Positions 1-64,000 of a stretch of 64,000 bases of DNA are shown piece after piece. The position numbers and the translations under genes were made by a program. Within the stretch, counting starts at the first letter, position 1. Every line of letters starts with the position of its first letter. The notes beneath the pieces are model-generated. The model saw only the letters and a list, made by a program, of their open reading frames with translations, was not told the origin of the DNA and made no database searches. Source of the DNA: a virus; the IMG/VR virus record IMGVR_UViG_3300017956_000007, positions 20,466 to 84,465 of that record; one strand, given 5' to 3'.

Positions 1-3000
1 CTATCAAATATTCATTATCATAAAACCTAAATTTCTGTCCTCCAAAAACAGTATATAATGGGGAATTTTGAATTAAAACCGTATCATAGTTTTTTAAATT
101 GTGATTTATTTCTGTTTCAATTTTTATAGTTCGCAAAGAATAATCCAAATTTTTCACTTTTGGTAATGGATAATTATAACTATTGGAAAACATCAAATTA
201 GAAGTATAATTTATTATTCCTGCGGTTATATTATTTGTATAGACATTAGTGTTTAAATCAAATCCAGTATTACTATTTAAGGTGTGAGTTAATAATTGTA
301 TATTATTATCTTGATCAACAGTTATTTTACTGATTATAGATCTATACTCTTTACCATCGGATAATCTTTGATAGAGTGGATCATTTAATTTAAATTGATT
401 AAAATTACTTTCTCGATAAAAATAAGTTTCTAGTCCTATTAAAGAGTATCCGTCTTCCATGACCAAATTATCATAATTTTCTAAAACAAATAAATTTTGT
501 TTGGTATATGCAACAGGATTACTCAGTGTTAATAAACTAATTGTATTTTGACTATCCGTAGTTATTTTGCCATAATAATTATGTTCTAACTTTAATTCCC
601 CAAAAGATGTTTTGAATTTTTGCTCATTATCAATTATAATGCTGTTATTAGCATCATAATCATCATTCAATTTTTTAATTGTACTCGTAGCAGATATTAT
701 ATTATTTCCGCCCTGAACTCTAACTAAAGTACCCGATCCATAATCACTAACATTTTTTCTTACCAAATAATTTATTTGATGATTAGGTTCAAAATAGGAT
801 TCGGCAATAATTTTTTTGACATCTTGATTTTCTAATAATATTCCTGATCCATCTTCAAATGTTAAATAATTATCAAAACTAAAATTAATATCATCAGTTG
901 GTATCACATACTCACCAAACATTTTTGTGCCTGCAGGATGTATTAATTTTTTCAATAGTTGTTCATATTCCGCAAACTGTATTTTATTTTTCAATACATA
1001 CGAAAAATCTTGATAATAATAACCATCATATATTTTTTTGTTATAACTTAAAAAACCATTTTCATCAAGATACTTGCCTGAGGTATTTGCTATAGTTCCT
1101 ATATTTGCAGTCAATATAGCATTACCATCTCCTATTAAATTTGCAGAAACAATTGGATTCGTAGTATAACCTGCACCAGGATTAGTTATCTCTATTTCTC
1201 CAATTGCACCTGCATCATTTTCCTTCGCAGAACCAACAATTCTAGCATTTTCCCCTTTATCTAAATTTATTGAGAAAACAGATCCGGAATTTGTCACATA
1301 AGCTTGTGCTCCACTATTATATCCAACAATAAAATCATTTTCTGAAAAATCTACTGTAGAAATCAAAAATCTATCAGAAACATCATGATTATATGGTATT
1401 GTAAATTTTACGTAAATACCTTCATGAAAAAATAAACTTCCTGTGACTGGTGTTGTAGCATTCTCATCTATTTCGTATTGAAATGCGTAATCATTTAAAA
1501 CAACAATTTGATTTTCTCCATTATAAGAATTATCAACTGAACCAACTACATTTACATTAATTCCTGTTGTTAAACCATGCTTGTATAGGGTTGTAGCAAT
1601 TGCTTTATTGCCATCTTTTTCTATCGATTCTATAGGAAAATCTAGTCTTTGCCAATCGGCAGTCATCGATATTGGATCTGAGATGTAATCTATGTCGGTA
1701 AGATTATCCGCTATATCAATGTTTTTATCATTTGCAACTAGTCCTCTTCTAATTTTGAATTGATTAGGACCTGTTCCTTTGCCTCCTTCAGTCACCAATA
1801 AATCATATATGGTTGGATTACTAGGATTGATGTAACTAGAATTATTAACCGTCAAGTCATTAGATCCTAATCCGTAAGTTCCCAAATATTCAGAATTTTT
1901 CATTCGCATTCTGAAGGGACTAAAATCTAACTTTTCCCCGTCATATACTAACCCTAAAAATGTACCTATTTTACTGCCGCCATTGCTGGTAATCGAATAT
2001 ATTCTTTCTCCTGGCGTGAAAGAACCTGTTATAGAAGGAGTAAATACTGATGAATCAGGATCTTTGTTTAAATTTAAGATCAATACACCACTATCTTCTG
2101 GAATTTTTACGGTTATTCGGTCAGTTGCGGTAATTTTGGGCAATGCCTGATATCTCGAACCAATAACTAAAGTTTTGATGGAAGATATTGTCCCCGAATT
2201 TAATTTTCTGAAACCAAAAGCATCTACTAATCTATCGTAATGACCAGCATTTGGATCTCCTGATAAGCCATATTTTGATGCCGAAAGTCTTACGCCTGCA
2301 AAATCAAAAATGATGTCATTATTAAATGAAAAAGTGTAAGAATTAGTTATAGAATTAATTCTACCGGCAAAACCTGATCCTTGTGTTCCAAAATTGTTCA
2401 CCGTTAAAATTGAATCTGTTGTATAACCATCACCTCCATCTAATATATCAAAATCTGTTAAAATTCCTGATGCTACATCCTTAACTCTAGCGGTTGCTTC
2501 TAACCCTCCTCCTCCTGTTATGGTTAATAAGTCTCCAACACTATAATTAGTTCCAGGACTTATTATGTTTACCTTATTGAGAACACCATAAGTAGTACCT
2601 TGTGAAAATTGGTCATCGACAACATTTGTTTTTACAACTTCTCCTATGACAAATCTTCCTGATAAATTTTTTAAATATAATTCTGTTATTGTTAAATTTC
2701 CAATGGCAAATCTATCAACCCTATCTATCACAGCACTAGCTAAACTTTTAACTCCTGTTATAAGTCTGCCCTCAAAATCTGTTAAATCATTGCTTGTTTC
2801 AATTCTAAGTATACTGTCAGATGTCCAATCACCCGATGAAAGTTTAAATATGTCTTCTTTGGGGGTGTAAAAAACTAAATTTTGCTCGTTATATAATGAT
2901 TTGAATAAAAAATCAAATGTGACATTTGTGCCTTTTGATCTATAAACTTCAATGATGTGTTTAATAACGTTTGATTTATCTGCTTCTATGTTTAAATCAA

Positions 3001-3559
3001 AATTGTGTAAAAATGTTTTAAATAAAATATCTATAAAATTTGTTGTTGATGTATTCAAGTCTATATTTTTCAATAAAGATCTTGATGCAAAAATTGGATT
3101 TTTAAAAAAAGAATTTACGTTTGCTTCAACTCTTGATGTTTGTCCTTTGATTACCTCATTTTGTATGAAATCAACTCTTGTTAAATCTTTTACGTAAATT
3201 TTATCATTAGATATGAAAGTATCTCTATCAATAGTTGCGGTCGCACCTGATTCTTGTCCAACTATTTGCTCACCTTGAATAAAACCGCTAAGATTATTTC
3301 TTCCACTTTCTAATATCAATACAAAATCATCTTCTGTCAATAAACTATCTTCACCATTTTCAATATAAAATTTAAATTCAAATTGAGTAACATTTTCAAC
3401 GGTTAATTCATGCAATTCCATCCACTTATAGTACGTTTTGATGAAATTACTGAATTCTGGTCCTTCTTCTAAAATAAAAGAAGGTAACTGATTTTCTATT
3501 AAATTGGAGATTCTTTTTTCTATTAAAAGATTTTCAGAATCGTTTAAAAATATACCCAT
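1..3559 (-). CDS. Large virion structural protein, baseplate/fibre type (partial, runs off left edge)
   Basis: An open reading frame begins with ATG at 3559 and stays open to base 1, so about 1186 codons are visible and the C-terminus lies outside the window. The N-terminus (LIENQLPSFI, then FIKTYYKWME) and a motif near residue 847 (YYQDFSYVL, followed about 25 residues later by HPAGT) match, from memory, large structural proteins of T4-like cyanophages and other marine myoviruses, usually annotated as baseplate or tail-fibre proteins. The rest is beta-rich and glycine-rich with repeated short segments such as GGKGTGP and GGDGYTT. It starts 5 bases after the gp6 stop codon in the same operon, which supports a baseplate-periphery or fibre role. 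The exact T4 equivalent (gp7, gp8 or gp10) cannot be decided. Confidence 0.8.
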   Translation of the reverse strand, partial: MGIFLNDSENLLIEKRISNLIENQLPSFILEEGPEFSNFIKTYYKWMELHELTVENVTQFEFKFYIENGEDSLLTEDDFVLILESGRNNLSGFIQGEQIVGQESGATATIDRDTFISNDKIYVKDLTRVDFIQNEVIKGQTSRVEANVNSFFKNPIFASRSLLKNIDLNTSTTNFIDILFKTFLHNFDLNIEADKSNVIKHIIEVYRSKGTNVTFDFLFKSLYNEQNLVFYTPKEDIFKLSSGDWTSDSILRIETSNDLTDFEGRLITGVKSLASAVIDRVDRFAIGNLTITELYLKNLSGRFVIGEVVKTNVVDDQFSQGTTYGVLNKVNIISPGTNYSVGDLLTITGGGGLEATARVKDVASGILTDFDILDGGDGYTTDSILTVNNFGTQGSGFAGRINSITNSYTFSFNNDIIFDFAGVRLSASKYGLSGDPNAGHYDRLVDAFGFRKLNSGTISSIKTLVIGSRYQALPKITATDRITVKIPEDSGVLILNLNKDPDSSVFTPSITGSFTPGERIYSITSNGGSKIGTFLGLVYDGEKLDFSPFRMRMKNSEYLGTYGLGSNDLTVNNSSYINPSNPTIYDLLVTEGGKGTGPNQFKIRRGLVANDKNIDIADNLTDIDYISDPISMTADWQRLDFPIESIEKDGNKAIATTLYKHGLTTGINVNVVGSVDNSYNGENQIVVLNDYAFQYEIDENATTPVTGSLFFHEGIYVKFTIPYNHDVSDRFLISTVDFSENDFIVGYNSGAQAYVTNSGSVFSINLDKGENARIVGSAKENDAGAIGEIEITNPGAGYTTNPIVSANLIGDGNAILTANIGTIANTSGKYLDENGFLSYNKKIYDGYYYQDFSYVLKNKIQFAEYEQLLKKLIHPAGTKMFGEYVIPTDDINFSFDNYLTFEDGSGILLENQDVKKIIAESYFEPNHQINYLVRKNVSDYGSGTLVRVQGGNNIISATSTIKKLNDDYDANNSIIIDNEQKFKTSFGELKLEHNYYGKITTDSQNTISLLTLSNPVAYTKQNLFVLENYDNLVMEDGYSLIGLETYFYRESNFNQFKLNDPLYQRLSDGKEYRSIISKITVDQDNNIQLLTHTLNSNTGFDLNTNVYTNNITAGIINYTSNLMFSNSYNYPLPKVKNLDYSLRTIKIETEINHNLKNYDTVLIQNSPLYTVFGGQKFRFYDNEYLI

Positions 3560-3564
3560 ATTTT

Positions 3565-5382
3565 TTAATTATTTGTAGTTAATGTGGAAGATATATCACT
3601 CATTTCAACCGTTACATTATTTTCCTTAATTATCAGTATTTGCTCATTTTTCGTATTGATATCATAAGAATCGGGCATTACAAAAATATCTAATGTAGTT
3701 CCAGTTATAGAACTTGGATTAAAATTATTTAATGTCATAATTCCAGTATCTAAATCGATAGATCCTATATTTGCTTTTCTAATTATTCTTTCCCCATCTA
3801 TAAAATTATAAACTCTTAAAACATTACCATCATTATCTATTCTACAATTTTCTCTAAAAACATTTATATCATCTACAATAGAAAAATACGATGATGTAAC
3901 TGATCCGACAAAACCTGAATAAGGATAATATAACGGATTATTAAATAAAATTGAATAATTTATTTCTGAACCTAAAATGGGATTTAATTCCTTTTTTAAT
4001 AGTATTTTAGTATCATTACCTATTATGGATGAATCAGTATTATCGATACTTCTCTGTAAAGACGATATAACAAATGAATTTTCAAAAGATTCAAGATTTG
4101 ATGATGAATAATTGACAATGGATTGTGTGATTAATCTTTTTATGGTATCTGAACTTCTATTTGTCAAAGTTGAATTAAATTTAACTTTTGCATTAACTAA
4201 AACATCAAGATAATCTATATCTACAAATTCGGGTGTTATGGATGCTACATTATATTTTTTTAATATATCATTTTTTATTCTTTGTTTAACTGAAGTAGAT
4301 AAATTTATTCCTAATTTAGGTCGAATTCCCACAAAAACTTTACCAAATTGCGGAGGATATGCATCTTCCCCACCAAAAACTACAACAGATTGAGCCCCAG
4401 GATAATCTCTATAAATTAAAGATTTATAATCGTCTAATGTTACTGCTCTATTTTGAGTAGAATATTGTCTAGGAGCATTGAATCTAATAGAATCCAAAGA
4501 TTCTTCATCATTTCCTCCATTAGAATTACTATTAGTTGTAATTATAACATTATCATATCCTGCTATTGATCCGATAGAAAAAAATGAATTTGCACCATTA
4601 CCTAAAACTCCTGAACAAACATTATAATCGACTATGACAATATTACCTGTTTTCGGTTTTCTACCCAAAACATTATCTCCAAATATTATTTCCTGATAAA
4701 AATCTGTCGTATCTTCTACAAAATACACATTTGATGTATTTTTTATTTCCAATATATCATCAGCTAAAGTATACTTAGATCTTTTGGTTTCTATGGATGA
4801 TTCTTGAACATAAACTTCTATTGAAGAACTGTCAATACCTCTATTTGGTAATATAAATCTTTGAGTAGTATCAGAAGTATCAACGGTAAATCTATAAGTT
4901 AAAGGTTCTCCTTCTTTTACCGATACATTAGACACAAAAATTGTAGAATTTAAAGTAGGATTAGAAACAGTATATGCGGTATTTGTACAAAATGTATAAT
5001 TTATACCATTTATTGTAGAAAAGATTTTTGTATTTTTAGGAACTGTTAAACTATTGACATTAGTTTCAGTAGAGAATACTAAATTAACATTTGCAGTTGC
5101 ACCTGTCCTAGATCTAGGTTTATATCCAATTTGTTTTGACAATGAAATTAAAGATGATCTTAGCACTGCCGAGTCCAAAAACATCTCATTGGCAACCATA
5201 TTCAAATAAAAAGAATTATAATGTGTATTGTATGCTAAAATATCCAACAATGAATTAATTGTTGAACCTTCATAATCAAAATCTCTAAAATAATCTTGAG
5301 ATTTTAAATATTTTTTAAAATTATTTTTAATTTCATTGAAATCTAATTCGGAAACTCTTAATTTTGATGCTTCATTCATCAT
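3565..5382 (-). CDS. 6: Baseplate wedge protein gp6
   Basis: At 605 residues this is close to the size of T4 gp6, which forms the inner ring of baseplate wedges around the hub. The N-terminus carries the conserved gp6 block (SLLDILAYNTHYNSFYLN at about 44-61, then a region rich in LRSSLISLSKQIGYKP). Around residue 313 lies the baseplate-J-like element AVTLDDYKSLIYRDYPGA, followed by GKVFVGIRPK. It overlaps the upstream gp25 gene by one base (TAATG), as expected for wedge genes expressed together. Two ATG codons stand in tandem at the start; the first is used here. The assignment rests on recognised family motifs and on neighbours gp25 and gp53. Confidence 0.95.
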   Translation of the reverse strand: MMNEASKLRVSELDFNEIKNNFKKYLKSQDYFRDFDYEGSTINSLLDILAYNTHYNSFYLNMVANEMFLDSAVLRSSLISLSKQIGYKPRSRTGATANVNLVFSTETNVNSLTVPKNTKIFSTINGINYTFCTNTAYTVSNPTLNSTIFVSNVSVKEGEPLTYRFTVDTSDTTQRFILPNRGIDSSSIEVYVQESSIETKRSKYTLADDILEIKNTSNVYFVEDTTDFYQEIIFGDNVLGRKPKTGNIVIVDYNVCSGVLGNGANSFFSIGSIAGYDNVIITTNSNSNGGNDEESLDSIRFNAPRQYSTQNRAVTLDDYKSLIYRDYPGAQSVVVFGGEDAYPPQFGKVFVGIRPKLGINLSTSVKQRIKNDILKKYNVASITPEFVDIDYLDVLVNAKVKFNSTLTNRSSDTIKRLITQSIVNYSSSNLESFENSFVISSLQRSIDNTDSSIIGNDTKILLKKELNPILGSEINYSILFNNPLYYPYSGFVGSVTSSYFSIVDDINVFRENCRIDNDGNVLRVYNFIDGERIIRKANIGSIDLDTGIMTLNNFNPSSITGTTLDIFVMPDSYDINTKNEQILIIKENNVTVEMSDISSTLTTNN

Positions 5383-5861
5383 TAGCCTCTTGTTGACTGT
5401 AAAAATGTATCTATTTGTTGTACAATATTAGTATTTTTAAGTGAATAAGTAATAACAACGTCATATCCATCTTCATCTTGTCTGGCTGTCACTGATACTG
5501 ATATTAAATTAACTCTTGGTTCGTAATTATCTATTACATTTGTTATAGAATCTTCCAAAATTCTTTCGCTAATAAAATCGACTGGTTCAAATAATAGTTG
5601 TTTAATATTACTGCCTATATTTGGTCTAAATAATTTTTCGTAAAAATCTGTCAATAACAATGATTTTATCGATTGTTTAACAGAGTTTTCTCCTTTTTTT
5701 ACAACTAAATCCGTATTGGTAGAATTAGTTACAAAAATAATATCTAGATCTAAAGATTCGGATCTTCTTATTCTTTCGTTTATAATTTGTCGACCAACAT
5801 CATCATACTCATAGATATATAAGGAATCATAATAATCTGTTTGTTGAGAATTATTAGCCAT
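5382..5861 (-). CDS. 25: Baseplate wedge protein gp25
   Basis: This 159-residue protein has the signature of the gpW/gp25 family: FYEKLFRPNIGSNIKQLLFEP at about 73-93, followed by an ERILEDSITNVIDNYEPRV helix and a final beta-sheet ending in an amphipathic C-terminus. In T4-type baseplates gp25 binds gp6 and gp53 and has a role in nucleating sheath assembly. The gene lies directly upstream of gp6, with a one-base overlap, matching marine T4-like phages. It is slightly longer than T4 gp25 (132 residues) because of an N-terminal extension with a YYDSLYIYEYDD stretch. Confidence 0.93.
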   Translation of the reverse strand: MANNSQQTDYYDSLYIYEYDDVGRQIINERIRRSESLDLDIIFVTNSTNTDLVVKKGENSVKQSIKSLLLTDFYEKLFRPNIGSNIKQLLFEPVDFISERILEDSITNVIDNYEPRVNLISVSVTARQDEDGYDVVITYSLKNTNIVQQIDTFLQSTRG

Positions 5862-5871
5862 TAAATTACTT

Positions 5872-6204
5872 TCAAATTACTGTTGTACTAGCACTAAATG
5901 ACAATTGTTGCACATTTAGAGGAGGTATTACAGGAACAGGAGTAGGTGCTCCTAATGCTGGTATTGTAACAGTTAATGTTCCTGTCGCACTACCGGTTGA
6001 TAAATTAACATTTCCGGGATAGAATAATTCTACCTGTAATTTAGAAGCAAATACTCCAATTGCAGTTGCAATATCATTTGCTAATTCTTCTTTTGCTGTC
6101 GGACTAGGGTTCAATTCTGCTTTGTCTAATGCAAATTTTATTGATGATGCTAAAGTCGCTGTGTCTATCAATTCAAATCTCCTATTTTGTTGTGAATTTT
6201 GCAT
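5872..6204 (-). CDS. Small protein of unknown function in baseplate operon
   Basis: I do not recognise a family for this 110-residue protein. The N-terminal two thirds are predicted helical and alanine-rich (ALDKAELNPSPTAKEELANDIATAIG). The C-terminal third is a low-complexity Pro/Thr/Val tail, with TVTIPALGAPTPVPVIPPLN, that looks like a flexible linker or fibre-tip segment. It sits between gp25 and a giant Ig-like structural gene and overlaps the latter's 3' end by 23 bases, so it is surely translated as part of the virion operon. A minor structural or assembly role is inferred from position alone. Confidence 0.7.
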   Translation of the reverse strand: MQNSQQNRRFELIDTATLASSIKFALDKAELNPSPTAKEELANDIATAIGVFASKLQVELFYPGNVNLSTGSATGTLTVTIPALGAPTPVPVIPPLNVQQLSFSASTTVI

Positions 6205-9200
6205 ATGTATAGGATTTATCTAAAATCACTCCATATGGATTTTCAACAGTATCATTATTATTTATTCGCAAATAATAGTCGGTTAATGTTGTAAGTTCAG
6301 AATCAGGTATAAAAACAATTCTATTTTTATGAATATCATATATCGTCACTGTTCCTGTGATAAAATTACTTTGAAAATTTGGATCCGTAGATAATTCGAA
6401 AGAATTATTTTGTCCTATAGTAAAACTAGATAATGAAACGGTCTCGTTAAAAATAATTTGTATTAAGGGAATTAATGAAATGTCTGTTATACTATTATCT
6501 TGATTTGAATCATATTCCAATAAATTTACATTATCTATTATTAATTTTAAAATTTTAAAATCATCAGTTGTTGAAACTTTAAAAGTATAATTATGAATTA
6601 ATATTTCAGTTTCCGAAGTTTGTGATGAATTTGTTGTGTAAGGAAGTGTTCCTCCTTTAGTTTTAGCGGTTCCTCTAGTACCAAAATATATGAAACTATT
6701 TTGAGATAATTGCAGATCATCATTCTTCATCAATAATGACAATTTAAAAAAAGTATCATTATTTGAACTAGTTATATAAGGACTAAATGGTATGCAATTA
6801 GAAAAATTTGAATCATAAGATAGTATTAAATTGTCAGTACTTTGAATATTCTGATTATTTTTATTTGTGTTGAATGAGAGAGAATCAACATTCATTGTTT
6901 GATCAAAAGCAAAATGGATATCTGTCGTTGGCGAAATATTTTCTTGATTTGAACTAAAATTTGTTACAAGTTGATCACTAATATTAGTGGCATAAAATTT
7001 AACTAAATTTGGTTCGGTTTTTGTATTAAAACCAGGTAATGTTGGTTCTGATGGATCACTTGTTTTTCCAATACCCTTACTCGTATATCCATAAATTCTA
7101 TCGTTTGCTCTAGCAAAAGTCACATCAGTATATTTTTCTCGATATATTAATCTACTTTCATTTTCTATAAATTCTATTACAGTTCCTTCAGGAGCTTTAC
7201 CAATAGCAGTATAATCTACGGAAAATCTATATGTTTGTTCATTTTCCTCAAATCCACATATTTCACCGGGAGCTATATCAATAATGTATTTACCAGATTC
7301 AATTGGAGTGTAGTCAATGTATGATAAATCTCCTTGTTCATCTAAACCATATTGATATACCTTTCCTCTACCTCCAGTGGTAAATCCATAAAAAACTTTT
7401 CCACTTGTTAGTCCGTCTATCTGAAAATTCTGATTTATCAAATTCAATGCTGATCTAACGAACAATCTCTTAGTACCTCTGATAGTCTCTCCAGAAACAT
7501 AGTAATTTTCAACATCATCTGGAATAGTTTGCAAAACCAATGATTTTATATCACTAATTTTTTGTTCTTCCAAATAATTTTTATTTAATGCTTTATCGCC
7601 TACTTTTTTTGTAATTTTTAATTTATAATTTGAATTTGACGATAACTTTGTTAAAGGCTTAAATGAAAATGTGTCCGATTCTTCGATAGTTTTTAGAACT
7701 ACAGGTGATTCCATTTGAACAACCGTATTAAAATCATCACACGATAATTGTATTGTTCCAGAAGGTCTTGTGGATTCAGTGTTAACTGTGATAGTTGTAG
7801 GATCTATAGATTCATCAAACATAATAAGTATAGATTCACCATTTAAATCCAATTCAACATCTTCATATGTGGTAGGATCAGATATTTGAGATATTGTCCT
7901 GCTATCTAAGATTTTTTGATAAAGCACACTACTTGAATTACTGTCGGAAAAATATATTTTTTTCACTGTAGGAGGTGTGGTATCTAATTCATAGATAGGA
8001 ATTTCTGAAGGTTCATTAGTTGTCGTATCAGATTCAACAGGCCTAAAACCAGTAGTAATTGGTTCTGTGGTTTGAAAATTATAAGTCATAGTAGTTCCAC
8101 CCAAATCAGAAACATCGGATTTAACTTTTAAATAATAGTTTGTATATTTTTCAATTGTGCTAGGTGTCAAGATGAATTGTGAATTTCCTGTGTTTGATGT
8201 CACACTGTCAAAATCAACTAAAGACAGTAAATCAAAATTGTCATTTGATTTTGACAATTGAATTGTGCTACTTAATTTTGTTAAATTTTCAGAAAAAGGA
8301 ATAATGACACCATTTGAACATATTAAATGTGAAGAGTTTGATACAGTTATAGTAGAAGTATTCATTGATTGACTGAAATTGATTTGAATAATTCCTACCT
8401 TCTCTTGATAATTATCGACATCATTTAAATTTTCAGATGTTTCTTCAATACCAGTTAAAAAATATAAAAGTTCTGTTCGTTGAGTGCTAAGTACAGGAGA
8501 ATTTTCATTTATTGTTTTAGTAATTAGATATCTAAATGAATATTCATCTAAAATTTCAGACACTAAAAAAGGACCAGTAAAAATCGTGTCAATTTTTCCA
8601 TCAATGTAAATTTTATCTCCGATAGACAAAGTATGCTTTAAATTTGTTGTAACTGAAGCAGTTGAATCGTTTCTACTAATTTCGGAGATTTTAATTTTAC
8701 TCGTTGTTGATTGGCCTTCTGATGGATAAATTTGTGTAATTTCTGGTGCCGAAGTATTAAAAGGATGAACATTATGATTTGGATAGGTATTTGCTTTAAT
8801 GTGACATAATAATTTTTCTTGGCCATTTGATATTTCTAGAATTGAATTATTTACAAAATTATCTGTTATAATTTGATTATCAGAATTCACGCAAACATAA
8901 TTTATAACATCTTCATCTTTTTTTATTATGCGCCCTAACATAACATCATTATCAGGAGAAATTGATGCTCCTCCATTCGGATTAGCATACAATAAAGTTT
9001 TCATCGATGAATTCAAATTGATATCATCTCTAAATCGTATGTGATTTTGAAATGTTGTTGCTTTTTTTAGTGTTACTTTTTTCTGACCGTCAATAGTTTT
9101 AACATTAACTATATCTTGATTTTTAGACAACATCGGATGATAATTTAATCTACCTGCATTTTTTGATGAAATGTTATAAGGAATCGTAAATTTAAAATCA

Positions 9201-10258
9201 TCTTTTCTGGTCACACGATAAGTATCAGTTTTAACATCACCAGATACTACATCATAAATTTTTATCAAATCTTCATCATTTAAATTATGTTTATTGTATG
9301 TTGTTATTTCAGTATTCGTGCCATCAGAAGAATATGCTACATTCATTCGATAACAACTTAAATCAAGAGTAAATTTTAAATTATTTTTATCTACATTTGT
9401 TATTTTTCCAAACAATGGTTTATTTAAATTATAGTTATCAATAGTATCATTTTCTCGCAATAAATAAAAATTATCTCCAACAATAAAATCGGTTCTAAAT
9501 GATTCCAAATCTATATTTAAATATTCTTCCTGACTGACTTGTTGCGGAATCTGTTCCGTTCTTCCATTAATTACAATGCGTTCTCCATTTTCATCTAATC
9601 TATCAACTAAAATAGTAATTGTTTTTTCTTGAGTTTGAGATAATTTTAAAAAATATAGAGTTAAATTTTCAGAATCAATTGTATTGACATTGAATCCTGA
9701 ATATATTCCTTGAGAAGAAATTATCAAACTTCTAGAATTATCCGTCATAAATCCAGAACCTACCTCAAAAGAAATTTGTTTTTCTGTGCTATCTAATATT
9801 CCATCGTCTGCTAAATTTAAAAAATATACAGTATTAGATGACAAATTAATTTTTGGTATTATTGAAATTTTTTCATTTACTGATGAGGAATTTTCATCAA
9901 GCATTACTATGTCTTCAATATAAGAACTTATTGATTCTATTTGTGTTATCTTTGAAGGTTTTGCTTCATTTTTTAACGTTAAAATATTGTTGTCTTCATT
10001 TGAAGATGAGGAGCATATATGAGTCAACTGAACAGTTCCTCTAATCAAATTATTATCTGTAGAAAAAGTTACAGATTCGGTATATAAGTTTGATGTAAAT
10101 GTGACATCAAAATTTGAATCAATCGGAACAAAAATTACACCATTTGCTAAATCCAAATCAGAAAATTTTCTAGTATCCTGACCATAATCAAAATCAACTT
10201 CAGAAGATATATTATTATCATCTATTGATGTAATTTTTCCTGTTCTGTTATATGGCAT
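6182..10258 (-). CDS. Giant virion protein with repeated bacterial Ig-like (SbsA/Big_5-type) domains
   Basis: The protein has 1358 residues. At least five segments share the SbsA-type Ig-like pattern, in which a proline-rich approach is followed by an 'I.F...(M/I)...S/T.' strand: near residue 46 (FDVTFTSNLYTESV), 628 (INFSQSMNTSTITV), 814 (IMFDESIDPTTITV), 1122 (IHFAFDQTMNVDSLSF) and 1269 (IIFNETVSLSSFTI). Several end in 'YYLRI' or 'YYLKV' strands. The stretches between them are beta-rich. Such repeats are common in phage surface appendages and bind polysaccharide or form stalks. Position between gp25 and the next structural gene indicates a baseplate-attached fibre or decoration. The residue positions were estimated by counting. 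Confidence 0.8.
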   Translation of the reverse strand: MPYNRTGKITSIDDNNISSEVDFDYGQDTRKFSDLDLANGVIFVPIDSNFDVTFTSNLYTESVTFSTDNNLIRGTVQLTHICSSSSNEDNNILTLKNEAKPSKITQIESISSYIEDIVMLDENSSSVNEKISIIPKINLSSNTVYFLNLADDGILDSTEKQISFEVGSGFMTDNSRSLIISSQGIYSGFNVNTIDSENLTLYFLKLSQTQEKTITILVDRLDENGERIVINGRTEQIPQQVSQEEYLNIDLESFRTDFIVGDNFYLLRENDTIDNYNLNKPLFGKITNVDKNNLKFTLDLSCYRMNVAYSSDGTNTEITTYNKHNLNDEDLIKIYDVVSGDVKTDTYRVTRKDDFKFTIPYNISSKNAGRLNYHPMLSKNQDIVNVKTIDGQKKVTLKKATTFQNHIRFRDDINLNSSMKTLLYANPNGGASISPDNDVMLGRIIKKDEDVINYVCVNSDNQIITDNFVNNSILEISNGQEKLLCHIKANTYPNHNVHPFNTSAPEITQIYPSEGQSTTSKIKISEISRNDSTASVTTNLKHTLSIGDKIYIDGKIDTIFTGPFLVSEILDEYSFRYLITKTINENSPVLSTQRTELLYFLTGIEETSENLNDVDNYQEKVGIIQINFSQSMNTSTITVSNSSHLICSNGVIIPFSENLTKLSSTIQLSKSNDNFDLLSLVDFDSVTSNTGNSQFILTPSTIEKYTNYYLKVKSDVSDLGGTTMTYNFQTTEPITTGFRPVESDTTTNEPSEIPIYELDTTPPTVKKIYFSDSNSSSVLYQKILDSRTISQISDPTTYEDVELDLNGESILIMFDESIDPTTITVNTESTRPSGTIQLSCDDFNTVVQMESPVVLKTIEESDTFSFKPLTKLSSNSNYKLKITKKVGDKALNKNYLEEQKISDIKSLVLQTIPDDVENYYVSGETIRGTKRLFVRSALNLINQNFQIDGLTSGKVFYGFTTGGRGKVYQYGLDEQGDLSYIDYTPIESGKYIIDIAPGEICGFEENEQTYRFSVDYTAIGKAPEGTVIEFIENESRLIYREKYTDVTFARANDRIYGYTSKGIGKTSDPSEPTLPGFNTKTEPNLVKFYATNISDQLVTNFSSNQENISPTTDIHFAFDQTMNVDSLSFNTNKNNQNIQSTDNLILSYDSNFSNCIPFSPYITSSNNDTFFKLSLLMKNDDLQLSQNSFIYFGTRGTAKTKGGTLPYTTNSSQTSETEILIHNYTFKVSTTDDFKILKLIIDNVNLLEYDSNQDNSITDISLIPLIQIIFNETVSLSSFTIGQNNSFELSTDPNFQSNFITGTVTIYDIHKNRIVFIPDSELTTLTDYYLRINNNDTVENPYGVILDKSYTYAKFTTK

Positions 10259-13200
10259 TATTTTATTTCCACGTCTAAAACGGTTGTTTGTAAAATTTTA
10301 AAGCCTCTTTTTAATGTCATTCCTCTATCAGAATCAACTTTCATTTTTTCTATGCTGTACACTGGATTTTTAACCGCAGAAAATATATAATTAGAATCAC
10401 CAGGTTCTGTTGCTGATAATGTGTCAACCGGTGTAAAATCAACATTAAAAAATTCTCTACCATTTTCAAATGTTGTACTAACTGAAGGAGGATTTTTTAA
10501 AAGGAAACTATTTGTTCCTTGCGTTAATGTAAATTCTGATTTACCATTATCGACATCTTCTTGTGATAATTTAAATGCCGATGTTAATACCGTTGGAGAC
10601 ATATTAATTGTTCTGCCTTGTATTTTATTTATTATTTCAATTTCATCGCTCGAAAACAAATGTGAATCATTTGCAAATATAACTCTAATTTTCGAATTAC
10701 CTGGAATAATTGCAGATTCTGCATCGACAAATTCATTGTTAGTATTTTGAACTCTAATATCATACACATACGGTTTTATTTTATCAGAAATAGTTCTACT
10801 ATCTCCTTCTCCTAATAACTGTTCTATAAGAGATTCTAATGGTGAGCCTTCCACCAAAGATCTTGCAAAATTTGTACTAAAATCTTGTGCTAGTTTAAAA
10901 TTATTTACAAATTTATTAAATCCTTTTGAATCAGTTCCAGAAGCATAAAAAACTATTGCAATAGTGTATTTTAAATCATCTAAATCTTGGGCAGATAATA
11001 CAGTAGGGGTATCACTAGATTTATCTGCCGGAACTAAAACAGGTTTTAGTGTTTCAGTAGTCACTGTTTCCTCAATTCCAGTGATTGGATTTATTACTGT
11101 TGAATTTACCTTTACAGTTTCTATTTCCATGCTAGGAAATGGATTTGCTTTCTTTTGTAAAAATTTTGCATTAACCAATTTTGTTTTGAATTCATTCACC
11201 CCTCCAAAACCACTTAAAGATAAAGTATATAATCCATTTGCATTCAATCCTTGTGTCAAAACAGTTAAAGCATCTAAAATTAATTTATTTGTATCATTTA
11301 ACCATTTTATAAAATCTTCTATAAAATTTAATGCCTCATCAATTAATCCCAAAGGCTCTTCAATCCAGCCTCTTACAGTACTTGTTAATCCATAAATTCT
11401 ATCTATTAATCTCCCGTAAACAGGTAAAAACTCAGCAATTGTAAAATAATTCCAGTTAGGGGGTATTGATGAATCTTGCTCGGAAAATAAATCAAAAAAA
11501 ACATTTGATGTACCATCTTCTTTAGTATTGAAAAAATCGAACCAGTCCGTTTTACCATTTGGAACTTTTACTGCATTGTCCAACAGAGAGGAAGAATCAT
11601 CTATAGATTTATCCGCTATCATTCTACCCAATTTCACCTGAATTTTATTCATACCTATAATTTGTCTATCAACTTTTTCCTTTGACTTTCTCTCAGGAAC
11701 TGAATACCTGAATAATTCAACATTTCCTCTATTATCGGCAACGTTAGTTGAATTTCCTTTATCATCAATAATATTAACTTCTTTAATGTGAAGATTTGTT
11801 CCCATTCCAGGAATTAATTTTTTCAACGATTGCCAATTAAACGCAGAATTATCTTTCTTCAAATCCTCAGTGTCCACAGTACTCTCAAGTTCATCTGAAC
11901 CCAAAAAAGGATGATTTACTTGCATACCAGGAACTAATTTATTCTTAACAAATTCATTCATTAAAAAAACAAAGTCTTCATCATATAAATCTGGTCTGTT
12001 GTAAATATCTTCTCCGTTCTGTGCCAATTTTGCAAATTTTCTAACCCTAGGATCATTAGGAAAAACTTCTTCTAATGCTAAATTAGAAGAAGTAACTGTA
12101 CCCGCAGCTGAACCAACCGGTTTGATGGATGTTTGATCCGAATCGCCAGGTAAAAACATAGGAGACATTAAAATATCTCCATCATTAATATTTTTTCTAA
12201 TCGTACCTGGATTTGAACTATCTCTAGTAGAATGGTTCAATAACAATTCGCCATCTACATTTTTCACCTGAACGGTATTAGATATGACTTCATTATTGAC
12301 AATAATGATAGGATTATGTTTCACAACGGTGGCGGAAAAACTTTTTTGAAATAAACCTTCATTAGTTTGAACAATTTTATCGCCTTTTTTAAACATTGGT
12401 ATTGTAACGGGTTCATCTGTAATTTTATAAGTTCCATCTTTAACTTTTTTAATTTTTACATCATTGAACCAATATCTGCTTACTTGATCAGTTTTATTTC
12501 TCAACTGAACAGGACTACCTAAATTAATCGTCTGAGTTTGTTCTTCTTTGTCTGAAATTACTTTTCCATCCTCTGGAGTTAAAATTTCGAATATTCCTGC
12601 TAAAAAATTTGCCAAAGAATTTATTACTTTATTCACTCCACTAAAAGAAGGCAAAGTCGCTAAAATGACAAGTGATGAATACTCGCCTGTTCCTGTCGGT
12701 CTATTACTATCATTACTATCATCAAATGATTTAATGATATGATCTATTGCTTCTTTTGGGGTAAGTTCTCTCTTATTTAAAAATGTAGACAAATAACCAA
12801 GTGCTTCTCCTATTAATGAATCTGCCCATGTTGATGAATCTAAATCCAAAAAATTTTTTAGTGACTGATAACTTTCTAAAACATTTTCTCTAAGTTGTGA
12901 TGAAGATTGAGCTGGTTGTTGGATAAAGGATTTCGAATCAATTAATCTAGAAGTTCCTGAACGTATTGAACTAGATATTCCAAAAGGTTTTTCTACTCCC
13001 ATCTCAATTTCAAATCCTGAAATGCCTGCTTTATATTCACTGGGTAATGTTACACCGGCCAAATCAGAAATTGCATCTGTTACTGATGCTGTATTTACAC
13101 CAGAAACTATTTGATTAAGTACAGAATTTGCAGTTTGTACATTAGTGACCTCATTAAAATCAATTCCTGTTCCTAGAGGAACCTCAAAATTTTCTTCAAT

Positions 13201-13632
13201 TCTCAATGATTCTTCAATAGATTCATCCGTTCTCAATGATTCTTCAATAGATTCATCCGTTGATTTACTTTTTAAATATTCTTCAAATTTTTTAAATGCA
13301 ATCAATAACTGAGAAAAATTTACAGGTTCAGGAACTGTTCCTACCTCCCAAGGATAAACTGTTAGAATTCCAGCACCAATATTTTTTAATTCATTGATAT
13401 AAGATTGTAAACTATCTATAACAGGTAATAAAATTAACTCTAGAGGACTTTTTATGGCTTTTAAAAATACTGAAGCAATATCTAAAAATCTACTAATATC
13501 TTCAATAATATCTGCCAAATTATCTGAGAATTCATATGCATTTTGTACAAATTGATTGACAGGACCTTCAAGATTTAAAATTTGATCTCGTTGAACAAAA
13601 TTACTTCCATCAGCGTTTGGTAAAACTGCCAT
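10258..13632 (-). CDS. Large virion structural protein, function unknown
   Basis: This 1124-residue protein belongs to the tail operon by position, between the Ig-like protein and gp5, and overlaps its neighbours at both ends. The first 130 residues are hydrophobic and helical (SRFLDIASVFLKAIKSPLE and similar), while the rest mixes beta segments with long loops. A short motif, LVEGSPLESLIEQLLGEG, lies near residue 930. A perfect tandem repeat of ten residues (TDESIEESLR twice) sits at about 125-144. No enzyme motif is visible. Proteins of similar size occupy this position in marine T4-like phages and are usually annotated only as structural; a role in the baseplate hub or periphery is inferred. 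Confidence 0.75.
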   Translation of the reverse strand: MAVLPNADGSNFVQRDQILNLEGPVNQFVQNAYEFSDNLADIIEDISRFLDIASVFLKAIKSPLELILLPVIDSLQSYINELKNIGAGILTVYPWEVGTVPEPVNFSQLLIAFKKFEEYLKSKSTDESIEESLRTDESIEESLRIEENFEVPLGTGIDFNEVTNVQTANSVLNQIVSGVNTASVTDAISDLAGVTLPSEYKAGISGFEIEMGVEKPFGISSSIRSGTSRLIDSKSFIQQPAQSSSQLRENVLESYQSLKNFLDLDSSTWADSLIGEALGYLSTFLNKRELTPKEAIDHIIKSFDDSNDSNRPTGTGEYSSLVILATLPSFSGVNKVINSLANFLAGIFEILTPEDGKVISDKEEQTQTINLGSPVQLRNKTDQVSRYWFNDVKIKKVKDGTYKITDEPVTIPMFKKGDKIVQTNEGLFQKSFSATVVKHNPIIIVNNEVISNTVQVKNVDGELLLNHSTRDSSNPGTIRKNINDGDILMSPMFLPGDSDQTSIKPVGSAAGTVTSSNLALEEVFPNDPRVRKFAKLAQNGEDIYNRPDLYDEDFVFLMNEFVKNKLVPGMQVNHPFLGSDELESTVDTEDLKKDNSAFNWQSLKKLIPGMGTNLHIKEVNIIDDKGNSTNVADNRGNVELFRYSVPERKSKEKVDRQIIGMNKIQVKLGRMIADKSIDDSSSLLDNAVKVPNGKTDWFDFFNTKEDGTSNVFFDLFSEQDSSIPPNWNYFTIAEFLPVYGRLIDRIYGLTSTVRGWIEEPLGLIDEALNFIEDFIKWLNDTNKLILDALTVLTQGLNANGLYTLSLSGFGGVNEFKTKLVNAKFLQKKANPFPSMEIETVKVNSTVINPITGIEETVTTETLKPVLVPADKSSDTPTVLSAQDLDDLKYTIAIVFYASGTDSKGFNKFVNNFKLAQDFSTNFARSLVEGSPLESLIEQLLGEGDSRTISDKIKPYVYDIRVQNTNNEFVDAESAIIPGNSKIRVIFANDSHLFSSDEIEIINKIQGRTINMSPTVLTSAFKLSQEDVDNGKSEFTLTQGTNSFLLKNPPSVSTTFENGREFFNVDFTPVDTLSATEPGDSNYIFSAVKNPVYSIEKMKVDSDRGMTLKRGFKILQTTVLDVEIK
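13201..13260 (-). repeat. Perfect 30-bp tandem duplication inside a structural gene
   Basis: Two identical 30-base units stand head to tail, at 13201-13230 and 13231-13260. They are in frame and encode TDESIEESLR twice, giving an acidic linker in the large structural protein. Perfect identity at the nucleotide level suggests a recent slippage or duplication event. Confidence 0.95.
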
Positions 13633-13792
13633 TTTCTTTTGCCTTTTCTAATACTTTTTTATGCTCATTTAATAATTTTAAAAGACTATTATTGAATTCT
13701 AAAGTTTTATTAAATATTTCTACTAATTGATTATTATACAAAGTTTTATTTTCAAAAAAATTTTCTGTTAGTTGTTGTTTTTTTTCTTCCAT
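13610..13792 (-). CDS. Short coiled-coil protein in baseplate operon
   Basis: Sixty residues, almost entirely one charged amphipathic helix (FNKTLEFNNSLLKLLNEHKKVLEKAKE) with heptad-like leucines, so a coiled coil is likely. It fits exactly between gp5, whose stop lies 5 bases away, and the next structural gene, whose start it overlaps by 23 bases. That spacing is the main argument that it is a real gene. No family is recognised. A small assembly factor or a structural plug in the tail tip is possible. Confidence 0.65.
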   Translation of the reverse strand: MEEKKQQLTENFFENKTLYNNQLVEIFNKTLEFNNSLLKLLNEHKKVLEKAKENGSFTKR

Positions 13793-13797
13793 AAATT

Positions 13798-15846
13798 TTA
13801 ATTCAAAAATGTTGATAGTTCTTGTTTTATTGCCGTAAATGCAGAACTATTAATTGGAGGACCACTTGGTCCACTAGGAGTTGTGACTGTTAAACTGTTT
13901 ATGGCATCTAACAACTTATCTACAATACCTTTTAATGAAGATGTTTGATTTTTTATACTAATGCGACCATCATTACCTATACTAATATTAGCTAAAAGAT
14001 TTTGTAAATTAATTTTTCCTCCTAAAGAATTTAAATCTATACTGCTACCACTAGACACAGAAAAAGAAGATGTAGGTCCATTTAAATTAAACTCAGCATT
14101 TCCCAATCTAGATTCCACTCTAACCCCCTGACCTCCTATTTTTAACCCGGTGTAAGTTGGAGTTAAAATTCCCTCATCATCTTCATCAAAAGAATGTTTT
14201 AAAATAATATCTCTTAATGGATTAACTACGTAATGCATTAAATTACCAGTTGATGCGGATTCTACTTTAGCATTACTGCCTAATAGATTGTTATAAGTTT
14301 CTGAAGCCTTACCTAATACAGTTTTTATGTATTTGTCATCTATTGTATTATTAAAAACACCAAGAACATTTTGATCTAGTTGACCGGCATTAACACCCAT
14401 AGATCCTAATGTTTTTAATGCAAATTGTTGAACATTATCGAAATTTATAATTGGTGAATTTTTTACTTCTAGATTAAATTTTTCGAAAGTTTGAGTTAAT
14501 AAATCTTCATTGCCATCCTGTCTCGTATGAAGAATTTTTTTTGCTTTAAGTATTATATTTTCACCAGCAGTTATCATAATGTTACCCGAATCAGATTTTA
14601 TCTCATAATTACCTTTACCTTTAATTCTAAAAATAGAATTTGTAGTCGCTCCACGGCTATTGATTAATATGTTTTGATTACCTCCAACATTCTTAATTTC
14701 ATTACCCATTATGAAAGATTCAAAATTAGAATCAGTAGTTAAATAATATCTTCCGATTACATTATCTATTCTAGAACCATCATTTTGAAAATCTATAAAA
14801 CTAGTGCTTCTATGTAAAATTCTAATTCTTTCTTTATTTGGTGTATCATCCATCTCAAAAGCATGGCCGCTCTCCGTATATGTAACATGATTAAACGGGT
14901 ATTCAGGATCATAACAATTTACTGGTACTGAAATTGTGACTTTTGGATCAGCAGTTAAAATTCCTGTATGCAAATTTCTACGATATTCATCAATCATATT
15001 ATTGACGCCATATAAAGATTTATAAATTTCAGAAAAAGGATTTAAAGTCGTTTGATACTCTTCTGAATCAGATTCTACCGGATTATCTTTATAATAACGA
15101 TCAGTTTTTAATTTAAGTCTTTGCTTAGTGAATGATAATAAAGGTATCGAAGGAAAACTATATAACATTTTACCTTCATCGTCAAATTCCATAAAATTTT
15201 CATTAGGATTTGATGAATAAGTTTGTAAGGATGCTCTTACAAAATCATCGTTTGTTTGCTTCACAATTGCAATTGCTTTATCAGAAACGCTGTCATATTC
15301 ATAATATAATTTCGAACCAGTTTTTGCATACGTATTTTCTCCTCTAAAATAATAAACTTTATCAACATTTTCATGAAAATCTACTATATGACCCGGCTTG
15401 CCATCTCTTGTTCGATCTATATAAAAAGGAGGATAAGGATACATTGTTTTATCTTCAAAAGATCTAGGATCAAAAAAACCTTTTCTTCTATTAGCCATGA
15501 CAGAAGGTATGCCTACACAAGACCCTAGAACAACAGGTTCTTGTCCTTCTTTACCATCTCTAAAAAAACCAAAAACATGAGATCCTTCTATTAAACCTAC
15601 AGGAGTCGTACCAATACCAGATATACCTGAAGAAGTGATTGGACTAATAACTTGTGCCCATGGCAATTCATCTGTTGGAATTTCATCCTTATTATCTGTA
15701 TGAAATCCTATACATCTTACTTTTAATCTGCCTAAATATAATGGATCTTTTCTGTCCTCGACAACACCATACCACCAAACAAAGTCAGACAAACCTGCAA
15801 AATCTTGGTTATCAATTTGATTTAAAATTTGTGATAATTTTTCCAT
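13798..15846 (-). CDS. 5: Baseplate hub/spike protein gp5-like (OB fold plus C-terminal beta-helix, no visible lysozyme)
   Basis: Of 682 residues, the N-terminal 140 form the gp5/VgrG OB fold, seen in VWWYGVVEDRKDPLYLGRLK at about 23-42 and in GSHVFGFFRDGKEGQEPVVLG. The C-terminal 250 residues carry short beta repeats typical of a trimeric beta-helix (KGNYEIKSDSGNIMITAGEN and others). They end with a segment rich in Ser, Gly and Pro (TTPSGPSGPPINSSAF) that is characteristic of marine gp5 proteins. In T4 a lysozyme domain is inserted after the OB fold. Here I see no T4-lysozyme Glu/Asp/Thr arrangement in that place, so peptidoglycan cleavage, if any, must come from another protein. The hub-like gene lies immediately upstream. 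Confidence 0.85.
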   Translation of the reverse strand: MEKLSQILNQIDNQDFAGLSDFVWWYGVVEDRKDPLYLGRLKVRCIGFHTDNKDEIPTDELPWAQVISPITSSGISGIGTTPVGLIEGSHVFGFFRDGKEGQEPVVLGSCVGIPSVMANRRKGFFDPRSFEDKTMYPYPPFYIDRTRDGKPGHIVDFHENVDKVYYFRGENTYAKTGSKLYYEYDSVSDKAIAIVKQTNDDFVRASLQTYSSNPNENFMEFDDEGKMLYSFPSIPLLSFTKQRLKLKTDRYYKDNPVESDSEEYQTTLNPFSEIYKSLYGVNNMIDEYRRNLHTGILTADPKVTISVPVNCYDPEYPFNHVTYTESGHAFEMDDTPNKERIRILHRSTSFIDFQNDGSRIDNVIGRYYLTTDSNFESFIMGNEIKNVGGNQNILINSRGATTNSIFRIKGKGNYEIKSDSGNIMITAGENIILKAKKILHTRQDGNEDLLTQTFEKFNLEVKNSPIINFDNVQQFALKTLGSMGVNAGQLDQNVLGVFNNTIDDKYIKTVLGKASETYNNLLGSNAKVESASTGNLMHYVVNPLRDIILKHSFDEDDEGILTPTYTGLKIGGQGVRVESRLGNAEFNLNGPTSSFSVSSGSSIDLNSLGGKINLQNLLANISIGNDGRISIKNQTSSLKGIVDKLLDAINSLTVTTPSGPSGPPINSSAFTAIKQELSTFLN

Positions 15847-17654
15847 TAATCTAAAACCTCTTGATTTGTGCCAGGCTTAACTGGCAAAGTAGATGGATTT
15901 GTTAATTTATTGGAATTTATTGAACCAGAATAAATTTCCTCATCATCAGGAATTTCATACTCCGTTAATGCCTGAGAATAACTTTCAACTGGCTGTAAAG
16001 TATTAAATAAAGAATCTTTCACTAGTTCCATTTCTGTTCTATATTTTGAATCTTGAGTAATTGTATGTCTTATTTTTGTTATCAAATAATTGCCTTGATA
16101 AAAGGTGTGTTCATCAGATCCACCTACACTTGAGTAATACATTGATGGTATTTTTAATCTAACAATTTCACCTATTTTTCTATTTTGATCTCCTGATACT
16201 TTTATTTGTATAATTATATTTTTTAACATTCTTTTTTGTGCATTTGAGGTCAATAAGTATCTTTCTACCTGATTATCAAAAGTTGAAAATTTTGTAGTAT
16301 TTCCTGTTAAAATTCCTCTCAACAAATTTATATTTCTTTTTTGAGAATGTCCAAAATTTGTAAATTTTAATTTGTATGATGCATCAGCACCCTTTAAGGC
16401 AATATGATTACTAGATGTTAAAGGTGCGTTAAATATACCATCTCCCTCTGTAACATGTCTAAAATCATAAAAATCAACAAGATAATTATACTCATATTCA
16501 AAAATTCCACCTCTATAATCAAATATTTTTTTTACATTATCTGTTCTACCTCTTGAAATTTCAGATATTGAAGGAAGTTTTATTCTGTCAATGTTTTCAC
16601 CTATTGTTTGTGTTATAGGATCATATGTTAATAATTTCGATCCATACATACCTCCAACCAAATTAGAAATCACATCAAATGTAGATAAAAATTTATATGA
16701 TTGAACTGAAATATCGCTTGCGGAAAAACTATATCCAAAATTATTTTGAGGCACAATAACATATGTTGCCATCGGAACTCTCACCGAACTCGCAACCGAT
16801 GATACATTTACTCTTAACTTGTTCTTATTTTCTCTTAAAGATGAAGAAACATTTTGAGAATCCAAACCTTTTTCTTCATATATCTCATCCAATGAATTTT
16901 CAGCAAATTCGGCAGCACTATTTGATCTTAGAGGATTTAATAGATCCCCAATAGACTTAAACCAAAAACCCATACTATTTTCGTAAAAAACAAAAGAACT
17001 AAAATTTCTAGATTCTAAATTTGTATCAATATTTTTAACGTTTATTGGAGTTGCTTTTCTAGCCAACATATTTATTGCCTGAAAAGGTCTAATTCTAGGA
17101 AATACTATGTGATTTAAATAAAAAGATGAATCTGAATCTCCAACCTTATCGAAATATAAAGGTTTACGATTTTTTGTTACATTTTTTGCTATGTAAGTAT
17201 CATATATACTTGAAACTATTTCAGATGCGGTTTTTGCCTTATAAGATTTTGAAACTTTATTTTTTAAATTAATAATATATTCTTCCGAAATAAAAAATAA
17301 AGTATACATCTGTATTCTATCTCGAATCATTTTTTCGGACATCTTATAAACTATGTAAGTACCTTCAAATTTATTTGCCGGAATTCTTTTATTAAAAAAA
17401 GAAATTTTTATTTTTTCTTGACCTATGATAGGTAATCTTTCTTCCCATCCAGCCGAATCTGAAAAAGTTATATCACCATTAACAACATTATCCTCAAATA
17501 ATGATTCATAAATGTTTATTTCAGTGAATAACGATGGTCCTACCTTGAACTCTACATTTTTATAATTATAGAATGAAATGTCATAATCGCATTCATTTTC
17601 ATAATTTTGTAAAGTATTTGTAGAGTTGTCTAAATTAGTTAATTGCTGTGTCAT
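15846..17654 (-). CDS. Baseplate hub protein, gp27-like
   Basis: This 602-residue protein directly precedes gp5 and overlaps it by one base. The first 170 residues contain a beta-barrel-like pattern (FEDNVVNGDITFSDSAGWEE, then GQEKIKISF) typical of the gp27/gpD tail-hub fold, which makes the trimeric platform for the gp5 spike. The C-terminal part (about 480-570) has GEIVRLKIPS, then YQGNYLITKIRHTI, the second barrel seen in such hubs. It is longer than T4 gp27 (391 residues). Naming it gp27-like rests on these patterns and on position; an unrelated hub protein is the alternative. Confidence 0.7.
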   Translation of the reverse strand: MTQQLTNLDNSTNTLQNYENECDYDISFYNYKNVEFKVGPSLFTEINIYESLFEDNVVNGDITFSDSAGWEERLPIIGQEKIKISFFNKRIPANKFEGTYIVYKMSEKMIRDRIQMYTLFFISEEYIINLKNKVSKSYKAKTASEIVSSIYDTYIAKNVTKNRKPLYFDKVGDSDSSFYLNHIVFPRIRPFQAINMLARKATPINVKNIDTNLESRNFSSFVFYENSMGFWFKSIGDLLNPLRSNSAAEFAENSLDEIYEEKGLDSQNVSSSLRENKNKLRVNVSSVASSVRVPMATYVIVPQNNFGYSFSASDISVQSYKFLSTFDVISNLVGGMYGSKLLTYDPITQTIGENIDRIKLPSISEISRGRTDNVKKIFDYRGGIFEYEYNYLVDFYDFRHVTEGDGIFNAPLTSSNHIALKGADASYKLKFTNFGHSQKRNINLLRGILTGNTTKFSTFDNQVERYLLTSNAQKRMLKNIIIQIKVSGDQNRKIGEIVRLKIPSMYYSSVGGSDEHTFYQGNYLITKIRHTITQDSKYRTEMELVKDSLFNTLQPVESYSQALTEYEIPDDEEIYSGSINSNKLTNPSTLPVKPGTNQEVLD

Positions 17655-18233
17655 TTAATACAAATTCCTAAATTCTTTTTCTATCTGTGAAACATAAGAT
17701 TTATCGATAAGAATTATATTTCTTTTTTTCTCATTTTCTATGATCTCATAATCATAATTTGTCACTGCATTTTTAAGACCACTATCGGTTTCTAAATAAC
17801 TTTGTTCATCAATAATTACTTTTTTTTCTAAAATTCTTTTATAAGATCCGTCTACCAAAATTTGAGTTTCTTGTCTAAGAATTTTTTCATAATGATGAAT
17901 GGATGTTTGCGCTTGCTCAACAGAACCGTATTTAGAAGAAATGTAATTAGTTAAAGATATACCAAATAATGGCCAATCATAATGTACATCAATTATATCA
18001 TTGGCAAGTAAAATAATCCAAGTAAATCTAACATTACCATAATAATCATATGATATTGAATCAGGTCTCTCGTAATCTTTAATAATGTAAGGATAAAAAG
18101 ATGTTAAATTTTTCTTGACCAGATCTCTTAATTTTACTCTATTCATCACATTCACTGAACTTGTTGTGATTATTGGTAATTGCTTTTCTATGTTGTAATT
18201 AATTTTTGAATAATTTTTAAAAAATTCAGACAT
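17655..18233 (-). CDS. 53: Baseplate wedge protein gp53
   Basis: This 192-residue protein shows the gp53 signature: YDYYGNVRFTWIILLANDII followed by DVHYDWPL, at about 62-88. gp53 joins gp6 and gp25 in the wedge and is needed for wedge-to-hub assembly. Its size agrees with T4 gp53 (196 residues). It ends one base from the start of the hub protein and overlaps the upstream tail-cap gene by one base. Confidence 0.92.
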   Translation of the reverse strand: MSEFFKNYSKINYNIEKQLPIITTSSVNVMNRVKLRDLVKKNLTSFYPYIIKDYERPDSISYDYYGNVRFTWIILLANDIIDVHYDWPLFGISLTNYISSKYGSVEQAQTSIHHYEKILRQETQILVDGSYKRILEKKVIIDEQSYLETDSGLKNAVTNYDYEIIENEKKRNIILIDKSYVSQIEKEFRNLY

Positions 18234-19411
18234 TAATATCCTTGTGCAGCAAATTGATTGTTCAACGCAAAATTTTCTTTAAAAGAAATACTTAATGAAA
18301 TATTAGTCGGGTATGATTGATCTTCAAAAAATGTATTGCCATATTTAACCGATAATGATTCCAAAACCGATTGTCCTATTTTAAATAGATACTCATTTCC
18401 TGTTGTTTCACCATCTAAATCATAAAAAGTTATTGTATATACGTTTGGAAATTTAAAAAATTGAGAAGGCATTGTTGCTGTGTTTGTCGTTGTTATAGTT
18501 TTGGATTTTTTATTTTCTGTTGACATTGACGCTAAATCATTTTTATCAACATCAGTTAAAGAATCGTCTTGTATATCTGTAGTAATTACCTCATCTCTTT
18601 CATGTTTACCTAGAGAAGGTAACATGCCTTTTTTTAAATTTGATATAATTTTTATTGCATTTTTCGCATCATCCGCACTTCTTGGTTTAAATTCAAAATT
18701 AAATGAATGTTGTCTTAAATTTCTCACTCCATTGAATGATAATGCCGCATATGGATTTATTTGTCTTCTCATTGATTGAGCTGCGATGTCTACAGTTGAA
18801 GCATCGAATGCAGGAGATAAAAAAGTTGCACCTGCAGTTATGGCATTATATTTGATTCTATCAGTAAAATTATTCATATAGGCATCTAATGCTTTTTCAG
18901 TGTATGGAGATAATGATTGCCATACATCTCCATATAATTCTTTAGTTTTTTCCCAAAAAGAATCATTACTATTAGTGTAATTATTATATGCTTGTTGAAG
19001 TCTATTTCTATCAGTAGAAGAAAATTGTTCAAATGCTTTACCTATTAAGCCTAATTCTACGTTCTGATAATCTGCGACATAACTAGTATTTAATGATCCT
19101 GATGGTAAAAATAAAACATAAGAATTTAAACTTTGATAAGATTCACTTGTATTACTGGATGTAAGATAACTACTAATTTCAAAAGAATTGTCCTCTAAAA
19201 AATTTGTCAATCCATTATACGGATCATTTTGTTTTTCTTGTTCTAATAATCTATACTCCCTTATAATCATAAAATGATGAAGTCCTTCAGATTTATCTCC
19301 TATATTTTTAGGGTATCTATATACATTCTTACTTGTGACTAATTTTTGTATATAACTTATATAACCAGTAGGGTCATTGTTTGTTGATAAAGTAGATACC
19401 CCTTTTTCCAT
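18233..19411 (-). CDS. Baseplate tail-tube cap protein, gp48/gp54 family (copy 1)
   Basis: The 392 residues include the conserved core of the gp48/gp54 pair: NPYAALSFNGVRNLRQHSFN followed by FEFKPRS, then GMLPSL, and near the C-terminus a strand-rich block ending in LSISFKENFAL. In T4 these two paralogues form rings between the baseplate hub and the first tail-tube ring. The following minus-strand gene upstream is its paralogue. Which of the two corresponds to gp48 and which to gp54 is not certain; this larger one is close to T4 gp48 in size (364 residues). Confidence 0.82.
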   Translation of the reverse strand: MEKGVSTLSTNNDPTGYISYIQKLVTSKNVYRYPKNIGDKSEGLHHFMIIREYRLLEQEKQNDPYNGLTNFLEDNSFEISSYLTSSNTSESYQSLNSYVLFLPSGSLNTSYVADYQNVELGLIGKAFEQFSSTDRNRLQQAYNNYTNSNDSFWEKTKELYGDVWQSLSPYTEKALDAYMNNFTDRIKYNAITAGATFLSPAFDASTVDIAAQSMRRQINPYAALSFNGVRNLRQHSFNFEFKPRSADDAKNAIKIISNLKKGMLPSLGKHERDEVITTDIQDDSLTDVDKNDLASMSTENKKSKTITTTNTATMPSQFFKFPNVYTITFYDLDGETTGNEYLFKIGQSVLESLSVKYGNTFFEDQSYPTNISLSISFKENFALNNQFAAQGY

Positions 19412-20349
19412 TATGCCCCCTCTTCTAGAATTTGATTATAATCACTCTCACATCTCTCTCTAGTATAGATGACAGTTTCTTTTAAGTTTAGAGTTAAATT
19501 AACCGAATGCGGAGAATTATTTTCCTCGTGAAAAACTGGTTGAGGTGTATCACCAGAATATGTTACATCAAATTTTGTCATAACAGCATCTTCAATTTTG
19601 AACATCAAATTTCCTTTTTGCGAAGAAAAATTTTTTGTTGTGGGATAAAATCTAACACCAAAAACGTCTGGTAATAATTGAACACCATTATTTTCAAAAG
19701 TCATACCATTTAGAGACTCTGGACTAGTTACAAGATCTTGTGGTAACATGCTAGATTTGAATATTTGAATCACCCTATTTAGAGCAATAGAATCATTTTT
19801 ATTTTTGGGTACTAAATTGAAATTAAAAGAAAATTCTCTAAAACCAACTCCAGAAAAAGTTGAAGTCATAAATGGATTTTCTATTTTATTTTCATTATTC
19901 GTAAAAACTGCCCTAAGACCGGGTTTACCTTTTAAAGCCAATTCTGCTGCAATATTGAAAAAATTGGAACTATTGAAAGAACCTACTCCTTTTTTCAAAA
20001 TTCTTGTAGCATTGGATCTGATTTCATCAAATTTTTCACCACTTATATTACCTCGCAATGAACCTACAGCAGCAGCTCCCACTGCACCGAATGATGAAGT
20101 ATTATAACTCACATTCAATCCATCATTTAATTCTAAAGGTATAGGCAATGCAATAAAACCCTTTAATATCTTTGAATTTCCGGATCTTCTTTTTTTAATT
20201 GTAAATACACAAAATTTAGCACTTTCTCCTCCTGCGTTTGAGAAAATTAAATCAGAAGGAAATCTAGCAACATATGTAGAATCACCACTATCTGAAATTG
20301 GTAAATCAGTGACAATGTTTTTTAGTTTATCAGTCATTGATAAAGTCAT
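19411..20349 (-). CDS. Baseplate tail-tube cap protein, gp48/gp54 family (copy 2)
   Basis: This 312-residue protein has the same core as its downstream neighbour: NPFMTSTFSGVGFREFSFNF, then SSMLPQDLV, then a C-terminal HSVNLTLNLKETVIYT. Its size is close to T4 gp54 (320 residues). The start is supported by a ribosome binding site (AAGGAAA) about 6 bases upstream. It is the first gene of the minus-strand baseplate operon, so the promoter for the whole operon should lie in or just beyond the 41-base gap to gp4. Confidence 0.82.
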   Translation of the reverse strand: MTLSMTDKLKNIVTDLPISDSGDSTYVARFPSDLIFSNAGGESAKFCVFTIKKRRSGNSKILKGFIALPIPLELNDGLNVSYNTSSFGAVGAAAVGSLRGNISGEKFDEIRSNATRILKKGVGSFNSSNFFNIAAELALKGKPGLRAVFTNNENKIENPFMTSTFSGVGFREFSFNFNLVPKNKNDSIALNRVIQIFKSSMLPQDLVTSPESLNGMTFENNGVQLLPDVFGVRFYPTTKNFSSQKGNLMFKIEDAVMTKFDVTYSGDTPQPVFHEENNSPHSVNLTLNLKETVIYTRERCESDYNQILEEGA

Positions 20350-20390
20350 GTATTTCCTTATAGAATTTTTTGTTGTAATATATATTTAGT
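20350..20390. promoter_or_regulatory. 41-bp divergent intergenic region between baseplate operon and gp4
   Basis: This short, almost pure A+T spacer lies between two divergent start codons and must hold the 5' leaders of both operons. On the minus strand it contains a good ribosome binding site (AAGGAAA). On the plus strand an ATATATATTTAG stretch precedes the gp4 start. A T4-type late promoter (TATAAATA) is not present in exact form. Near variants exist on both strands, but none can be assigned with confidence. Confidence 0.35.
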
Positions 20391-20825
20391 ATGGCTTACA
20401 AAGGAAAATATAATATAAAAAATATAAAAAAATATAAAGGTGATCCCACTAATGTTACATATCGTTCATTGTGGGAAAGAAAATTTATGAAATATTGCGA
20501 TGAAAATTTGAATATTATTGAATGGTCCAGTGAAGAAATAATAATACCTTACCGATCTCCAATCGATAGAAAAATACACAGATATTATCCGGATTTTTGG
20601 GTAAAACTAAGAAGAAATGATAAAAAAATAGAATGCTTTTTAATTGAAATAAAACCAAAAAAACAAACAATTCCGCCCAAAAAACCTTCTAACATGACAC
20701 AAAAATATATTAAAGAAGCATATACATATGGAATAAATGAAGCAAAATGGAATGCAGCAAAAGAATATTGTAAGGACAGAAATTGGAAATTTGAAATTAT
20801 TACAGAAGATCATTTATTTAACTAA
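20391..20825 (+). CDS. 4: Head completion protein gp4
   Basis: The 144 residues match the gp4 family, which has a TnsA/endonuclease-like fold: YRSLWERKFMKYCDENLNI at about 25-43, then IIEWSSEEIIIPYRSPID, HRYYPDFWVK, and IEIKPKK. The D-(x)n-E-x-K arrangement (YYPDFW...LIEIKPK) keeps the nuclease-like acidic and lysine residues. In T4, gp4 (also called gp50/gp65) is needed for head completion before tail joining. The length agrees with T4 gp4 (150 residues). It opens the plus-strand tail operon. Confidence 0.92.
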   Translation: MAYKGKYNIKNIKKYKGDPTNVTYRSLWERKFMKYCDENLNIIEWSSEEIIIPYRSPIDRKIHRYYPDFWVKLRRNDKKIECFLIEIKPKKQTIPPKKPSNMTQKYIKEAYTYGINEAKWNAAKEYCKDRNWKFEIITEDHLFN

Positions 20826-20833
20826 ATATAGAT

Positions 20834-21409
20834 ATGGCAAAAGAAACGTTTTCAGATAAATTAAAAAAATTAATAAGAACCAGTCAGGGTACTCAAAAAA
20901 CTAAAGACGCATCAAAATGGCTAAAAAGAAGAATCAGAAGCATTTCAACCGGACTAACAAATCGTTTTTCACAAATAAAAAATGCAGATGATTTTTACAG
21001 AAAAAATGATAAAAAAACTATATCATATGTAGAACCTGGTGTAATGGCTACTTATTTTTATGATCCCAAATGGAAAAATATATTACCTTATTATGATAGA
21101 TTTCCTTTAATTTTATGCGTAAAAATGTATAAAGATGGATTTTTAGGATTAAATTTTCACTATCTTCATCCAGTAATGAGAGCAAAACTAATGGATTCTA
21201 TTGATAAAATTAATGAAATCAATTGGAACAATGTTTCGAAAATAAAACAAATTAGGCCAACGGTAAAAAGATACCTATACAAACACATAACATCAAAGGT
21301 AGTTATTTTAAATGATGAGGAAAAAGAATTAGCATTGTTTTTACCACTTGAAAAATTCGAAAAACAAGACAAAAAAACTGTATGGAAAGATAGCAAAGGA
21401 ATGATATAA
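20834..21409 (+). CDS. Conserved virion-assembly protein, possibly gp2-like DNA end protector
   Basis: The 191 residues begin with a basic helical region (KWLKRRIRSISTGLTNRFSQ at about 29-48). A conserved block follows: YFYDPKWKNILPYYDRFPLI, then YKDGFLGLNFHYLHPVMRAKLMD. I have seen this block in T4-like phage proteins annotated as structural or as DNA end protector (gp2), but I cannot settle the name from sequence alone. It lies 8 bases after gp4 and overlaps the tail-tube start by one base, fitting a head-tail joining role. The basic N-terminus would suit DNA contact. Confidence 0.6.
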   Translation: MAKETFSDKLKKLIRTSQGTQKTKDASKWLKRRIRSISTGLTNRFSQIKNADDFYRKNDKKTISYVEPGVMATYFYDPKWKNILPYYDRFPLILCVKMYKDGFLGLNFHYLHPVMRAKLMDSIDKINEINWNNVSKIKQIRPTVKRYLYKHITSKVVILNDEEKELALFLPLEKFEKQDKKTVWKDSKGMI

Positions 21410-22005
21410 TGCCCATATCTATCAGCGAATTTAGAACAAAGATAAATCTAAATAAAAGTGTTACTCCTGTAAACAGGTTTGAAGTAAGATTTAAAAATAG
21501 TTTAAATCAAACGTATAATCCAGAAAACCTAAGTTTTTTTTGTGAAATTGCAGAATTGCCGGGTAGGAATTTATTAACTACAGAAGAAAGAATGTACGGA
21601 CCAATAAGAAAAATTGCTTATGGCAGCTCTTATGTAGAAACCAATATGACTTTCTTATGCACAAACAATGGAATGTTGGAAAAAAGATATTTTGATGAAT
21701 GGATGGACAATATCATACATCCAACATCATTTGACACTAATTACTATGAAAATTATACAAAAGAAATAGATTTAAGCATTTTTACAGAAACAAATGAATT
21801 AGTATATTTCTGTACATTCTATGAAGCATATCCAACTCTAGTCAGTGGAATTTCATTAAACGCTGCAGCAAAAGATGATTATGCTAAAATAAATGTAACT
21901 TTTTCATATAGATATTGGTTGAGAAATAGTGATCAAAATACAAATCTTGATACTATTTTAGATACCAATTTTGAAATGAGGCGTCAATATGGAATTGGGC
22001 CATAG
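21409..22005 (+). CDS. 19: Tail tube protein gp19
   Basis: This 198-residue protein resembles the gp19/Hcp-like tail tube subunit. It starts with a flexible MPISISEFRTKI segment, then has RFEVRF, FCEIAELPGRNL at about 44-55, YVETNMTFLCTNNG, and YFDEWMDNIIHP at about 94-105. The C-terminal strand KINVTFSYRYW is the usual last beta-strand. T4 gp19 has 163 residues. It overlaps the upstream gene by one base. A hairpin 38 bases after its stop codon may end or process the abundant transcript. Confidence 0.88.
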   Translation: MPISISEFRTKINLNKSVTPVNRFEVRFKNSLNQTYNPENLSFFCEIAELPGRNLLTTEERMYGPIRKIAYGSSYVETNMTFLCTNNGMLEKRYFDEWMDNIIHPTSFDTNYYENYTKEIDLSIFTETNELVYFCTFYEAYPTLVSGISLNAAAKDDYAKINVTFSYRYWLRNSDQNTNLDTILDTNFEMRRQYGIGP

Positions 22006-22042
22006 GCTAATAGTATTGACTTATATTATAATCACATAACAA

Positions 22043-22066
22043 AAATCAATTGTTAAAAATTGATTT
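22043..22066 (+). terminator. Possible hairpin downstream of the tail-tube gene
   Basis: A 9-bp inverted repeat (AAATCAATT / AATTGATTT) with a 6-base loop lies between the tail-tube stop codon and the gp26 start. The stem has only one G:C pair, and no T-run follows directly, so it would be a weak intrinsic terminator. It could instead act in mRNA processing or stability. Confidence 0.35.
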
Positions 22067-22099
22067 AAATTGAAAATTTTTAATGACACAGGCAAAATT

Positions 22100-22834
22100 A
22101 TGTTACCGAAATTAGACATACCTACTTATGAAATAAGTCTAGTATCAAATGATCAAAAAATAAAATTTAGACCTTTTTTGGTGAAAGAGGAAAAAATATT
22201 ATTAATGGCACTGGAATCTGGACAAGAAAATGATATATTAAGGGCTATAAAACAAATACTACAAAATTGTATCATAACAGAAATAAATATAGATGATCTT
22301 CCATTATTCGATCTTCAATATATTTTCTTACAACTTAGAGCAAGATCTGTAGGAGAAACTATTGAAGTTAGATTGAGACACAGGGATGGTATAAACAAAA
22401 ATGGTGTTGAATGTGACGGAACTCAACTAATTAAAATAAACATTGATGAAATAAGACCATCAAAAAATAAAAAATTAGAACCGAAGATTGAACTATCCAA
22501 AGATATCGGAATAGTTTTAAAATATCCTACTGTAGATATTCTTGATAAGATTTCAACAACATCAAATACGCAAGGAATATTAGACAACACTTTTGAGATA
22601 GTTGCAGAATCTGTCGATTACATATATGAAAAAGATGAAATATATCATAGAAAAGACCATAAAAAAGAAGAATTTGTAGAATTTTTAAATAATTTAAATT
22701 CAGAACAATTTGAAAAAATAAAAGAGTTTTTTTCAAATATGCCAACTATGTCTTTGACCAAAAACTATAGATGTAAAAAATGCGGAATTGATGAAGAATT
22801 AGAATTGAAAACATTAGAAGATTTTTTTTCGTGA
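22100..22834 (+). CDS. 26: Baseplate hub assembly protein, gp26 (T4_baseplate family)
   Basis: The start chosen is ATG at 22100 (MLPKLDIPTYE), because family members begin with this segment; an in-frame TTG at 22070 would add ten residues. The resulting 244-residue protein has KFRPFLVKEEKILLMALESG at about 22-41, the hallmark of the family, then a central block LFDLQYIFLQLRARSVGE. The C-terminus carries a two-cysteine knuckle, CKKCGIDEELELKTLEDFF, in which the related 'C..CG.....' motif is conserved. The protein is needed for hub assembly in T4. The gene is followed with a 4-base overlap by a small conserved gene. Confidence 0.85.
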   Translation: MLPKLDIPTYEISLVSNDQKIKFRPFLVKEEKILLMALESGQENDILRAIKQILQNCIITEINIDDLPLFDLQYIFLQLRARSVGETIEVRLRHRDGINKNGVECDGTQLIKINIDEIRPSKNKKLEPKIELSKDIGIVLKYPTVDILDKISTTSNTQGILDNTFEIVAESVDYIYEKDEIYHRKDHKKEEFVEFLNNLNSEQFEKIKEFFSNMPTMSLTKNYRCKKCGIDEELELKTLEDFFS

Positions 22835-23022
22835 GCCTGTGTCATAGTTCATTAGAAAATTATTATATTTTAAATTTTAATTTAATGCAACATCACAAAT
22901 ATAGTTTATCAGATCTGGATAACATGATGCCTTATGAACGTGACATTTATGTTACTTTATTGTCGAATTTTATTAAAGAAGAAAATGAAAGATTAAAACA
23001 ACAACAATTAGCGAGAAAATAA
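22831..23022 (+). CDS. Small conserved protein after gp26 (possible tail assembly chaperone)
   Basis: The gene starts with GTG at 22831 inside the gp26 stop region (GTGA overlap) and encodes 63 residues. The pattern YYILNFNLMQHHKYSLSDL, then MMPYERDIYVTLL and a C-terminal Lys/Gln-rich helix, is one I have seen in small proteins placed between gp26 and the tape measure in T4-like phages. Position just before the tape-measure gene recalls the tail assembly chaperones of other tailed phages. That role is inferred. It overlaps the next start by one base. Confidence 0.72.
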   Translation: MSLCHSSLENYYILNFNLMQHHKYSLSDLDNMMPYERDIYVTLLSNFIKEENERLKQQQLARK

Positions 23023-25877
23023 TGCCCCAAGAAAAAAATTTTTCTAATTTAATTAATTATGCTAGAGAAAATTTTAAAAATAAAAATGAAAAAAGTAATG
23101 ATATTGAAAAAAATTTAAAAAATATAACTCCAAGTATAAAAGGTATTCTAAAAAATACAAATTCGATTAGTGGAAATTTAGACATACAATTAAATTCTCA
23201 GCGAGAAAATTATAATCAATTATTAGATAATCAGATTAAAAATAATAGTTTTCTAATAGGAAGTTTGATTGATTTAAAAAATTATATCTCTTCTTTATCT
23301 TACAATACAAAAAATAACGAAAAAGATAACCCTAGATCTTTTGTGGAAAATAAAAATTCTAGTTATTTGAATAATTCATTTATAAAAAATAATAATCTAC
23401 AAAAAAACATTCAATATAAAACATTCGATAACGATCAGAATAATCAAAATATCGATAACTTCATAAAAAATGGTTCTCCACTAACAAAAATATATACAAA
23501 ATTAGCCACTAAGCCATATGACTGGGTTTCAAAAGATCCTGGACCATATAGACAAGGTTTTGAATTAAAATCCAAAGAATTATACGGTAAAAATGCCATA
23601 GAAGAATTGATAAAAGAAATTTCAAACGGAATACAAAAAAAATTTAAAACAATAGACATCAATAAATTTTTATCAGATGCGGTACAATATAAAAACATTT
23701 CAAATAATACAAATAATTCTAATATTATTTACGATAATACAAATACTGAAAATAATTTTAATAATGAGAAAAAATTATTTTCAGATAATGAAGTATTTGG
23801 TAATATTTTAAAATTTACAGAAAACATATACAAATCATCTCAAAAAATATTAAATGTAAATAGAAAAAATAATGATCAATTAAAAACATTTAATGATTCT
23901 GTATTATCTTTAATAGGTAAAGATCAACAAGTTGAAAATGAAGAAAATATTGAAAAAGTTATTGAAAAATTAGAAGGAATTAATAATTCTACTGAAAATT
24001 TAAAAAAATCCAATGAAAAAGAAAATAATGAAACACAAAATAATCAAGAAGAAACACAAAATAATCAAAAAGAAGGAAATAATTTTTTAAGAAAATTGTT
24101 GTTAATATTTGATAGAAAAAAATATCAAGATCTTGAAGATAGACTTGAAGGAATGAAGGAAAGATTTAGTTCAATAGGAGGCACAAAAATACCAAATTTG
24201 CCAAATAAAGGACTAGGAGGATTTTTATCAAGTATATTGTCATCAATATTTTTAGGACCGAAAGGTGCGGCATTATTATCTAGTATGATACCTGCAACAT
24301 TAGGAGTTGCAGGCAAAACACTTTTTGGGGGAATAGCAGCAATACTATTAGGTCCTAAATTATTTGAATCTATAAAGGCAGGTTTAGAAAAGGGGGGTGA
24401 TGAAGGTTTTACAGCAGGTGTAGGAGAACTACTTGATACTTTTTTTAAAGAAGAAGATATTAAATCAAATTTAGGAGCAGGAGCTGCTCTTGGATTTTTA
24501 GCATTTAAAGGACCCAGAGGCATTATACCAGGAATGATTTTGGGTGGTACAATGAATTTCTTAAAAAAAATGTGGGGCGATAAAGTTTTTGAGCCTGAAG
24601 GAGGTGTGACAAAAGGTAAATTCCATAAAATTTTAACAGATAGCGCCATTGGTGGACTACTCGGAGCAGCAGTTTTAGGAATACCAGGAATTTTACTTGG
24701 AGGTTCGTTTAATGCTTTATACGGAGTATTAACCGATAAAGACACGCACATAAATCCAACTTCTATAACAACAGGTATAATGGGTCTTATAGCAGGACTT
24801 TCGGGTGGAGCATTATTAGGAGCAAAATTGGGTCTGGTTGGCGGACCAATAGGTGCATTAGCAGGTGCAATGTTAGGAGCAGCATTAGGTGTTGCCTTTG
24901 GTTCGTGGATTACAGATACAGAAGCAAAAAAAGCAGTTCAAGATATTGCAAAAGATTCTAATGAACATTTACAATTGATGAACAAAAAATTATCACCTGA
25001 AGGTCTTACTGAACAAGAATCTGTCAGAATGAATGAATTAAATGAAAATTATCAATTAAAAATGAGTAAAGTTGCAAGTAGTCCCCAAGAAGCATCAACA
25101 AAATTGTTTGCTGCACATGCTGTTGATCCTAGTCAAATTAATGATACTATGGAATTAATTGATAGAATGAATTTAAAAAATGAATTATCTACTATTAATA
25201 GAATTTTAAATACAAATATGTCTAAAATAGGAGATTTATTTACTTTTGATGTGGATGAACAATCATTAAAATTAAAAAATAATGCTAGTTTTGATGTTAA
25301 AAAAATTCCAGGAGATCCCAGACCAGATGCTCCTAAACATAACATAAAATTTGATGCAAATGAAAACCTTGAGAATATTTTATTAAAAGCTGGAGGAAAT
25401 ACTGCATCACAGATTTCTCAAAGATTGATAAATCAATTAAACAGTATTGCCAGATCATCACCTGAATTTGATAGAATGAGTCGAGAGAGAATGCAAGATA
25501 AATCAAGAAGATTTGGTCCACAAGATCGTAAAAATCTTCAAGGAAAATATATTAATGATATTTTATTAGAAATTCCGATGAAAAAAACTGGAGGAGTTTT
25601 TAATAACCCTGAATTGATTATGGTAGGAGAATCATCACCGAACAATCCTGAAATTTTATTCAATAGACAACAATTAGAAGCGTTGGGACAAATTTTTAGT
25701 ATGCAAAAAGAAAACAAAAATATGAGTCAATCATTAAATGTTGCTCCAATTGTAATACCGCCTAACACTTCTAATTATTTTGATAACAAAAATATTTCGG
25801 TTCAAGAATATAACATTACTGAAATACCGCCTGAACCGAATTCATCTGTATCTTTTAAAGATAGTCTATCGTATTAA
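23022..25877 (+). CDS. Tail length tape-measure protein (gp29 analogue)
   Basis: With 951 residues this is the longest gene of the plus-strand tail operon. Residues 1-360 are Asn/Lys-rich and largely helical. Residues about 385-640 form an alanine- and glycine-rich hydrophobic region with several potential membrane-spanning helices (GKTLFGGIAAILLGPKLF, GGALLGAKLGLVGGPIGALA). The C-terminal end has GGVFNNPELIMVGESSPNNP, which matches the 'GE.GPE' tail common to tape-measure proteins. In T4, gp29 fixes tail length and probably passes into the host on injection. The stop overlaps the convergent gp32 stop by 4 bases. Confidence 0.8.
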   Translation: MPQEKNFSNLINYARENFKNKNEKSNDIEKNLKNITPSIKGILKNTNSISGNLDIQLNSQRENYNQLLDNQIKNNSFLIGSLIDLKNYISSLSYNTKNNEKDNPRSFVENKNSSYLNNSFIKNNNLQKNIQYKTFDNDQNNQNIDNFIKNGSPLTKIYTKLATKPYDWVSKDPGPYRQGFELKSKELYGKNAIEELIKEISNGIQKKFKTIDINKFLSDAVQYKNISNNTNNSNIIYDNTNTENNFNNEKKLFSDNEVFGNILKFTENIYKSSQKILNVNRKNNDQLKTFNDSVLSLIGKDQQVENEENIEKVIEKLEGINNSTENLKKSNEKENNETQNNQEETQNNQKEGNNFLRKLLLIFDRKKYQDLEDRLEGMKERFSSIGGTKIPNLPNKGLGGFLSSILSSIFLGPKGAALLSSMIPATLGVAGKTLFGGIAAILLGPKLFESIKAGLEKGGDEGFTAGVGELLDTFFKEEDIKSNLGAGAALGFLAFKGPRGIIPGMILGGTMNFLKKMWGDKVFEPEGGVTKGKFHKILTDSAIGGLLGAAVLGIPGILLGGSFNALYGVLTDKDTHINPTSITTGIMGLIAGLSGGALLGAKLGLVGGPIGALAGAMLGAALGVAFGSWITDTEAKKAVQDIAKDSNEHLQLMNKKLSPEGLTEQESVRMNELNENYQLKMSKVASSPQEASTKLFAAHAVDPSQINDTMELIDRMNLKNELSTINRILNTNMSKIGDLFTFDVDEQSLKLKNNASFDVKKIPGDPRPDAPKHNIKFDANENLENILLKAGGNTASQISQRLINQLNSIARSSPEFDRMSRERMQDKSRRFGPQDRKNLQGKYINDILLEIPMKKTGGVFNNPELIMVGESSPNNPEILFNRQQLEALGQIFSMQKENKNMSQSLNVAPIVIPPNTSNYFDNKNISVQEYNITEIPPEPNSSVSFKDSLSY

Positions 25878-26785
25878 CCTTCTTCTGCCAGTTTTGCAAA
25901 ATATGACATATCTTCATCATCGTCATCAACATTCATACTTGCATATGCTGGCATAGGCTTACGATCCTGCTGCATTTCTTCCTCAGCTGTAGGACGTTTT
26001 TGAACAGATTGAACCACAGGTTCCTCAATTCTTGGTTTATCTAGGGCAAGAACCATATCTAATCTTTCTTTTAGTTCATCATAGGTTTTGAAGTTATCGT
26101 CCGCAGTAAACTCAGACAGAGAATACTGAGAATTCCAAACAGCTTCAAGTTCTTCATCAGTTTCAAGTAATTGACCTGGTGAATCAAATTCAGATTTATC
26201 ATAATTTTGATAACCTTCTACTTTACGAATTTTCAATTTAAAATTCGCACCCTCCCATAAATCAAAAGGATTTACAGGTGTTTCGTCTTCAAATTCAGGA
26301 TTCATAAGATCATTGATCTTATCGAAAATCTTTTTACCAAATTTGTAAAGAAAAACTTTTCCTTCATTTTGAGGATTTTTTGGGTCAGAAATAACATAAA
26401 TGTTACTAATATATGTCAAACGGCGCTTTTGCTTTCTCGCCACTTCTTTATTTGCTTCAATACCAGAATTCCATAATTGAGTATTATATTCTGATACTGG
26501 ATCTTTTTTTCCAAGGGTGGTCAAAGAATTTTCGATATACCATAGTCCTGTTGGACCTTGAAAACCATGATTAAAAACTCTAGCCCAAGGAATATCTTCT
26601 CCTTGCACTGGAGGTAAAAATCTAATAACGGCATAACCATTACCAGATTTATCTACTTCTGGTTTCCAGAACCTATCATCAATATAACTCTTTGATTCAG
26701 AAGGAGTGTCAATTTTTTCAATTTCTTTATTGAGTTGCTTTAAAAAAGAATTGCGGTTTTTCTTGAGTTCGGATAGTGAAGTCAT
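25874..26785 (-). CDS. 32: Single-stranded DNA binding protein gp32
   Basis: The 303 residues align over the whole length with T4 gp32. An N-terminal basic LAST-like segment (KKNRNSFLKQL) comes first. The OB core follows with YAVIRFLPP at 51-59, VFNHGFQGPTGLWYIEN at 70-86, and DPKNPQNEGKVFLYKFGKKIFDKIND. The acidic C-terminus (VDDDDEDMSYF) recruits partners such as gp59. T4 gp32 binds zinc through one His and three Cys. Here His73 is kept, but the protein has no cysteine at all, so the zinc ribbon is lost. Ribosome binding site AAAGGA lies 5 bases before the ATG. gp59 lies just upstream. Confidence 0.95.
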   Translation of the reverse strand: MTSLSELKKNRNSFLKQLNKEIEKIDTPSESKSYIDDRFWKPEVDKSGNGYAVIRFLPPVQGEDIPWARVFNHGFQGPTGLWYIENSLTTLGKKDPVSEYNTQLWNSGIEANKEVARKQKRRLTYISNIYVISDPKNPQNEGKVFLYKFGKKIFDKINDLMNPEFEDETPVNPFDLWEGANFKLKIRKVEGYQNYDKSEFDSPGQLLETDEELEAVWNSQYSLSEFTADDNFKTYDELKERLDMVLALDKPRIEEPVVQSVQKRPTAEEEMQQDRKPMPAYASMNVDDDDEDMSYFAKLAEEG

Positions 26786-26810
26786 ATCGTTCCTTTCGTA
26801 TTTCGAAATA

Positions 26811-27422
26811 TTACGTTGTATATTGCTGTATCTTGTTTCGTAAAATTTTACGAAACTTGGTCTTATCCACCTCCAAAAATGGAGTATACTTCAAAACTTT
26901 ATTTCTAAATTGAGGCCATACAAATTTTTCAGAAATTTTTCTGTCCCAATCAGGTATAAAATTAAGAATTAAATTTAGTATGGAGAATGTTTCCATACTA
27001 ATATATTTAGCAATGGCCAATCTCAATAAAAGTGGATGATGACCTTTATCGATTTTGAACCATTGATCAAAATCTCCTTCATTTAATAGTTTATCTATTT
27101 CATTACTAAACATGTAACCCATGCTTTGAACACGTTTATTCCAATTAGTATAACATATTTCTGCTTGAGTGTCAAGCGCTTCTCCAATCCACATATTTTC
27201 ATCATCGATGAAATTTGCCACAAAAAATTTAACGATTTCTTCATCTTTGAAATTTTTTGCTAATTTTACAAAAAAGAAATGATCATTACGCTTTTTAAAT
27301 GTTTCGTATGAGACCTTTCTTTTTCCTTTTCCATACTTAAAATAATCAAATTTTTCAGTAAGAAAATGATTTTTGATTGCTACATATTCCTTATAACAAT
27401 CGAACGGTTCCATTTTAATCAT
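26811..27422 (-). CDS. 59: Helicase loader gp59
   Basis: The 203 residues match gp59 in length (T4: 217) and in motifs: YKEYVAIKNHF at about 10-20, FDYFKYGKGKRKVS, then KRNDHFFFVKLAKNF, and FVANFIDDENMWIGEA at about 67-82. The protein loads the replicative helicase gp41 onto gp32-coated DNA at forks and recombination intermediates. It is all-helical, as expected. It overlaps the gp33 stop by 4 bases (ATGA) and is followed after 25 bases by gp32, its direct partner. Confidence 0.92.
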   Translation of the reverse strand: MIKMEPFDCYKEYVAIKNHFLTEKFDYFKYGKGKRKVSYETFKKRNDHFFFVKLAKNFKDEEIVKFFVANFIDDENMWIGEALDTQAEICYTNWNKRVQSMGYMFSNEIDKLLNEGDFDQWFKIDKGHHPLLLRLAIAKYISMETFSILNLILNFIPDWDRKISEKFVWPQFRNKVLKYTPFLEVDKTKFRKILRNKIQQYTT

Positions 27423-27643
27423 AATCCAGGTATTGTAGCAGTTTTTGGTAAAAAGTGCAAATCAATTGCCTCTTCTCTAACTTTCTGTTTTAAAGCTCCT
27501 TGAATTATTTTTCCTGCCGTTTCAGGTTCAATTTTATTTTCTTCACAATAATATGAAATAGCCTCAATATAAGTCATTTTTGTCTGTATGACTAATTGTT
27601 CAATTATTACTGAAAATTCTTGAGGTTTAAGAGTTTTAATCAT
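27419..27643 (-). CDS. 33: Late transcription co-activator gp33
   Basis: This 74-residue protein has the gp33 pattern: TKMTYIEAISYYCEENKIEPETAGKII (two helices) followed by LKQKVREEAIDLHFLPK. In T4, gp33 binds the RNA polymerase beta flap and couples it to the sliding clamp for late transcription with sigma gp55. Its position next to gp59 agrees with T4-like phages. It overlaps gp59 by 4 bases and the upstream small gene by 8 bases. Confidence 0.85.
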   Translation of the reverse strand: MIKTLKPQEFSVIIEQLVIQTKMTYIEAISYYCEENKIEPETAGKIIQGALKQKVREEAIDLHFLPKTATIPGL

Positions 27644-27827
27644 AAATTTTAAAAAATTCTTTCAAAATAGGTTTTAACAAATCCCTGTCTTTTAGTATTT
27701 TACCGACATTATGACCACAATTTTGAATAGTCATTTTTTTAATATTATCACAATCCTCTATTAATGTCAATTGTTTTTGCTCATTAGAAGAGTCTCCATT
27801 AATAATTAAATATTCTGTTTTAATCAA
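27636..27827 (-). CDS. Small protein of unknown function
   Basis: Sixty-three residues with a beta-beta-alpha feel (KTEYLIINGDSS, LTLIEDC) and a C-terminal helix, NVGKILKDRDLLKPILKEFF. I recognise no family. It overlaps both ClpP upstream, by 4 bases, and gp33 downstream, by 8 bases, so it is probably translated by coupling. It could be a small regulator or a remnant of a larger hydrolase-like protein; neither is supported strongly. Confidence 0.6.
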   Translation of the reverse strand: MIKTEYLIINGDSSNEQKQLTLIEDCDNIKKMTIQNCGHNVGKILKDRDLLKPILKEFFKIYD

Positions 27828-28468
27828 GATAATTCCTTGACCTCATCACAAATTCCATATTTCAATGCCTCATTTGAAGATAACCAAACATCGTGCGGAG
27901 GCAATAAAAATTTACGTATTTCATCATCATCAATGCCTGTACACTTTCTATAATGATTTAACATTCTTTCGGTTGTTAAATCATATTCTTTTTGTACAGC
28001 AAAAAGTTCATGCTCTTTACCAAAAGAACCCCAAGAATATTGATGAGATAAAATACTTGTATTCGGTGTTAATAGTCGTCTTCCTTTTTTCCCAGCCATA
28101 AAAATTGAAAGTGCGGCACTTCCTATAATACCAAGACCGACTGTATGAATAGGAATAGAAGACCCTCTCATAACGTCAATCAAAGCAAAACCAGCCGTCA
28201 TATCTCCTCCATGAGAATTTATGCACAATGTCAAAAATTCTGGTCTTGACGTTTTTTTCATATTATTGAGTAATACCCATTCAATCGCATGTAAAACCGA
28301 ACCATTATAGATATCATCAAATAAAAAATAATATCCTCTATTTTCCAAAGATGCGCCATCATCCTCAACATTTTCTGATGGTGCATTTGCTATAAATTTC
28401 TCAGCAACTAACGTTGCAAATTCTGGATTTACTAATGATTGTGCTATCTTATCTTCATTTATTTTCAT
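27824..28468 (-). CDS. ClpP-type serine protease
   Basis: This 214-residue protein keeps the ClpP fold and triad. Ser117 lies in GLGIIGSAALSIFMAG, His142 in TSILSHQYSWGSFG, and Asp193 in PHDVWLSSNEALKYGICDE. The oxyanion and substrate strand INSHGGDMTAGFALID at about 83-98 is also intact. Size equals that of bacterial ClpP (about 200 residues). ClpP forms a barrel peptidase that works with an AAA+ unfoldase; none is seen in this window, so it may use a host ClpX/ClpA, or act alone as a prohead-like protease. The gene sits with gp33 and gp59 and overlaps the glycosyltransferase gene upstream by 14 bases. Confidence 0.88.
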   Translation of the reverse strand: MKINEDKIAQSLVNPEFATLVAEKFIANAPSENVEDDGASLENRGYYFLFDDIYNGSVLHAIEWVLLNNMKKTSRPEFLTLCINSHGGDMTAGFALIDVMRGSSIPIHTVGLGIIGSAALSIFMAGKKGRRLLTPNTSILSHQYSWGSFGKEHELFAVQKEYDLTTERMLNHYRKCTGIDDDEIRKFLLPPHDVWLSSNEALKYGICDEVKELS

Positions 28469-31400
28469 ATTTTACCATTTGAATAATTTTATCAATTCCA
28501 TCAAAAACCATCTCAGTAGAGATATTTTTTGTACACTCAAACATTCTATCGGTTCCTTTATGATCCGGACACCAAAGCCAATCGCCTGGATCGAACTTAT
28601 GTCTATTATAGCAACTATTGCAAGTTTTGTCATTAAAAATCCTAACACATTTTGTGGAAAATTCTGAATTAGGATTACTAAACCCAGAAATTAATAAAAC
28701 GTGCTTATTCATAGACCATGCTAACCATGACAATCCTGACCCTAATCCTATGAAAAACTCAGATTTATTTATAGTCGCAATTGTCTGATTTAAAGTTCTA
28801 TTATGTCTCGGTATAATACCATCTGGACAATAGTTAAAATATTCACCCTGTCCAAAAGAAGGATGTTTGTCAATACAAACCACATCATACCCCTTAGTCT
28901 TTACATATTCAACAACTTTATTCCAAGCACCAGGATTATTCCAATATTTTGCCTGAGCAGTTGATTGCGTAGCAATTGCAACATAAGGTTTATTCAATTC
29001 GTATTCTTTTTCGTACACTGTAATTTTTGATGGTTTTTCCTTCCAATCCTTAAATCCTAAAATACTTGCGCACAATGTTTGCAATGGAACATCTTTACAA
29101 TCGACTGGAGACAAATCACATTTTTCAAAAAATCCTATTCTATATTGATGGTCAAAATCTTTAAATCCTGAATTAGGTTTTTCAAATTTTATTTCAGGAT
29201 ATTCATTTTCGAATAATTCATTGAAAAAAGTGCTACATATGACTTTACATTTATGTTTTTTTCTAAATGCTTCGACCGGTTCCATCCAAGCAATATTATC
29301 GCCTAATGCGGAAGAATCTAGCCAAATGAAAACTTTTTTATTTTCCATTTTCATATCATACACATGCACTAATTCTTCAGTTTTTTCATCAAAAATTTCA
29401 ATTTTCCAAGGTATAAAATAAGATAATGTTGATGCGGCCCAACAATTGTTTCCTATTTTAGTTTGAAAATGTATATAATCAGTTTCTGAATCTTTGAAAT
29501 TAATTTTAAAGTTTTTATCTACATTACCTTTTATAGACACATAAGGATTCGGGTTAACTGTTATATTATAATAAGATTTTTTTCTATCGTGTCTGTATTT
29601 ACTAAAATCATGTTCACTAGCATTTTTCAAATCATTTTGATATATGCTTATTAATCTTTCTCCCATATCCAATGGTATAGTTTGTTTCAATTCTTTTGCT
29701 CGGTAATAATATTTTTCTAAATTTAAAAAAATGTTATCCCAATCTCTTTCCATAGCAAATTTTCTAGCATCTTTTGATGACTGGTCTAAATCATTCAAAT
29801 GATGTAAAATACCCTCAACTATTGTATCCACACTTCTATCGCATTGATAAAAACCTGGTATTTTCATTTCATCTTGTAATGTTCCAACAACTGGCAATCC
29901 ACATGCCATTCCTTCTAGTACACCTAAACAAGGTTGTCCAGTTTCCATTGATGCCGGATGTACAATAATATCTTGTTCGGATAAAATATCTCTTAGATCT
30001 TTTTTGAAAACATTGCCTAATAGATTTATTTCTATGTCTTTTTTGCAATCGTTGTATATCTGATAAAAAACTTTATTGTAATCGTCATGTATAGAATCCG
30101 CTCCGACTATTGTTATAGGAAAGCCTAATTTATGGGCAGCCAAAATCGCTAAATGAAATCCTTTTCTATCGTCTCCCCCTCCAACACAAACCAATCTATT
30201 GCTTCTTTTTTTAGTATAATTGGGATAATAGAAATTAGTATCAACTCCATGATGTAAATGAAATAATTTATCCTGAGCATCAAAATATGATATGAATTTA
30301 TTGATAGGGGTTAAACTTAGAACAGAATTTTCAATTGTAGATTTTATTTGGTTATATGAATAACTATATTTTTCCTGTAATCCTACCCACGCATCATGAA
30401 CTGTATGAATAAACGGCACAAATTTATGTTTTAGTGAATCATTAAAATTAACCATATGATTATGAAAAACATCGTAATTTTCCAATTCCGTTTGTGTAAT
30501 TTCACTTAACCACATCAATTTTACGTTATGTCCTCTTCTCTTACCGGCATTGATATATTGACCAACAACTTCCTCAACACCTCCATAACCTTTAGGAGGT
30601 ATTTCTATACCGCATCCTGGATTTATTTGAATTATATTTAATTTTTCAAAATTATTATCATGAATTATACGTTCAAAGTTTTCGACAGGTAAATTTTCAA
30701 TTTCGCTTTTTTTCTCAGATTCTGGTTCACTAATTACCTCAACTATTTTCTTAATTTCTCCGTTTTTCGATCTTGTAATTAATGTGAACCTATTGTCTTT
30801 ATTATACCAGTTAAAATGATAATTTAAATCCGTCATCATACTAATAACATCAGATATTATGTCAATACCTGTTCTATTATTTTTCATTAAATGAGAATTA
30901 TCACAAAAAATTACAATCTCACAGTTAAAACTCAAGTTATTTTCAATAGATTCTATAAATTTTGATATTTCTTCTACAGTATCTTCAAGATTTATTTTAA
31001 TGAAAAAATAATCAACGTTTTTAACTCCATCGAAAAAAACATTGTGATCAAAAAATAATTTTTTCAATTTTTCTTTTTTAAGAATATCATATTTAAAATT
31101 TAAGAAACTAATATTTTTAGCTTGAATTTCATGATTTAGATATGATATGTAAGTTGATTCCGCTGAATCATATATATCATCAAAATATTTTAAATTTCTA
31201 GGATATTCTAAAATAAAATTTTTTCTTCTTTCTTTAGCATCAATTGCTAATTGTGCCTCTCCTCTTGTATTCCAATTTCTGTAATTCTCGGAATCATTAT
31301 GGTCTCTTGCCAAATAAGTAGTTCTTGGAATTGTAATCCATTTACCTCTCTCTTCCATCATTAATAACCACTGTCCATCATTAGAAGAACATGCTTCTCC

Positions 31401-31958
31401 GTCTTTATGTACAGGAAATTTAATGCCTGGCAAATTTCTAAAAATTCTTAAATATCCAAAAATATTTGTTCTATTTGGCCATAATTTTTCAAATCCTTCA
31501 AGAAAAGAATCATTATCGGTTGTCATAAAAACGTTATCTTTGAAATTCGACAAAAAATCCTGATTAGATTTTATAGTAAAATTATCATAGTATTTGTTCG
31601 CATTAAAATGCATCAAAACACTCTCTGGAAACAAATTAAAATAATAATTTATACGTTTTAACGTATTAGGCAATATAAAATCATCAGAATCAATGTGACA
31701 AACTATATCTCCAGTAGCGTGTGTCTGGGGATTCCACCATATTTCTTTTTTATATTTTGGTTGTATAATTTTTATTCTATCATCTCTGAGACTGATATCA
31801 TTGATAATTTCCAAAGTTTTATCATTAGAAAAATCATCTGATATTAACCATTCCCAATTATCATAATTTTGACATAATATAGATTCTGCGGTTTCTCGTA
31901 TATATTTTTCAGCATTAAAACATGAAGTTATTAATGACAATTTCAATTCATCATACAT
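28455..31958 (-). CDS. Three-domain glycosyltransferase: GT2 + GT4 + autotransporter-type heptosyltransferase
   Basis: The start chosen is ATG at 31958 with AAAAGG 5 bases upstream; a TTG one codon earlier is less likely. Residues 1-250 are a GT2 domain (LITSCFNAEKYI; acidic HIDSDDF at about 88-94). Residues about 440-760 are GT4 (GYGGVEEVVGQY; CVGGGDDRKGFHLA; HPASMETGQPCLGVLEGMACG). Residues about 800-1168 match the autotransporter strand-loop-strand heptosyltransferases (TibC/Aah): SSALGDNIAWMEPVEAFRKK, LGSGLSWLAWS, and four cysteines at about 1113, 1116, 1130 and 1142 (CNSC, then C, then C) like the iron finger of that family. These use ADP-heptose to modify serines of surface proteins. 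The fusion with two further transferases is unusual. Confidence 0.85.
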   Translation of the reverse strand: MYDELKLSLITSCFNAEKYIRETAESILCQNYDNWEWLISDDFSNDKTLEIINDISLRDDRIKIIQPKYKKEIWWNPQTHATGDIVCHIDSDDFILPNTLKRINYYFNLFPESVLMHFNANKYYDNFTIKSNQDFLSNFKDNVFMTTDNDSFLEGFEKLWPNRTNIFGYLRIFRNLPGIKFPVHKDGEACSSNDGQWLLMMEERGKWITIPRTTYLARDHNDSENYRNWNTRGEAQLAIDAKERRKNFILEYPRNLKYFDDIYDSAESTYISYLNHEIQAKNISFLNFKYDILKKEKLKKLFFDHNVFFDGVKNVDYFFIKINLEDTVEEISKFIESIENNLSFNCEIVIFCDNSHLMKNNRTGIDIISDVISMMTDLNYHFNWYNKDNRFTLITRSKNGEIKKIVEVISEPESEKKSEIENLPVENFERIIHDNNFEKLNIIQINPGCGIEIPPKGYGGVEEVVGQYINAGKRRGHNVKLMWLSEITQTELENYDVFHNHMVNFNDSLKHKFVPFIHTVHDAWVGLQEKYSYSYNQIKSTIENSVLSLTPINKFISYFDAQDKLFHLHHGVDTNFYYPNYTKKRSNRLVCVGGGDDRKGFHLAILAAHKLGFPITIVGADSIHDDYNKVFYQIYNDCKKDIEINLLGNVFKKDLRDILSEQDIIVHPASMETGQPCLGVLEGMACGLPVVGTLQDEMKIPGFYQCDRSVDTIVEGILHHLNDLDQSSKDARKFAMERDWDNIFLNLEKYYYRAKELKQTIPLDMGERLISIYQNDLKNASEHDFSKYRHDRKKSYYNITVNPNPYVSIKGNVDKNFKINFKDSETDYIHFQTKIGNNCWAASTLSYFIPWKIEIFDEKTEELVHVYDMKMENKKVFIWLDSSALGDNIAWMEPVEAFRKKHKCKVICSTFFNELFENEYPEIKFEKPNSGFKDFDHQYRIGFFEKCDLSPVDCKDVPLQTLCASILGFKDWKEKPSKITVYEKEYELNKPYVAIATQSTAQAKYWNNPGAWNKVVEYVKTKGYDVVCIDKHPSFGQGEYFNYCPDGIIPRHNRTLNQTIATINKSEFFIGLGSGLSWLAWSMNKHVLLISGFSNPNSEFSTKCVRIFNDKTCNSCYNRHKFDPGDWLWCPDHKGTDRMFECTKNISTEMVFDGIDKIIQMVKYENK

Positions 31959-31961
31959 CAA

Positions 31962-32969
31962 TTACCTTTTAAAATAAATTGTAGTTGTTTTTTTAATATT
32001 ATTGACTAATGTTTGATCATTTAAATCAAAAGTTTTTATCAACTCATCATTCATAAAAATTTCTATCAATTGACCTTTATTAAATTTAACTAGATTATAA
32101 AAACCTTTCATAAAAAATGAATCCGATACTATTTGATTATCTACAACTATTTTCATTTTCATATCAATAAAATGATTTAAATGAAATATATAATCTTCTT
32201 CATTATCACCTATATAAAGTGCCACCCAAGGTTTTGTTTCTTCTATGTGCATCCTATCTTGTTCAAATTGTATTCGATTCAAATTAGGAACAAAATCGAT
32301 TAATTCCACATTTGAATTTTTTTCATCATTGTATTTTGTCAATCCCAAAACATAAGCAAAAAACTCCTCACCTGGTAAGAATTGATACTTCAAAGTTATT
32401 TCTTTTTGAACTTCTAAATCCAAATACTTCATAAAGCGTTCATACATATAATCTACGTTTCCGGACATCAATCTTGTAGTAACTTGCATTTTGCCGTGAG
32501 TGTCGGAATTGTCTTCACTGGACCAATAATAAAAAACACCATCTAATTTTTTAGATAATATCTTATATTCATTCATAATCAATTCATGTGGACTTTTAAT
32601 AAGACCATCATAATCCATGATATGAATAATTTTTTTTCTTAAAATTTTTGCATAATTAATACCCAAAGTTAATAATCTGTAAACCGCAAAAGTTGTATTG
32701 TGACCATGAAATTGTTTTGTTGATAAATCAAACCCATCTGTGTAATACGTTATATAACCTAAATATTCTGGATCTTTTAACACAATATTGTCTTTATCAT
32801 AAACAAAATAATCAACTTTTTCCTGAATTTCTTTTGACACCGGTGTATGGGTAGTTAATATTATTTCATAATTAAAATATTTTATATTATTAATCAACTC
32901 TAAACAACATTTTATTCTCTCAGGAGTTGAAAGATGGGCATGAATTAATACAATAGAATCAGAGGACAT
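31962..32969 (-). CDS. Glycosyltransferase-like protein (DxD-type)
   Basis: The start at 32969 is chosen because GGAG lies 9 bases upstream; an ATG at 32984 has no usable spacing from its purine run. The N-terminal 150 residues look like a GT-A fold: VLIHAHLSTPERIKCCLELI, then YEIILTTHTP, and IIHIMDYDGLI, where the DxD sits. A C-terminal beta-rich segment (about 250-335) resembles the sugar-binding or strand-loop extension of its neighbours. It sits between two large glycosyltransferase genes, with an 11-base overlap upstream and only a few bases downstream, so it is likely part of the same glycan pathway. Donor and acceptor are unknown. Confidence 0.65.
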   Translation of the reverse strand: MSSDSIVLIHAHLSTPERIKCCLELINNIKYFNYEIILTTHTPVSKEIQEKVDYFVYDKDNIVLKDPEYLGYITYYTDGFDLSTKQFHGHNTTFAVYRLLTLGINYAKILRKKIIHIMDYDGLIKSPHELIMNEYKILSKKLDGVFYYWSSEDNSDTHGKMQVTTRLMSGNVDYMYERFMKYLDLEVQKEITLKYQFLPGEEFFAYVLGLTKYNDEKNSNVELIDFVPNLNRIQFEQDRMHIEETKPWVALYIGDNEEDYIFHLNHFIDMKMKIVVDNQIVSDSFFMKGFYNLVKFNKGQLIEIFMNDELIKTFDLNDQTLVNNIKKTTTIYFKR

Positions 32970-35634
32970 ATGTGATGTCTCCATCCTTTAATAATGAAGT
33001 TCCATCTTTAAATGATTTATCTAGATATGAATTACCGGAACATTGTATTGAGTATGGGTTTTTTGTGATACCTCCAACCATTTCATTTAATACATTATTA
33101 TTTAACCACAAATCATATGTGTCCCATCCTGTTTTTTCAAATTTATTTAAAAAATATTCTCTACAATTTGCAGGAATTAAATAACAATGCGCTTCTGACA
33201 TTCTGTTTGTCACATCAAAATATTTATTTCGTTTTTGATAATGCCATTCAACAATCCTTTTACCAAAATTCATATATTTTAAATCAAATTCCATTAAATC
33301 ATCAAATCTATCAGTTATTTCTTTATAAACTTCAAAAATTGGTTTAATAAAAATTGCATCACATTCACAAAATAAAACCGCATCTACCTCATCATTCAAA
33401 TGCTCTAACATTGCCTTATAATGTGCCAAATAATTACCGTAATGGGCAGGAGTTAATTTATAATGTCCGGGTTCCATTTGAACATCATCTGGTCTGGCAC
33501 AACTCTCTTTAGGAGGCATGTCAGAATATTTTTTGTTAATCATTTGAACATATTTCCATCCAGAATATTCAGCTAATTTTGTCAAATGTTCTATCGATTT
33601 TTTTTCACGTTCACCTTCAATGTCAACTAACATGTGTACTATTTTAATTTTAGGTACTCTAGATGCCCATAGGTTTCCTAATCCTCCATCAACAATTTCT
33701 TTATCAAATTTAACATCATATCCTAATTTTTTTAACCTATCAATCAATTTACTGGATCTTAAAATTCTAGATTCTAAAGAATTATCATTATTGAAAAAAT
33801 CATGCACTTCCATTGTGATTTTTCGTATGCGATGCTTCAACATATGATCGGAAATGGTAGGCATAATATTCCATTCTGCCCCTTCACAATCTAATTTTAA
33901 CACATCTATTCTATCAACATCATTATTTTTCATGAATGTGTCAAAATTTATAGTTCTAACTTCTTCAATTTTTTTCTTTCCTAAAGTAGTTGGATTTTCT
34001 TCAGAAGTATTAAAACTATCATAAAAAGTATTCACTGCCGAAGAACCTAAGATTTTAAATTCTGAAGTTCCATTTTTATCGGACAATGCCATGTTAAATT
34101 TCTTGACTTGATCATAACCTTTTAAATTTTCACACAATATTTCAAATGTTTTTTTTGCCGGCTCAAATGTGAAAATTTTTGAGGCTCCTTTACTCAAACA
34201 ATATAGGTCAAAAAGACCATAATGACCACCAACATCTAAAACAACATCACCTTGCAATATATTTACGTATTTGTAACATTCTTGATAAAAAACTTCATAT
34301 AATGTAAACCAAGATGCAGGATCATCTTGAATACCCTTTATATTTACATCAACATCATTGATCTTAATATCATCAATTTGATTATCAAAATCAAATGTTT
34401 TCTCATATAAAATATGATGCTCATCCATTAAATTGCCATCAGTTAAACTTGAAAAATAGTCACCAGGAGCATCATAAATTTTTAGATTAATTCCTCCCAG
34501 AATTTTTTGAGAACAATTAGGTTGAACCCAAAGATTAGGACTAAAAATTTTTGATCTGTAAACTAATAAATTAGTTTTTGTATCAAACAAACAAACCAAT
34601 TTATTTTCAAGACATTTAAAATAATCTCCAGTGGAGATTGATATTTTAGTATCATCTTCTAATTTACATGAAATAAAGTTTTCGGTGATGTTCAATTTTC
34701 TCAAAATTTTTAATTTATTTACCTCAAAATTATCATTAGTCAAATATGTTACCTTATCATCTAACTTATTCAAATAAGAATCTAACTTATATACAATAGT
34801 AGGCATTTTCCAACTTAATGCTTCTTTTATCGCTAAAGGATTTGTTTCCTTATCATGTACATTGCCCCTAGATGTGAATAAAAATAAATCCATACAGGAA
34901 TAAAAATTATCAACATCGGATCTTTCACCCCATATTTTACAATTATCAGGAATGTCACTCATCAATGGTTCCCAATATGATTTAAAATTAGGTGCCATAT
35001 TTCCGACAAAATGAAATTCTATAGGAAATTGTCTTAGACTTTTTGCATATTCTATAATTTCTGCCTGATTTTTTCTAGGTGTAAATAGACCTACATTTAA
35101 AACATGATACTTTTCAGGATCTAAATTTAATTGCTTCAAACCTTCTATTCTATCACGTTTATCTTTTATAGGAACTGGATATTCTATTACAGAACTTGGA
35201 ATTTTTAAGGAAGAAAAATTATGTACCTGATTGTCACTACAAAATAAAAATCTATCAGGCAAAAATACTTTATTTGAAGGTTCGAAAGATGAATCGTGAG
35301 ATGTTTCGAAAATTAAATATTTTCTTTCTGTATTGTATATTTTTTTAGAAATATCTTGACTCATGAAAAATTCAGGCATTTCCTCAAAATGAATAATATC
35401 AGGTTGAATTTTTTCTATAATTTGAAAAATTTCTTCCTTTTCCTCTCCAAGAGTAAAAACTTTATCATTTAATAAATTAATTATTTTGTTTTTTTGTACT
35501 CTGTAAATTCCGTAGTCGTTATATTCTATGACATAAATATTATAAATATTTTTCAAAAATTCTATTTTTTTTAATAGATACTGAGGAGCTCCTCCAGTTG
35601 ACAAATGAGGAGTAATGTACAATATATTTTTCAT
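32959..35634 (-). CDS. Three-domain protein: GT4-like transferase + FkbM methyltransferase + transferase-like domain
   Basis: The 891 residues form three blocks. Residues 1-310 are GT4-like (TPHLSTGGAPQYLLKKIEFL; VGLFTPRKNQAEII at about 181-194; a C-terminal E-rich motif at KETNPLAIKEALSWKMP). Residues about 460-620 are an FkbM-type SAM methyltransferase (VVLDVGGHYGLFDLY at 464-478; FTFEPAKKTFEIL; DVLKLDCEGAEWNI at 577-590). Residues about 660-891 have an acidic metal-site-like motif (AVLFCECDAIFIKP) and look like a second sugar transferase. FkbM enzymes often O-methylate sugars, so the protein may add and cap a methylated sugar. Ribosome binding site AAAGGTGG lies just before the ATG. It is first in a minus-strand operon from the divergent region. 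Confidence 0.82.
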   Translation of the reverse strand: MKNILYITPHLSTGGAPQYLLKKIEFLKNIYNIYVIEYNDYGIYRVQKNKIINLLNDKVFTLGEEKEEIFQIIEKIQPDIIHFEEMPEFFMSQDISKKIYNTERKYLIFETSHDSSFEPSNKVFLPDRFLFCSDNQVHNFSSLKIPSSVIEYPVPIKDKRDRIEGLKQLNLDPEKYHVLNVGLFTPRKNQAEIIEYAKSLRQFPIEFHFVGNMAPNFKSYWEPLMSDIPDNCKIWGERSDVDNFYSCMDLFLFTSRGNVHDKETNPLAIKEALSWKMPTIVYKLDSYLNKLDDKVTYLTNDNFEVNKLKILRKLNITENFISCKLEDDTKISISTGDYFKCLENKLVCLFDTKTNLLVYRSKIFSPNLWVQPNCSQKILGGINLKIYDAPGDYFSSLTDGNLMDEHHILYEKTFDFDNQIDDIKINDVDVNIKGIQDDPASWFTLYEVFYQECYKYVNILQGDVVLDVGGHYGLFDLYCLSKGASKIFTFEPAKKTFEILCENLKGYDQVKKFNMALSDKNGTSEFKILGSSAVNTFYDSFNTSEENPTTLGKKKIEEVRTINFDTFMKNNDVDRIDVLKLDCEGAEWNIMPTISDHMLKHRIRKITMEVHDFFNNDNSLESRILRSSKLIDRLKKLGYDVKFDKEIVDGGLGNLWASRVPKIKIVHMLVDIEGEREKKSIEHLTKLAEYSGWKYVQMINKKYSDMPPKESCARPDDVQMEPGHYKLTPAHYGNYLAHYKAMLEHLNDEVDAVLFCECDAIFIKPIFEVYKEITDRFDDLMEFDLKYMNFGKRIVEWHYQKRNKYFDVTNRMSEAHCYLIPANCREYFLNKFEKTGWDTYDLWLNNNVLNEMVGGITKNPYSIQCSGNSYLDKSFKDGTSLLKDGDITYVL
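32979..32982 (-). promoter_or_regulatory. Ribosome binding site deciding the start of the DxD glycosyltransferase
   Basis: GGAG on the minus strand stands 9 bases before the ATG at 32969. The alternative ATG at 32984 directly abuts its only AAAGG, leaving no spacing, so the shorter protein is preferred. Confidence 0.45.
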
Positions 35635-35670
35635 GAATCCACCTTTACATATTTTAATTTTTATACAGAT

Positions 35671-35690
35671 ATATATACTATAGTATATAT
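35671..35690. promoter_or_regulatory. Perfect 20-bp palindrome in divergent promoter region
   Basis: ATATATACTATAGTATATAT is its own reverse complement. It lies in the middle of the 86-base gap (35635-35720) between the divergent glycosyltransferase operon and the fibre operon, about 36 bases from one start and 30 bases from the other. Such symmetry suits a dimeric regulator or overlapping divergent promoters. The rest of the gap is A+T-rich, with TATAAAAA on the minus strand and no exact T4 late promoter. Confidence 0.55.
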
Positions 35691-35707
35691 TTAATAATTT
35701 GTCAATG

Positions 35708-35715
35708 AAAAAGGA
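35708..35715 (+). promoter_or_regulatory. Ribosome binding site for the first fibre gene
   Basis: AAAAAGGA ends 5 bases before ATG 35721 and decides this start over an in-frame TTG at 35718. Confidence 0.7.
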
Positions 35716-35720
35716 TTTTG

Positions 35721-37019
35721 ATGCCGAGACCTTTAGTATATAAAGAAAATACTAGTGGAACTGAATTTGGTCTATATGAACTTACCGATAGCCAATTAGA
35801 ACTACTATCATATCTAGTTAGAGCTAGATATGCGGAAAAATTAGCAGATATCAGTAGTACAACCAGTGGAATAAGAGGACAAATCTATCTCAAAACATTT
35901 TCAAATTCGGCCCCTAGACGAGGAACAACATCGGACTATTTTTCGGGGAGTTTTAGAGACTCTAGAAGAGATTATGCTTTATCAGGAAATTTGTCTGCCT
36001 CTGACGATAGACTTGGGTCTGATTTATTTAGTGGACCATCGTCAGCAGCACAACTAACTGTAGAAGATGTGCCTGGTGCAACATTAACCGATAATAAACT
36101 GATTTCTAATTTTGGTCCTGCACCCTCTGCTGTACCAAGTTATACTACTGGAGGATACACATTTACACCAAGAAGTTATGACAGTTATATGTTATATCAA
36201 AGAAGCGCACAAGAATTAACGCCTTCTGATGCAGATACAAATGAAAATGGGTTTTTAATTTATACATCAAGAAGTCTTAAACCTGCAGGGAAAGATAGAT
36301 CTGTCATAACAGAATTACTCTCAGATTGTTACACCCAAATGAAAACGGGAGATGGAGTTGGAACATATTATGTTGATAAGAGTACAGCAACAAAACCTGG
36401 GGGACAAACAAATGGAACCTTCGTAAACATGGGAACATTTTTTATCGATACAAGATCACAAGTCAGTAGTGTAACAACAACTTCCATGACTATTGATGCG
36501 GATGGATACCCTAGAGGTAAAAACTATGGTTCTGTTGTAGAACAGCACAATTTACCTAATATGTCATATGCTTGGGGTGTTGTTGTTACATATAATTATT
36601 GGGTAAAAACAGAAGATACTGCTTTTGATGTTTCGGGGGGAACAAAACAATTTAGTAATTTAATGTTTTTAAAAAATGATGGTCATAAATTATTAAGAAA
36701 AGATAGAACTTCAACTTCTGCCCCAACAAGTACTTCTGATTTGAAGACTAAATATGGAGTATTTATGGATATGATAGATAAAGTAATAATTCCTCAATTT
36801 GCTAACGGATCTGATTTACCAACTTATTACAAAACAAATAATAATCCTCCATCCCCTGCTTCGAAAATAAGAGGAACTATAGAAGATACATATTATGCAG
36901 GAACAAATACTTATTTGTACAGATCAACTTCAGGATTAACATATAAGAGACTTGATATTCCAAAAATAGACAACAACAATGTCTTTACAACAACTATGTA
37001 TTGGTATATTAATAATTAA
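35721..37019 (+). CDS. Fibre-like virion structural protein (module copy 1)
   Basis: From ATG 35721 the protein has 432 residues. The N-terminus (MPRPLVYKE, then LTDSQLELLSYLVRARYAEKL at about 20-40) matches, from memory, the capsid- or baseplate-proximal segment of fibre-like structural proteins in cyanophages. The middle is Ser/Gly-rich, and about residues 190-240 contain DGVGTYYVDKS and GTFVNMGTFFID. The same blocks occur in the gene at 37826-38857, so the two are paralogues. It is followed by an acidic partner gene. The host-recognition role is inferred. Confidence 0.75.
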   Translation: MPRPLVYKENTSGTEFGLYELTDSQLELLSYLVRARYAEKLADISSTTSGIRGQIYLKTFSNSAPRRGTTSDYFSGSFRDSRRDYALSGNLSASDDRLGSDLFSGPSSAAQLTVEDVPGATLTDNKLISNFGPAPSAVPSYTTGGYTFTPRSYDSYMLYQRSAQELTPSDADTNENGFLIYTSRSLKPAGKDRSVITELLSDCYTQMKTGDGVGTYYVDKSTATKPGGQTNGTFVNMGTFFIDTRSQVSSVTTTSMTIDADGYPRGKNYGSVVEQHNLPNMSYAWGVVVTYNYWVKTEDTAFDVSGGTKQFSNLMFLKNDGHKLLRKDRTSTSAPTSTSDLKTKYGVFMDMIDKVIIPQFANGSDLPTYYKTNNNPPSPASKIRGTIEDTYYAGTNTYLYRSTSGLTYKRLDIPKIDNNNVFTTTMYWYINN

Positions 37020-37037
37020 ATTATTTAAGGTAAAATA

Positions 37038-37823
37038 ATGGAAAACACTGATAATGTTGTAATATCAACAATTGAAACTTCAAACGATGAAATTATTGCA
37101 AATAATGAATCCGTAAATGTGTATATTCAAGAGAGTGATAGTGCTAGTGATAGTACGATAGAAAATCCTGAATATTTCTCAAATGAAACTGATGAATCCT
37201 CCATAACTGATATTTCATCAGAAACAGAATTAGAAAGTGATGAATCGGTAAATGAATTAGATGAGGAAATTGAAGAGGAAGAAATAGAATTATTTACAAT
37301 AAATGGCGTTACGTTAACTAACAAAATGCATGATCCTTGTCCAGAATTTAGACCGATATATGCACATTTTAATGATGAAAAAAATACGGTGGTTAGAATA
37401 TTTTTCATTAGTCTAGATGAAAATGAAAAAGGAGAAACATATTGGTCAAAGTTGCAAAATGGTTTATTTTCTTATCAAAAACCCATACCCGAAATACAGA
37501 AACTTTCAATATTTTTCAGTGAACAAGACTTAATTGACAATCACAATAAACTAATATATGATGATTTAGAATTTCAAAGAGAAGTTTTTAATTACATGGA
37601 ATGGAAAGCTACAGGATTATCAGGATCCGAAGAAAAAATTACTTTAAATAACATTAAACAATTAAGTTCAGAAGCACTTTTTAAAATAAAATTAGAATTA
37701 TTTGAAGAAGCCGTCATTCAAGAATGCGAAAGTGTTGAATTAAGAGCCAATTTGAGAAAATCAAATAATTTAATAGAATTGTTTTATCATTATCAAACTA
37801 TTTTAAATCAAAGTAAAGAATAA
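37038..37823 (+). CDS. Acidic partner protein of fibre gene (module copy 1)
   Basis: Of the 261 residues, the first 85 are a strongly acidic Ser/Glu/Asp linker (ETELESDESVNELDEEIEEEE). The rest is more ordered. Near 180-196 it has FQREVFNYMEWKATGL, and at the end LRANLRKSNNLIELFYHYQT. These two blocks are shared with the 176-residue protein at 38869-39399, so they define one family. I do not recognise it from a database family. Strict pairing with a fibre gene suggests an adaptor, chaperone or minor fibre protein. RBS AAGG is visible before the ATG. Confidence 0.68.
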   Translation: MENTDNVVISTIETSNDEIIANNESVNVYIQESDSASDSTIENPEYFSNETDESSITDISSETELESDESVNELDEEIEEEEIELFTINGVTLTNKMHDPCPEFRPIYAHFNDEKNTVVRIFFISLDENEKGETYWSKLQNGLFSYQKPIPEIQKLSIFFSEQDLIDNHNKLIYDDLEFQREVFNYMEWKATGLSGSEEKITLNNIKQLSSEALFKIKLELFEEAVIQECESVELRANLRKSNNLIELFYHYQTILNQSKE

Positions 37824-37825
37824 AA

Positions 37826-38857
37826 ATGGCAACAAATAGACCTTTAAGATTTGATGAAACGGTCAAATCATTTAGACAAATGAGTGATGCAGAATTAGAT
37901 ATTTTGAGTTATGTTGTAAGAAAAAAATATGCACAATTATTGAGTAGCGGTACCGCTACCATTGGAGGAAAAATTTCTCCGGGCACATCTGCTTCTAATT
38001 ATTCCTCATTAGGATCAGTAACAGATACAAAAACCTTACAATATACTGCTACTAACGCAGACAGTCCAACTGGTGGTGCAGATAACATATTTCCAACAAC
38101 ATTAAATTCATCATATCATCAAGAAACTGAAACGATTTATAATTATAGACAATATATACCTTCAATCAATTTATCCTCATCAACACTTAATTCTTACAGT
38201 TATCTTGTTTATGATCAAAATACAAAAACTTTTAAAATTGAAGGTGACATTTCCAATATATTCGACACTATCGTAAGTGATTGTGTGAACAAAATACATG
38301 ATCCTAACAGTGATGGTGTCGGATCATATCATTTTGGTTTATCCTCTCCAACGACAGGAACATACGTAAATATGGGAATGATATATCAAGATACGACATA
38401 TTGGAATAGTACAGTACAATTTAATCATTATATTAAAACGGCTGCCGATAATGAAAACGATATACTAAACGATGCCAGTGCATATAAATATATATCAAGA
38501 TACATAGGAATTGTTGATGGCAGTGTTAAAATATCAGAAATACCAATAAATGATATCACAGAAAATATAGTAGTTGATATACTAGAAAAAATATTGGAAA
38601 AAAGATTTCCAAAATACACATTAACAAGAGTAGGAAGCACAGATTCAACAACAACTGCTACCACAACAATGGCAGGCTACACCTCAAATAATTTTGGTTT
38701 TTTACATGAAAGATTTGTATTTTCTTCATATACCGTAGTATCCACTTCTGGTGTATCAGGAGGAACTTACACAGCAAACTATCAACCAGATAACAATAGT
38801 TATAGATATAATGTATGGGCATTGACTGCCAATGGTTATAATACAACTGATTTATAA
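37826..38857 (+). CDS. Fibre-like virion structural protein (module copy 2)
   Basis: This 343-residue paralogue of the preceding fibre-like protein begins with MATNRPLRFDETVKSFRQMS and AELDILSYVVRKKYAQLL. Further on it has SDGVGSYHFGLSSPTTGTYV, then NMGMIYQD, matching copy 1. The C-terminal region is Thr/Ser-rich and ends with YRYNVWALTANGYNTTDL. It starts 2 bases after the preceding stop codon and is followed after 11 bases by its own acidic partner. The two fibre copies differ mainly in their middle and C-terminal parts, which would allow different ligands. Confidence 0.73.
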   Translation: MATNRPLRFDETVKSFRQMSDAELDILSYVVRKKYAQLLSSGTATIGGKISPGTSASNYSSLGSVTDTKTLQYTATNADSPTGGADNIFPTTLNSSYHQETETIYNYRQYIPSINLSSSTLNSYSYLVYDQNTKTFKIEGDISNIFDTIVSDCVNKIHDPNSDGVGSYHFGLSSPTTGTYVNMGMIYQDTTYWNSTVQFNHYIKTAADNENDILNDASAYKYISRYIGIVDGSVKISEIPINDITENIVVDILEKILEKRFPKYTLTRVGSTDSTTTATTTMAGYTSNNFGFLHERFVFSSYTVVSTSGVSGGTYTANYQPDNNSYRYNVWALTANGYNTTDL

Positions 38858-38868
38858 AAAGGAACATT

Positions 38869-39399
38869 ATGTTAATTGATGTCGATAATATTGAAATATT
38901 AAATGCTACATTTCCTAATTTGACCTCTAGAAATTTAATAATGGTTGATTATTCCGACATAAATGGCGAAAGAAAAAGTATGGTCATAGGTTCTGATGAT
39001 GATTCGGATTTTGGTTTAAAAGTTTTTGATAAATTTAATCTATCTACGATTGAAAACAATACAAAATTACTACACGAAGAAAACAAAAAGCAGGCTAAAA
39101 ATTTTTTACAATTTTTAGAATGGAAAGAAAGTGGATTAATTAAAACTATAGATGATGATGAAGAAAAAATAATTGAAGAAAAAATTTCAGAAATACAGCC
39201 TCAGGAAATAACTTTAGATTTTTTAGAGAATTTGGACAATGAAAATTTATTCAAATTAAAGTTGAGTATTTTTGACATCGAAGAATTTCAAGATATTGAT
39301 GATAGAGAATTGAGATCACAAGTTAGAAAATCAAAAAATTTACCAGAATTAATGCATTATTATCACATCTTTAAAATTAATCAAAATTCAAATAATTAG
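38869..39399 (+). CDS. Acidic partner protein of fibre gene (module copy 2)
   Basis: This 176-residue protein shares the C-terminal blocks of the partner protein in copy 1: AKNFLQFLEWKESGL at about 78-92 and LRSQVRKSKNLPELMHYYH near the end. It lacks the long acidic N-terminal linker but has an acidic middle (DDDEEKIIEEKISE). A good ribosome binding site (AAAAGGAAC) precedes the ATG. Its last 23 bases overlap the convergent glycosyltransferase gene on the other strand, a tight junction without room for a terminator. Confidence 0.66.
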   Translation: MLIDVDNIEILNATFPNLTSRNLIMVDYSDINGERKSMVIGSDDDSDFGLKVFDKFNLSTIENNTKLLHEENKKQAKNFLQFLEWKESGLIKTIDDDEEKIIEEKISEIQPQEITLDFLENLDNENLFKLKLSIFDIEEFQDIDDRELRSQVRKSKNLPELMHYYHIFKINQNSNN

Positions 39400-40075
39400 G
39401 GTCAAATTTATTAATAATGGTTGAATCAAATTTTGCGTTCATAAAATGAACTATTTTTATATCATCATTAAAACATCCATCTAAATACAACCAACCGGAT
39501 GGATGTTTCGTATTTAAGTAATAATACATCATTCTATCGTAAGAATCGTTTTTTAATTCAAATTTCATATCATATCTCACAAACCAACTATCTGGTAAAA
39601 ATTTTAATTTTAATTTTTTTCTAGCAAATGTTTCAACAAAAAATTGTTCACCATTAACATCCCCAGTTGTTATTTTATTTTCTAAAAAATATTTCATCCA
39701 AAAATCAGGTTTTTTCATAAATTCATCATAAATATATTTACAATCTTTTGGATAATATTTTTGAAAACCTCCATTTAAATTATACTGACCAACATCTGTA
39801 TCTTTCCACCAAGAATTGGCGGTTAAAAATTCTCCTCTTTCAATGGGATATAAAATAGCATCCATATAATTGTTTATAAAAAGCATATCAATATCAATAA
39901 CTAATACCGGGTCATCAATATTTAAATTCATTATTTTCAACTTATTCCATTGTAATTTTAACCCATCGGATTCTTCCCTGATCCAATTTACATTTGGTAT
40001 TTTAGAATTAATATAATTTTCAACATCCTGACCGTATTTTGAACCAATCCTTATTGCAAATATTTTAGGAATCAC
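39377..40075 (-). CDS. Glycosyltransferase-like protein with DxD motif
   Basis: The 232 residues show a GT-A-like start (PKIFAIRIGSKYGQDVENYI) and a metal-binding VIDIDMLFIN at about 59-68, where the two aspartates form DxD. The LQWNKLKIM segment just before it resembles the 'K.' side of other phage and capsular transferases. The protein ends near a WLYLDGCFND block typical of small sugar transferases that use nucleotide sugars. It is the last gene of the long minus-strand island and follows a 2-oxoglutarate oxygenase with an 11-base overlap. The substrate is unknown. Confidence 0.7.
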   Translation of the reverse strand: MIPKIFAIRIGSKYGQDVENYINSKIPNVNWIREESDGLKLQWNKLKIMNLNIDDPVLVIDIDMLFINNYMDAILYPIERGEFLTANSWWKDTDVGQYNLNGGFQKYYPKDCKYIYDEFMKKPDFWMKYFLENKITTGDVNGEQFFVETFARKKLKLKFLPDSWFVRYDMKFELKNDSYDRMMYYYLNTKHPSGWLYLDGCFNDDIKIVHFMNAKFDSTIINKFDPNYLNFD

Positions 40076-40514
40076 AAACCCATCCTACCAATGAATATCT
40101 AATACCAGATTTTAAAACATTAACTCTATGATCAAGTTTAGAATTAAAACTGACACAATCTCCTTTTAATAATTTTATAATACCAACGTTTTTTATCTCA
40201 AATTCACCTCCTGCAAATTCATCATTTAATAGAACCGTAAAACTCTCAATTCTATTAAAATTTCCATCAGTTTTAAAATCAGAATGCCAATTGTAAAATT
40301 GATTTTTAGTATATTGTGTAAATTGAAACAACATTTTTTTACGATTGAATTTTTTCTCTAATTCTAAATCATTTTTCCATATATAAACTCTAGAAATTCT
40401 AGTTGAAAAATCGAAAGAATTTTTTCCAACAGCAGCAGGAACTACTTTTTTTCGATACGTTAGAATCATATCAAAACATTCTTCATCAGTAAAAAAATTT
40501 TTAATAATTTTCAT
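40065..40514 (-). CDS. 2-oxoglutarate/Fe(II) oxygenase, prolyl-hydroxylase type
   Basis: The 149 residues carry the complete facial triad: His77 and Asp79 in YNWHSDF, His129 in KLDHRV, and Arg139 in GIRYSLVGW for 2-oxoglutarate. The family hydroxylates proline, lysine or other residues, or small molecules. The protein is shorter than typical prolyl 4-hydroxylase domains but holds every ligand. It overlaps both adjacent transferase genes, so it probably hydroxylates a sugar, a protein side chain, or an intermediate of the same island. A second unrelated-looking member lies at 62188-62727. Confidence 0.85.
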   Translation of the reverse strand: MKIIKNFFTDEECFDMILTYRKKVVPAAVGKNSFDFSTRISRVYIWKNDLELEKKFNRKKMLFQFTQYTKNQFYNWHSDFKTDGNFNRIESFTVLLNDEFAGGEFEIKNVGIIKLLKGDCVSFNSKLDHRVNVLKSGIRYSLVGWVCDS

Positions 40515-41064
40515 TTAAAATATATTCCTTTACCCATTCACATTCTCTCATATGTTCATATGATTGGTTGAAAAGACATACTGAATAATCTTTTTCATTT
40601 CTATCAAACATCCAAGACCAGCAAACTTTATCATAAGTTTCGTATTTTATTTCTTTATAAATATACTCATCAATACCTTTCCAATATTTGACTCTGCTAT
40701 AATCTTCATCTTCATAAAATTTATTATAAATATATGATTGATCACCATACCATGACATAATTGAAGAATTTAAAGGAGTGTGAGCTGGTTCACGCCACCA
40801 TGCATATAATAGTGTAAAATTATTTCTAACTAAATGTGAAATATCACCTTTAATAACAACATCTAAATCAAAATACAAATATTGTTCTTGATTTTTAAAC
40901 TCATTGAACAACTGTAACTTATCATATACCGATCCTTCACCATCAACGATACCTCTTACATCTATTAAATCACAGTTGACACAGTGATTATACAACATAT
41001 ATTTAAGATTGTCAATCCACCAAGAAGAATATTTTGTGCCTGTACACACATAAAGAATTACCAC
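40501..41064 (-). CDS. Small glycosyltransferase-like protein
   Basis: The 187 residues have a nucleotide-sugar-binding strand (MVILYVCTGTKYSSWWIDNLK) and a DxD at YLYFDLDVVIKGD (Asp66 and Asp68). The sequence LNSSIMSWYGDQSYIYNKF after it and the closing CLFNQS segment recur in the 251-residue transferase at 42273-43028 (LNSSFVAWQDDVGYNLYEF, CLFNTS). The two are therefore related. It overlaps the methyltransferase-like gene upstream by 7 bases and the oxygenase downstream by 14. The sugar is unknown. Confidence 0.72.
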   Translation of the reverse strand: MVILYVCTGTKYSSWWIDNLKYMLYNHCVNCDLIDVRGIVDGEGSVYDKLQLFNEFKNQEQYLYFDLDVVIKGDISHLVRNNFTLLYAWWREPAHTPLNSSIMSWYGDQSYIYNKFYEDEDYSRVKYWKGIDEYIYKEIKYETYDKVCWSWMFDRNEKDYSVCLFNQSYEHMRECEWVKEYILNENY

Positions 41065-41687
41065 TGACCTATCACCATAAATCTAGTGTAATTGTCCATT
41101 TTTTTACTACCAGAATAAAAAACTTTTTTGATATTATTTTTTTCAATCAATTCTTCGGCAGAATTTACGCAATTTACATGTTCTACTAAATCATAATAAT
41201 CATTAGATTGTAGGACTAATATTGGGGGTTCTGGATAATCTTTGTAGTAAGGCTTCATTCTTACAACATCTTCCATATGTTCAGATGATGTATTAACAAT
41301 CAAATGTCTTCTCCTCAATTCTTTTCTCTCAAAATAATCATCGAAGACTTTTACTTTAAAATTTAGATTAAAATAATTAGTGTATTGCACTAAAATTTTT
41401 TTATTAATTTCATCCAATTCATAAAAATCCAAGCTTTCTATGTCAATTACATAATCTAACATTTCAATTAAAGGAAAACCAAACCAACCGCCAATAATTT
41501 CAACATGAACGGGATATAAAAAATCATATGAAATATTTAATTTTTCTATCAGCCATGTTTTAGATTCAAATTGACCATCAGATAATGAATCTTCTAATTT
41601 ATCAAAATAATTCGGATAATTATTTAAAACAAAATTCTTCACTTTAAAATATGGAGAATTTACGTAGTTATTAATCTTTAAGTTCAT
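41058..41687 (-). CDS. Methyltransferase-like protein (copy 1)
   Basis: The 209 residues have a Rossmann-like pattern: HVEIIGGWFGFPLIEML at about 62-78, then IDIESLDFYELDE, where the second acidic strand end would bind the SAM ribose. A conserved NTSSEHME follows at about 134-141. The C-terminal half (LVLQSNDYYDLVEHVNCVNS, then YTRFMVIGQW) is a block I have seen in phage methyltransferase-like proteins. The glycine loop is not the classic GxGxG, so activity is unsure. It overlaps its weak paralogue upstream by 4 bases (ATGA). Confidence 0.58.
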   Translation of the reverse strand: MNLKINNYVNSPYFKVKNFVLNNYPNYFDKLEDSLSDGQFESKTWLIEKLNISYDFLYPVHVEIIGGWFGFPLIEMLDYVIDIESLDFYELDEINKKILVQYTNYFNLNFKVKVFDDYFERKELRRRHLIVNTSSEHMEDVVRMKPYYKDYPEPPILVLQSNDYYDLVEHVNCVNSAEELIEKNNIKKVFYSGSKKMDNYTRFMVIGQW

Positions 41688-42286
41688 AGATTATCTCCGC
41701 AAACCATATAATAATTTAATACCTTCTGATCGTATTCACGAATCATTTGCCAATTCGTTTCGTAATAAACGTTTTTTATTTTATTTTGCCTAATCAATTG
41801 TTTTGTAGAATTTATAGGATTGCAAATATGTAAACCATCATCGTTATTACCAACCAATATAAATTTTCCTTTATATACTCTACCTATAGGATAAGTATAT
41901 TCACAGTACTTTTGTAAAAAATTTCCTGTTAAATTTAATTCGTCAAAAATAACATCGCAATGAAAACTGTTTTTAGTTAATATTTCATTCGACTCATGAA
42001 CAGCATAATCAAAATCAAAAAAATTAAATTTTTGCATATCAAATTTTAATTTTTTTATATAATTCAAATCTATGTCACAAAACCAACTACACATTACATT
42101 AAAATTATCTTCAAGTAAATCAAAATTAGAGAAAATATAATCGTATATTTTTAGATTTAAATTCAAATGTGTTTTTCTATTATATCTAATTCGAATATAA
42201 TCATAATTTTTGTCCAATCTCATAGGAAAAGGAACTCCAAATGATTCATATTTATCACGCAATTTAGTATATTCATGCTTTTTCAT
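41684..42286 (-). CDS. Methyltransferase-like protein (diverged copy 2)
   Basis: This 200-residue protein has the same layout as its neighbour: about 80-110 with FDFDYAVHESNEILTKN, then FHCDVIFDEL, and a closing half with GNNDDGLHICNPINSTKQLI, VYYETNW and YYMVCGDNL. These resemble the neighbour's NDYYDLVEHVNC, NSAEELI, VFYSG and RFMVIG. The glycine-rich SAM loop is not recognisable, so this may be a non-catalytic partner of copy 1. The homology to the neighbour is weak and judged by eye. It overlaps the next gene upstream by 14 bases. Confidence 0.5.
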   Translation of the reverse strand: MKKHEYTKLRDKYESFGVPFPMRLDKNYDYIRIRYNRKTHLNLNLKIYDYIFSNFDLLEDNFNVMCSWFCDIDLNYIKKLKFDMQKFNFFDFDYAVHESNEILTKNSFHCDVIFDELNLTGNFLQKYCEYTYPIGRVYKGKFILVGNNDDGLHICNPINSTKQLIRQNKIKNVYYETNWQMIREYDQKVLNYYMVCGDNL

Positions 42287-43028
42287 ATTTCATCCATAAA
42301 TCTTTTGCCCACCCTGTTGCTTCATGTAATTCTATTTGTGTTTCGTTTTTTCTAGCCCATGCTTTATGAGATGTGTTGAATAGGCATATTTTATATTTCT
42401 CACGGTATTCTTTTGGTGATAAATCATCAGGAAATCTAGCTCCAATATTATAATTGTAAATAATACCTTTATCCCAAAGATTTATTAAATTTTTTCTGTA
42501 GAACTGATAAAAAACAAATTTATCCAAAGACGGATACATAAAAAACGCTTTTTCTTCATGTTTGACTAAAAATTCATATAAATTGTACCCAACATCATCT
42601 TGCCACGCCACAAATGAAGAATTTAAAGGTGTAGTCATAAAGGAATAATTTTTAATATGAGACATTGGATCTCTCCAATAATTCATAATAAATCTAGGCT
42701 TATCATGTTCCATATCAATTAAATTTGTGATATCACTTTGAATTAAAATATCCAAATCAAACCATGCTTTTTTGCCAGCAACATTTTTAAAATCATAAAA
42801 AAAACACATTTTTTCAGAAGTAAAAATTCTTTTTCTGGTATGTCTTAAAAATCTTGTAGGTAAAGGTAAAATTTTAATATCAGGGTCTAAAAATTCTGAA
42901 TTATCAGTTAAACAATGAAAATTAAAATTTTTTTTATAATTTATTTTTAAAGAATTAAATAATCTATTAACATATTCTGGACCATATTTTAAGCCCCATT
43001 TTAAACAATAAAAATTAGTCATTTCCAT
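42273..43028 (-). CDS. Glycosyltransferase-like protein with DxD motif
   Basis: The 251 residues begin with FYCLKWGLKYGPEYVNRLF, an opening common in small capsular and phage transferases. They then have a DxD at WFDLDILIQSD (Asp91 and Asp93). LNSSFVAWQ and CLFNTSHKAW later in the chain also occur in the small transferase at 40501-41064. It is probably a GT-A enzyme acting on a nucleotide sugar. It overlaps the radical SAM gene upstream by 10 bases; the ATG at 43022 is a close alternative start. Confidence 0.76.
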   Translation of the reverse strand: MEMTNFYCLKWGLKYGPEYVNRLFNSLKINYKKNFNFHCLTDNSEFLDPDIKILPLPTRFLRHTRKRIFTSEKMCFFYDFKNVAGKKAWFDLDILIQSDITNLIDMEHDKPRFIMNYWRDPMSHIKNYSFMTTPLNSSFVAWQDDVGYNLYEFLVKHEEKAFFMYPSLDKFVFYQFYRKNLINLWDKGIIYNYNIGARFPDDLSPKEYREKYKICLFNTSHKAWARKNETQIELHEATGWAKDLWMKYEKA

Positions 43029-44053
43029 TGATCTCCATAAGCATCAAACCCATTTCCACATTTTTGTGCGCATATTTCTGCTTTCCCTTCTTTACAAGAA
43101 GATAAACTCCATGATTTTTCAATTTTTTTAAAAAAATCTCCGTCAATTATTTTTCTCAACGGAACATTTTTCGCATTAATTTTTTCCAAATCTTCAATAA
43201 AATTCCATATTTGATCTTCGCCTATTTTCTGATATGTTTTATACAATCTACCCGCAGTCCAACAACAAGGAAAAATTAAACCTTCAGCGGATATATAAAT
43301 TTCTTTATTTAAAATTGATTTACAAGATATTACAGTATTGTCTAAATAATTTTGAAAACTGCCAAATTTTGTTATCAGATCATCATAAGTATTAACACTT
43401 TTATTTTGATAATTTTGATTCGATGGAGGTTTAATATAATTTCCTTTATTCGTTTCTTTTTCTGATATTTTATTTTTTGTTTGTACCCATCTACCACTTT
43501 TTTTCTTTATAAACTGAAGACCAAATAGTTTAGCCATTCTCTCAGCATCATCGACCTGATGTTCATTGTGTTCAAAAATTAAAAAAACCCATAAACCTTT
43601 ACCTCCTGCACTCGTAAATGCGTCCATTGAATTTTCAATTCTATCCCAATCGACATTTACTCTATACAAGTGGTTCGTATCCTCTAATCCATCTACTGAA
43701 AATGTGACCTTTCCCCTATTACCGAAAATTTTCGCCAATTCTCTCCACCATTTATCGTTTCTTGCTCCTCCATTTGTTGTCATGTGTAAATATATTTTAG
43801 AATTCTCTTGACGCAAATAATCATAAATTTTCAATGTGTCTTTTGCAATGATCGGATCACCATGATTTCCGCACATTATTAAACTGTTCAATTGGTGAAC
43901 AAAATCTGAATCGACTATTTTTTTAAATGTCGTTATATCTAAATCAGCATTTTTCAAATGTTTATTATTTGTTCTGTCACACATTGGACATTCTGCTTGA
44001 CATTTTTGTGTTGGTTCTAAATGTATGTGTGTTATTTCATTTGATTTGTACAT
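43019..44053 (-). CDS. Radical SAM/SPASM enzyme (subfamily A)
   Basis: The 344 residues have the radical SAM 4Fe-4S motif almost at the N-terminus: Cys18, Cys22 and Cys25 in KCQAECPMC. The usual GGEP motif is replaced by CGNHGDP. TTNGGAR, FSVDG and YRVNVDWDRIENSMDAF follow in the same order as in the genes at 52918, 57457 and 58425. The C-terminal SPASM-type cluster region has CKSIL, PCCW, then CKEGKAEICAQKCG. It probably reduces SAM to a 5'-deoxyadenosyl radical to modify a substrate whose nature is unknown. A 22-base overlap links it to a small gene upstream. Confidence 0.87.
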   Translation of the reverse strand: MYKSNEITHIHLEPTQKCQAECPMCDRTNNKHLKNADLDITTFKKIVDSDFVHQLNSLIMCGNHGDPIIAKDTLKIYDYLRQENSKIYLHMTTNGGARNDKWWRELAKIFGNRGKVTFSVDGLEDTNHLYRVNVDWDRIENSMDAFTSAGGKGLWVFLIFEHNEHQVDDAERMAKLFGLQFIKKKSGRWVQTKNKISEKETNKGNYIKPPSNQNYQNKSVNTYDDLITKFGSFQNYLDNTVISCKSILNKEIYISAEGLIFPCCWTAGRLYKTYQKIGEDQIWNFIEDLEKINAKNVPLRKIIDGDFFKKIEKSWSLSSCKEGKAEICAQKCGNGFDAYGDQWK

Positions 44054-44253
44054 ATATCATCATCAGGAAATGAATTATATTTTGTTATATACCAAAATAT
44101 AACATTTTTATAAAATTGAACACTATCATGTTCAGATTGAAATTGTTTTATAAAACTACTAGTTGCGTTGTGCGCAGACAAAATTTTTGAGGAATATATT
44201 TGCAATTCTCGTAATGTATAATCATCTAAAAGCTTTATCAAAAAATCACTCAT
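44032..44253 (-). CDS. Small helical protein of unknown function
   Basis: The 73 residues are predicted mostly helical (DFLIKLLDDYTLRELQIYSS; FYKNVIFWYITKYN) and match no family I recognise. It overlaps the radical SAM gene downstream by 22 bases and the SGNH-like gene upstream by 8 bases, so it is probably translated. No leader/core arrangement typical of a modified peptide is visible, since it lacks a Gly-, Ser- or Cys-rich C-terminus. It could be an adaptor for one of the enzymes next to it. Confidence 0.55.
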   Translation of the reverse strand: MSDFLIKLLDDYTLRELQIYSSKILSAHNATSSFIKQFQSEHDSVQFYKNVIFWYITKYNSFPDDDICTNQMK

Positions 44254-45079
44254 ATATAAAATCTTTTTTATTATTATTTGATTTAATTATTAAAATATCA
44301 TTATAATCTTTAAAATTTGTTTTAAATTTTGGTAAATTTTTATAATCATTATTTAATATGTTTAAAAGATACTCGAACATTTTTTCATGATTTTCAGGAG
44401 ATAGATGATTTTTTCTTAAATCCAAGTAAAGTTTTTCTCTATAATAATATTCTTGTTCTTTAAGAAGTTCTCGATAACTTAAATCAAACAAATTTACAGG
44501 AGAGAAAAAAAAATTATTATAATTCAATTTAAAAAAATTATCAAATTCTCCACTTAAATCATTAGCAAATACTATAATTTTTATATCATATAATAAAGAT
44601 ATAGAATATAAAAAAGACAAATTTTTTGAATTTTCATACAATAATTGTTTTGATATAGTCATGAAAAAAAATTCTATTTCTTTTTTATACATTTCATAAT
44701 ATTTTAATAATTTTTTTTCTTTATCATTACCTTCTGTCCAATCTGATACTATATATGTTCTATTATTGATAAAATCATATTTTATTCTAGTGGAAACATC
44801 AAACGTTAAAGATGGATGTGTAATGAATTGAATTCTGTCAAAATGTGAAAGGTGAAACAATACAATGTCACCTGCATAAATTTTATTTTCATTGAATAAA
44901 TGGTCATTAAACAAATTAAAAGAATAATGGGGTCCTGTACCAGATTGAGCATAGTTAAAAAAACAATATTTGTTTTTAAAATGGTTCTTCAATTTAACTA
45001 ACCAGGAGTATTTTACGTATTCTTCATCATGTTCACATTCTTCAAAATAACTATCACCATATATGAAAAAATTTTTCAT
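44246..45079 (-). CDS. SGNH-hydrolase-like protein (putative esterase/acyl transferase)
   Basis: The 277 residues show the blocks of an SGNH hydrolase. GDSYFEE at 8-14 supplies the nucleophilic Ser10. NYAQSGTGP at about 42-50 carries the glycine. LFHLSHFDR is in the place of the Asn block. Near the C-terminus LRKNHLSPENHEKM offers the His. These enzymes remove or add acyl groups on sugars. Its setting between glycosyltransferases and radical SAM genes fits glycan acylation or deacylation. The Asn block is altered (HLSH), so activity is not certain. It ends with a basic tail. Confidence 0.68.
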   Translation of the reverse strand: MKNFFIYGDSYFEECEHDEEYVKYSWLVKLKNHFKNKYCFFNYAQSGTGPHYSFNLFNDHLFNENKIYAGDIVLFHLSHFDRIQFITHPSLTFDVSTRIKYDFINNRTYIVSDWTEGNDKEKKLLKYYEMYKKEIEFFFMTISKQLLYENSKNLSFLYSISLLYDIKIIVFANDLSGEFDNFFKLNYNNFFFSPVNLFDLSYRELLKEQEYYYREKLYLDLRKNHLSPENHEKMFEYLLNILNNDYKNLPKFKTNFKDYNDILIIKSNNNKKDFIYE

Positions 45080-45098
45080 TCATCACCTTATATTATCA

Positions 45099-46412
45099 TT
45101 ATTTTTTCAAATTGTCAAGTATTTCCTTTAAATCTTTACTGACATAATCACTATAGTTTTGATTCCTTGCTTGATCTAAAATTGTTATCTCATCATATAA
45201 CTTAAATTTATTTTTTTCATAAAAGTTATTCTCAATAGAGTTGTCTAAAATTTGAAAAATATTTTCACTCTCATAAAAAAAATGATTTTTTAACCCCATT
45301 TCTTTCTGTCTGATTTTTTCGAAAAAATTATAGAATTTTAAAAATTTTGATTTGATTTTTATTAAATGATTTACGGGTAAATTTCTAATGTGAATCCCTC
45401 TCTCAATTGGTCTGACTGAGGAGAAGAAAATATTACATTTTATCTTCAAATGAAACATCATAATAATCCAATCCATAAAATCAATAATGTTATCTAAATT
45501 TAATGCTGATATTACAAAATTACAATTAAAAGATTTAATATTGTTTGATTTTTTAAACCAATTGATTAAATTTTTTTCTAAAACATTAAAATTAGAATAA
45601 TGTCTAATATAATTATATGTATTATCTACTCCATCAATGCTAAACGTATGCATTTGACTTTTAAATTTATTCAATATTTGTATCATAGAATCATCTATTA
45701 AAATACCATTAGTATGAAAAACTAATCTTGTATTTTTTGAATTTCCGTCTTTGATAAATTTTTGTAACAATTTTATGACGTTATTGTCGTAAAAAGGTTC
45801 ACCTCCTGATATCTTTAAAACTTTTATTTTGTCTGTATTATCAAATATCCATTTAAACAATAAATTATTAGTAGTATTTTTTGGTAATGATTTTGAATTC
45901 ATAGAAAAATCAGAGGCATAATTAAATTTTTCCATTAAATTTAATTTTTTTATTTCATCAAGATCTTTATATAATTGATGTGATGATCCAATATTGCACA
46001 TTCGACAGGCCAGATTACACTTATTTGACAATGAAATATCAACCTCTCTCAATTCTGTACTAAAAGGCTCATCAAAATCCCATCCAGTATACATACGATG
46101 TGAAATAAAACCATTTTCCTCTAATTTCCAACAAGTTTGACATCTAGGATCTTTTATATTATTTAAAATATTATTTCTAAATTCCACAAATTTTTGATGA
46201 TTGAAAATTTGATCAGGATCTAAATTTTGCAACTCAGATTTTTCTAATATTGTATTTTGATTGGTATCGTGCATCATACAGCAAGGTGCGACCTTTGATA
46301 ATTTATCATTTTCATATAATTTAAAAACTAATGCGTAAAATGGATAATAACAAAAAGTGTTGGTTTTATCGGGGACTCTAAAAATTTTTTGAAATTCTCT
46401 CGGCTCATGCAT
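45099..46412 (-). CDS. Radical SAM enzyme with N-terminal cysteine domain (subfamily B)
   Basis: The 437 residues begin with a cysteine-rich half-SPASM-like region: Cys21 (TFCYYPF), Cys44-Cys45 (APCCMM), Cys91 and Cys94 (CQTCWKLEENG). The radical SAM motif follows at Cys132, Cys136 and Cys139 (KCNLACRMC), then SGGEPFYD, HTNG and FSIDGVDNTYNYIR. The same order is found in 50442-51635, 53843-54961 and 54951-56159. The N-terminal cysteines could bind an auxiliary cluster, which is placed at the C-terminus in ordinary SPASM proteins. It overlaps the upstream radical SAM gene by 8 bases. Confidence 0.86.
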   Translation of the reverse strand: MHEPREFQKIFRVPDKTNTFCYYPFYALVFKLYENDKLSKVAPCCMMHDTNQNTILEKSELQNLDPDQIFNHQKFVEFRNNILNNIKDPRCQTCWKLEENGFISHRMYTGWDFDEPFSTELREVDISLSNKCNLACRMCNIGSSHQLYKDLDEIKKLNLMEKFNYASDFSMNSKSLPKNTTNNLLFKWIFDNTDKIKVLKISGGEPFYDNNVIKLLQKFIKDGNSKNTRLVFHTNGILIDDSMIQILNKFKSQMHTFSIDGVDNTYNYIRHYSNFNVLEKNLINWFKKSNNIKSFNCNFVISALNLDNIIDFMDWIIMMFHLKIKCNIFFSSVRPIERGIHIRNLPVNHLIKIKSKFLKFYNFFEKIRQKEMGLKNHFFYESENIFQILDNSIENNFYEKNKFKLYDEITILDQARNQNYSDYVSKDLKEILDNLKK

Positions 46413-47469
46413 TTATCACATCCTGTTTTATATTTTTTGGTATTTTGCTATCTGCTGAACTCACACATGAATTGGTTATACAGGGTATAGGTTTAGAAAA
46501 CAACTTAAATCCAGTTTCAATATTACCTAATGGAACATCAGCACAACTATAACTTCTTTTTATACTTCCATCGGGTTCTCGTATAATGATACTTTGATAT
46601 CCTGCTCTACAATTCCATCCCTTAAAATTATTGAAATTAAAAGCATTGAATCGTTCTGCTTGATCAAGATACCATTCTTTGCCGGTAGAATCTTTCATGA
46701 TTATTTCAAATTCTTGACGAATATTTTTTTCTTTTTTTGATTTAACTTCCATATTTGTAATCTGAGGCATTCCGTTATGTAGAATATTCAATTGTTCTTT
46801 TGTATATCCGTCAACAACTTTACTCGCTGTAGGATCACTCTGTGGTTTCAATGTGATATTGATACCTCGTTGATAGAAATACATAAGATCATCATAAATT
46901 TCATCAAATTTCTCTGGAACCATTACTGAATTAATGGTCACTCTTACACCATTCTGTTGACAAAATTCTAATTTATCTGCCCATTCTTGTCGTTTATTGT
47001 GACTATTAATGAATTCTCTATGAAATGATGCTGTGATGGATGATCGTGTAAAACGTTTCGTGTAATTAACATATTCCTCAAACCATTTCATTGGCCGAGA
47101 ACAATTTGAAGTCATATGATTTGAGGTATAATTAGTGTTTTCAACATCATCAGCTAAACGCTGAATAATATCAAGATATCCGGGATGAAACGTGGGTTCT
47201 CCGCCGGAAAGACTAAAATGAAAACTATTAAAACCATTTTCTCTTGCTTGTTTTTTTATTTCATCTATTGTGTCTAAACATAATGATGTAGGTCGGTGAT
47301 CTTTGGTATTGCTTCTAGCATAAGGCCAGCAGTAAGAACATCTATAATTGCAAAATCTACCTAATAACCATGATACTGTAAATAAATCACTTTCAAGCAT
47401 CTTAAAAGTTCCAACACTTTGAATATCATCCCAGGGAATTTTTGAAAAATCATAATTACTTTTAATCAT
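46405..47469 (-). CDS. Radical SAM enzyme (subfamily D)
   Basis: The start chosen is ATG at 47469, which has GAG about 7 bases upstream; earlier in-frame starts at 47481 and 47487 would overlap the divergent gene. The 354-residue product has Cys40, Cys44 and Cys47 in LLGRFCNYRCSYCWPY, SGGEPTFHPG, and TSNCSRP. Cysteines in the C-terminal part (GWNCRAG, SCADVPLGN, CITNSC) may hold a further cluster. The architecture is close to that of the gene at 60059-61192 and differs from the other radical SAM genes here. Substrate unknown. It is the first minus-strand gene left of the plus-strand transporter cassette. Confidence 0.82.
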   Translation of the reverse strand: MIKSNYDFSKIPWDDIQSVGTFKMLESDLFTVSWLLGRFCNYRCSYCWPYARSNTKDHRPTSLCLDTIDEIKKQARENGFNSFHFSLSGGEPTFHPGYLDIIQRLADDVENTNYTSNHMTSNCSRPMKWFEEYVNYTKRFTRSSITASFHREFINSHNKRQEWADKLEFCQQNGVRVTINSVMVPEKFDEIYDDLMYFYQRGINITLKPQSDPTASKVVDGYTKEQLNILHNGMPQITNMEVKSKKEKNIRQEFEIIMKDSTGKEWYLDQAERFNAFNFNNFKGWNCRAGYQSIIIREPDGSIKRSYSCADVPLGNIETGFKLFSKPIPCITNSCVSSADSKIPKNIKQDVINA

Positions 47470-47479
47470 AAATACACTC

Positions 47480-47989
47480 ATGAACAATGATTTGAAATTT
47501 TACTTTGATAAAGTATGGAAACCAAACTATAATAAATTTATTTATAGTGGTTGGAATTTAATAAAAAAAATAAATGATGATGAAACCATTTTAGACGTAG
47601 GTTGCGGTTTTAATTTATTTAAACCATATTTTAAAGATAGGTTATATGGTATTGATATAGTAAATAAATTTGCCGATGAAATAGTTTCTATTGAAGATTT
47701 TGTAACCAATAAAACCTGGAATGTAGGATTTTGTTTAGGTAGTTTAAATTTTGGAACAAATGATCAAGTGTATGAACAGGTAAAAAAAGTATGTAAATTA
47801 ACAGAAAGAATTTACTTCAGACAAAATCCTGGTGTAGCTGATCATAAATATGAAGGTGTCGAAAAAATAAAATTCTTCCCTTGGACCATTAACTTAAATT
47901 ATGAATGGGCTGAAAAAAATAATTTTACAGTAAAGGAAATAAAATGGGATAAAGGTAATAGAATTTATTCCGAGTGGATTAAAAATTAA
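47480..47989 (+). CDS. SAM-dependent methyltransferase (class I)
   Basis: The 169 residues have a classic motif I, TILDVGCGFNLF at about 36-47, followed by the acidic strand LYGIDI that binds the SAM ribose. The remaining part is compatible with a small Rossmann methyltransferase but carries no substrate signature. It is the first gene of the only plus-strand cassette between 39 and 64 kb and precedes the TctA-like permease by 20 bases. Its 5' end is 10 bases from the divergent radical SAM start. No clear ribosome binding site is visible. Confidence 0.78.
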   Translation: MNNDLKFYFDKVWKPNYNKFIYSGWNLIKKINDDETILDVGCGFNLFKPYFKDRLYGIDIVNKFADEIVSIEDFVTNKTWNVGFCLGSLNFGTNDQVYEQVKKVCKLTERIYFRQNPGVADHKYEGVEKIKFFPWTINLNYEWAEKNNFTVKEIKWDKGNRIYSEWIKN

Positions 47990-48009
47990 CAGAAGATAAG
48001 AATTTAATT

Positions 48010-49440
48010 ATGCTTTTTATTATATTATTGGGTACATTATATGGTTTTATATTTGGTTTAATTCCAGTAGCAGGAGCGACAACTGCCCTCATAACAGTTT
48101 TTTCTTTTTATCAATATTTTCAATACGAACCCTACCTTTTAGTTGCATTCACAACCTCTATTGTGGTTTCATCTTCTATAGGTGATAGTTTTTCAAGTAT
48201 TATGTTGAACATACCTGGTGCCGGAGGAAGTGCAGCAACAATGATTGATGGTTTTCCTATGGCACAAAGAAATGAAGGAGCAAGAGCATTAGGTGCAGCA
48301 ATATGTGTTTCAACAGTTAACGGTTTACTCTGGGGCATCATCGTTTTTCTTTTTTTACCACATTATACTGGATTTGTGTTAAATTTTGGTATACCTGAAA
48401 TGTTTGTATTTCTTATTCTAGCATTTTTTTCTGTCATTTTTATAAATAACCAACATTATTTTCGTGGATTTTTAGCACTCATCATTGGCATATTTTTAGG
48501 AATGATTGGTCAAAATCCAATCACAGGAGATGAAAGATTTACTCTTGATATTCAATACCTAGGTGATGGTATTCAACTTGTCCCTATCATGGCAGGAATT
48601 TTAGCATTTCCTGAATTGCTTCATGCATATCTAAATGATAAAAATAAATCATCAGATATTTTTGACATCAAAAAACAAATAGTACAAGGTTTTAAAGACA
48701 GCTGGATATACAAATGGGATGGACTTCGAGGAGGATTTATCGGTGCTGTTATCGGTGCTATACCTGGAATTGGAGGAAATGTTGCCGATTGGTTGGCATA
48801 TGGACAAACGATTGCCTTGAATAAAAAAGAAACATTTGGAAACGGAAATGTAAGAGGCGTAGTAGGGTGTGAAGGAGCAAATAATGCACAAAAAGCGACC
48901 AGTTATATTCCTACAATACTGTTTGGAATTCCGGGTGCACCATTTGAAATTATCATAATTAGTTTGTTTATGCTTGTAGGTTTAGAACTAGGTTCGCCTG
49001 ATCTATTACTTGACATAACTTTTTTTAACTATATGACAGAAAGTTATATATTGAGTTTAATTTTAACATTTTTTATTGCTGTCATTTTTGTAAGATATGC
49101 AGTAAACATTGTTAAAATACCTTTCAAATATTTCTTCTGGTTCATTATGTTGTTATTGATTTGGGTGTCTATACAATATACAAAAGGTATTGAAGATTAT
49201 CTAATATTCGGTTTCTTTTGTATATTCGGTCTAATACTAAAACGATTTCATTTCAATCGTGCCGCACTTATACTCGGATTTATTTTAGCGGAAAGATTAG
49301 AAAGTTTGTATATTCAATTCAATGCTCTATATTCTTATGATATTTTATTACAAAGACCAATTAGTTTAGGAATCTTATCTCTGACATTTATATTGGTAGG
49401 TATTGGTTTAACAACAAAAACAAGGATTAAATACTCATGA
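48010..49440 (+). CDS. tctA: TctA-family permease of tripartite tricarboxylate transporter
   Basis: The 476-residue membrane protein has the TctA signature: GLIPVAGATTALI near residue 15, then SSSIGDSFSSIMLNIPGAGG at about 55-74, MIDGFPMAQR, and in the middle FIGAVIGAIPGIGGNVADWL and ILFGIPGAPFEI. TctA normally has about 500 residues and 10-12 membrane helices. Here the first helix seems short by about 20 residues. It uses ion gradients to import carboxylates delivered by TctC. The next gene encodes such a binding protein (ATGA overlap), while the small TctB subunit is not seen. Such a gene in a phage is striking. Confidence 0.9.
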   Translation: MLFIILLGTLYGFIFGLIPVAGATTALITVFSFYQYFQYEPYLLVAFTTSIVVSSSIGDSFSSIMLNIPGAGGSAATMIDGFPMAQRNEGARALGAAICVSTVNGLLWGIIVFLFLPHYTGFVLNFGIPEMFVFLILAFFSVIFINNQHYFRGFLALIIGIFLGMIGQNPITGDERFTLDIQYLGDGIQLVPIMAGILAFPELLHAYLNDKNKSSDIFDIKKQIVQGFKDSWIYKWDGLRGGFIGAVIGAIPGIGGNVADWLAYGQTIALNKKETFGNGNVRGVVGCEGANNAQKATSYIPTILFGIPGAPFEIIIISLFMLVGLELGSPDLLLDITFFNYMTESYILSLILTFFIAVIFVRYAVNIVKIPFKYFFWFIMLLLIWVSIQYTKGIEDYLIFGFFCIFGLILKRFHFNRAALILGFILAERLESLYIQFNALYSYDILLQRPISLGILSLTFILVGIGLTTKTRIKYS

Positions 49441-50456
49441 AAAAAATTATTTTATTTATAACATTAATGTTGATTGCAACTGCAACTTTTGCCGATTACA
49501 CATTTATTGTACCTCAAAAACCAGGAGGAGGTACTGATCTTTGGGCAAGAACAATTGCACAAGAATTGGAAAAGAAATTGGGTGAAAAAATTAAAATTAA
49601 TAACTTACCTGGAATTAATGATGTTCCAGGGTTTAATAAATTTCACAATGAATTGCAGTATGATGATAAAAATGTCATGGTTGCGCATGGAGGTAATGCG
49701 GAAAGTTTTTTAGTTCAAAATGTTGATTATGATTATTTTGATTATGAACCCATAGCACTGCAAAATCTTACCATTATGGTAGGTAAAAGAAATGATCATA
49801 ATCATCTTGAAAATGTAAAATTTGCCGCAGGTTCTGGAATGAACCCAGATGCAATGGCAATTACAATGTTAATATGTGGACCGAAAAATTCATTATTAGA
49901 ATATAAACAGTGCTTTGATCAAAAATTTATTTATGTAAAAGGAATGTCGGGCGGAGAACGAAGATTAGCATATATGCGAGGAGAATTAAACGTAACTAGA
50001 GAAAATCCTCTTGCATATAAAAAACATGCAGAAAAAATTAAAGAAAATGTCAACTGGTTTTCTCATGGTGTAATGAATATAGATACGCTAGAAATTATCA
50101 ATGATGCAAATTTTCCAAATTTATCTTTTGTTGAGGTATATAAAAATTTATGGAAAGAAGAACCGAAAGGAGATTTTTATCATGCCTATATATTATCTAA
50201 AAGTTATAGAGATGTATTGCAAAAAAGTTTATGGGTAAGAAAAGATAATTCAAATGTGAATAAATTAATCACAGCTTTCAATGATATGATAAATGACGAT
50301 GAGGCAATGAATAGAATATATGAAAAAACAGGTAAATACGATTTCATTGTCGGTAAAAAAATTGAACCACTTTTAGTTTCTTTACAAACATTGAAAGATG
50401 AAAATAATTTGATGAATTTGAAATGGATTATAAAAAATATGTTACACGTTAATTAA
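49437..50456 (+). CDS. tctC: TctC-type periplasmic binding protein of tripartite tricarboxylate transporter
   Basis: The 339 residues start with a signal peptide (MKKIILFITLMLIATATFA, likely cut before DYTF) and continue with FIVPQKPGGGTDLWARTIA, the family hallmark (P..PGG..D...R). KIKINNLPGI and VAHGG match the ligand-binding region. It would capture a carboxylate in the periplasm and pass it to the TctA permease encoded just upstream with a 4-base overlap. The substrate cannot be read from sequence. Two cysteines (CGPKNS, QCFDQ) lie near residues 142 and 155. The stop overlaps the convergent radical SAM gene by 15 bases. Confidence 0.87.
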   Translation: MKKIILFITLMLIATATFADYTFIVPQKPGGGTDLWARTIAQELEKKLGEKIKINNLPGINDVPGFNKFHNELQYDDKNVMVAHGGNAESFLVQNVDYDYFDYEPIALQNLTIMVGKRNDHNHLENVKFAAGSGMNPDAMAITMLICGPKNSLLEYKQCFDQKFIYVKGMSGGERRLAYMRGELNVTRENPLAYKKHAEKIKENVNWFSHGVMNIDTLEIINDANFPNLSFVEVYKNLWKEEPKGDFYHAYILSKSYRDVLQKSLWVRKDNSNVNKLITAFNDMINDDEAMNRIYEKTGKYDFIVGKKIEPLLVSLQTLKDENNLMNLKWIIKNMLHVN

Positions 50457-51635
50457 TTCAATAATTCTAGGATCAAGATAGTTTATGTAAGATTGATTAC
50501 GTACAATATCTAAACAATAAATTTCATCTTTTAATAACTTTAAATTTTCTTGATTATTTTTTATAGAATTGTCTATTAATGATATAACTTTTTTATTTTT
50601 AGTTTTATCTTTAGCAATATTTAATACAGATACTGGTAGTCTTCTGATGTTTATACCTCTATTGAAAGGATAAACATCAGAAAAATTAATATTATAGTTT
50701 ATATTTTTACTTTTAAAAATAATTTTTACCCACTCCTCAAATTCAGATATATTAAAAATATTTAAACTACTTAAAACTAAATTTACATCAATAATATCAA
50801 TGTTTTTTGATTTTGATAAAAAATTTAACACACTTTTTTCTAAAGATAAAAAATTATGAAATCTTATATATTCATAAACAAGATCAACGCCATCGATACT
50901 GAACGTATGTGAAACGGATTTGAATTGGTTGTTTATTTCAACAATTTCATCTGTAAACAAAGTTGCATTGGTATGAAATTGTAAAATTGTATTTTTTGAC
51001 GTTCCATCTTCAATAAATTTTTTCAGTAAAAATAAAACTTTTTTATCATAAAAAGGTTCTCCTCCAGAACAACTTAAAATAGAAATTTTATCAGTATTAT
51101 TTAACATCCATTCGAATTGTTTTGAATTAATATTTTGATTATTAACTACTTTTTTACTGTAATCACCAAAAATAGATTTTTGGTATTTTTCCTTCAAGTT
51201 TAACTCAGACAACTTTTTTTCATCTATCATTAAAGAATGCGAACAGTCAGGAAAACACATTCTACATCTTAAATTGCATAAATTGCTGGTTGTAAAATCA
51301 ATTTGAATAAGTTTTTTTTCTTCAGAGTCATGTTTATTAAAAGAATCTAATCTAAATGATCTCAATCCACCTTTTTCCATGTCCCAGCACACTTTACAGT
51401 TATGATTTTTAATACCATTAATTAAATCATATCTTAATTTATCAAAACTATCACTATTAAAAATTTCATCAGGATTTTTTTCTGATATATTCGGTATCAT
51501 CAAATTTTTACCAGTTGCAGCAGACATTTGACAACAAGGATTACTAACTCTAAGATTACCGTAAGAATCCCATTTTTTTAAAGTAATTTGTTTGAAAGGA
51601 AAATGGCAATAGGTATTTTCTCTATCTGGTTTCAT
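50442..51635 (-). CDS. Radical SAM enzyme with N-terminal cysteine domain (subfamily B)
   Basis: The 397 residues parallel those of the gene at 45099-46412: Cys10 (TYCHFPF), Cys34-Cys35 (NPCCQM), Cys80 and Cys83 (CKVCWDMEKGG), then the radical SAM motif at Cys120, Cys124 and Cys127 (LCNLRCRMC), SGGEPFYDKKV, HTNAT and FSIDGVDLVYEYIR. A repeat of 'RGINIRRLPVS' near residue 330 also occurs in the relative (RGIHIRNLPVN). The gene ends the second copy of a three-gene unit A-C-B and overlaps its upstream partner by 4 bases (ATGA). Confidence 0.86.
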   Translation of the reverse strand: MKPDRENTYCHFPFKQITLKKWDSYGNLRVSNPCCQMSAATGKNLMIPNISEKNPDEIFNSDSFDKLRYDLINGIKNHNCKVCWDMEKGGLRSFRLDSFNKHDSEEKKLIQIDFTTSNLCNLRCRMCFPDCSHSLMIDEKKLSELNLKEKYQKSIFGDYSKKVVNNQNINSKQFEWMLNNTDKISILSCSGGEPFYDKKVLFLLKKFIEDGTSKNTILQFHTNATLFTDEIVEINNQFKSVSHTFSIDGVDLVYEYIRFHNFLSLEKSVLNFLSKSKNIDIIDVNLVLSSLNIFNISEFEEWVKIIFKSKNINYNINFSDVYPFNRGINIRRLPVSVLNIAKDKTKNKKVISLIDNSIKNNQENLKLLKDEIYCLDIVRNQSYINYLDPRIIELINV

Positions 51636-52921
51636 TGAATCCTTATTAATTCATCATCCTCTATTTGATAATTTTTAAAATAATCATTAAAATTCTGGTC
51701 CCATATTTGATCTGATTTCTTACGATAAATCAACCATCTATTAAATTGTTTATATTCTGAAGACGTATTTAAAACATATTTTTTTATATAATCAAACCAA
51801 TGTAATGAACTGTATTTAGAAAATTTATTAACTAATTTCTCAGTATTTTCTAGATCCTTGATTACATGCTCTTTAAAGTCAAACATCAATAATGATGGAT
51901 CTAAATATCTAGGAGTTTGAACGATTGACGCATCAAAATTACAATCTAACTCTATAAAGGATTCAAAAACATCATAAATATCTAACATCTGATATATAGA
52001 TGTTGTGCAAGAAATGTCTATTCCAGTAAAATTATTATATCTTTTAAAATCATTAATATTTTTTTGTAATTTTTCCCAAGTTCCTCCATGTCTAAAATAA
52101 GAATAAAATGTTTTTCCCGCATCAACAGAAATAATGATGGATGATTGACCGAAAGGTTCTAATAAATCACTTAATTTTATAATATCAAAATCAGCATTAA
52201 AATTTGTATGAAATGATATTAAAATATTTTTTGCATTAGGATGATCAGCTAACTTTTTTAGAGTTGGAAAAAATTGTTTTTGATACAACACCTCACCGCC
52301 AGCAAAATCAACATATTGTAAATATGGAAAATTTTCATTTAAATCCTCAACAATTTCTAATGATTGTTTTGTTGTTAATGACATTTCATTAGTATCGTTA
52401 GGACCATGTCTATGTTCTGTTCCTAACAATTGTCTTAAATCATACAATATAGTTTCATGATCCGGTATAAAATTTTTTAATTTTTTAGTCCATCCCGAAG
52501 AATAAACTTTTGAACAATGTAAGCAAGCAAAATTACATGCAGTGCTAAATCTAAACTCTACATGTCTCAAGCCATTATTATTAACTGTATGATCAATAGT
52601 ATTATAGCAATCTAACAATTTTATTTTGGTTTCAGGTGTTCCATCTATATCGTGTTTTCTAAAAACATTATTTGTATCTAACACATAATCTTTTCTCATG
52701 GAATTTAAATTATTTTTTTCCATATCTTCGCATGTATTACAACCCTTAGGCCAAACATCATTATTTAATTTTTTTCTTAACTGCAAAAAATTTTTATGAT
52801 TATAAATTTTTGATGGCAGTATTGTTTCATTGGCATACACTAATTGATCAGCTTGTCTAGGACAAGTAGTGATTACTCCATTTTTATAATTTATTCCACC
52901 CAAAGCATAATAACATTTCAT
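51632..52921 (-). CDS. Radical SAM enzyme (subfamily C)
   Basis: The 429 residues have an N-terminal cysteine set distinct from subfamily B: Cys3 (KCYYALGG), Cys20 (TTCPRQAD), Cys61 and Cys64 (GCNTCEDME). The radical SAM motif is at Cys129, Cys133 and Cys136 (ACNFACLHC). Its GGEP is replaced by AGGEVLYQK. Later FHTNFNADFD, ISVDAGKTFYSYFR and VQTPRYLDPSLLMFD are shared with 56156-57457, as is the closing QIWDQNFNDYF. The two proteins are close paralogues along their whole length. The auxiliary cysteine region may bind another cluster. Confidence 0.86.
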   Translation of the reverse strand: MKCYYALGGINYKNGVITTCPRQADQLVYANETILPSKIYNHKNFLQLRKKLNNDVWPKGCNTCEDMEKNNLNSMRKDYVLDTNNVFRKHDIDGTPETKIKLLDCYNTIDHTVNNNGLRHVEFRFSTACNFACLHCSKVYSSGWTKKLKNFIPDHETILYDLRQLLGTEHRHGPNDTNEMSLTTKQSLEIVEDLNENFPYLQYVDFAGGEVLYQKQFFPTLKKLADHPNAKNILISFHTNFNADFDIIKLSDLLEPFGQSSIIISVDAGKTFYSYFRHGGTWEKLQKNINDFKRYNNFTGIDISCTTSIYQMLDIYDVFESFIELDCNFDASIVQTPRYLDPSLLMFDFKEHVIKDLENTEKLVNKFSKYSSLHWFDYIKKYVLNTSSEYKQFNRWLIYRKKSDQIWDQNFNDYFKNYQIEDDELIRIQ

Positions 52922-53868
52922 TTGTTTCTACTATCCATAAAAATATCATAGTTTTTTTGCGCACAAGTTTTATAACATTTTTGTACAGGATTTTTTGTTT
53001 TCCAAGATTTAATTACATTTGAAAATACATCTCCCTCTAAAACTTCGTCAACTGTGTTATATTTTAAATTCGTTGATAACATACTTCCACTTTCTTTATA
53101 TAAATGTCCATAATTAGTTTTTATTTTATTAGAAGCATTGTACTCTAATGTTTCCGCATTCAAATGACAACAAGGAATCAAATCTCCCATATGATTTAAA
53201 AATAATCTTTTATTTTTCCAATACTTACATTCAATTATGTCATCACCTATGCGTTCTTTCTTTTTTTCGCCACTGGTTTTTCTGTGAGAATATATTACTC
53301 TAAATTTTGAAAAACCCTCATTCAGAGAAAAGTCTTTTGCTCTTTCCAGTTGATGCTCATTCCAATCAAAAACTATAAATTGCCATATAGCATTACCTCC
53401 GCTATCAATAAAAGATCTATAATTTTCTCGAACTTTTTCATATTTACTGCCGATTCGATATTTTTCACTTAATCCATCAAGACCATCAATACCGAAAAAA
53501 ACAGCATGATCTTTGCCTTTCAATAATTCTCCAAACTTTGCCCAAAAATGTTTTGTTCTCGTAGATCCATTTGTAGATATACTGATATGTACGTTCCAAT
53601 TAAAAAAATATTTCAGTATTTTAAAAAGTTCAGGATGTGTTGTAGGTTCATCTATGGTTCCACAAAAATTAATAGTTTTAATATTTGGAAAATTTTCATT
53701 TTTTAACCAGTCTTTTATATTTTGAAAACTTATAGTTTTATCATTTTTTAAGGAATCTATATGATTAGATTGCTGTCTTAAACAACCAGAACAAAATATG
53801 TTACAATAAGATGTTAGTTCTATATCTAACCATTCTACATTTTCACTTTTCCACATTCTTTTTAACAT
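52918..53868 (-). CDS. Radical SAM/SPASM enzyme (subfamily A)
   Basis: This 316-residue protein has the motif at Cys22, Cys26 and Cys29 (YCNIFCSGC), a replaced GGEP (FCGTIDEPTTHP), STNGSTR, FFGIDGLDGLSEKYR and a GGNAIWQFIVFDWNEHQLE block. The last block recurs in the genes at 43019 (WVFLIFEHNEHQ) and 57457 (WQFIIFDYNEHE). The C-terminal SPASM-like part has CKYWK, PCCHL and CYKTCAQ. It opens the second A-C-B unit and overlaps both neighbours by 4 and 26 bases. Confidence 0.87.
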   Translation of the reverse strand: MLKRMWKSENVEWLDIELTSYCNIFCSGCLRQQSNHIDSLKNDKTISFQNIKDWLKNENFPNIKTINFCGTIDEPTTHPELFKILKYFFNWNVHISISTNGSTRTKHFWAKFGELLKGKDHAVFFGIDGLDGLSEKYRIGSKYEKVRENYRSFIDSGGNAIWQFIVFDWNEHQLERAKDFSLNEGFSKFRVIYSHRKTSGEKKKERIGDDIIECKYWKNKRLFLNHMGDLIPCCHLNAETLEYNASNKIKTNYGHLYKESGSMLSTNLKYNTVDEVLEGDVFSNVIKSWKTKNPVQKCYKTCAQKNYDIFMDSRNK

Positions 53869-54961
53869 CTTTTATAATAATTTTAGAAATTTCAGGAATT
53901 TCAGTTACAGTGTTTAAAAAATTATAATACTTCAAAAAATTTAAATTCACTTCATTATTCTGTTTAGCATCACCTAAAAAATTTTCAACTAAGTTATTAA
54001 AAAAACCATTTTTTACATAATCTAAAATAATTTTTTTTGTTGATTTCGGTAAATATTTAATATTCAAATATTCCGGTGAGTCCAAAAAATCATACGACAA
54101 AAAACAATCTGTATCAAAAAATTTTCTCAACCATTTATATGTATCATTGATAGACAATATGTTAAAATTATGTATGACCAAATGCGGTATTACTTTTAAT
54201 TTTGGAACATTTTCTGAAATATTTAACCACCTTTTAAAATTTTTTTCGAATTTACTGAATTTAATACCATATCTGACAAATTCTCCGACATCATCAATAC
54301 CATCGATACTTATGTTAATCTTTATTTTTTTAAATTTAAGTATAGAATCTAAAAATTCTTTTTTTGGAAAAAAAGTTGCATTCGTTACTAAAAATAAAGT
54401 TATATTATTTGCAGACAGTTTTTCAAAAAAATTAACATACTCAGGATACATAAATGGTTCGCCACCTAAAATTTTTAATTCTTTCAATTCTGAAAAATCA
54501 TAATCTAAAAAATTATCATCTATTGAAACTGATGGTTTTTTATGAATTTTTCTAGGAATTAAATTATTTAAAATTTTATCAGTTTTTTCCCAAGCACTGC
54601 TATAATAACCATTGCATGTAACACACCTTAAATTACATTTATTTCCCAATGCTAATTCTAATTCTTTAATTTTAGGTTCAACTATATTTTTTTCAGAATA
54701 ATATCTTTTATTAAAACGCAAACGATAACTTTCTTTACCTATTGATTCATCAATATAACATTTGTTGCATTCTAATATTTTTTCTCCGTCTAACATTTTT
54801 TGACGCAAATTTTTATTTTCATCACTATCAAAAATATCAGTAATAGATTTATATTCTTTATCATATATTGTAGGATAAAACATACAACATGGCCGCACTC
54901 TACTCTGGGCATCTATAGCTAAATGTGTAAAGGGTGCCATGCAAAAATACTTACCAACCAT
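53843..54961 (-). CDS. Radical SAM enzyme with N-terminal cysteine domain (subfamily B)
   Basis: The 372 residues contain Cys7 (YFCMAPF), Cys25-Cys26 (RPCCMF), Cys65 and Cys68 (CNKCYIDES), then the radical SAM motif at Cys109, Cys113 and Cys116 (KCNLRCVTC). LGGEPFMYPEY, VTNAT and ISIDGIDDVGEFVRYG follow. The opening 'FCMAPF' and the ending pattern group it most closely with the gene at 54951-56159, with which it overlaps by 11 bases. It lies between the two A-C-B units. Confidence 0.86.
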   Translation of the reverse strand: MVGKYFCMAPFTHLAIDAQSRVRPCCMFYPTIYDKEYKSITDIFDSDENKNLRQKMLDGEKILECNKCYIDESIGKESYRLRFNKRYYSEKNIVEPKIKELELALGNKCNLRCVTCNGYYSSAWEKTDKILNNLIPRKIHKKPSVSIDDNFLDYDFSELKELKILGGEPFMYPEYVNFFEKLSANNITLFLVTNATFFPKKEFLDSILKFKKIKINISIDGIDDVGEFVRYGIKFSKFEKNFKRWLNISENVPKLKVIPHLVIHNFNILSINDTYKWLRKFFDTDCFLSYDFLDSPEYLNIKYLPKSTKKIILDYVKNGFFNNLVENFLGDAKQNNEVNLNFLKYYNFLNTVTEIPEISKIIIKDVKKNVEK

Positions 54962-56159
54962 GTATTTCCTTTAAATTTTGATAAATATACAAACATTCTT
55001 CCGGAGGATATTTTGTGTGTTCTAACAAATAATCAGTATATTTAACAAATTTAAGACAATATTCTTCATCATATGAATCCATTGTTAATAAATGGTGAGT
55101 AAAATCTTCATGCCCCTTATTGAAAAAAATCATTTTTTCCAAAATCATATCCTTTAACATAAACGGTAATTTAGATGGACATATCGTATTAGTGTTTGAA
55201 TTATTATAAGATAATATGTACTGATATTCATTCAATCCTAAATTTTCAATAAATTCTAAAGTATTGTAAATATTAAATATATTATAATTATGAACACAAA
55301 TATTGATAATCAATCCGGATCTGTTCATATTTTCATAAAAAAAATCTTCTTTATCTTTCAATAACTCAATCCATCTATTTAAATTTTTACGAATTATTCT
55401 CATCTTCATACCATATCTACACCACTCACCAACTTGATCAACGCCATCTAAACTAAACATAATTAAAACTTTTTTTAATTTTTTTATTAATTTTTCACCC
55501 GATTCATTTATAAATCTTGATCCGTTAGTAATCATGCCAAAACCAAAATCATCATCTACCGTTTTTAATATTTTTTCAAAAAATTCATTGTCAAATTTTT
55601 TTTGAATTGTCGGTTCTCCTCCAGATAATATTAAATGCTTTAAGGTTGGTAAATATTTTTCAATTTCAAATGACGTAGGTTTTTTCAATGAATTTGTAAA
55701 AGATCTATTTCCCAAATTATTTAATCTGAATCCTGTAGGTCCAATGGAATCGCCAATTCTATTTACCCATGCTGAACTTGCCCTTGGTGTGCATGTTATG
55801 CACATATAGTTACAAGTATTGTCAATCGATAATTCTAAATCCGTAATATATGCCTCAGGAATTATATTATTTTTTATGTAATAATCCGCATTATACTCAT
55901 TATTATAGTGCATTCTTTGAGATCTAAAACGTTTATGACCAGGAGATTTCTCATGCATATGACATATTTTACAACCTTCCAATTTTTCACCATTTATCAT
56001 TTGTTGTCTATGTAAATCCATCTCCTCTCCATAAAATGCTTCTCTTATATCAACGTGAGATTTTTTCAAATCGGTATAATGACAACAAGTTCTGAGTCTA
56101 CCATTTGGATTTTCAAGCATTTTTCTGAAAGGTGCCATGCAAAAATATTTCTCATTCAT
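54951..56159 (-). CDS. Radical SAM enzyme with N-terminal cysteine domain (subfamily B)
   Basis: The 402 residues show Cys7 (YFCMAPF), Cys25-Cys26 (RTCCHY), Cys63 and Cys66 (CKICHMHEKS), then Cys116, Cys120 and Cys123 (TCNYMCITC). SGGEPTIQ, MITNGSRF and FSLDGVDQVGEWCRYG follow. An INICVHNYNIFNIYNTLEFI block matches VIHNFNILSINDTYKW in the neighbour. The protein ends in a Pro-rich YPPEECLYIYQNLKE. It is the third member of the first A-C-B unit and overlaps its subfamily-C partner by 4 bases (ATGA). Confidence 0.86.
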   Translation of the reverse strand: MNEKYFCMAPFRKMLENPNGRLRTCCHYTDLKKSHVDIREAFYGEEMDLHRQQMINGEKLEGCKICHMHEKSPGHKRFRSQRMHYNNEYNADYYIKNNIIPEAYITDLELSIDNTCNYMCITCTPRASSAWVNRIGDSIGPTGFRLNNLGNRSFTNSLKKPTSFEIEKYLPTLKHLILSGGEPTIQKKFDNEFFEKILKTVDDDFGFGMITNGSRFINESGEKLIKKLKKVLIMFSLDGVDQVGEWCRYGMKMRIIRKNLNRWIELLKDKEDFFYENMNRSGLIINICVHNYNIFNIYNTLEFIENLGLNEYQYILSYNNSNTNTICPSKLPFMLKDMILEKMIFFNKGHEDFTHHLLTMDSYDEEYCLKFVKYTDYLLEHTKYPPEECLYIYQNLKEIHGW

Positions 56160-57457
56160 TTTCTAAACAATTCCTTATCATGAAAATAAAATTTCGAAAA
56201 ATAATCATTAAAATTTTGATCTAAAATATGATCCATTCTATCTCTATAATATAAAAATTTATTAAAATATCTATGATTCATTTTATTATTGCAAAGATAA
56301 TTTTTTATATTTTTTAAATTGAATAAAAAATTATTTTTCATTTTTTTATTTTTATGATTAAGAATCATTCTCTCAGTAGAATCAAAATCGGACATTATTT
56401 CTTTACCATATTCATGCATTATTAAAGATGGATCTAAATATAATGGACTTTGAACAATAGAACTTTCCATTCTCAAATCAATGTCCAAAAATGATTCAAA
56501 TATATTTTCAATATCTAAAATTTGAAATATAGAGGTTGTACAAGTTATATATTTTTTTGTATTGAAATTAATTTTTTTAAATTTTTTAATATTTTTTAGT
56601 AATTTATTCCAATCACCACCTTTTCTAAAATATTCATAAATATTTTTACCTCCATCTATAGAAATAACTATTGAGCTGGCATAATATGATTTTAATAATT
56701 CATTTAAATACTCAACATCAAAATCAACATTAAAATTAGTATGAAATGATATATAAATTTTATGTGCGTTTGGGTGTTTTCTCAATTTTTCTAATGCGTA
56801 CCAAAATTTTTTTTGATATAGAAGTTCTCCTCCACTAAAATCAATTCTTTCCAATTTTTTAAAATTTTTGCACAAGTCATCAATAATTGAATCTATCTGA
56901 TCGTATGTCATTTCTATTTTTAGATTATCATTATCATTTTTTCTATGTTCTTTACCAGTCAACTGTGTAATTTCCAATAAATGATCAAATTCATTGTATT
57001 CTAAATTATTCACTAAACGAGACCATTTGCTAGAAAATACATCACTACAATGTAAACAACTAAAATTACAAGAATTACTAAATCTAAATTCAATTGTTCT
57101 TAACCCATTATTATCCATTAAGTAGTTTTCATCCAAACAACTTAGTATACTCTGATTATCAAATTCGGATAACTGGCACAATTCTTGTCTATCGTTGAAA
57201 AATAATCCGTCAATAATTTTGAAATCATTTCTCATAGATTTTAAATTATTTTCTTCCATTTTTTGACATGTATCGCATCCTTGCGGCCATACATCATTAG
57301 ATAATAATTTTCTCACATTTATAAAATTTTCATTATTATAAACTTCAGAAGGCAATATTGATTTGGAAAATTCACTTAGAGAATCAGATTGTCTTGGACA
57401 TGTAGTTATTTTTGAATTTTTATAATTCAATCCAGATAATGCATAGTAACAAAACAT
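56156..57457 (-). CDS. Radical SAM enzyme (subfamily C)
   Basis: The 433-residue paralogue of the gene at 51632-52921 has Cys3 (FCYYALSGLNYKN), Cys20 (TTCPRQSD), Cys61 and Cys64 (GCDTCQKME) and the radical SAM motif at Cys130, Cys134 and Cys137 (SCNFSCLHC). SGGELLYQK, FHTNFNVDFD, ISIDGGKNIYEYFR and VQSPLYLDPSLIMHE also match in order. The end, HILDQNFNDYFSKF, matches the paralogue's last segment. It belongs to the first A-C-B unit; the one-base and 4-base overlaps with its neighbours point to coordinated expression. Confidence 0.86.
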   Translation of the reverse strand: MFCYYALSGLNYKNSKITTCPRQSDSLSEFSKSILPSEVYNNENFINVRKLLSNDVWPQGCDTCQKMEENNLKSMRNDFKIIDGLFFNDRQELCQLSEFDNQSILSCLDENYLMDNNGLRTIEFRFSNSCNFSCLHCSDVFSSKWSRLVNNLEYNEFDHLLEITQLTGKEHRKNDNDNLKIEMTYDQIDSIIDDLCKNFKKLERIDFSGGELLYQKKFWYALEKLRKHPNAHKIYISFHTNFNVDFDVEYLNELLKSYYASSIVISIDGGKNIYEYFRKGGDWNKLLKNIKKFKKINFNTKKYITCTTSIFQILDIENIFESFLDIDLRMESSIVQSPLYLDPSLIMHEYGKEIMSDFDSTERMILNHKNKKMKNNFLFNLKNIKNYLCNNKMNHRYFNKFLYYRDRMDHILDQNFNDYFSKFYFHDKELFRK

Positions 57458-58437
57458 TAAAATTCCATATTTTTTATTACACTACGTTTTCCTTTATCAC
57501 CACAAGTTAAATAACATCTAGGAATATGTAATTCATGATTTTTTTTCCAACTTTCTTCTAGTATTCTAGAGTACCAACTAGATTCAACAATATCTGTTAA
57601 TTTGTTTACATATAAATTATTAAAATCTTTTCCCATTTTCATTAAAACTTTTCTAATCTGTTCAGCTTCTTTCGACACTATTTCATCATATAGATGACAA
57701 CATGGCCAAACTCTACCATCAACTCCTATGTAAATTTCATTGTCTGTTTTATGTCTACATAAAATATTAGGATTCTCATAATTTAAAGTATATGCTTTAT
57801 GTTCAATTACCTCATAATTTAAATCCATTTTAGATTGTTGTGATTTAAATTTTGCCGTTCCAAGAGTGTTTCTCCAACTTTTTCTAGTTGCAAATTTCAT
57901 ATTATTTTTTTTGGCAATATTCCTAGCATCTTCAATTTCATGCTCATTATAATCAAATATTATAAATTGCCAAACAGACTTTCCTCCAGTTGAATGATAA
58001 CTATTAACATTTTCCCAAACTTTTTCTAATGAAACATTTTCCCTATAAAAATTGGTTTTTACCCCGTCTATTGCCCAATGAATGTAAAATCTATCTTTCG
58101 AATTTTTAGACATTTGACCTAAACTCTGCCAAAAATTACCACTTCTCGTTCCTCCGTTTGTAGACATTTCAATAGTTTTTACATTTTTTTCATATAAAAA
58201 ATAAAAAATTATATCTTCCAAATCTAAATTTGTGATTGGATCACCCAGAACACCACATAATTTTAAATTCACATCTTTTAAATTAATATCATTAAACCAT
58301 CTATGTATGTCAGCAAAATCTAAATATTTTTTCAAATATTTTTCCTGTCTTTCATCAAGCATTGTTCTCATGCAACCAGAACATTTTGCATTGCAGAGAG
58401 TTGATACTTCTATTTCAATTTTTTTTATTTCAAACAT
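57457..58437 (-). CDS. Radical SAM/SPASM enzyme (subfamily A)
   Basis: The 326 residues have the motif at Cys15, Cys19 and Cys22 (LCNAKCSGC), a replaced GGEP (LCGVLGDPIT), STNGGTR, WAIDGVKTNFYR and GGKSVWQFIIFDYNEHEIE. The C-terminal SPASM-like region contains CRHKT, PCCHLYDE and CYLTCGDKG. It is the paralogue of the gene at 52918-53868 and the first member of the first A-C-B unit. The 13-base overlap with the upstream subfamily-A gene joins the cluster. Confidence 0.87.
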   Translation of the reverse strand: MFEIKKIEIEVSTLCNAKCSGCMRTMLDERQEKYLKKYLDFADIHRWFNDINLKDVNLKLCGVLGDPITNLDLEDIIFYFLYEKNVKTIEMSTNGGTRSGNFWQSLGQMSKNSKDRFYIHWAIDGVKTNFYRENVSLEKVWENVNSYHSTGGKSVWQFIIFDYNEHEIEDARNIAKKNNMKFATRKSWRNTLGTAKFKSQQSKMDLNYEVIEHKAYTLNYENPNILCRHKTDNEIYIGVDGRVWPCCHLYDEIVSKEAEQIRKVLMKMGKDFNNLYVNKLTDIVESSWYSRILEESWKKNHELHIPRCYLTCGDKGKRSVIKNMEF

Positions 58438-59510
58438 TTGTGACTACATTCTACAAAACAGTTTTGTTTATTTTTCCAAGAGGAAATAACTTTATACCAA
58501 TGGTGACTATTAATAACGTCTTCGATTGTGTTTTTATTTAAATCAAAACATTTCTTATCTTTGACCCATAATGAATCTTTAAACTCAATTTCACGATTAG
58601 AAAAATTACTTTTTTTAATTTTATAAGGATGACTGACCCAACTGCAAGGGTACATTATACCTTCAGCATCAATGTATTTACCATAATCTCCTTTAAAGCA
58701 TTTAGGAGTTATCAAATCAGTCTCATATAATTTAGCCTCATCATCACATCTTTTCAAATATTCATTATACTTTTTAGTTTTTTCTCGCCTTAAATCAATG
58801 TACTTAATTTTATCACTCATTAACACATATTGATTTCTAAAATGAACCGGATATTTTCCTATAAACTCCTCGGACGGCTGCAAAGGATCATAACCGAGAA
58901 ATTGATCAATATATTTTTCATGTTTTTTTCCAAAATTAGTTGAATTTACAATTCTAAATTGATCAACATTTAAAGATTGTGCTTTATCTTTTATATTATT
59001 CAAATGATTTTGATTGAAACTAAAAACAATGGTTGACCATTTTACAAGTGCTTCTGATTTTACAACTTCTTTAATACCAGTTTCAATGGTATCCCAGTCA
59101 GAATTAACTCTATATTTTTGATTCGATTCTTGATCCCATCCATCTATTGAAAAAACCACAGTATCGTATATATTTAAATGAGAACTTAATTCATTCCACC
59201 ACTCTGCTTTTTTATAGCTGCCATTCGTGATTATCTTAATTTCTAAATCTTTTTTAATATTTTTTAAATATTCAATTATTCGAATTATGTCTTTGCAATA
59301 TATAGGGTCCCCTTGTCCGCCACAAAAATCTATATATTTAACATAATCATTAATGAATTTTTCAGTAAAATTTTTTTTAAAAAAATTTAAATTCAACTCA
59401 GTTATTTTATAACTACCGGGATATTCTGTTCTAGGACATCTGGGACATTTTAGTGCGCATTTTGAAGATAATTCAATATGCCAATGTGCAAATAAATTAT
59501 TATAATTCAT
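58425..59510 (-). CDS. Radical SAM/SPASM enzyme (subfamily A, longer form)
   Basis: The 361 residues contain Cys18, Cys22 and Cys25 (KCALKCPRC), FCGGQGDPIYC in the GGEP position, ITNGSYK, FSIDGWDQESNQKYRVN and a WSTIVFSFNQNHLN block. The C-terminal cysteines (PKCFKGDYG, PCSWVS, NCFVECSHKCL) keep a SPASM-like layout but with PCS instead of PCC. It resembles the gene at 43019 more than the other two subfamily-A genes in its length and in the VNSDWDTIE segment. It overlaps the SDR-like gene upstream by 11 bases. Confidence 0.86.
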   Translation of the reverse strand: MNYNNLFAHWHIELSSKCALKCPRCPRTEYPGSYKITELNLNFFKKNFTEKFINDYVKYIDFCGGQGDPIYCKDIIRIIEYLKNIKKDLEIKIITNGSYKKAEWWNELSSHLNIYDTVVFSIDGWDQESNQKYRVNSDWDTIETGIKEVVKSEALVKWSTIVFSFNQNHLNNIKDKAQSLNVDQFRIVNSTNFGKKHEKYIDQFLGYDPLQPSEEFIGKYPVHFRNQYVLMSDKIKYIDLRREKTKKYNEYLKRCDDEAKLYETDLITPKCFKGDYGKYIDAEGIMYPCSWVSHPYKIKKSNFSNREIEFKDSLWVKDKKCFDLNKNTIEDVINSHHWYKVISSWKNKQNCFVECSHKCLK

Positions 59511-60057
59511 TTCTTGTTTCTATTACCATTTCACCTATCAAAAAATCGACAGGTGTGTTCAATAAATATGTTATTAGATTGTAATATTCGATTTCCGTAA
59601 TTCCTCTTCCCTTCCATTCTTTTTTATTTCTATTGATTTCCGTGTCTAACAATCCTAATTTTAAATTTGTAACTTTGAAATTTATTTTTTTACTTTGAAA
59701 TTGCTTAAAAGACATTTTGCAAAGTTCATCCAATGCCGTTTTTATAGATAAATTTGAAGTTAAATTATCATAATTTTTAAAATGTGTATTTATTGAGCCC
59801 GTATTGATTATATAACCATCTTTATTAAATTTTTTCCAACACTTTATAATATCATATAATAGAGTATATTGTGAGTGATCTCCAGACCATGCGTGATTAA
59901 TAAAAACATCATAATCAATACTTTTTCTGATGATTTCATGTCTATCTTTTTCTGATGAGATATCAAAACCTGTTGATCTTGAATAATCTATTGCTGAAAA
60001 TTTTTTAACAATAATATTTCCTATTCCATAAGATCCTCCAACGATAGCAACTCTCAT
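59500..60057 (-). CDS. Short-chain dehydrogenase/reductase-like protein without catalytic tyrosine
   Basis: The 185 residues begin with the Rossmann signature VAIVGGSYGIGNIIVKKF, continue with DVFINHAWSG in the place of the 'NNAG' motif, and IINTGSINTHF where the catalytic serine strand lies. The active-site YxxxK appears as NLSIK in SNLSIKTALDEL: the lysine is present but the tyrosine is replaced by Asn. The protein is also shorter than a typical SDR (about 250). It may bind a nucleotide cofactor without oxidoreduction, or use another residue. It lies 1 base from the radical SAM gene upstream. Confidence 0.72.
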   Translation of the reverse strand: MRVAIVGGSYGIGNIIVKKFSAIDYSRSTGFDISSEKDRHEIIRKSIDYDVFINHAWSGDHSQYTLLYDIIKCWKKFNKDGYIINTGSINTHFKNYDNLTSNLSIKTALDELCKMSFKQFQSKKINFKVTNLKLGLLDTEINRNKKEWKGRGITEIEYYNLITYLLNTPVDFLIGEMVIETRNEL

Positions 60058-60058
60058 A

Positions 60059-61192
60059 TCAATCCTTAAATAATTGCATAGTGGTTTGATCTATTTCATA
60101 ATTACTATTTTTTTGTGAAACAATTTCATAATCTAAATATTTTGTATGATTTTTAAATAAAGAATCAATATCGTGATCATTTTTTGCTTTTGTTATACAT
60201 AAACCACATCCACAAAATGTTTTAGGACATGTTATCATTGGAATTTTTTTATCGGAATATAAAAATTTTGATAAATCATCAATAATTTTATCAAAATTAG
60301 AAATATTTCCTAATGGGGCAACTTCTCCGTTCAAATTAACCGCACAAGTCTGATGAGTCCAAACCTTATCTAATTCTTGATTCAAAAATAAAAAATACCA
60401 ATTAATCATGCACTTCCATCCTTGAAAATTAGTAGATGGTAAAAAATATGCATCATGGTCATTAACTTTAAAACATCTACCTCCACAACAAGGTCTACCC
60501 AATCCTTTTTGACTATCTCCTTTTTTAGATGTTTCTTGACCTTTATTGTTCCAAAATTTTCTGAACCATTTCATCTGATCTCTACTGTAAACATGTGTAT
60601 AACCGTAAGATATAGACAATTCATCATTGATATCATCTCCTATAATTCTTGGTATGTAATTAACTCCCTCTTTTTCCAACAAATCACACAAATCCACACA
60701 CTCATCAAAAAAGTTTTTATGAAACATGACATTGACTTTATAAGTTTTTTTCAATTCTATTATATTTTCTATTACTACTTTTTTTTGTTTTTCCGTTGAT
60801 TCGCAATGATATGAAATTGTTCCAGTTGTTGTATATTTTTTAACTTTTTCTAAATTTTTTTTACCAAACCATCCATTAGTTGTTAATCCTCTAGAATAAT
60901 TTGAATAATTATCAGAGATATATTGCATAAAATCAAAAAACGCAGGATTTAATGTAGGTTCACCTCCAGTAAATGATAATTTCTTAATGGAAGGTTTTTT
61001 TCTAAAATCATCATACAAAGTTGAGTAGTCATTTACATATTTCATAGTTCGACAAAGTTCTTCAAAATCTGCCATGGGAGACCATTTATTGTTTCTGTGA
61101 GGAGGACAATATGAACATGCATATGAACATCTTCTACCTAAATCCCATATAATTTGAAATCTGTTAGATATATCTTCTATTTTATCAAACAT
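60059..61192 (-). CDS. Radical SAM enzyme (subfamily D)
   Basis: The start chosen is ATG at 61192, 5 bases after GGA and overlapping the upstream gene by 8 bases; a start at 61249 would overlap by 65 bases. The 377-residue product has Cys22, Cys26 and Cys29 in LGRRCSYACSYCPPH and a full TGGEPTLNP, TTNGWF and ISYHCEST. The C-terminal part is cysteine-rich (RPCCGGRCF, WKCMINW, CAVNLNG, CPKTFCGCGLC), indicating one or two auxiliary clusters. It parallels the gene at 46405-47469. It lies next to the amidinotransferase, with which it may share a pathway. Confidence 0.84.
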   Translation of the reverse strand: MFDKIEDISNRFQIIWDLGRRCSYACSYCPPHRNNKWSPMADFEELCRTMKYVNDYSTLYDDFRKKPSIKKLSFTGGEPTLNPAFFDFMQYISDNYSNYSRGLTTNGWFGKKNLEKVKKYTTTGTISYHCESTEKQKKVVIENIIELKKTYKVNVMFHKNFFDECVDLCDLLEKEGVNYIPRIIGDDINDELSISYGYTHVYSRDQMKWFRKFWNNKGQETSKKGDSQKGLGRPCCGGRCFKVNDHDAYFLPSTNFQGWKCMINWYFLFLNQELDKVWTHQTCAVNLNGEVAPLGNISNFDKIIDDLSKFLYSDKKIPMITCPKTFCGCGLCITKAKNDHDIDSLFKNHTKYLDYEIVSQKNSNYEIDQTTMQLFKD

Positions 61193-62198
61193 AGGATTCC
61201 ATTTTTCCAGTTCTAGAAATGTCCTGCGAACAACAATGCGCACCTCCATCCCAAAAATATCTATGTCTATGATTCCAGGTGATCACATCAATCTGGTGTT
61301 TTTCTATATTTTTTATATTTTCAATGTCATTACCAGTAGTTATTATTGTATTTTCATCAACAGAAAGACAGTTAACATCAAACCAAGTTTCTTTCGAATA
61401 GCCTACCCAATCGCTAAGATATTTCATCACATAATCAGTATAAAATCTCTTTTTTCTAGTTTCTTTAAATTCTTTAGGAAATTTAGAGTTGTCTTTGATA
61501 ATAATTTTATCCCAATTTTTCAATTCTTCAGGAATAAATTTTTCCCTCCAGGTCATTAATAATCCTGGACGCAAAAGTGCTATTTTTCCGTCAATATGAC
61601 CTCCAGCAGAAACTTCAATGAATTTATATTCGGTTAATAAAGATTTCATCCACTCTAAACCTTTCTCCGTTCCTTTACCATTTTTAGGATCTTTATCAGC
61701 TGATTGAGTGTGTATAATACAATCTCCGCATTTTATAAAATTTGCAGTTTCCCACAATATCATATTTTTATATTTGTCATATCTTTGTTGAATCTTAATT
61801 TTATTGGAGTGGTCTTCAATTATATCATAATCTTCAGTTTTGTCAATATCTGGTTTCCACATTTTAAATAATTCATAATCATCTAAACAGTCTCTAACAA
61901 CATCCGAATAAAGTGTATGCTCTTCAAATCTTGAATGTATTGCGCCAAAAGTTTGAAACATTTTATTACCATAAAATCCAAATATATCTCTTGGCATTAT
62001 AGGATGATGCAAATCTATTGAAAATTTAGGCTGTATTGGACGTAAAACTTTAACATTTTGTTTCACTAAAATATTTTCCAATTCATTAAGATCTTCATTT
62101 GTCTCATCAATAATTTTATCTAACCCTTTAATATCGCAAGATTTGTAAGAAATACCTACCAAACACTTTTCTAATTTTGTAAATTCATCATGTATCAT
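61185..62198 (-). CDS. Amidinotransferase-family protein (glycine/inosamine amidinotransferase-like)
   Basis: Start ATG at 62198 is chosen because AGGAAG lies 6 bases upstream; an ATG at 62228 would enlarge the overlap with the next gene. The 337-residue product has the amidinotransferase fold pattern: IMPRDIFGFYGNKM near residue 68, ANFIKCGDCII at about 152-162, the catalytic His201 in SAGGHIDGKI with Asp203, and the nucleophile Cys322 in GGAHCCSQDI. The family moves the amidino group of arginine onto glycine or an aminocyclitol. The neighbouring aminotransferase gene could supply the amine acceptor. The acceptor itself cannot be read from sequence. Confidence 0.84.
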   Translation of the reverse strand: MIHDEFTKLEKCLVGISYKSCDIKGLDKIIDETNEDLNELENILVKQNVKVLRPIQPKFSIDLHHPIMPRDIFGFYGNKMFQTFGAIHSRFEEHTLYSDVVRDCLDDYELFKMWKPDIDKTEDYDIIEDHSNKIKIQQRYDKYKNMILWETANFIKCGDCIIHTQSADKDPKNGKGTEKGLEWMKSLLTEYKFIEVSAGGHIDGKIALLRPGLLMTWREKFIPEELKNWDKIIIKDNSKFPKEFKETRKKRFYTDYVMKYLSDWVGYSKETWFDVNCLSVDENTIITTGNDIENIKNIEKHQIDVITWNHRHRYFWDGGAHCCSQDISRTGKMESYV

Positions 62199-62727
62199 AT
62201 AATACTTCCTTATTACTCCAATTATCATCCATAAAAGATAAAATTATTGTGGTTCTAGTACCATTAATAATTTGTTTTTCAACACCATGCGGTATTTGAC
62301 TTAAATCGTAAGTATGCAAACCGACAGTATTGAACTCTACCGCACGATTTATTTTAAAATCAACTGTAAATTTTTCATTCGAATAAAATGTAGTTCCAGG
62401 CCCATCACCGTCCAAATATATTAATATAGTTTTTTTTCTTTCTGGATGATCATTATGAGGTTTTAACCAAAAACCATTTTTATCTTTACATATTTCTATT
62501 CTGACATTATTTCTTTTTTCATAGTTTGATAAAATTTTTTCAGCTAAAACTTTATGCTCATCGATAGAATTTTTAGTTATAAAATATCTGTTCACAAGTT
62601 CAGATCTTTTCCCTAAAAAATTTTTATAATCATTGTCTATTTTCAAATTCCTTGATATCTTCTGTGCCAATTTAAGAGTTGATGGTTCTAAAAAATCTTC
62701 TATTATTTTTATATTTAACTTTTCCAT
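62188..62727 (-). CDS. 2-oxoglutarate/Fe(II) oxygenase
   Basis: The 179 residues keep all metal and cosubstrate ligands: His91 and Asp93 in KPHNDHPE, His147 in IPHGVEK, and Arg158 in NGTRTTIILSF. The middle strand IYLDGDGPGTTF is typical of the fold. It differs in sequence from the shorter oxygenase at 40065-40514. The gene overlaps the amidinotransferase by 11 bases and the aminotransferase by 13, so hydroxylation of the same amino or guanidino compound is a natural guess but unproven. Confidence 0.84.
   Translation of the reverse strand: MEKLNIKIIEDFLEPSTLKLAQKISRNLKIDNDYKNFLGKRSELVNRYFITKNSIDEHKVLAEKILSNYEKRNNVRIEICKDKNGFWLKPHNDHPERKKTILIYLDGDGPGTTFYSNEKFTVDFKINRAVEFNTVGLHTYDLSQIPHGVEKQIINGTRTTIILSFMDDNWSNKEVLYDT
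62205..62210 (-). promoter_or_regulatory. Ribosome binding site deciding the start of the amidinotransferase
   Basis: AGGAAG on the minus strand stands 6 bases before ATG 62198. It supports the shorter start over the one at 62228, which lies inside the preceding oxygenase gene. Confidence 0.7.
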
Positions 62728-63500
62728 GACATAATTTTTTCGTGTAATTCTTTAATAATTTTATATTCTTTAATAGTTATTCTCATTTTATTTCCATAAG
62801 ATTTTACTAAAATCTTATGTTCTTTTAATTTCTCTGAAAAATCATAATCACACATAACATAATTAGAATATCCGTTATAGTGATAAAAATCAAACTGTAA
62901 TAAAAAACTCAATGATTTTTTAAATTGATTCATTGAGTTTTTTAACTCATCATTTTCAACCATTTTGCTATATGCCACACTTAATGAATATTCATTAGAT
63001 TCATATCCTCCCCTATACTCCTGAATATGTTCTGTCAAATGACCTGTCATATATCCTATTCTCAATCCTGCCAGACCGTATGCTTTAGAAAAAGATCTCA
63101 GTATAGTGACATTCGGCAACAAATAATCCCAATTATGATTATGATAATGTTGAAAAACATCATCTATGACAACATAATCATAATTAAAATCCACTTCTGT
63201 TTTTGGATTTACAATAAATTGTATAGAAGGTCCTACAGGTTGACAATAGATTTTTTCAAAAACAGGATATAATGAGAAATCCGAATCATATGAAATTTTT
63301 GAAGGCTTTAATACCTCCATTATATTTTTAATTCCTCCCGAAACACCTTCAGTAAAAAATAAATTATCATATTTTAAATAATCTTTAAATTTTGTATAAT
63401 AGTATTGTAAATTAGGATAATTTGACCAATAACCTAGCCCTTCATTTCTATCTAATCTAATATAGTCGTCGGAATATTCTTCTTTTCTAAATCTATTCAT
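62715..63500 (-). CDS. HisC-like PLP-dependent aminotransferase, short form
   Basis: The 261 residues resemble histidinol-phosphate aminotransferase. RLDRNEGLGYW opens the chain, VVIDDVFQHY at about 110-119 provides the PLP-pyridine Asp, and SFSKAYGLAGLRIGY at about 136-150 contains the PLP lysine (Lys139) and the phosphate-binding Arg147. It is about 90 residues shorter than HisC, missing parts of the N-terminal and large domains, yet keeps the cofactor site. Its partner may be a sugar or an amino acid. It overlaps the radical SAM gene upstream by 8 bases. Confidence 0.82.
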   Translation of the reverse strand: MNRFRKEEYSDDYIRLDRNEGLGYWSNYPNLQYYYTKFKDYLKYDNLFFTEGVSGGIKNIMEVLKPSKISYDSDFSLYPVFEKIYCQPVGPSIQFIVNPKTEVDFNYDYVVIDDVFQHYHNHNWDYLLPNVTILRSFSKAYGLAGLRIGYMTGHLTEHIQEYRGGYESNEYSLSVAYSKMVENDELKNSMNQFKKSLSFLLQFDFYHYNGYSNYVMCDYDFSEKLKEHKILVKSYGNKMRITIKEYKIIKELHEKIMSWKS

Positions 63501-64000
63501 AATATTTTTTAAAAAAATTAAAATGTTCTAAACCTTCTTGTTTATTCGTGTAGGTATTAATTTTACCATTTACATTACATTTATTACAAGGAGAAATATT
63601 TTTTCTATTATTAACTATCAACTCTTTTCTCATATATTCATAAGATTTATACCATAAATTTTCTAAACTATCATTTTTTAAATTACCCATAACTTTTTTT
63701 TCTTTCCAATCATGACAACAAAATCTAATATCTAAATTCCAATCTATTTTCATCCTATAAAAAGGTACATAACAGGTTTTGTTTTCTAATTTTTTTTCCT
63801 CAAACCATCCTCCACAATTATTAAACATTATTGAATTTATATATTGTTTTCTAATATCGACCGCATAATTTTTAGTTTTACTCTTAATATATTCATATCT
63901 TTCGTCACCATCATAAACTGATATTCTAATCTGATCAAAATATTTAAAAAATGAAAAATCTTTTTTGCCTATATAATCACCATTAGTTGTCATTTTTATT
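63493..64000 (-). CDS. Radical SAM enzyme, C-terminal SPASM part (cut by right edge)
   Basis: The first ATG inside the window is at 63993, but the frame is open to base 64000 (codons ATA AAA precede it), and the chain opens with MTTNG, an internal motif of radical SAM proteins. So this is the C-terminal 169 codons of a longer gene whose start lies outside. Visible elements are IRISVYDGDE and a SPASM-like cluster region with CYVPF, FCCHDW and CNKC. It ends upstream of the HisC-like gene with an 8-base overlap. Confidence 0.75.
   Translation of the reverse strand, partial: IKMTTNGDYIGKKDFSFFKYFDQIRISVYDGDERYEYIKSKTKNYAVDIRKQYINSIMFNNCGGWFEEKKLENKTCYVPFYRMKIDWNLDIRFCCHDWKEKKVMGNLKNDSLENLWYKSYEYMRKELIVNNRKNISPCNKCNVNGKINTYTNKQEGLEHFNFFKKYYE

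Follow-up and report, generated by a model that had tools for sequence, protein, structure and literature searches.

The DNA analysed here (the window; 64,000 bases, corresponding to bases 20466-84465 of a virus record of 84,465 bases) carries intact, adjacent genes for a TctA membrane permease and a TctC/Bug-type periplasmic binding protein. The latter has a signal peptide legible in its sequence and a TctC fold predicted by modelling, and TctB was not detectable. In the tripartite tricarboxylate transporter (TTT) family, TctC captures a periplasmic solute and TctA is believed to move that solute inward by means of an ion gradient. We favour the interpretation that the cassette encodes a TTT-type secondary importer that depends on a binding protein, is maintained by the phage and has been reduced to two components. 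Because TctB was detected neither as a separate nor as a fused protein, we term the system TTT-derived and not a complete tripartite one.

The cassette and its phage carrier

The cassette consists of three plus-strand genes in close succession, whose exact positions are 47480..47989 for a probable class I SAM-dependent methyltransferase (169 aa), 48010..49440 for TctA (476 aa) and 49437..50456 for TctC with its signal peptide (339 aa). The TctA stop and the TctC start share four bases (ATGA; 49437..49440, plus strand), and translational coupling of the two genes through this overlap is expected. An earlier note on this DNA had described the cassette as the only plus-strand one within a minus-strand island. 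This is right for positions 39377-63993, where the cassette genes are the sole plus-strand genes and the remainder forms the island; a separate plus-strand block (35718-39399) finishes just ahead of it. Between 43019 and 61249 the island has an unusual density of radical SAM proteins, at least 11 different ones passing the cut-off and some of them containing SPASM. Glycosyltransferase/FkbM methyltransferase genes lie at 28455-35634 of the window.

The carrier of the cassette is a T4-like phage. Genes for the T4-type baseplate wedge, tail-tube cap, hub/lysozyme, head closure and DNA end protector are present in the window's record; gp23 was not found in this record, which is incomplete. The gp23 capsid gene was present in at least nine TctA-bearing records, including records of 383, 344, 300, 230, 213 and 192 kb, most viral TctA-bearing records being fragments. 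The 21.4 kb around the cassette recur in two other IMG/VR contigs at 99.99% identity, with 1-2 mismatches. The cassette is therefore not an assembly artefact, and the joining of contigs, which the earlier note had named as a ground for rejecting the cassette, was ruled out. Bacterial contamination was also ruled out, both for the window and for those relatives that carry virion genes.

The first gene of the cassette probably encodes a methyltransferase, an assignment that is not proven. Its product and the viral relatives have the class I motif DVGCGxNxFK in common (ILDVGCGFNLFK; 22-row alignment). The protein gave no Pfam match of its own, the relative in one viral locus (L030) matched Methyltransf_23 (PF13489) below the cut-off, and a PDB search with the methyltransferase returned nothing. 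Neighbourhood clustering placed methyltransferase relatives near TctA, on either strand, in 31/35 viral loci. In another locus, a cytochrome P450 gene (L018:8287-9471, minus strand; PF00067, E=9.7e-23, C-terminal part matched) adjoins the viral methyltransferase-TctA pair.

The permease and the binding protein

The window TctA matched PF01970 over the full profile (E=7.9e-92; positions 1-423 of 423), and its AF2 model (pLDDT 86.3) is nearly all helical. A fold search against the PDB gave no significant match for this protein, so its mechanism is taken solely from its sequence family. In an alignment with fused TctAB proteins, the phage TctA stops just before the fused TctB part of its bacterial relatives.

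The window TctC gave no PF03401 match and lies below the Pfam TctC cut-off. Despite this, the identification of the 49437-50456 product as a TctC/Bug protein is secure, because phmmer, tblastn, profile-profile and fold matches agree. The protein matched BugD by phmmer (E=1.5e-4) and TctC genes of bacterial plasmids by tblastn (best E 2e-13); several of these plasmid genes adjoin the nearest bacterial TctA. Viral and bacterial TctC matched with 100% probability (E=2.9e-43) in a profile-profile comparison in which the window protein was part of one of the two profiles only. The 17 best PDB matches of the AlphaFold model (pLDDT 91.8) were all TctC/Bug-type; malate-bound MatC came first, and ligand-bound MatC and BugD were the best fold matches.

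The Sec signal peptide of TctC (MKKIILFITLMLIATATFA; 49437..49493, plus strand), read from the sequence, ends in TATFA ahead of DYTF, and the alignment revealed similar signals across viral TctC. The segment P26-Q-K-P-G-G-G-T33 (49512..49535, plus strand), whose core residues are kept in viral and bacterial homologues, is presumably the first ligand-cleft loop, a role that we assign from what is known of Bug proteins. Alignment revealed a second conserved region, G169...R176...R181-G-E-L...R188-E189 (49941..50003, plus strand). Phages and bacteria have P26, G30, G32, P58, G59, G169, R176, G182 and E183 in common. In contrast, phages invariably have H84, N87, N110, R188, E189, R258 and D259, whereas the bacterial set differs at these positions; at the viral-specific R188-E189, bacteria have Y/F-Q. 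The viral-fixed residues suggest a ligand, or a docking partner or surface, unlike that of the bacterial relatives. Two further grounds for doubt raised in the earlier note were a lost TctC ligand pocket and an interrupted TctA in related phages. Neither was found: the cleft motifs of TctC are conserved, and the TctA reading frame is uninterrupted in each of the best 79 relatives (of at least 506).

A viral family without detectable TctB

Scanning IMG/VR with an alignment query yielded 52 loci, the others being 39-64% identical to the window TctA. With a viral profile at least 506 relatives were obtained, the best 79 loci at 45% identity or more to the window TctA. Among these best 79 loci, TctC lies directly 3' of TctA on the same strand in 70/70 of those with more than 1.5 kb downstream. 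The search of viral contigs for adjacent TctA and TctC that the earlier note had proposed thus found the pair widely. The order TctC-TctA occurs in two relatives (L056, L057), beside genes that appear baseplate-like by inspection. One viral TctA (L228) has two TctC-type genes downstream.

In a quick, unrooted tree with several long branches, built from 30 viral TctA and 42 from outside the viral clade, a single branch (support 100) set the viral sequences apart from the rest. Most viral TctA are 45-64% identical to the window TctA, and the closest cellular TctA found are 35% identical or less. The cellular sample comprised 80 genome loci, 297 Pelagibacterales genomes and 398 genomes of the phylum; for the phylum, the result means that nothing closer was sampled among the matches listed to E 1e-74. 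A single-sequence search of genome contigs gave nothing, but the alignment query did give cellular matches.

The dN/dS ratios were 0.02-0.12 for TctA and 0.02-0.15 for TctC, indicating that both are maintained as working proteins. The distances of TctA and TctC were correlated with r=0.90 over 378 pairs; those of TctA and the methyltransferase were more loosely correlated (r=0.55). TctA and TctC are co-inherited and evolve in step under strong purifying selection. With their single viral clade and hundreds of loci, they are thus a metabolic gene pair maintained in phage genomes under selection, as expected of auxiliary metabolic genes. In some loci, other metabolic genes lie near the phage TctA/TctC: a tryptophan-halogenase family protein (L047:6552-7625; PF04820, E=4.3e-58) has relatives in L044, L045 and L050, and an AMP-binding enzyme is encoded near the pair in the same four loci, which could represent a small biosynthetic island.

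For the detection of TctB, we built a profile from fused and separate bacterial TctB sequences. It was positive in 79/80 bacterial loci and in 0/143 viral loci, some of which overlap, and the earlier note was thus right to describe the pair as lacking TctB. The profile also matched 0/31 viral records, with 7/7 bacterial control genomes positive, and found nothing in the 22 large viral records; PF07331 matched 0/48 viral records. TctB has been reported to be poorly conserved (PMC5812351), and a highly diverged copy elsewhere in the genome could therefore escape both profiles. The gaps between TctA and TctC in L019-L025, L034 and L074 hide no TctB; they hold other proteins instead. In L019-L023, a signal-peptide-bearing, porin-like outer-membrane barrel (Porin_4/OMP_b-brl; L019:4129-4686, L020:11427-11984, L023:11440-12030) is encoded between TctA and TctC, as would suit an operon for uptake through an envelope with two membranes. 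Sequence inspection indicated a 2OG-oxygenase-like gene in the gap of L024 and L025 and a rubredoxin-like gene in that of L034; a PDB search with the oxygenase-like neighbour returned nothing.

In the nearest bacterial operons, TctA mostly carries TctB as a C-terminal fusion and is therefore about 600-760 aa long; a few have TctB as a separate following gene. TctB fusion is the rule in the nearest bacterial TTT subfamily as sampled, and TctB loss is the rule in phages. The fusion was the usual form of this subfamily in several phyla (sampled bacterial loci L081-L160); a 2018 review describes TctAB fusion as rare and the function of TctB as unknown (PMC5812351). The nearest matches of the phage proteins were fused TctAB and TctC of Alphaproteobacteria (e.g. 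Thalassospira marina, Rhizobium rosettiformans, Shinella), with 31-34% identity for TctA and 24-28% for TctC, several of them located in the same operons. In these operons TctC is followed by the TctA-TctB fusion (640-676 aa), whereas in the phage TctA is followed by TctC and there is no TctB domain. The bacterial relatives adjoin tricarballylate genes or genes for 4-oxalomesaconate tautomerase, which makes a tricarboxylate a reasonable first guess for the substrate of the bacterial systems only.

The type TTT system, TctCBA of Salmonella (TC 2.A.80), combines a TctA family permease with a TctC-type binding protein as the phage does, but it has a separate TctB and the gene order tctCBA (PMC5812351), and conventional TctA in Salmonella and E. 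coli records is only about 28% identical. TctA matches in GenBank phage records (25-28%) appear to be bacterial DNA entered as 'phage', and the window TctC had no match among the GenBank phage records searched. The PBP2_Bug_TTT proteins of uncultured Caudovirales phages (BFVD) also have the TctC/Bug fold; being only 13-16% identical to the window TctC, they represent a different TctC lineage.

The earlier note had left open whether such a pair was already described in phages. SUP05 viral contigs have been reported to carry tctA as a putative AMG, with the remark 'protein domain hit only' (PMC4164917), and 'tricarboxylate transport' genes near norB/nirK have been reported on the myovirus scaffold St16_omz_317 (PMC8115048). 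TTT-type genes are there located in viral, partly T4-like, contigs, as in our case. In the parts of these two papers available to us they are mentioned in passing, and TctC pairing, TctB loss or phylogeny are not given. We found no description of the TctA/TctC phage pair, its viral clade or the missing TctB in the literature searched, subscription papers and preprints aside.

Proposed mechanism and alternatives

In the mechanism that we propose, TctC would be exported to the periplasm, where it would capture a small, probably carboxylate, solute and pass it on to TctA; this multi-helix permease would be expected to act as an ion-coupled symporter. No TctB would be made by the phage. Uptake of a carbon or nitrogen metabolite would thereby be raised during infection, for phage production. 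Transport activity, its direction, its independence from TctB and the benefit to the phage are what we infer for this pair. Regarding the uptake of citrate or other carboxylates suggested in the earlier note, our results support a phage-borne carboxylate-type uptake pair and its lack of TctB, with citrate or another carboxylate as a candidate substrate.

Alternatively, the phage TctA and TctC might use TctB made by the host, which we consider unlikely. TctB is part of the bacterial TTT systems as described (PMC5812351), and TctA genes occur in Pelagibacterales, which are possible hosts, both as fusions and at a length of about 500 aa. However, viral TctA is at most 35% identical to any cellular TctA found, and since TctB is mostly part of the TctA polypeptide in the nearest cellular relatives, there would be no free matching subunit to borrow. 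Moreover, TctB is missing throughout a deep clade, one that probably has several hosts. Of the two options offered in the earlier note, borrowing TctB from the host is thus now less likely than doing without it.

We give still less credence to a replacement of TctB by another small phage membrane protein. The best example is a conserved protein of 117-118 aa with four hydrophobic segments by eye, which appears to be an internally duplicated two-helix unit and has no Pfam match. It is present in 20 of the viral loci examined and directly adjoins TctC in several of them (L054:12614-12970, L075:11062-11418, L076:11069-11422, L077:10354-10710). Yet most loci, the window cassette among them, lack it, and in L026 (17553-17906) and L063 (17521-17877) it is located about 5 kb from TctC. 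A comparison with the TctB profile gave an hhalign probability of 0.4%, and we rejected this four-helix protein as a TctB homologue for lack of profile similarity.

It is very improbable that the pair has ceased to transport, with TctC serving for sensing or scavenging, or that its function is non-nutritional. In favour of this reading, orphan TctC are numerous in some bacteria with non-transport roles suggested (PMC5812351), the viral TctC has its specific fixed residues, and the islands around the pair contain many radical SAM, glycosyltransferase, methyltransferase and oxygenase-like genes. Against it, TctA invariably accompanies TctC in the loci that allow a check, and the two are similarly constrained; a sensor or scavenger would need no permease.

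A two-part importer remains our preferred reading of the cassette. More tentatively, and with somewhat less than even confidence, we propose that this TctB-free importer forms a phage lineage of its own, present in hundreds of viral contigs including those of large T4-like phages, with a TctC cleft remodelled for its own ligand, and that an importer of the TTT type can do without TctB. Many large T4-like phages carry the pair, and its consistent lack of TctB suggests that these viruses have evolved their own, simplified form of uptake. A natural TctA/TctC clade without TctB makes the role of TctB, whose function is described as unknown (PMC5812351), directly testable. The pair also extends the known metabolic genes of phages by a widespread solute importer specific to phages, which would mean that phage production in many hosts is limited by metabolites of the carboxylate type.
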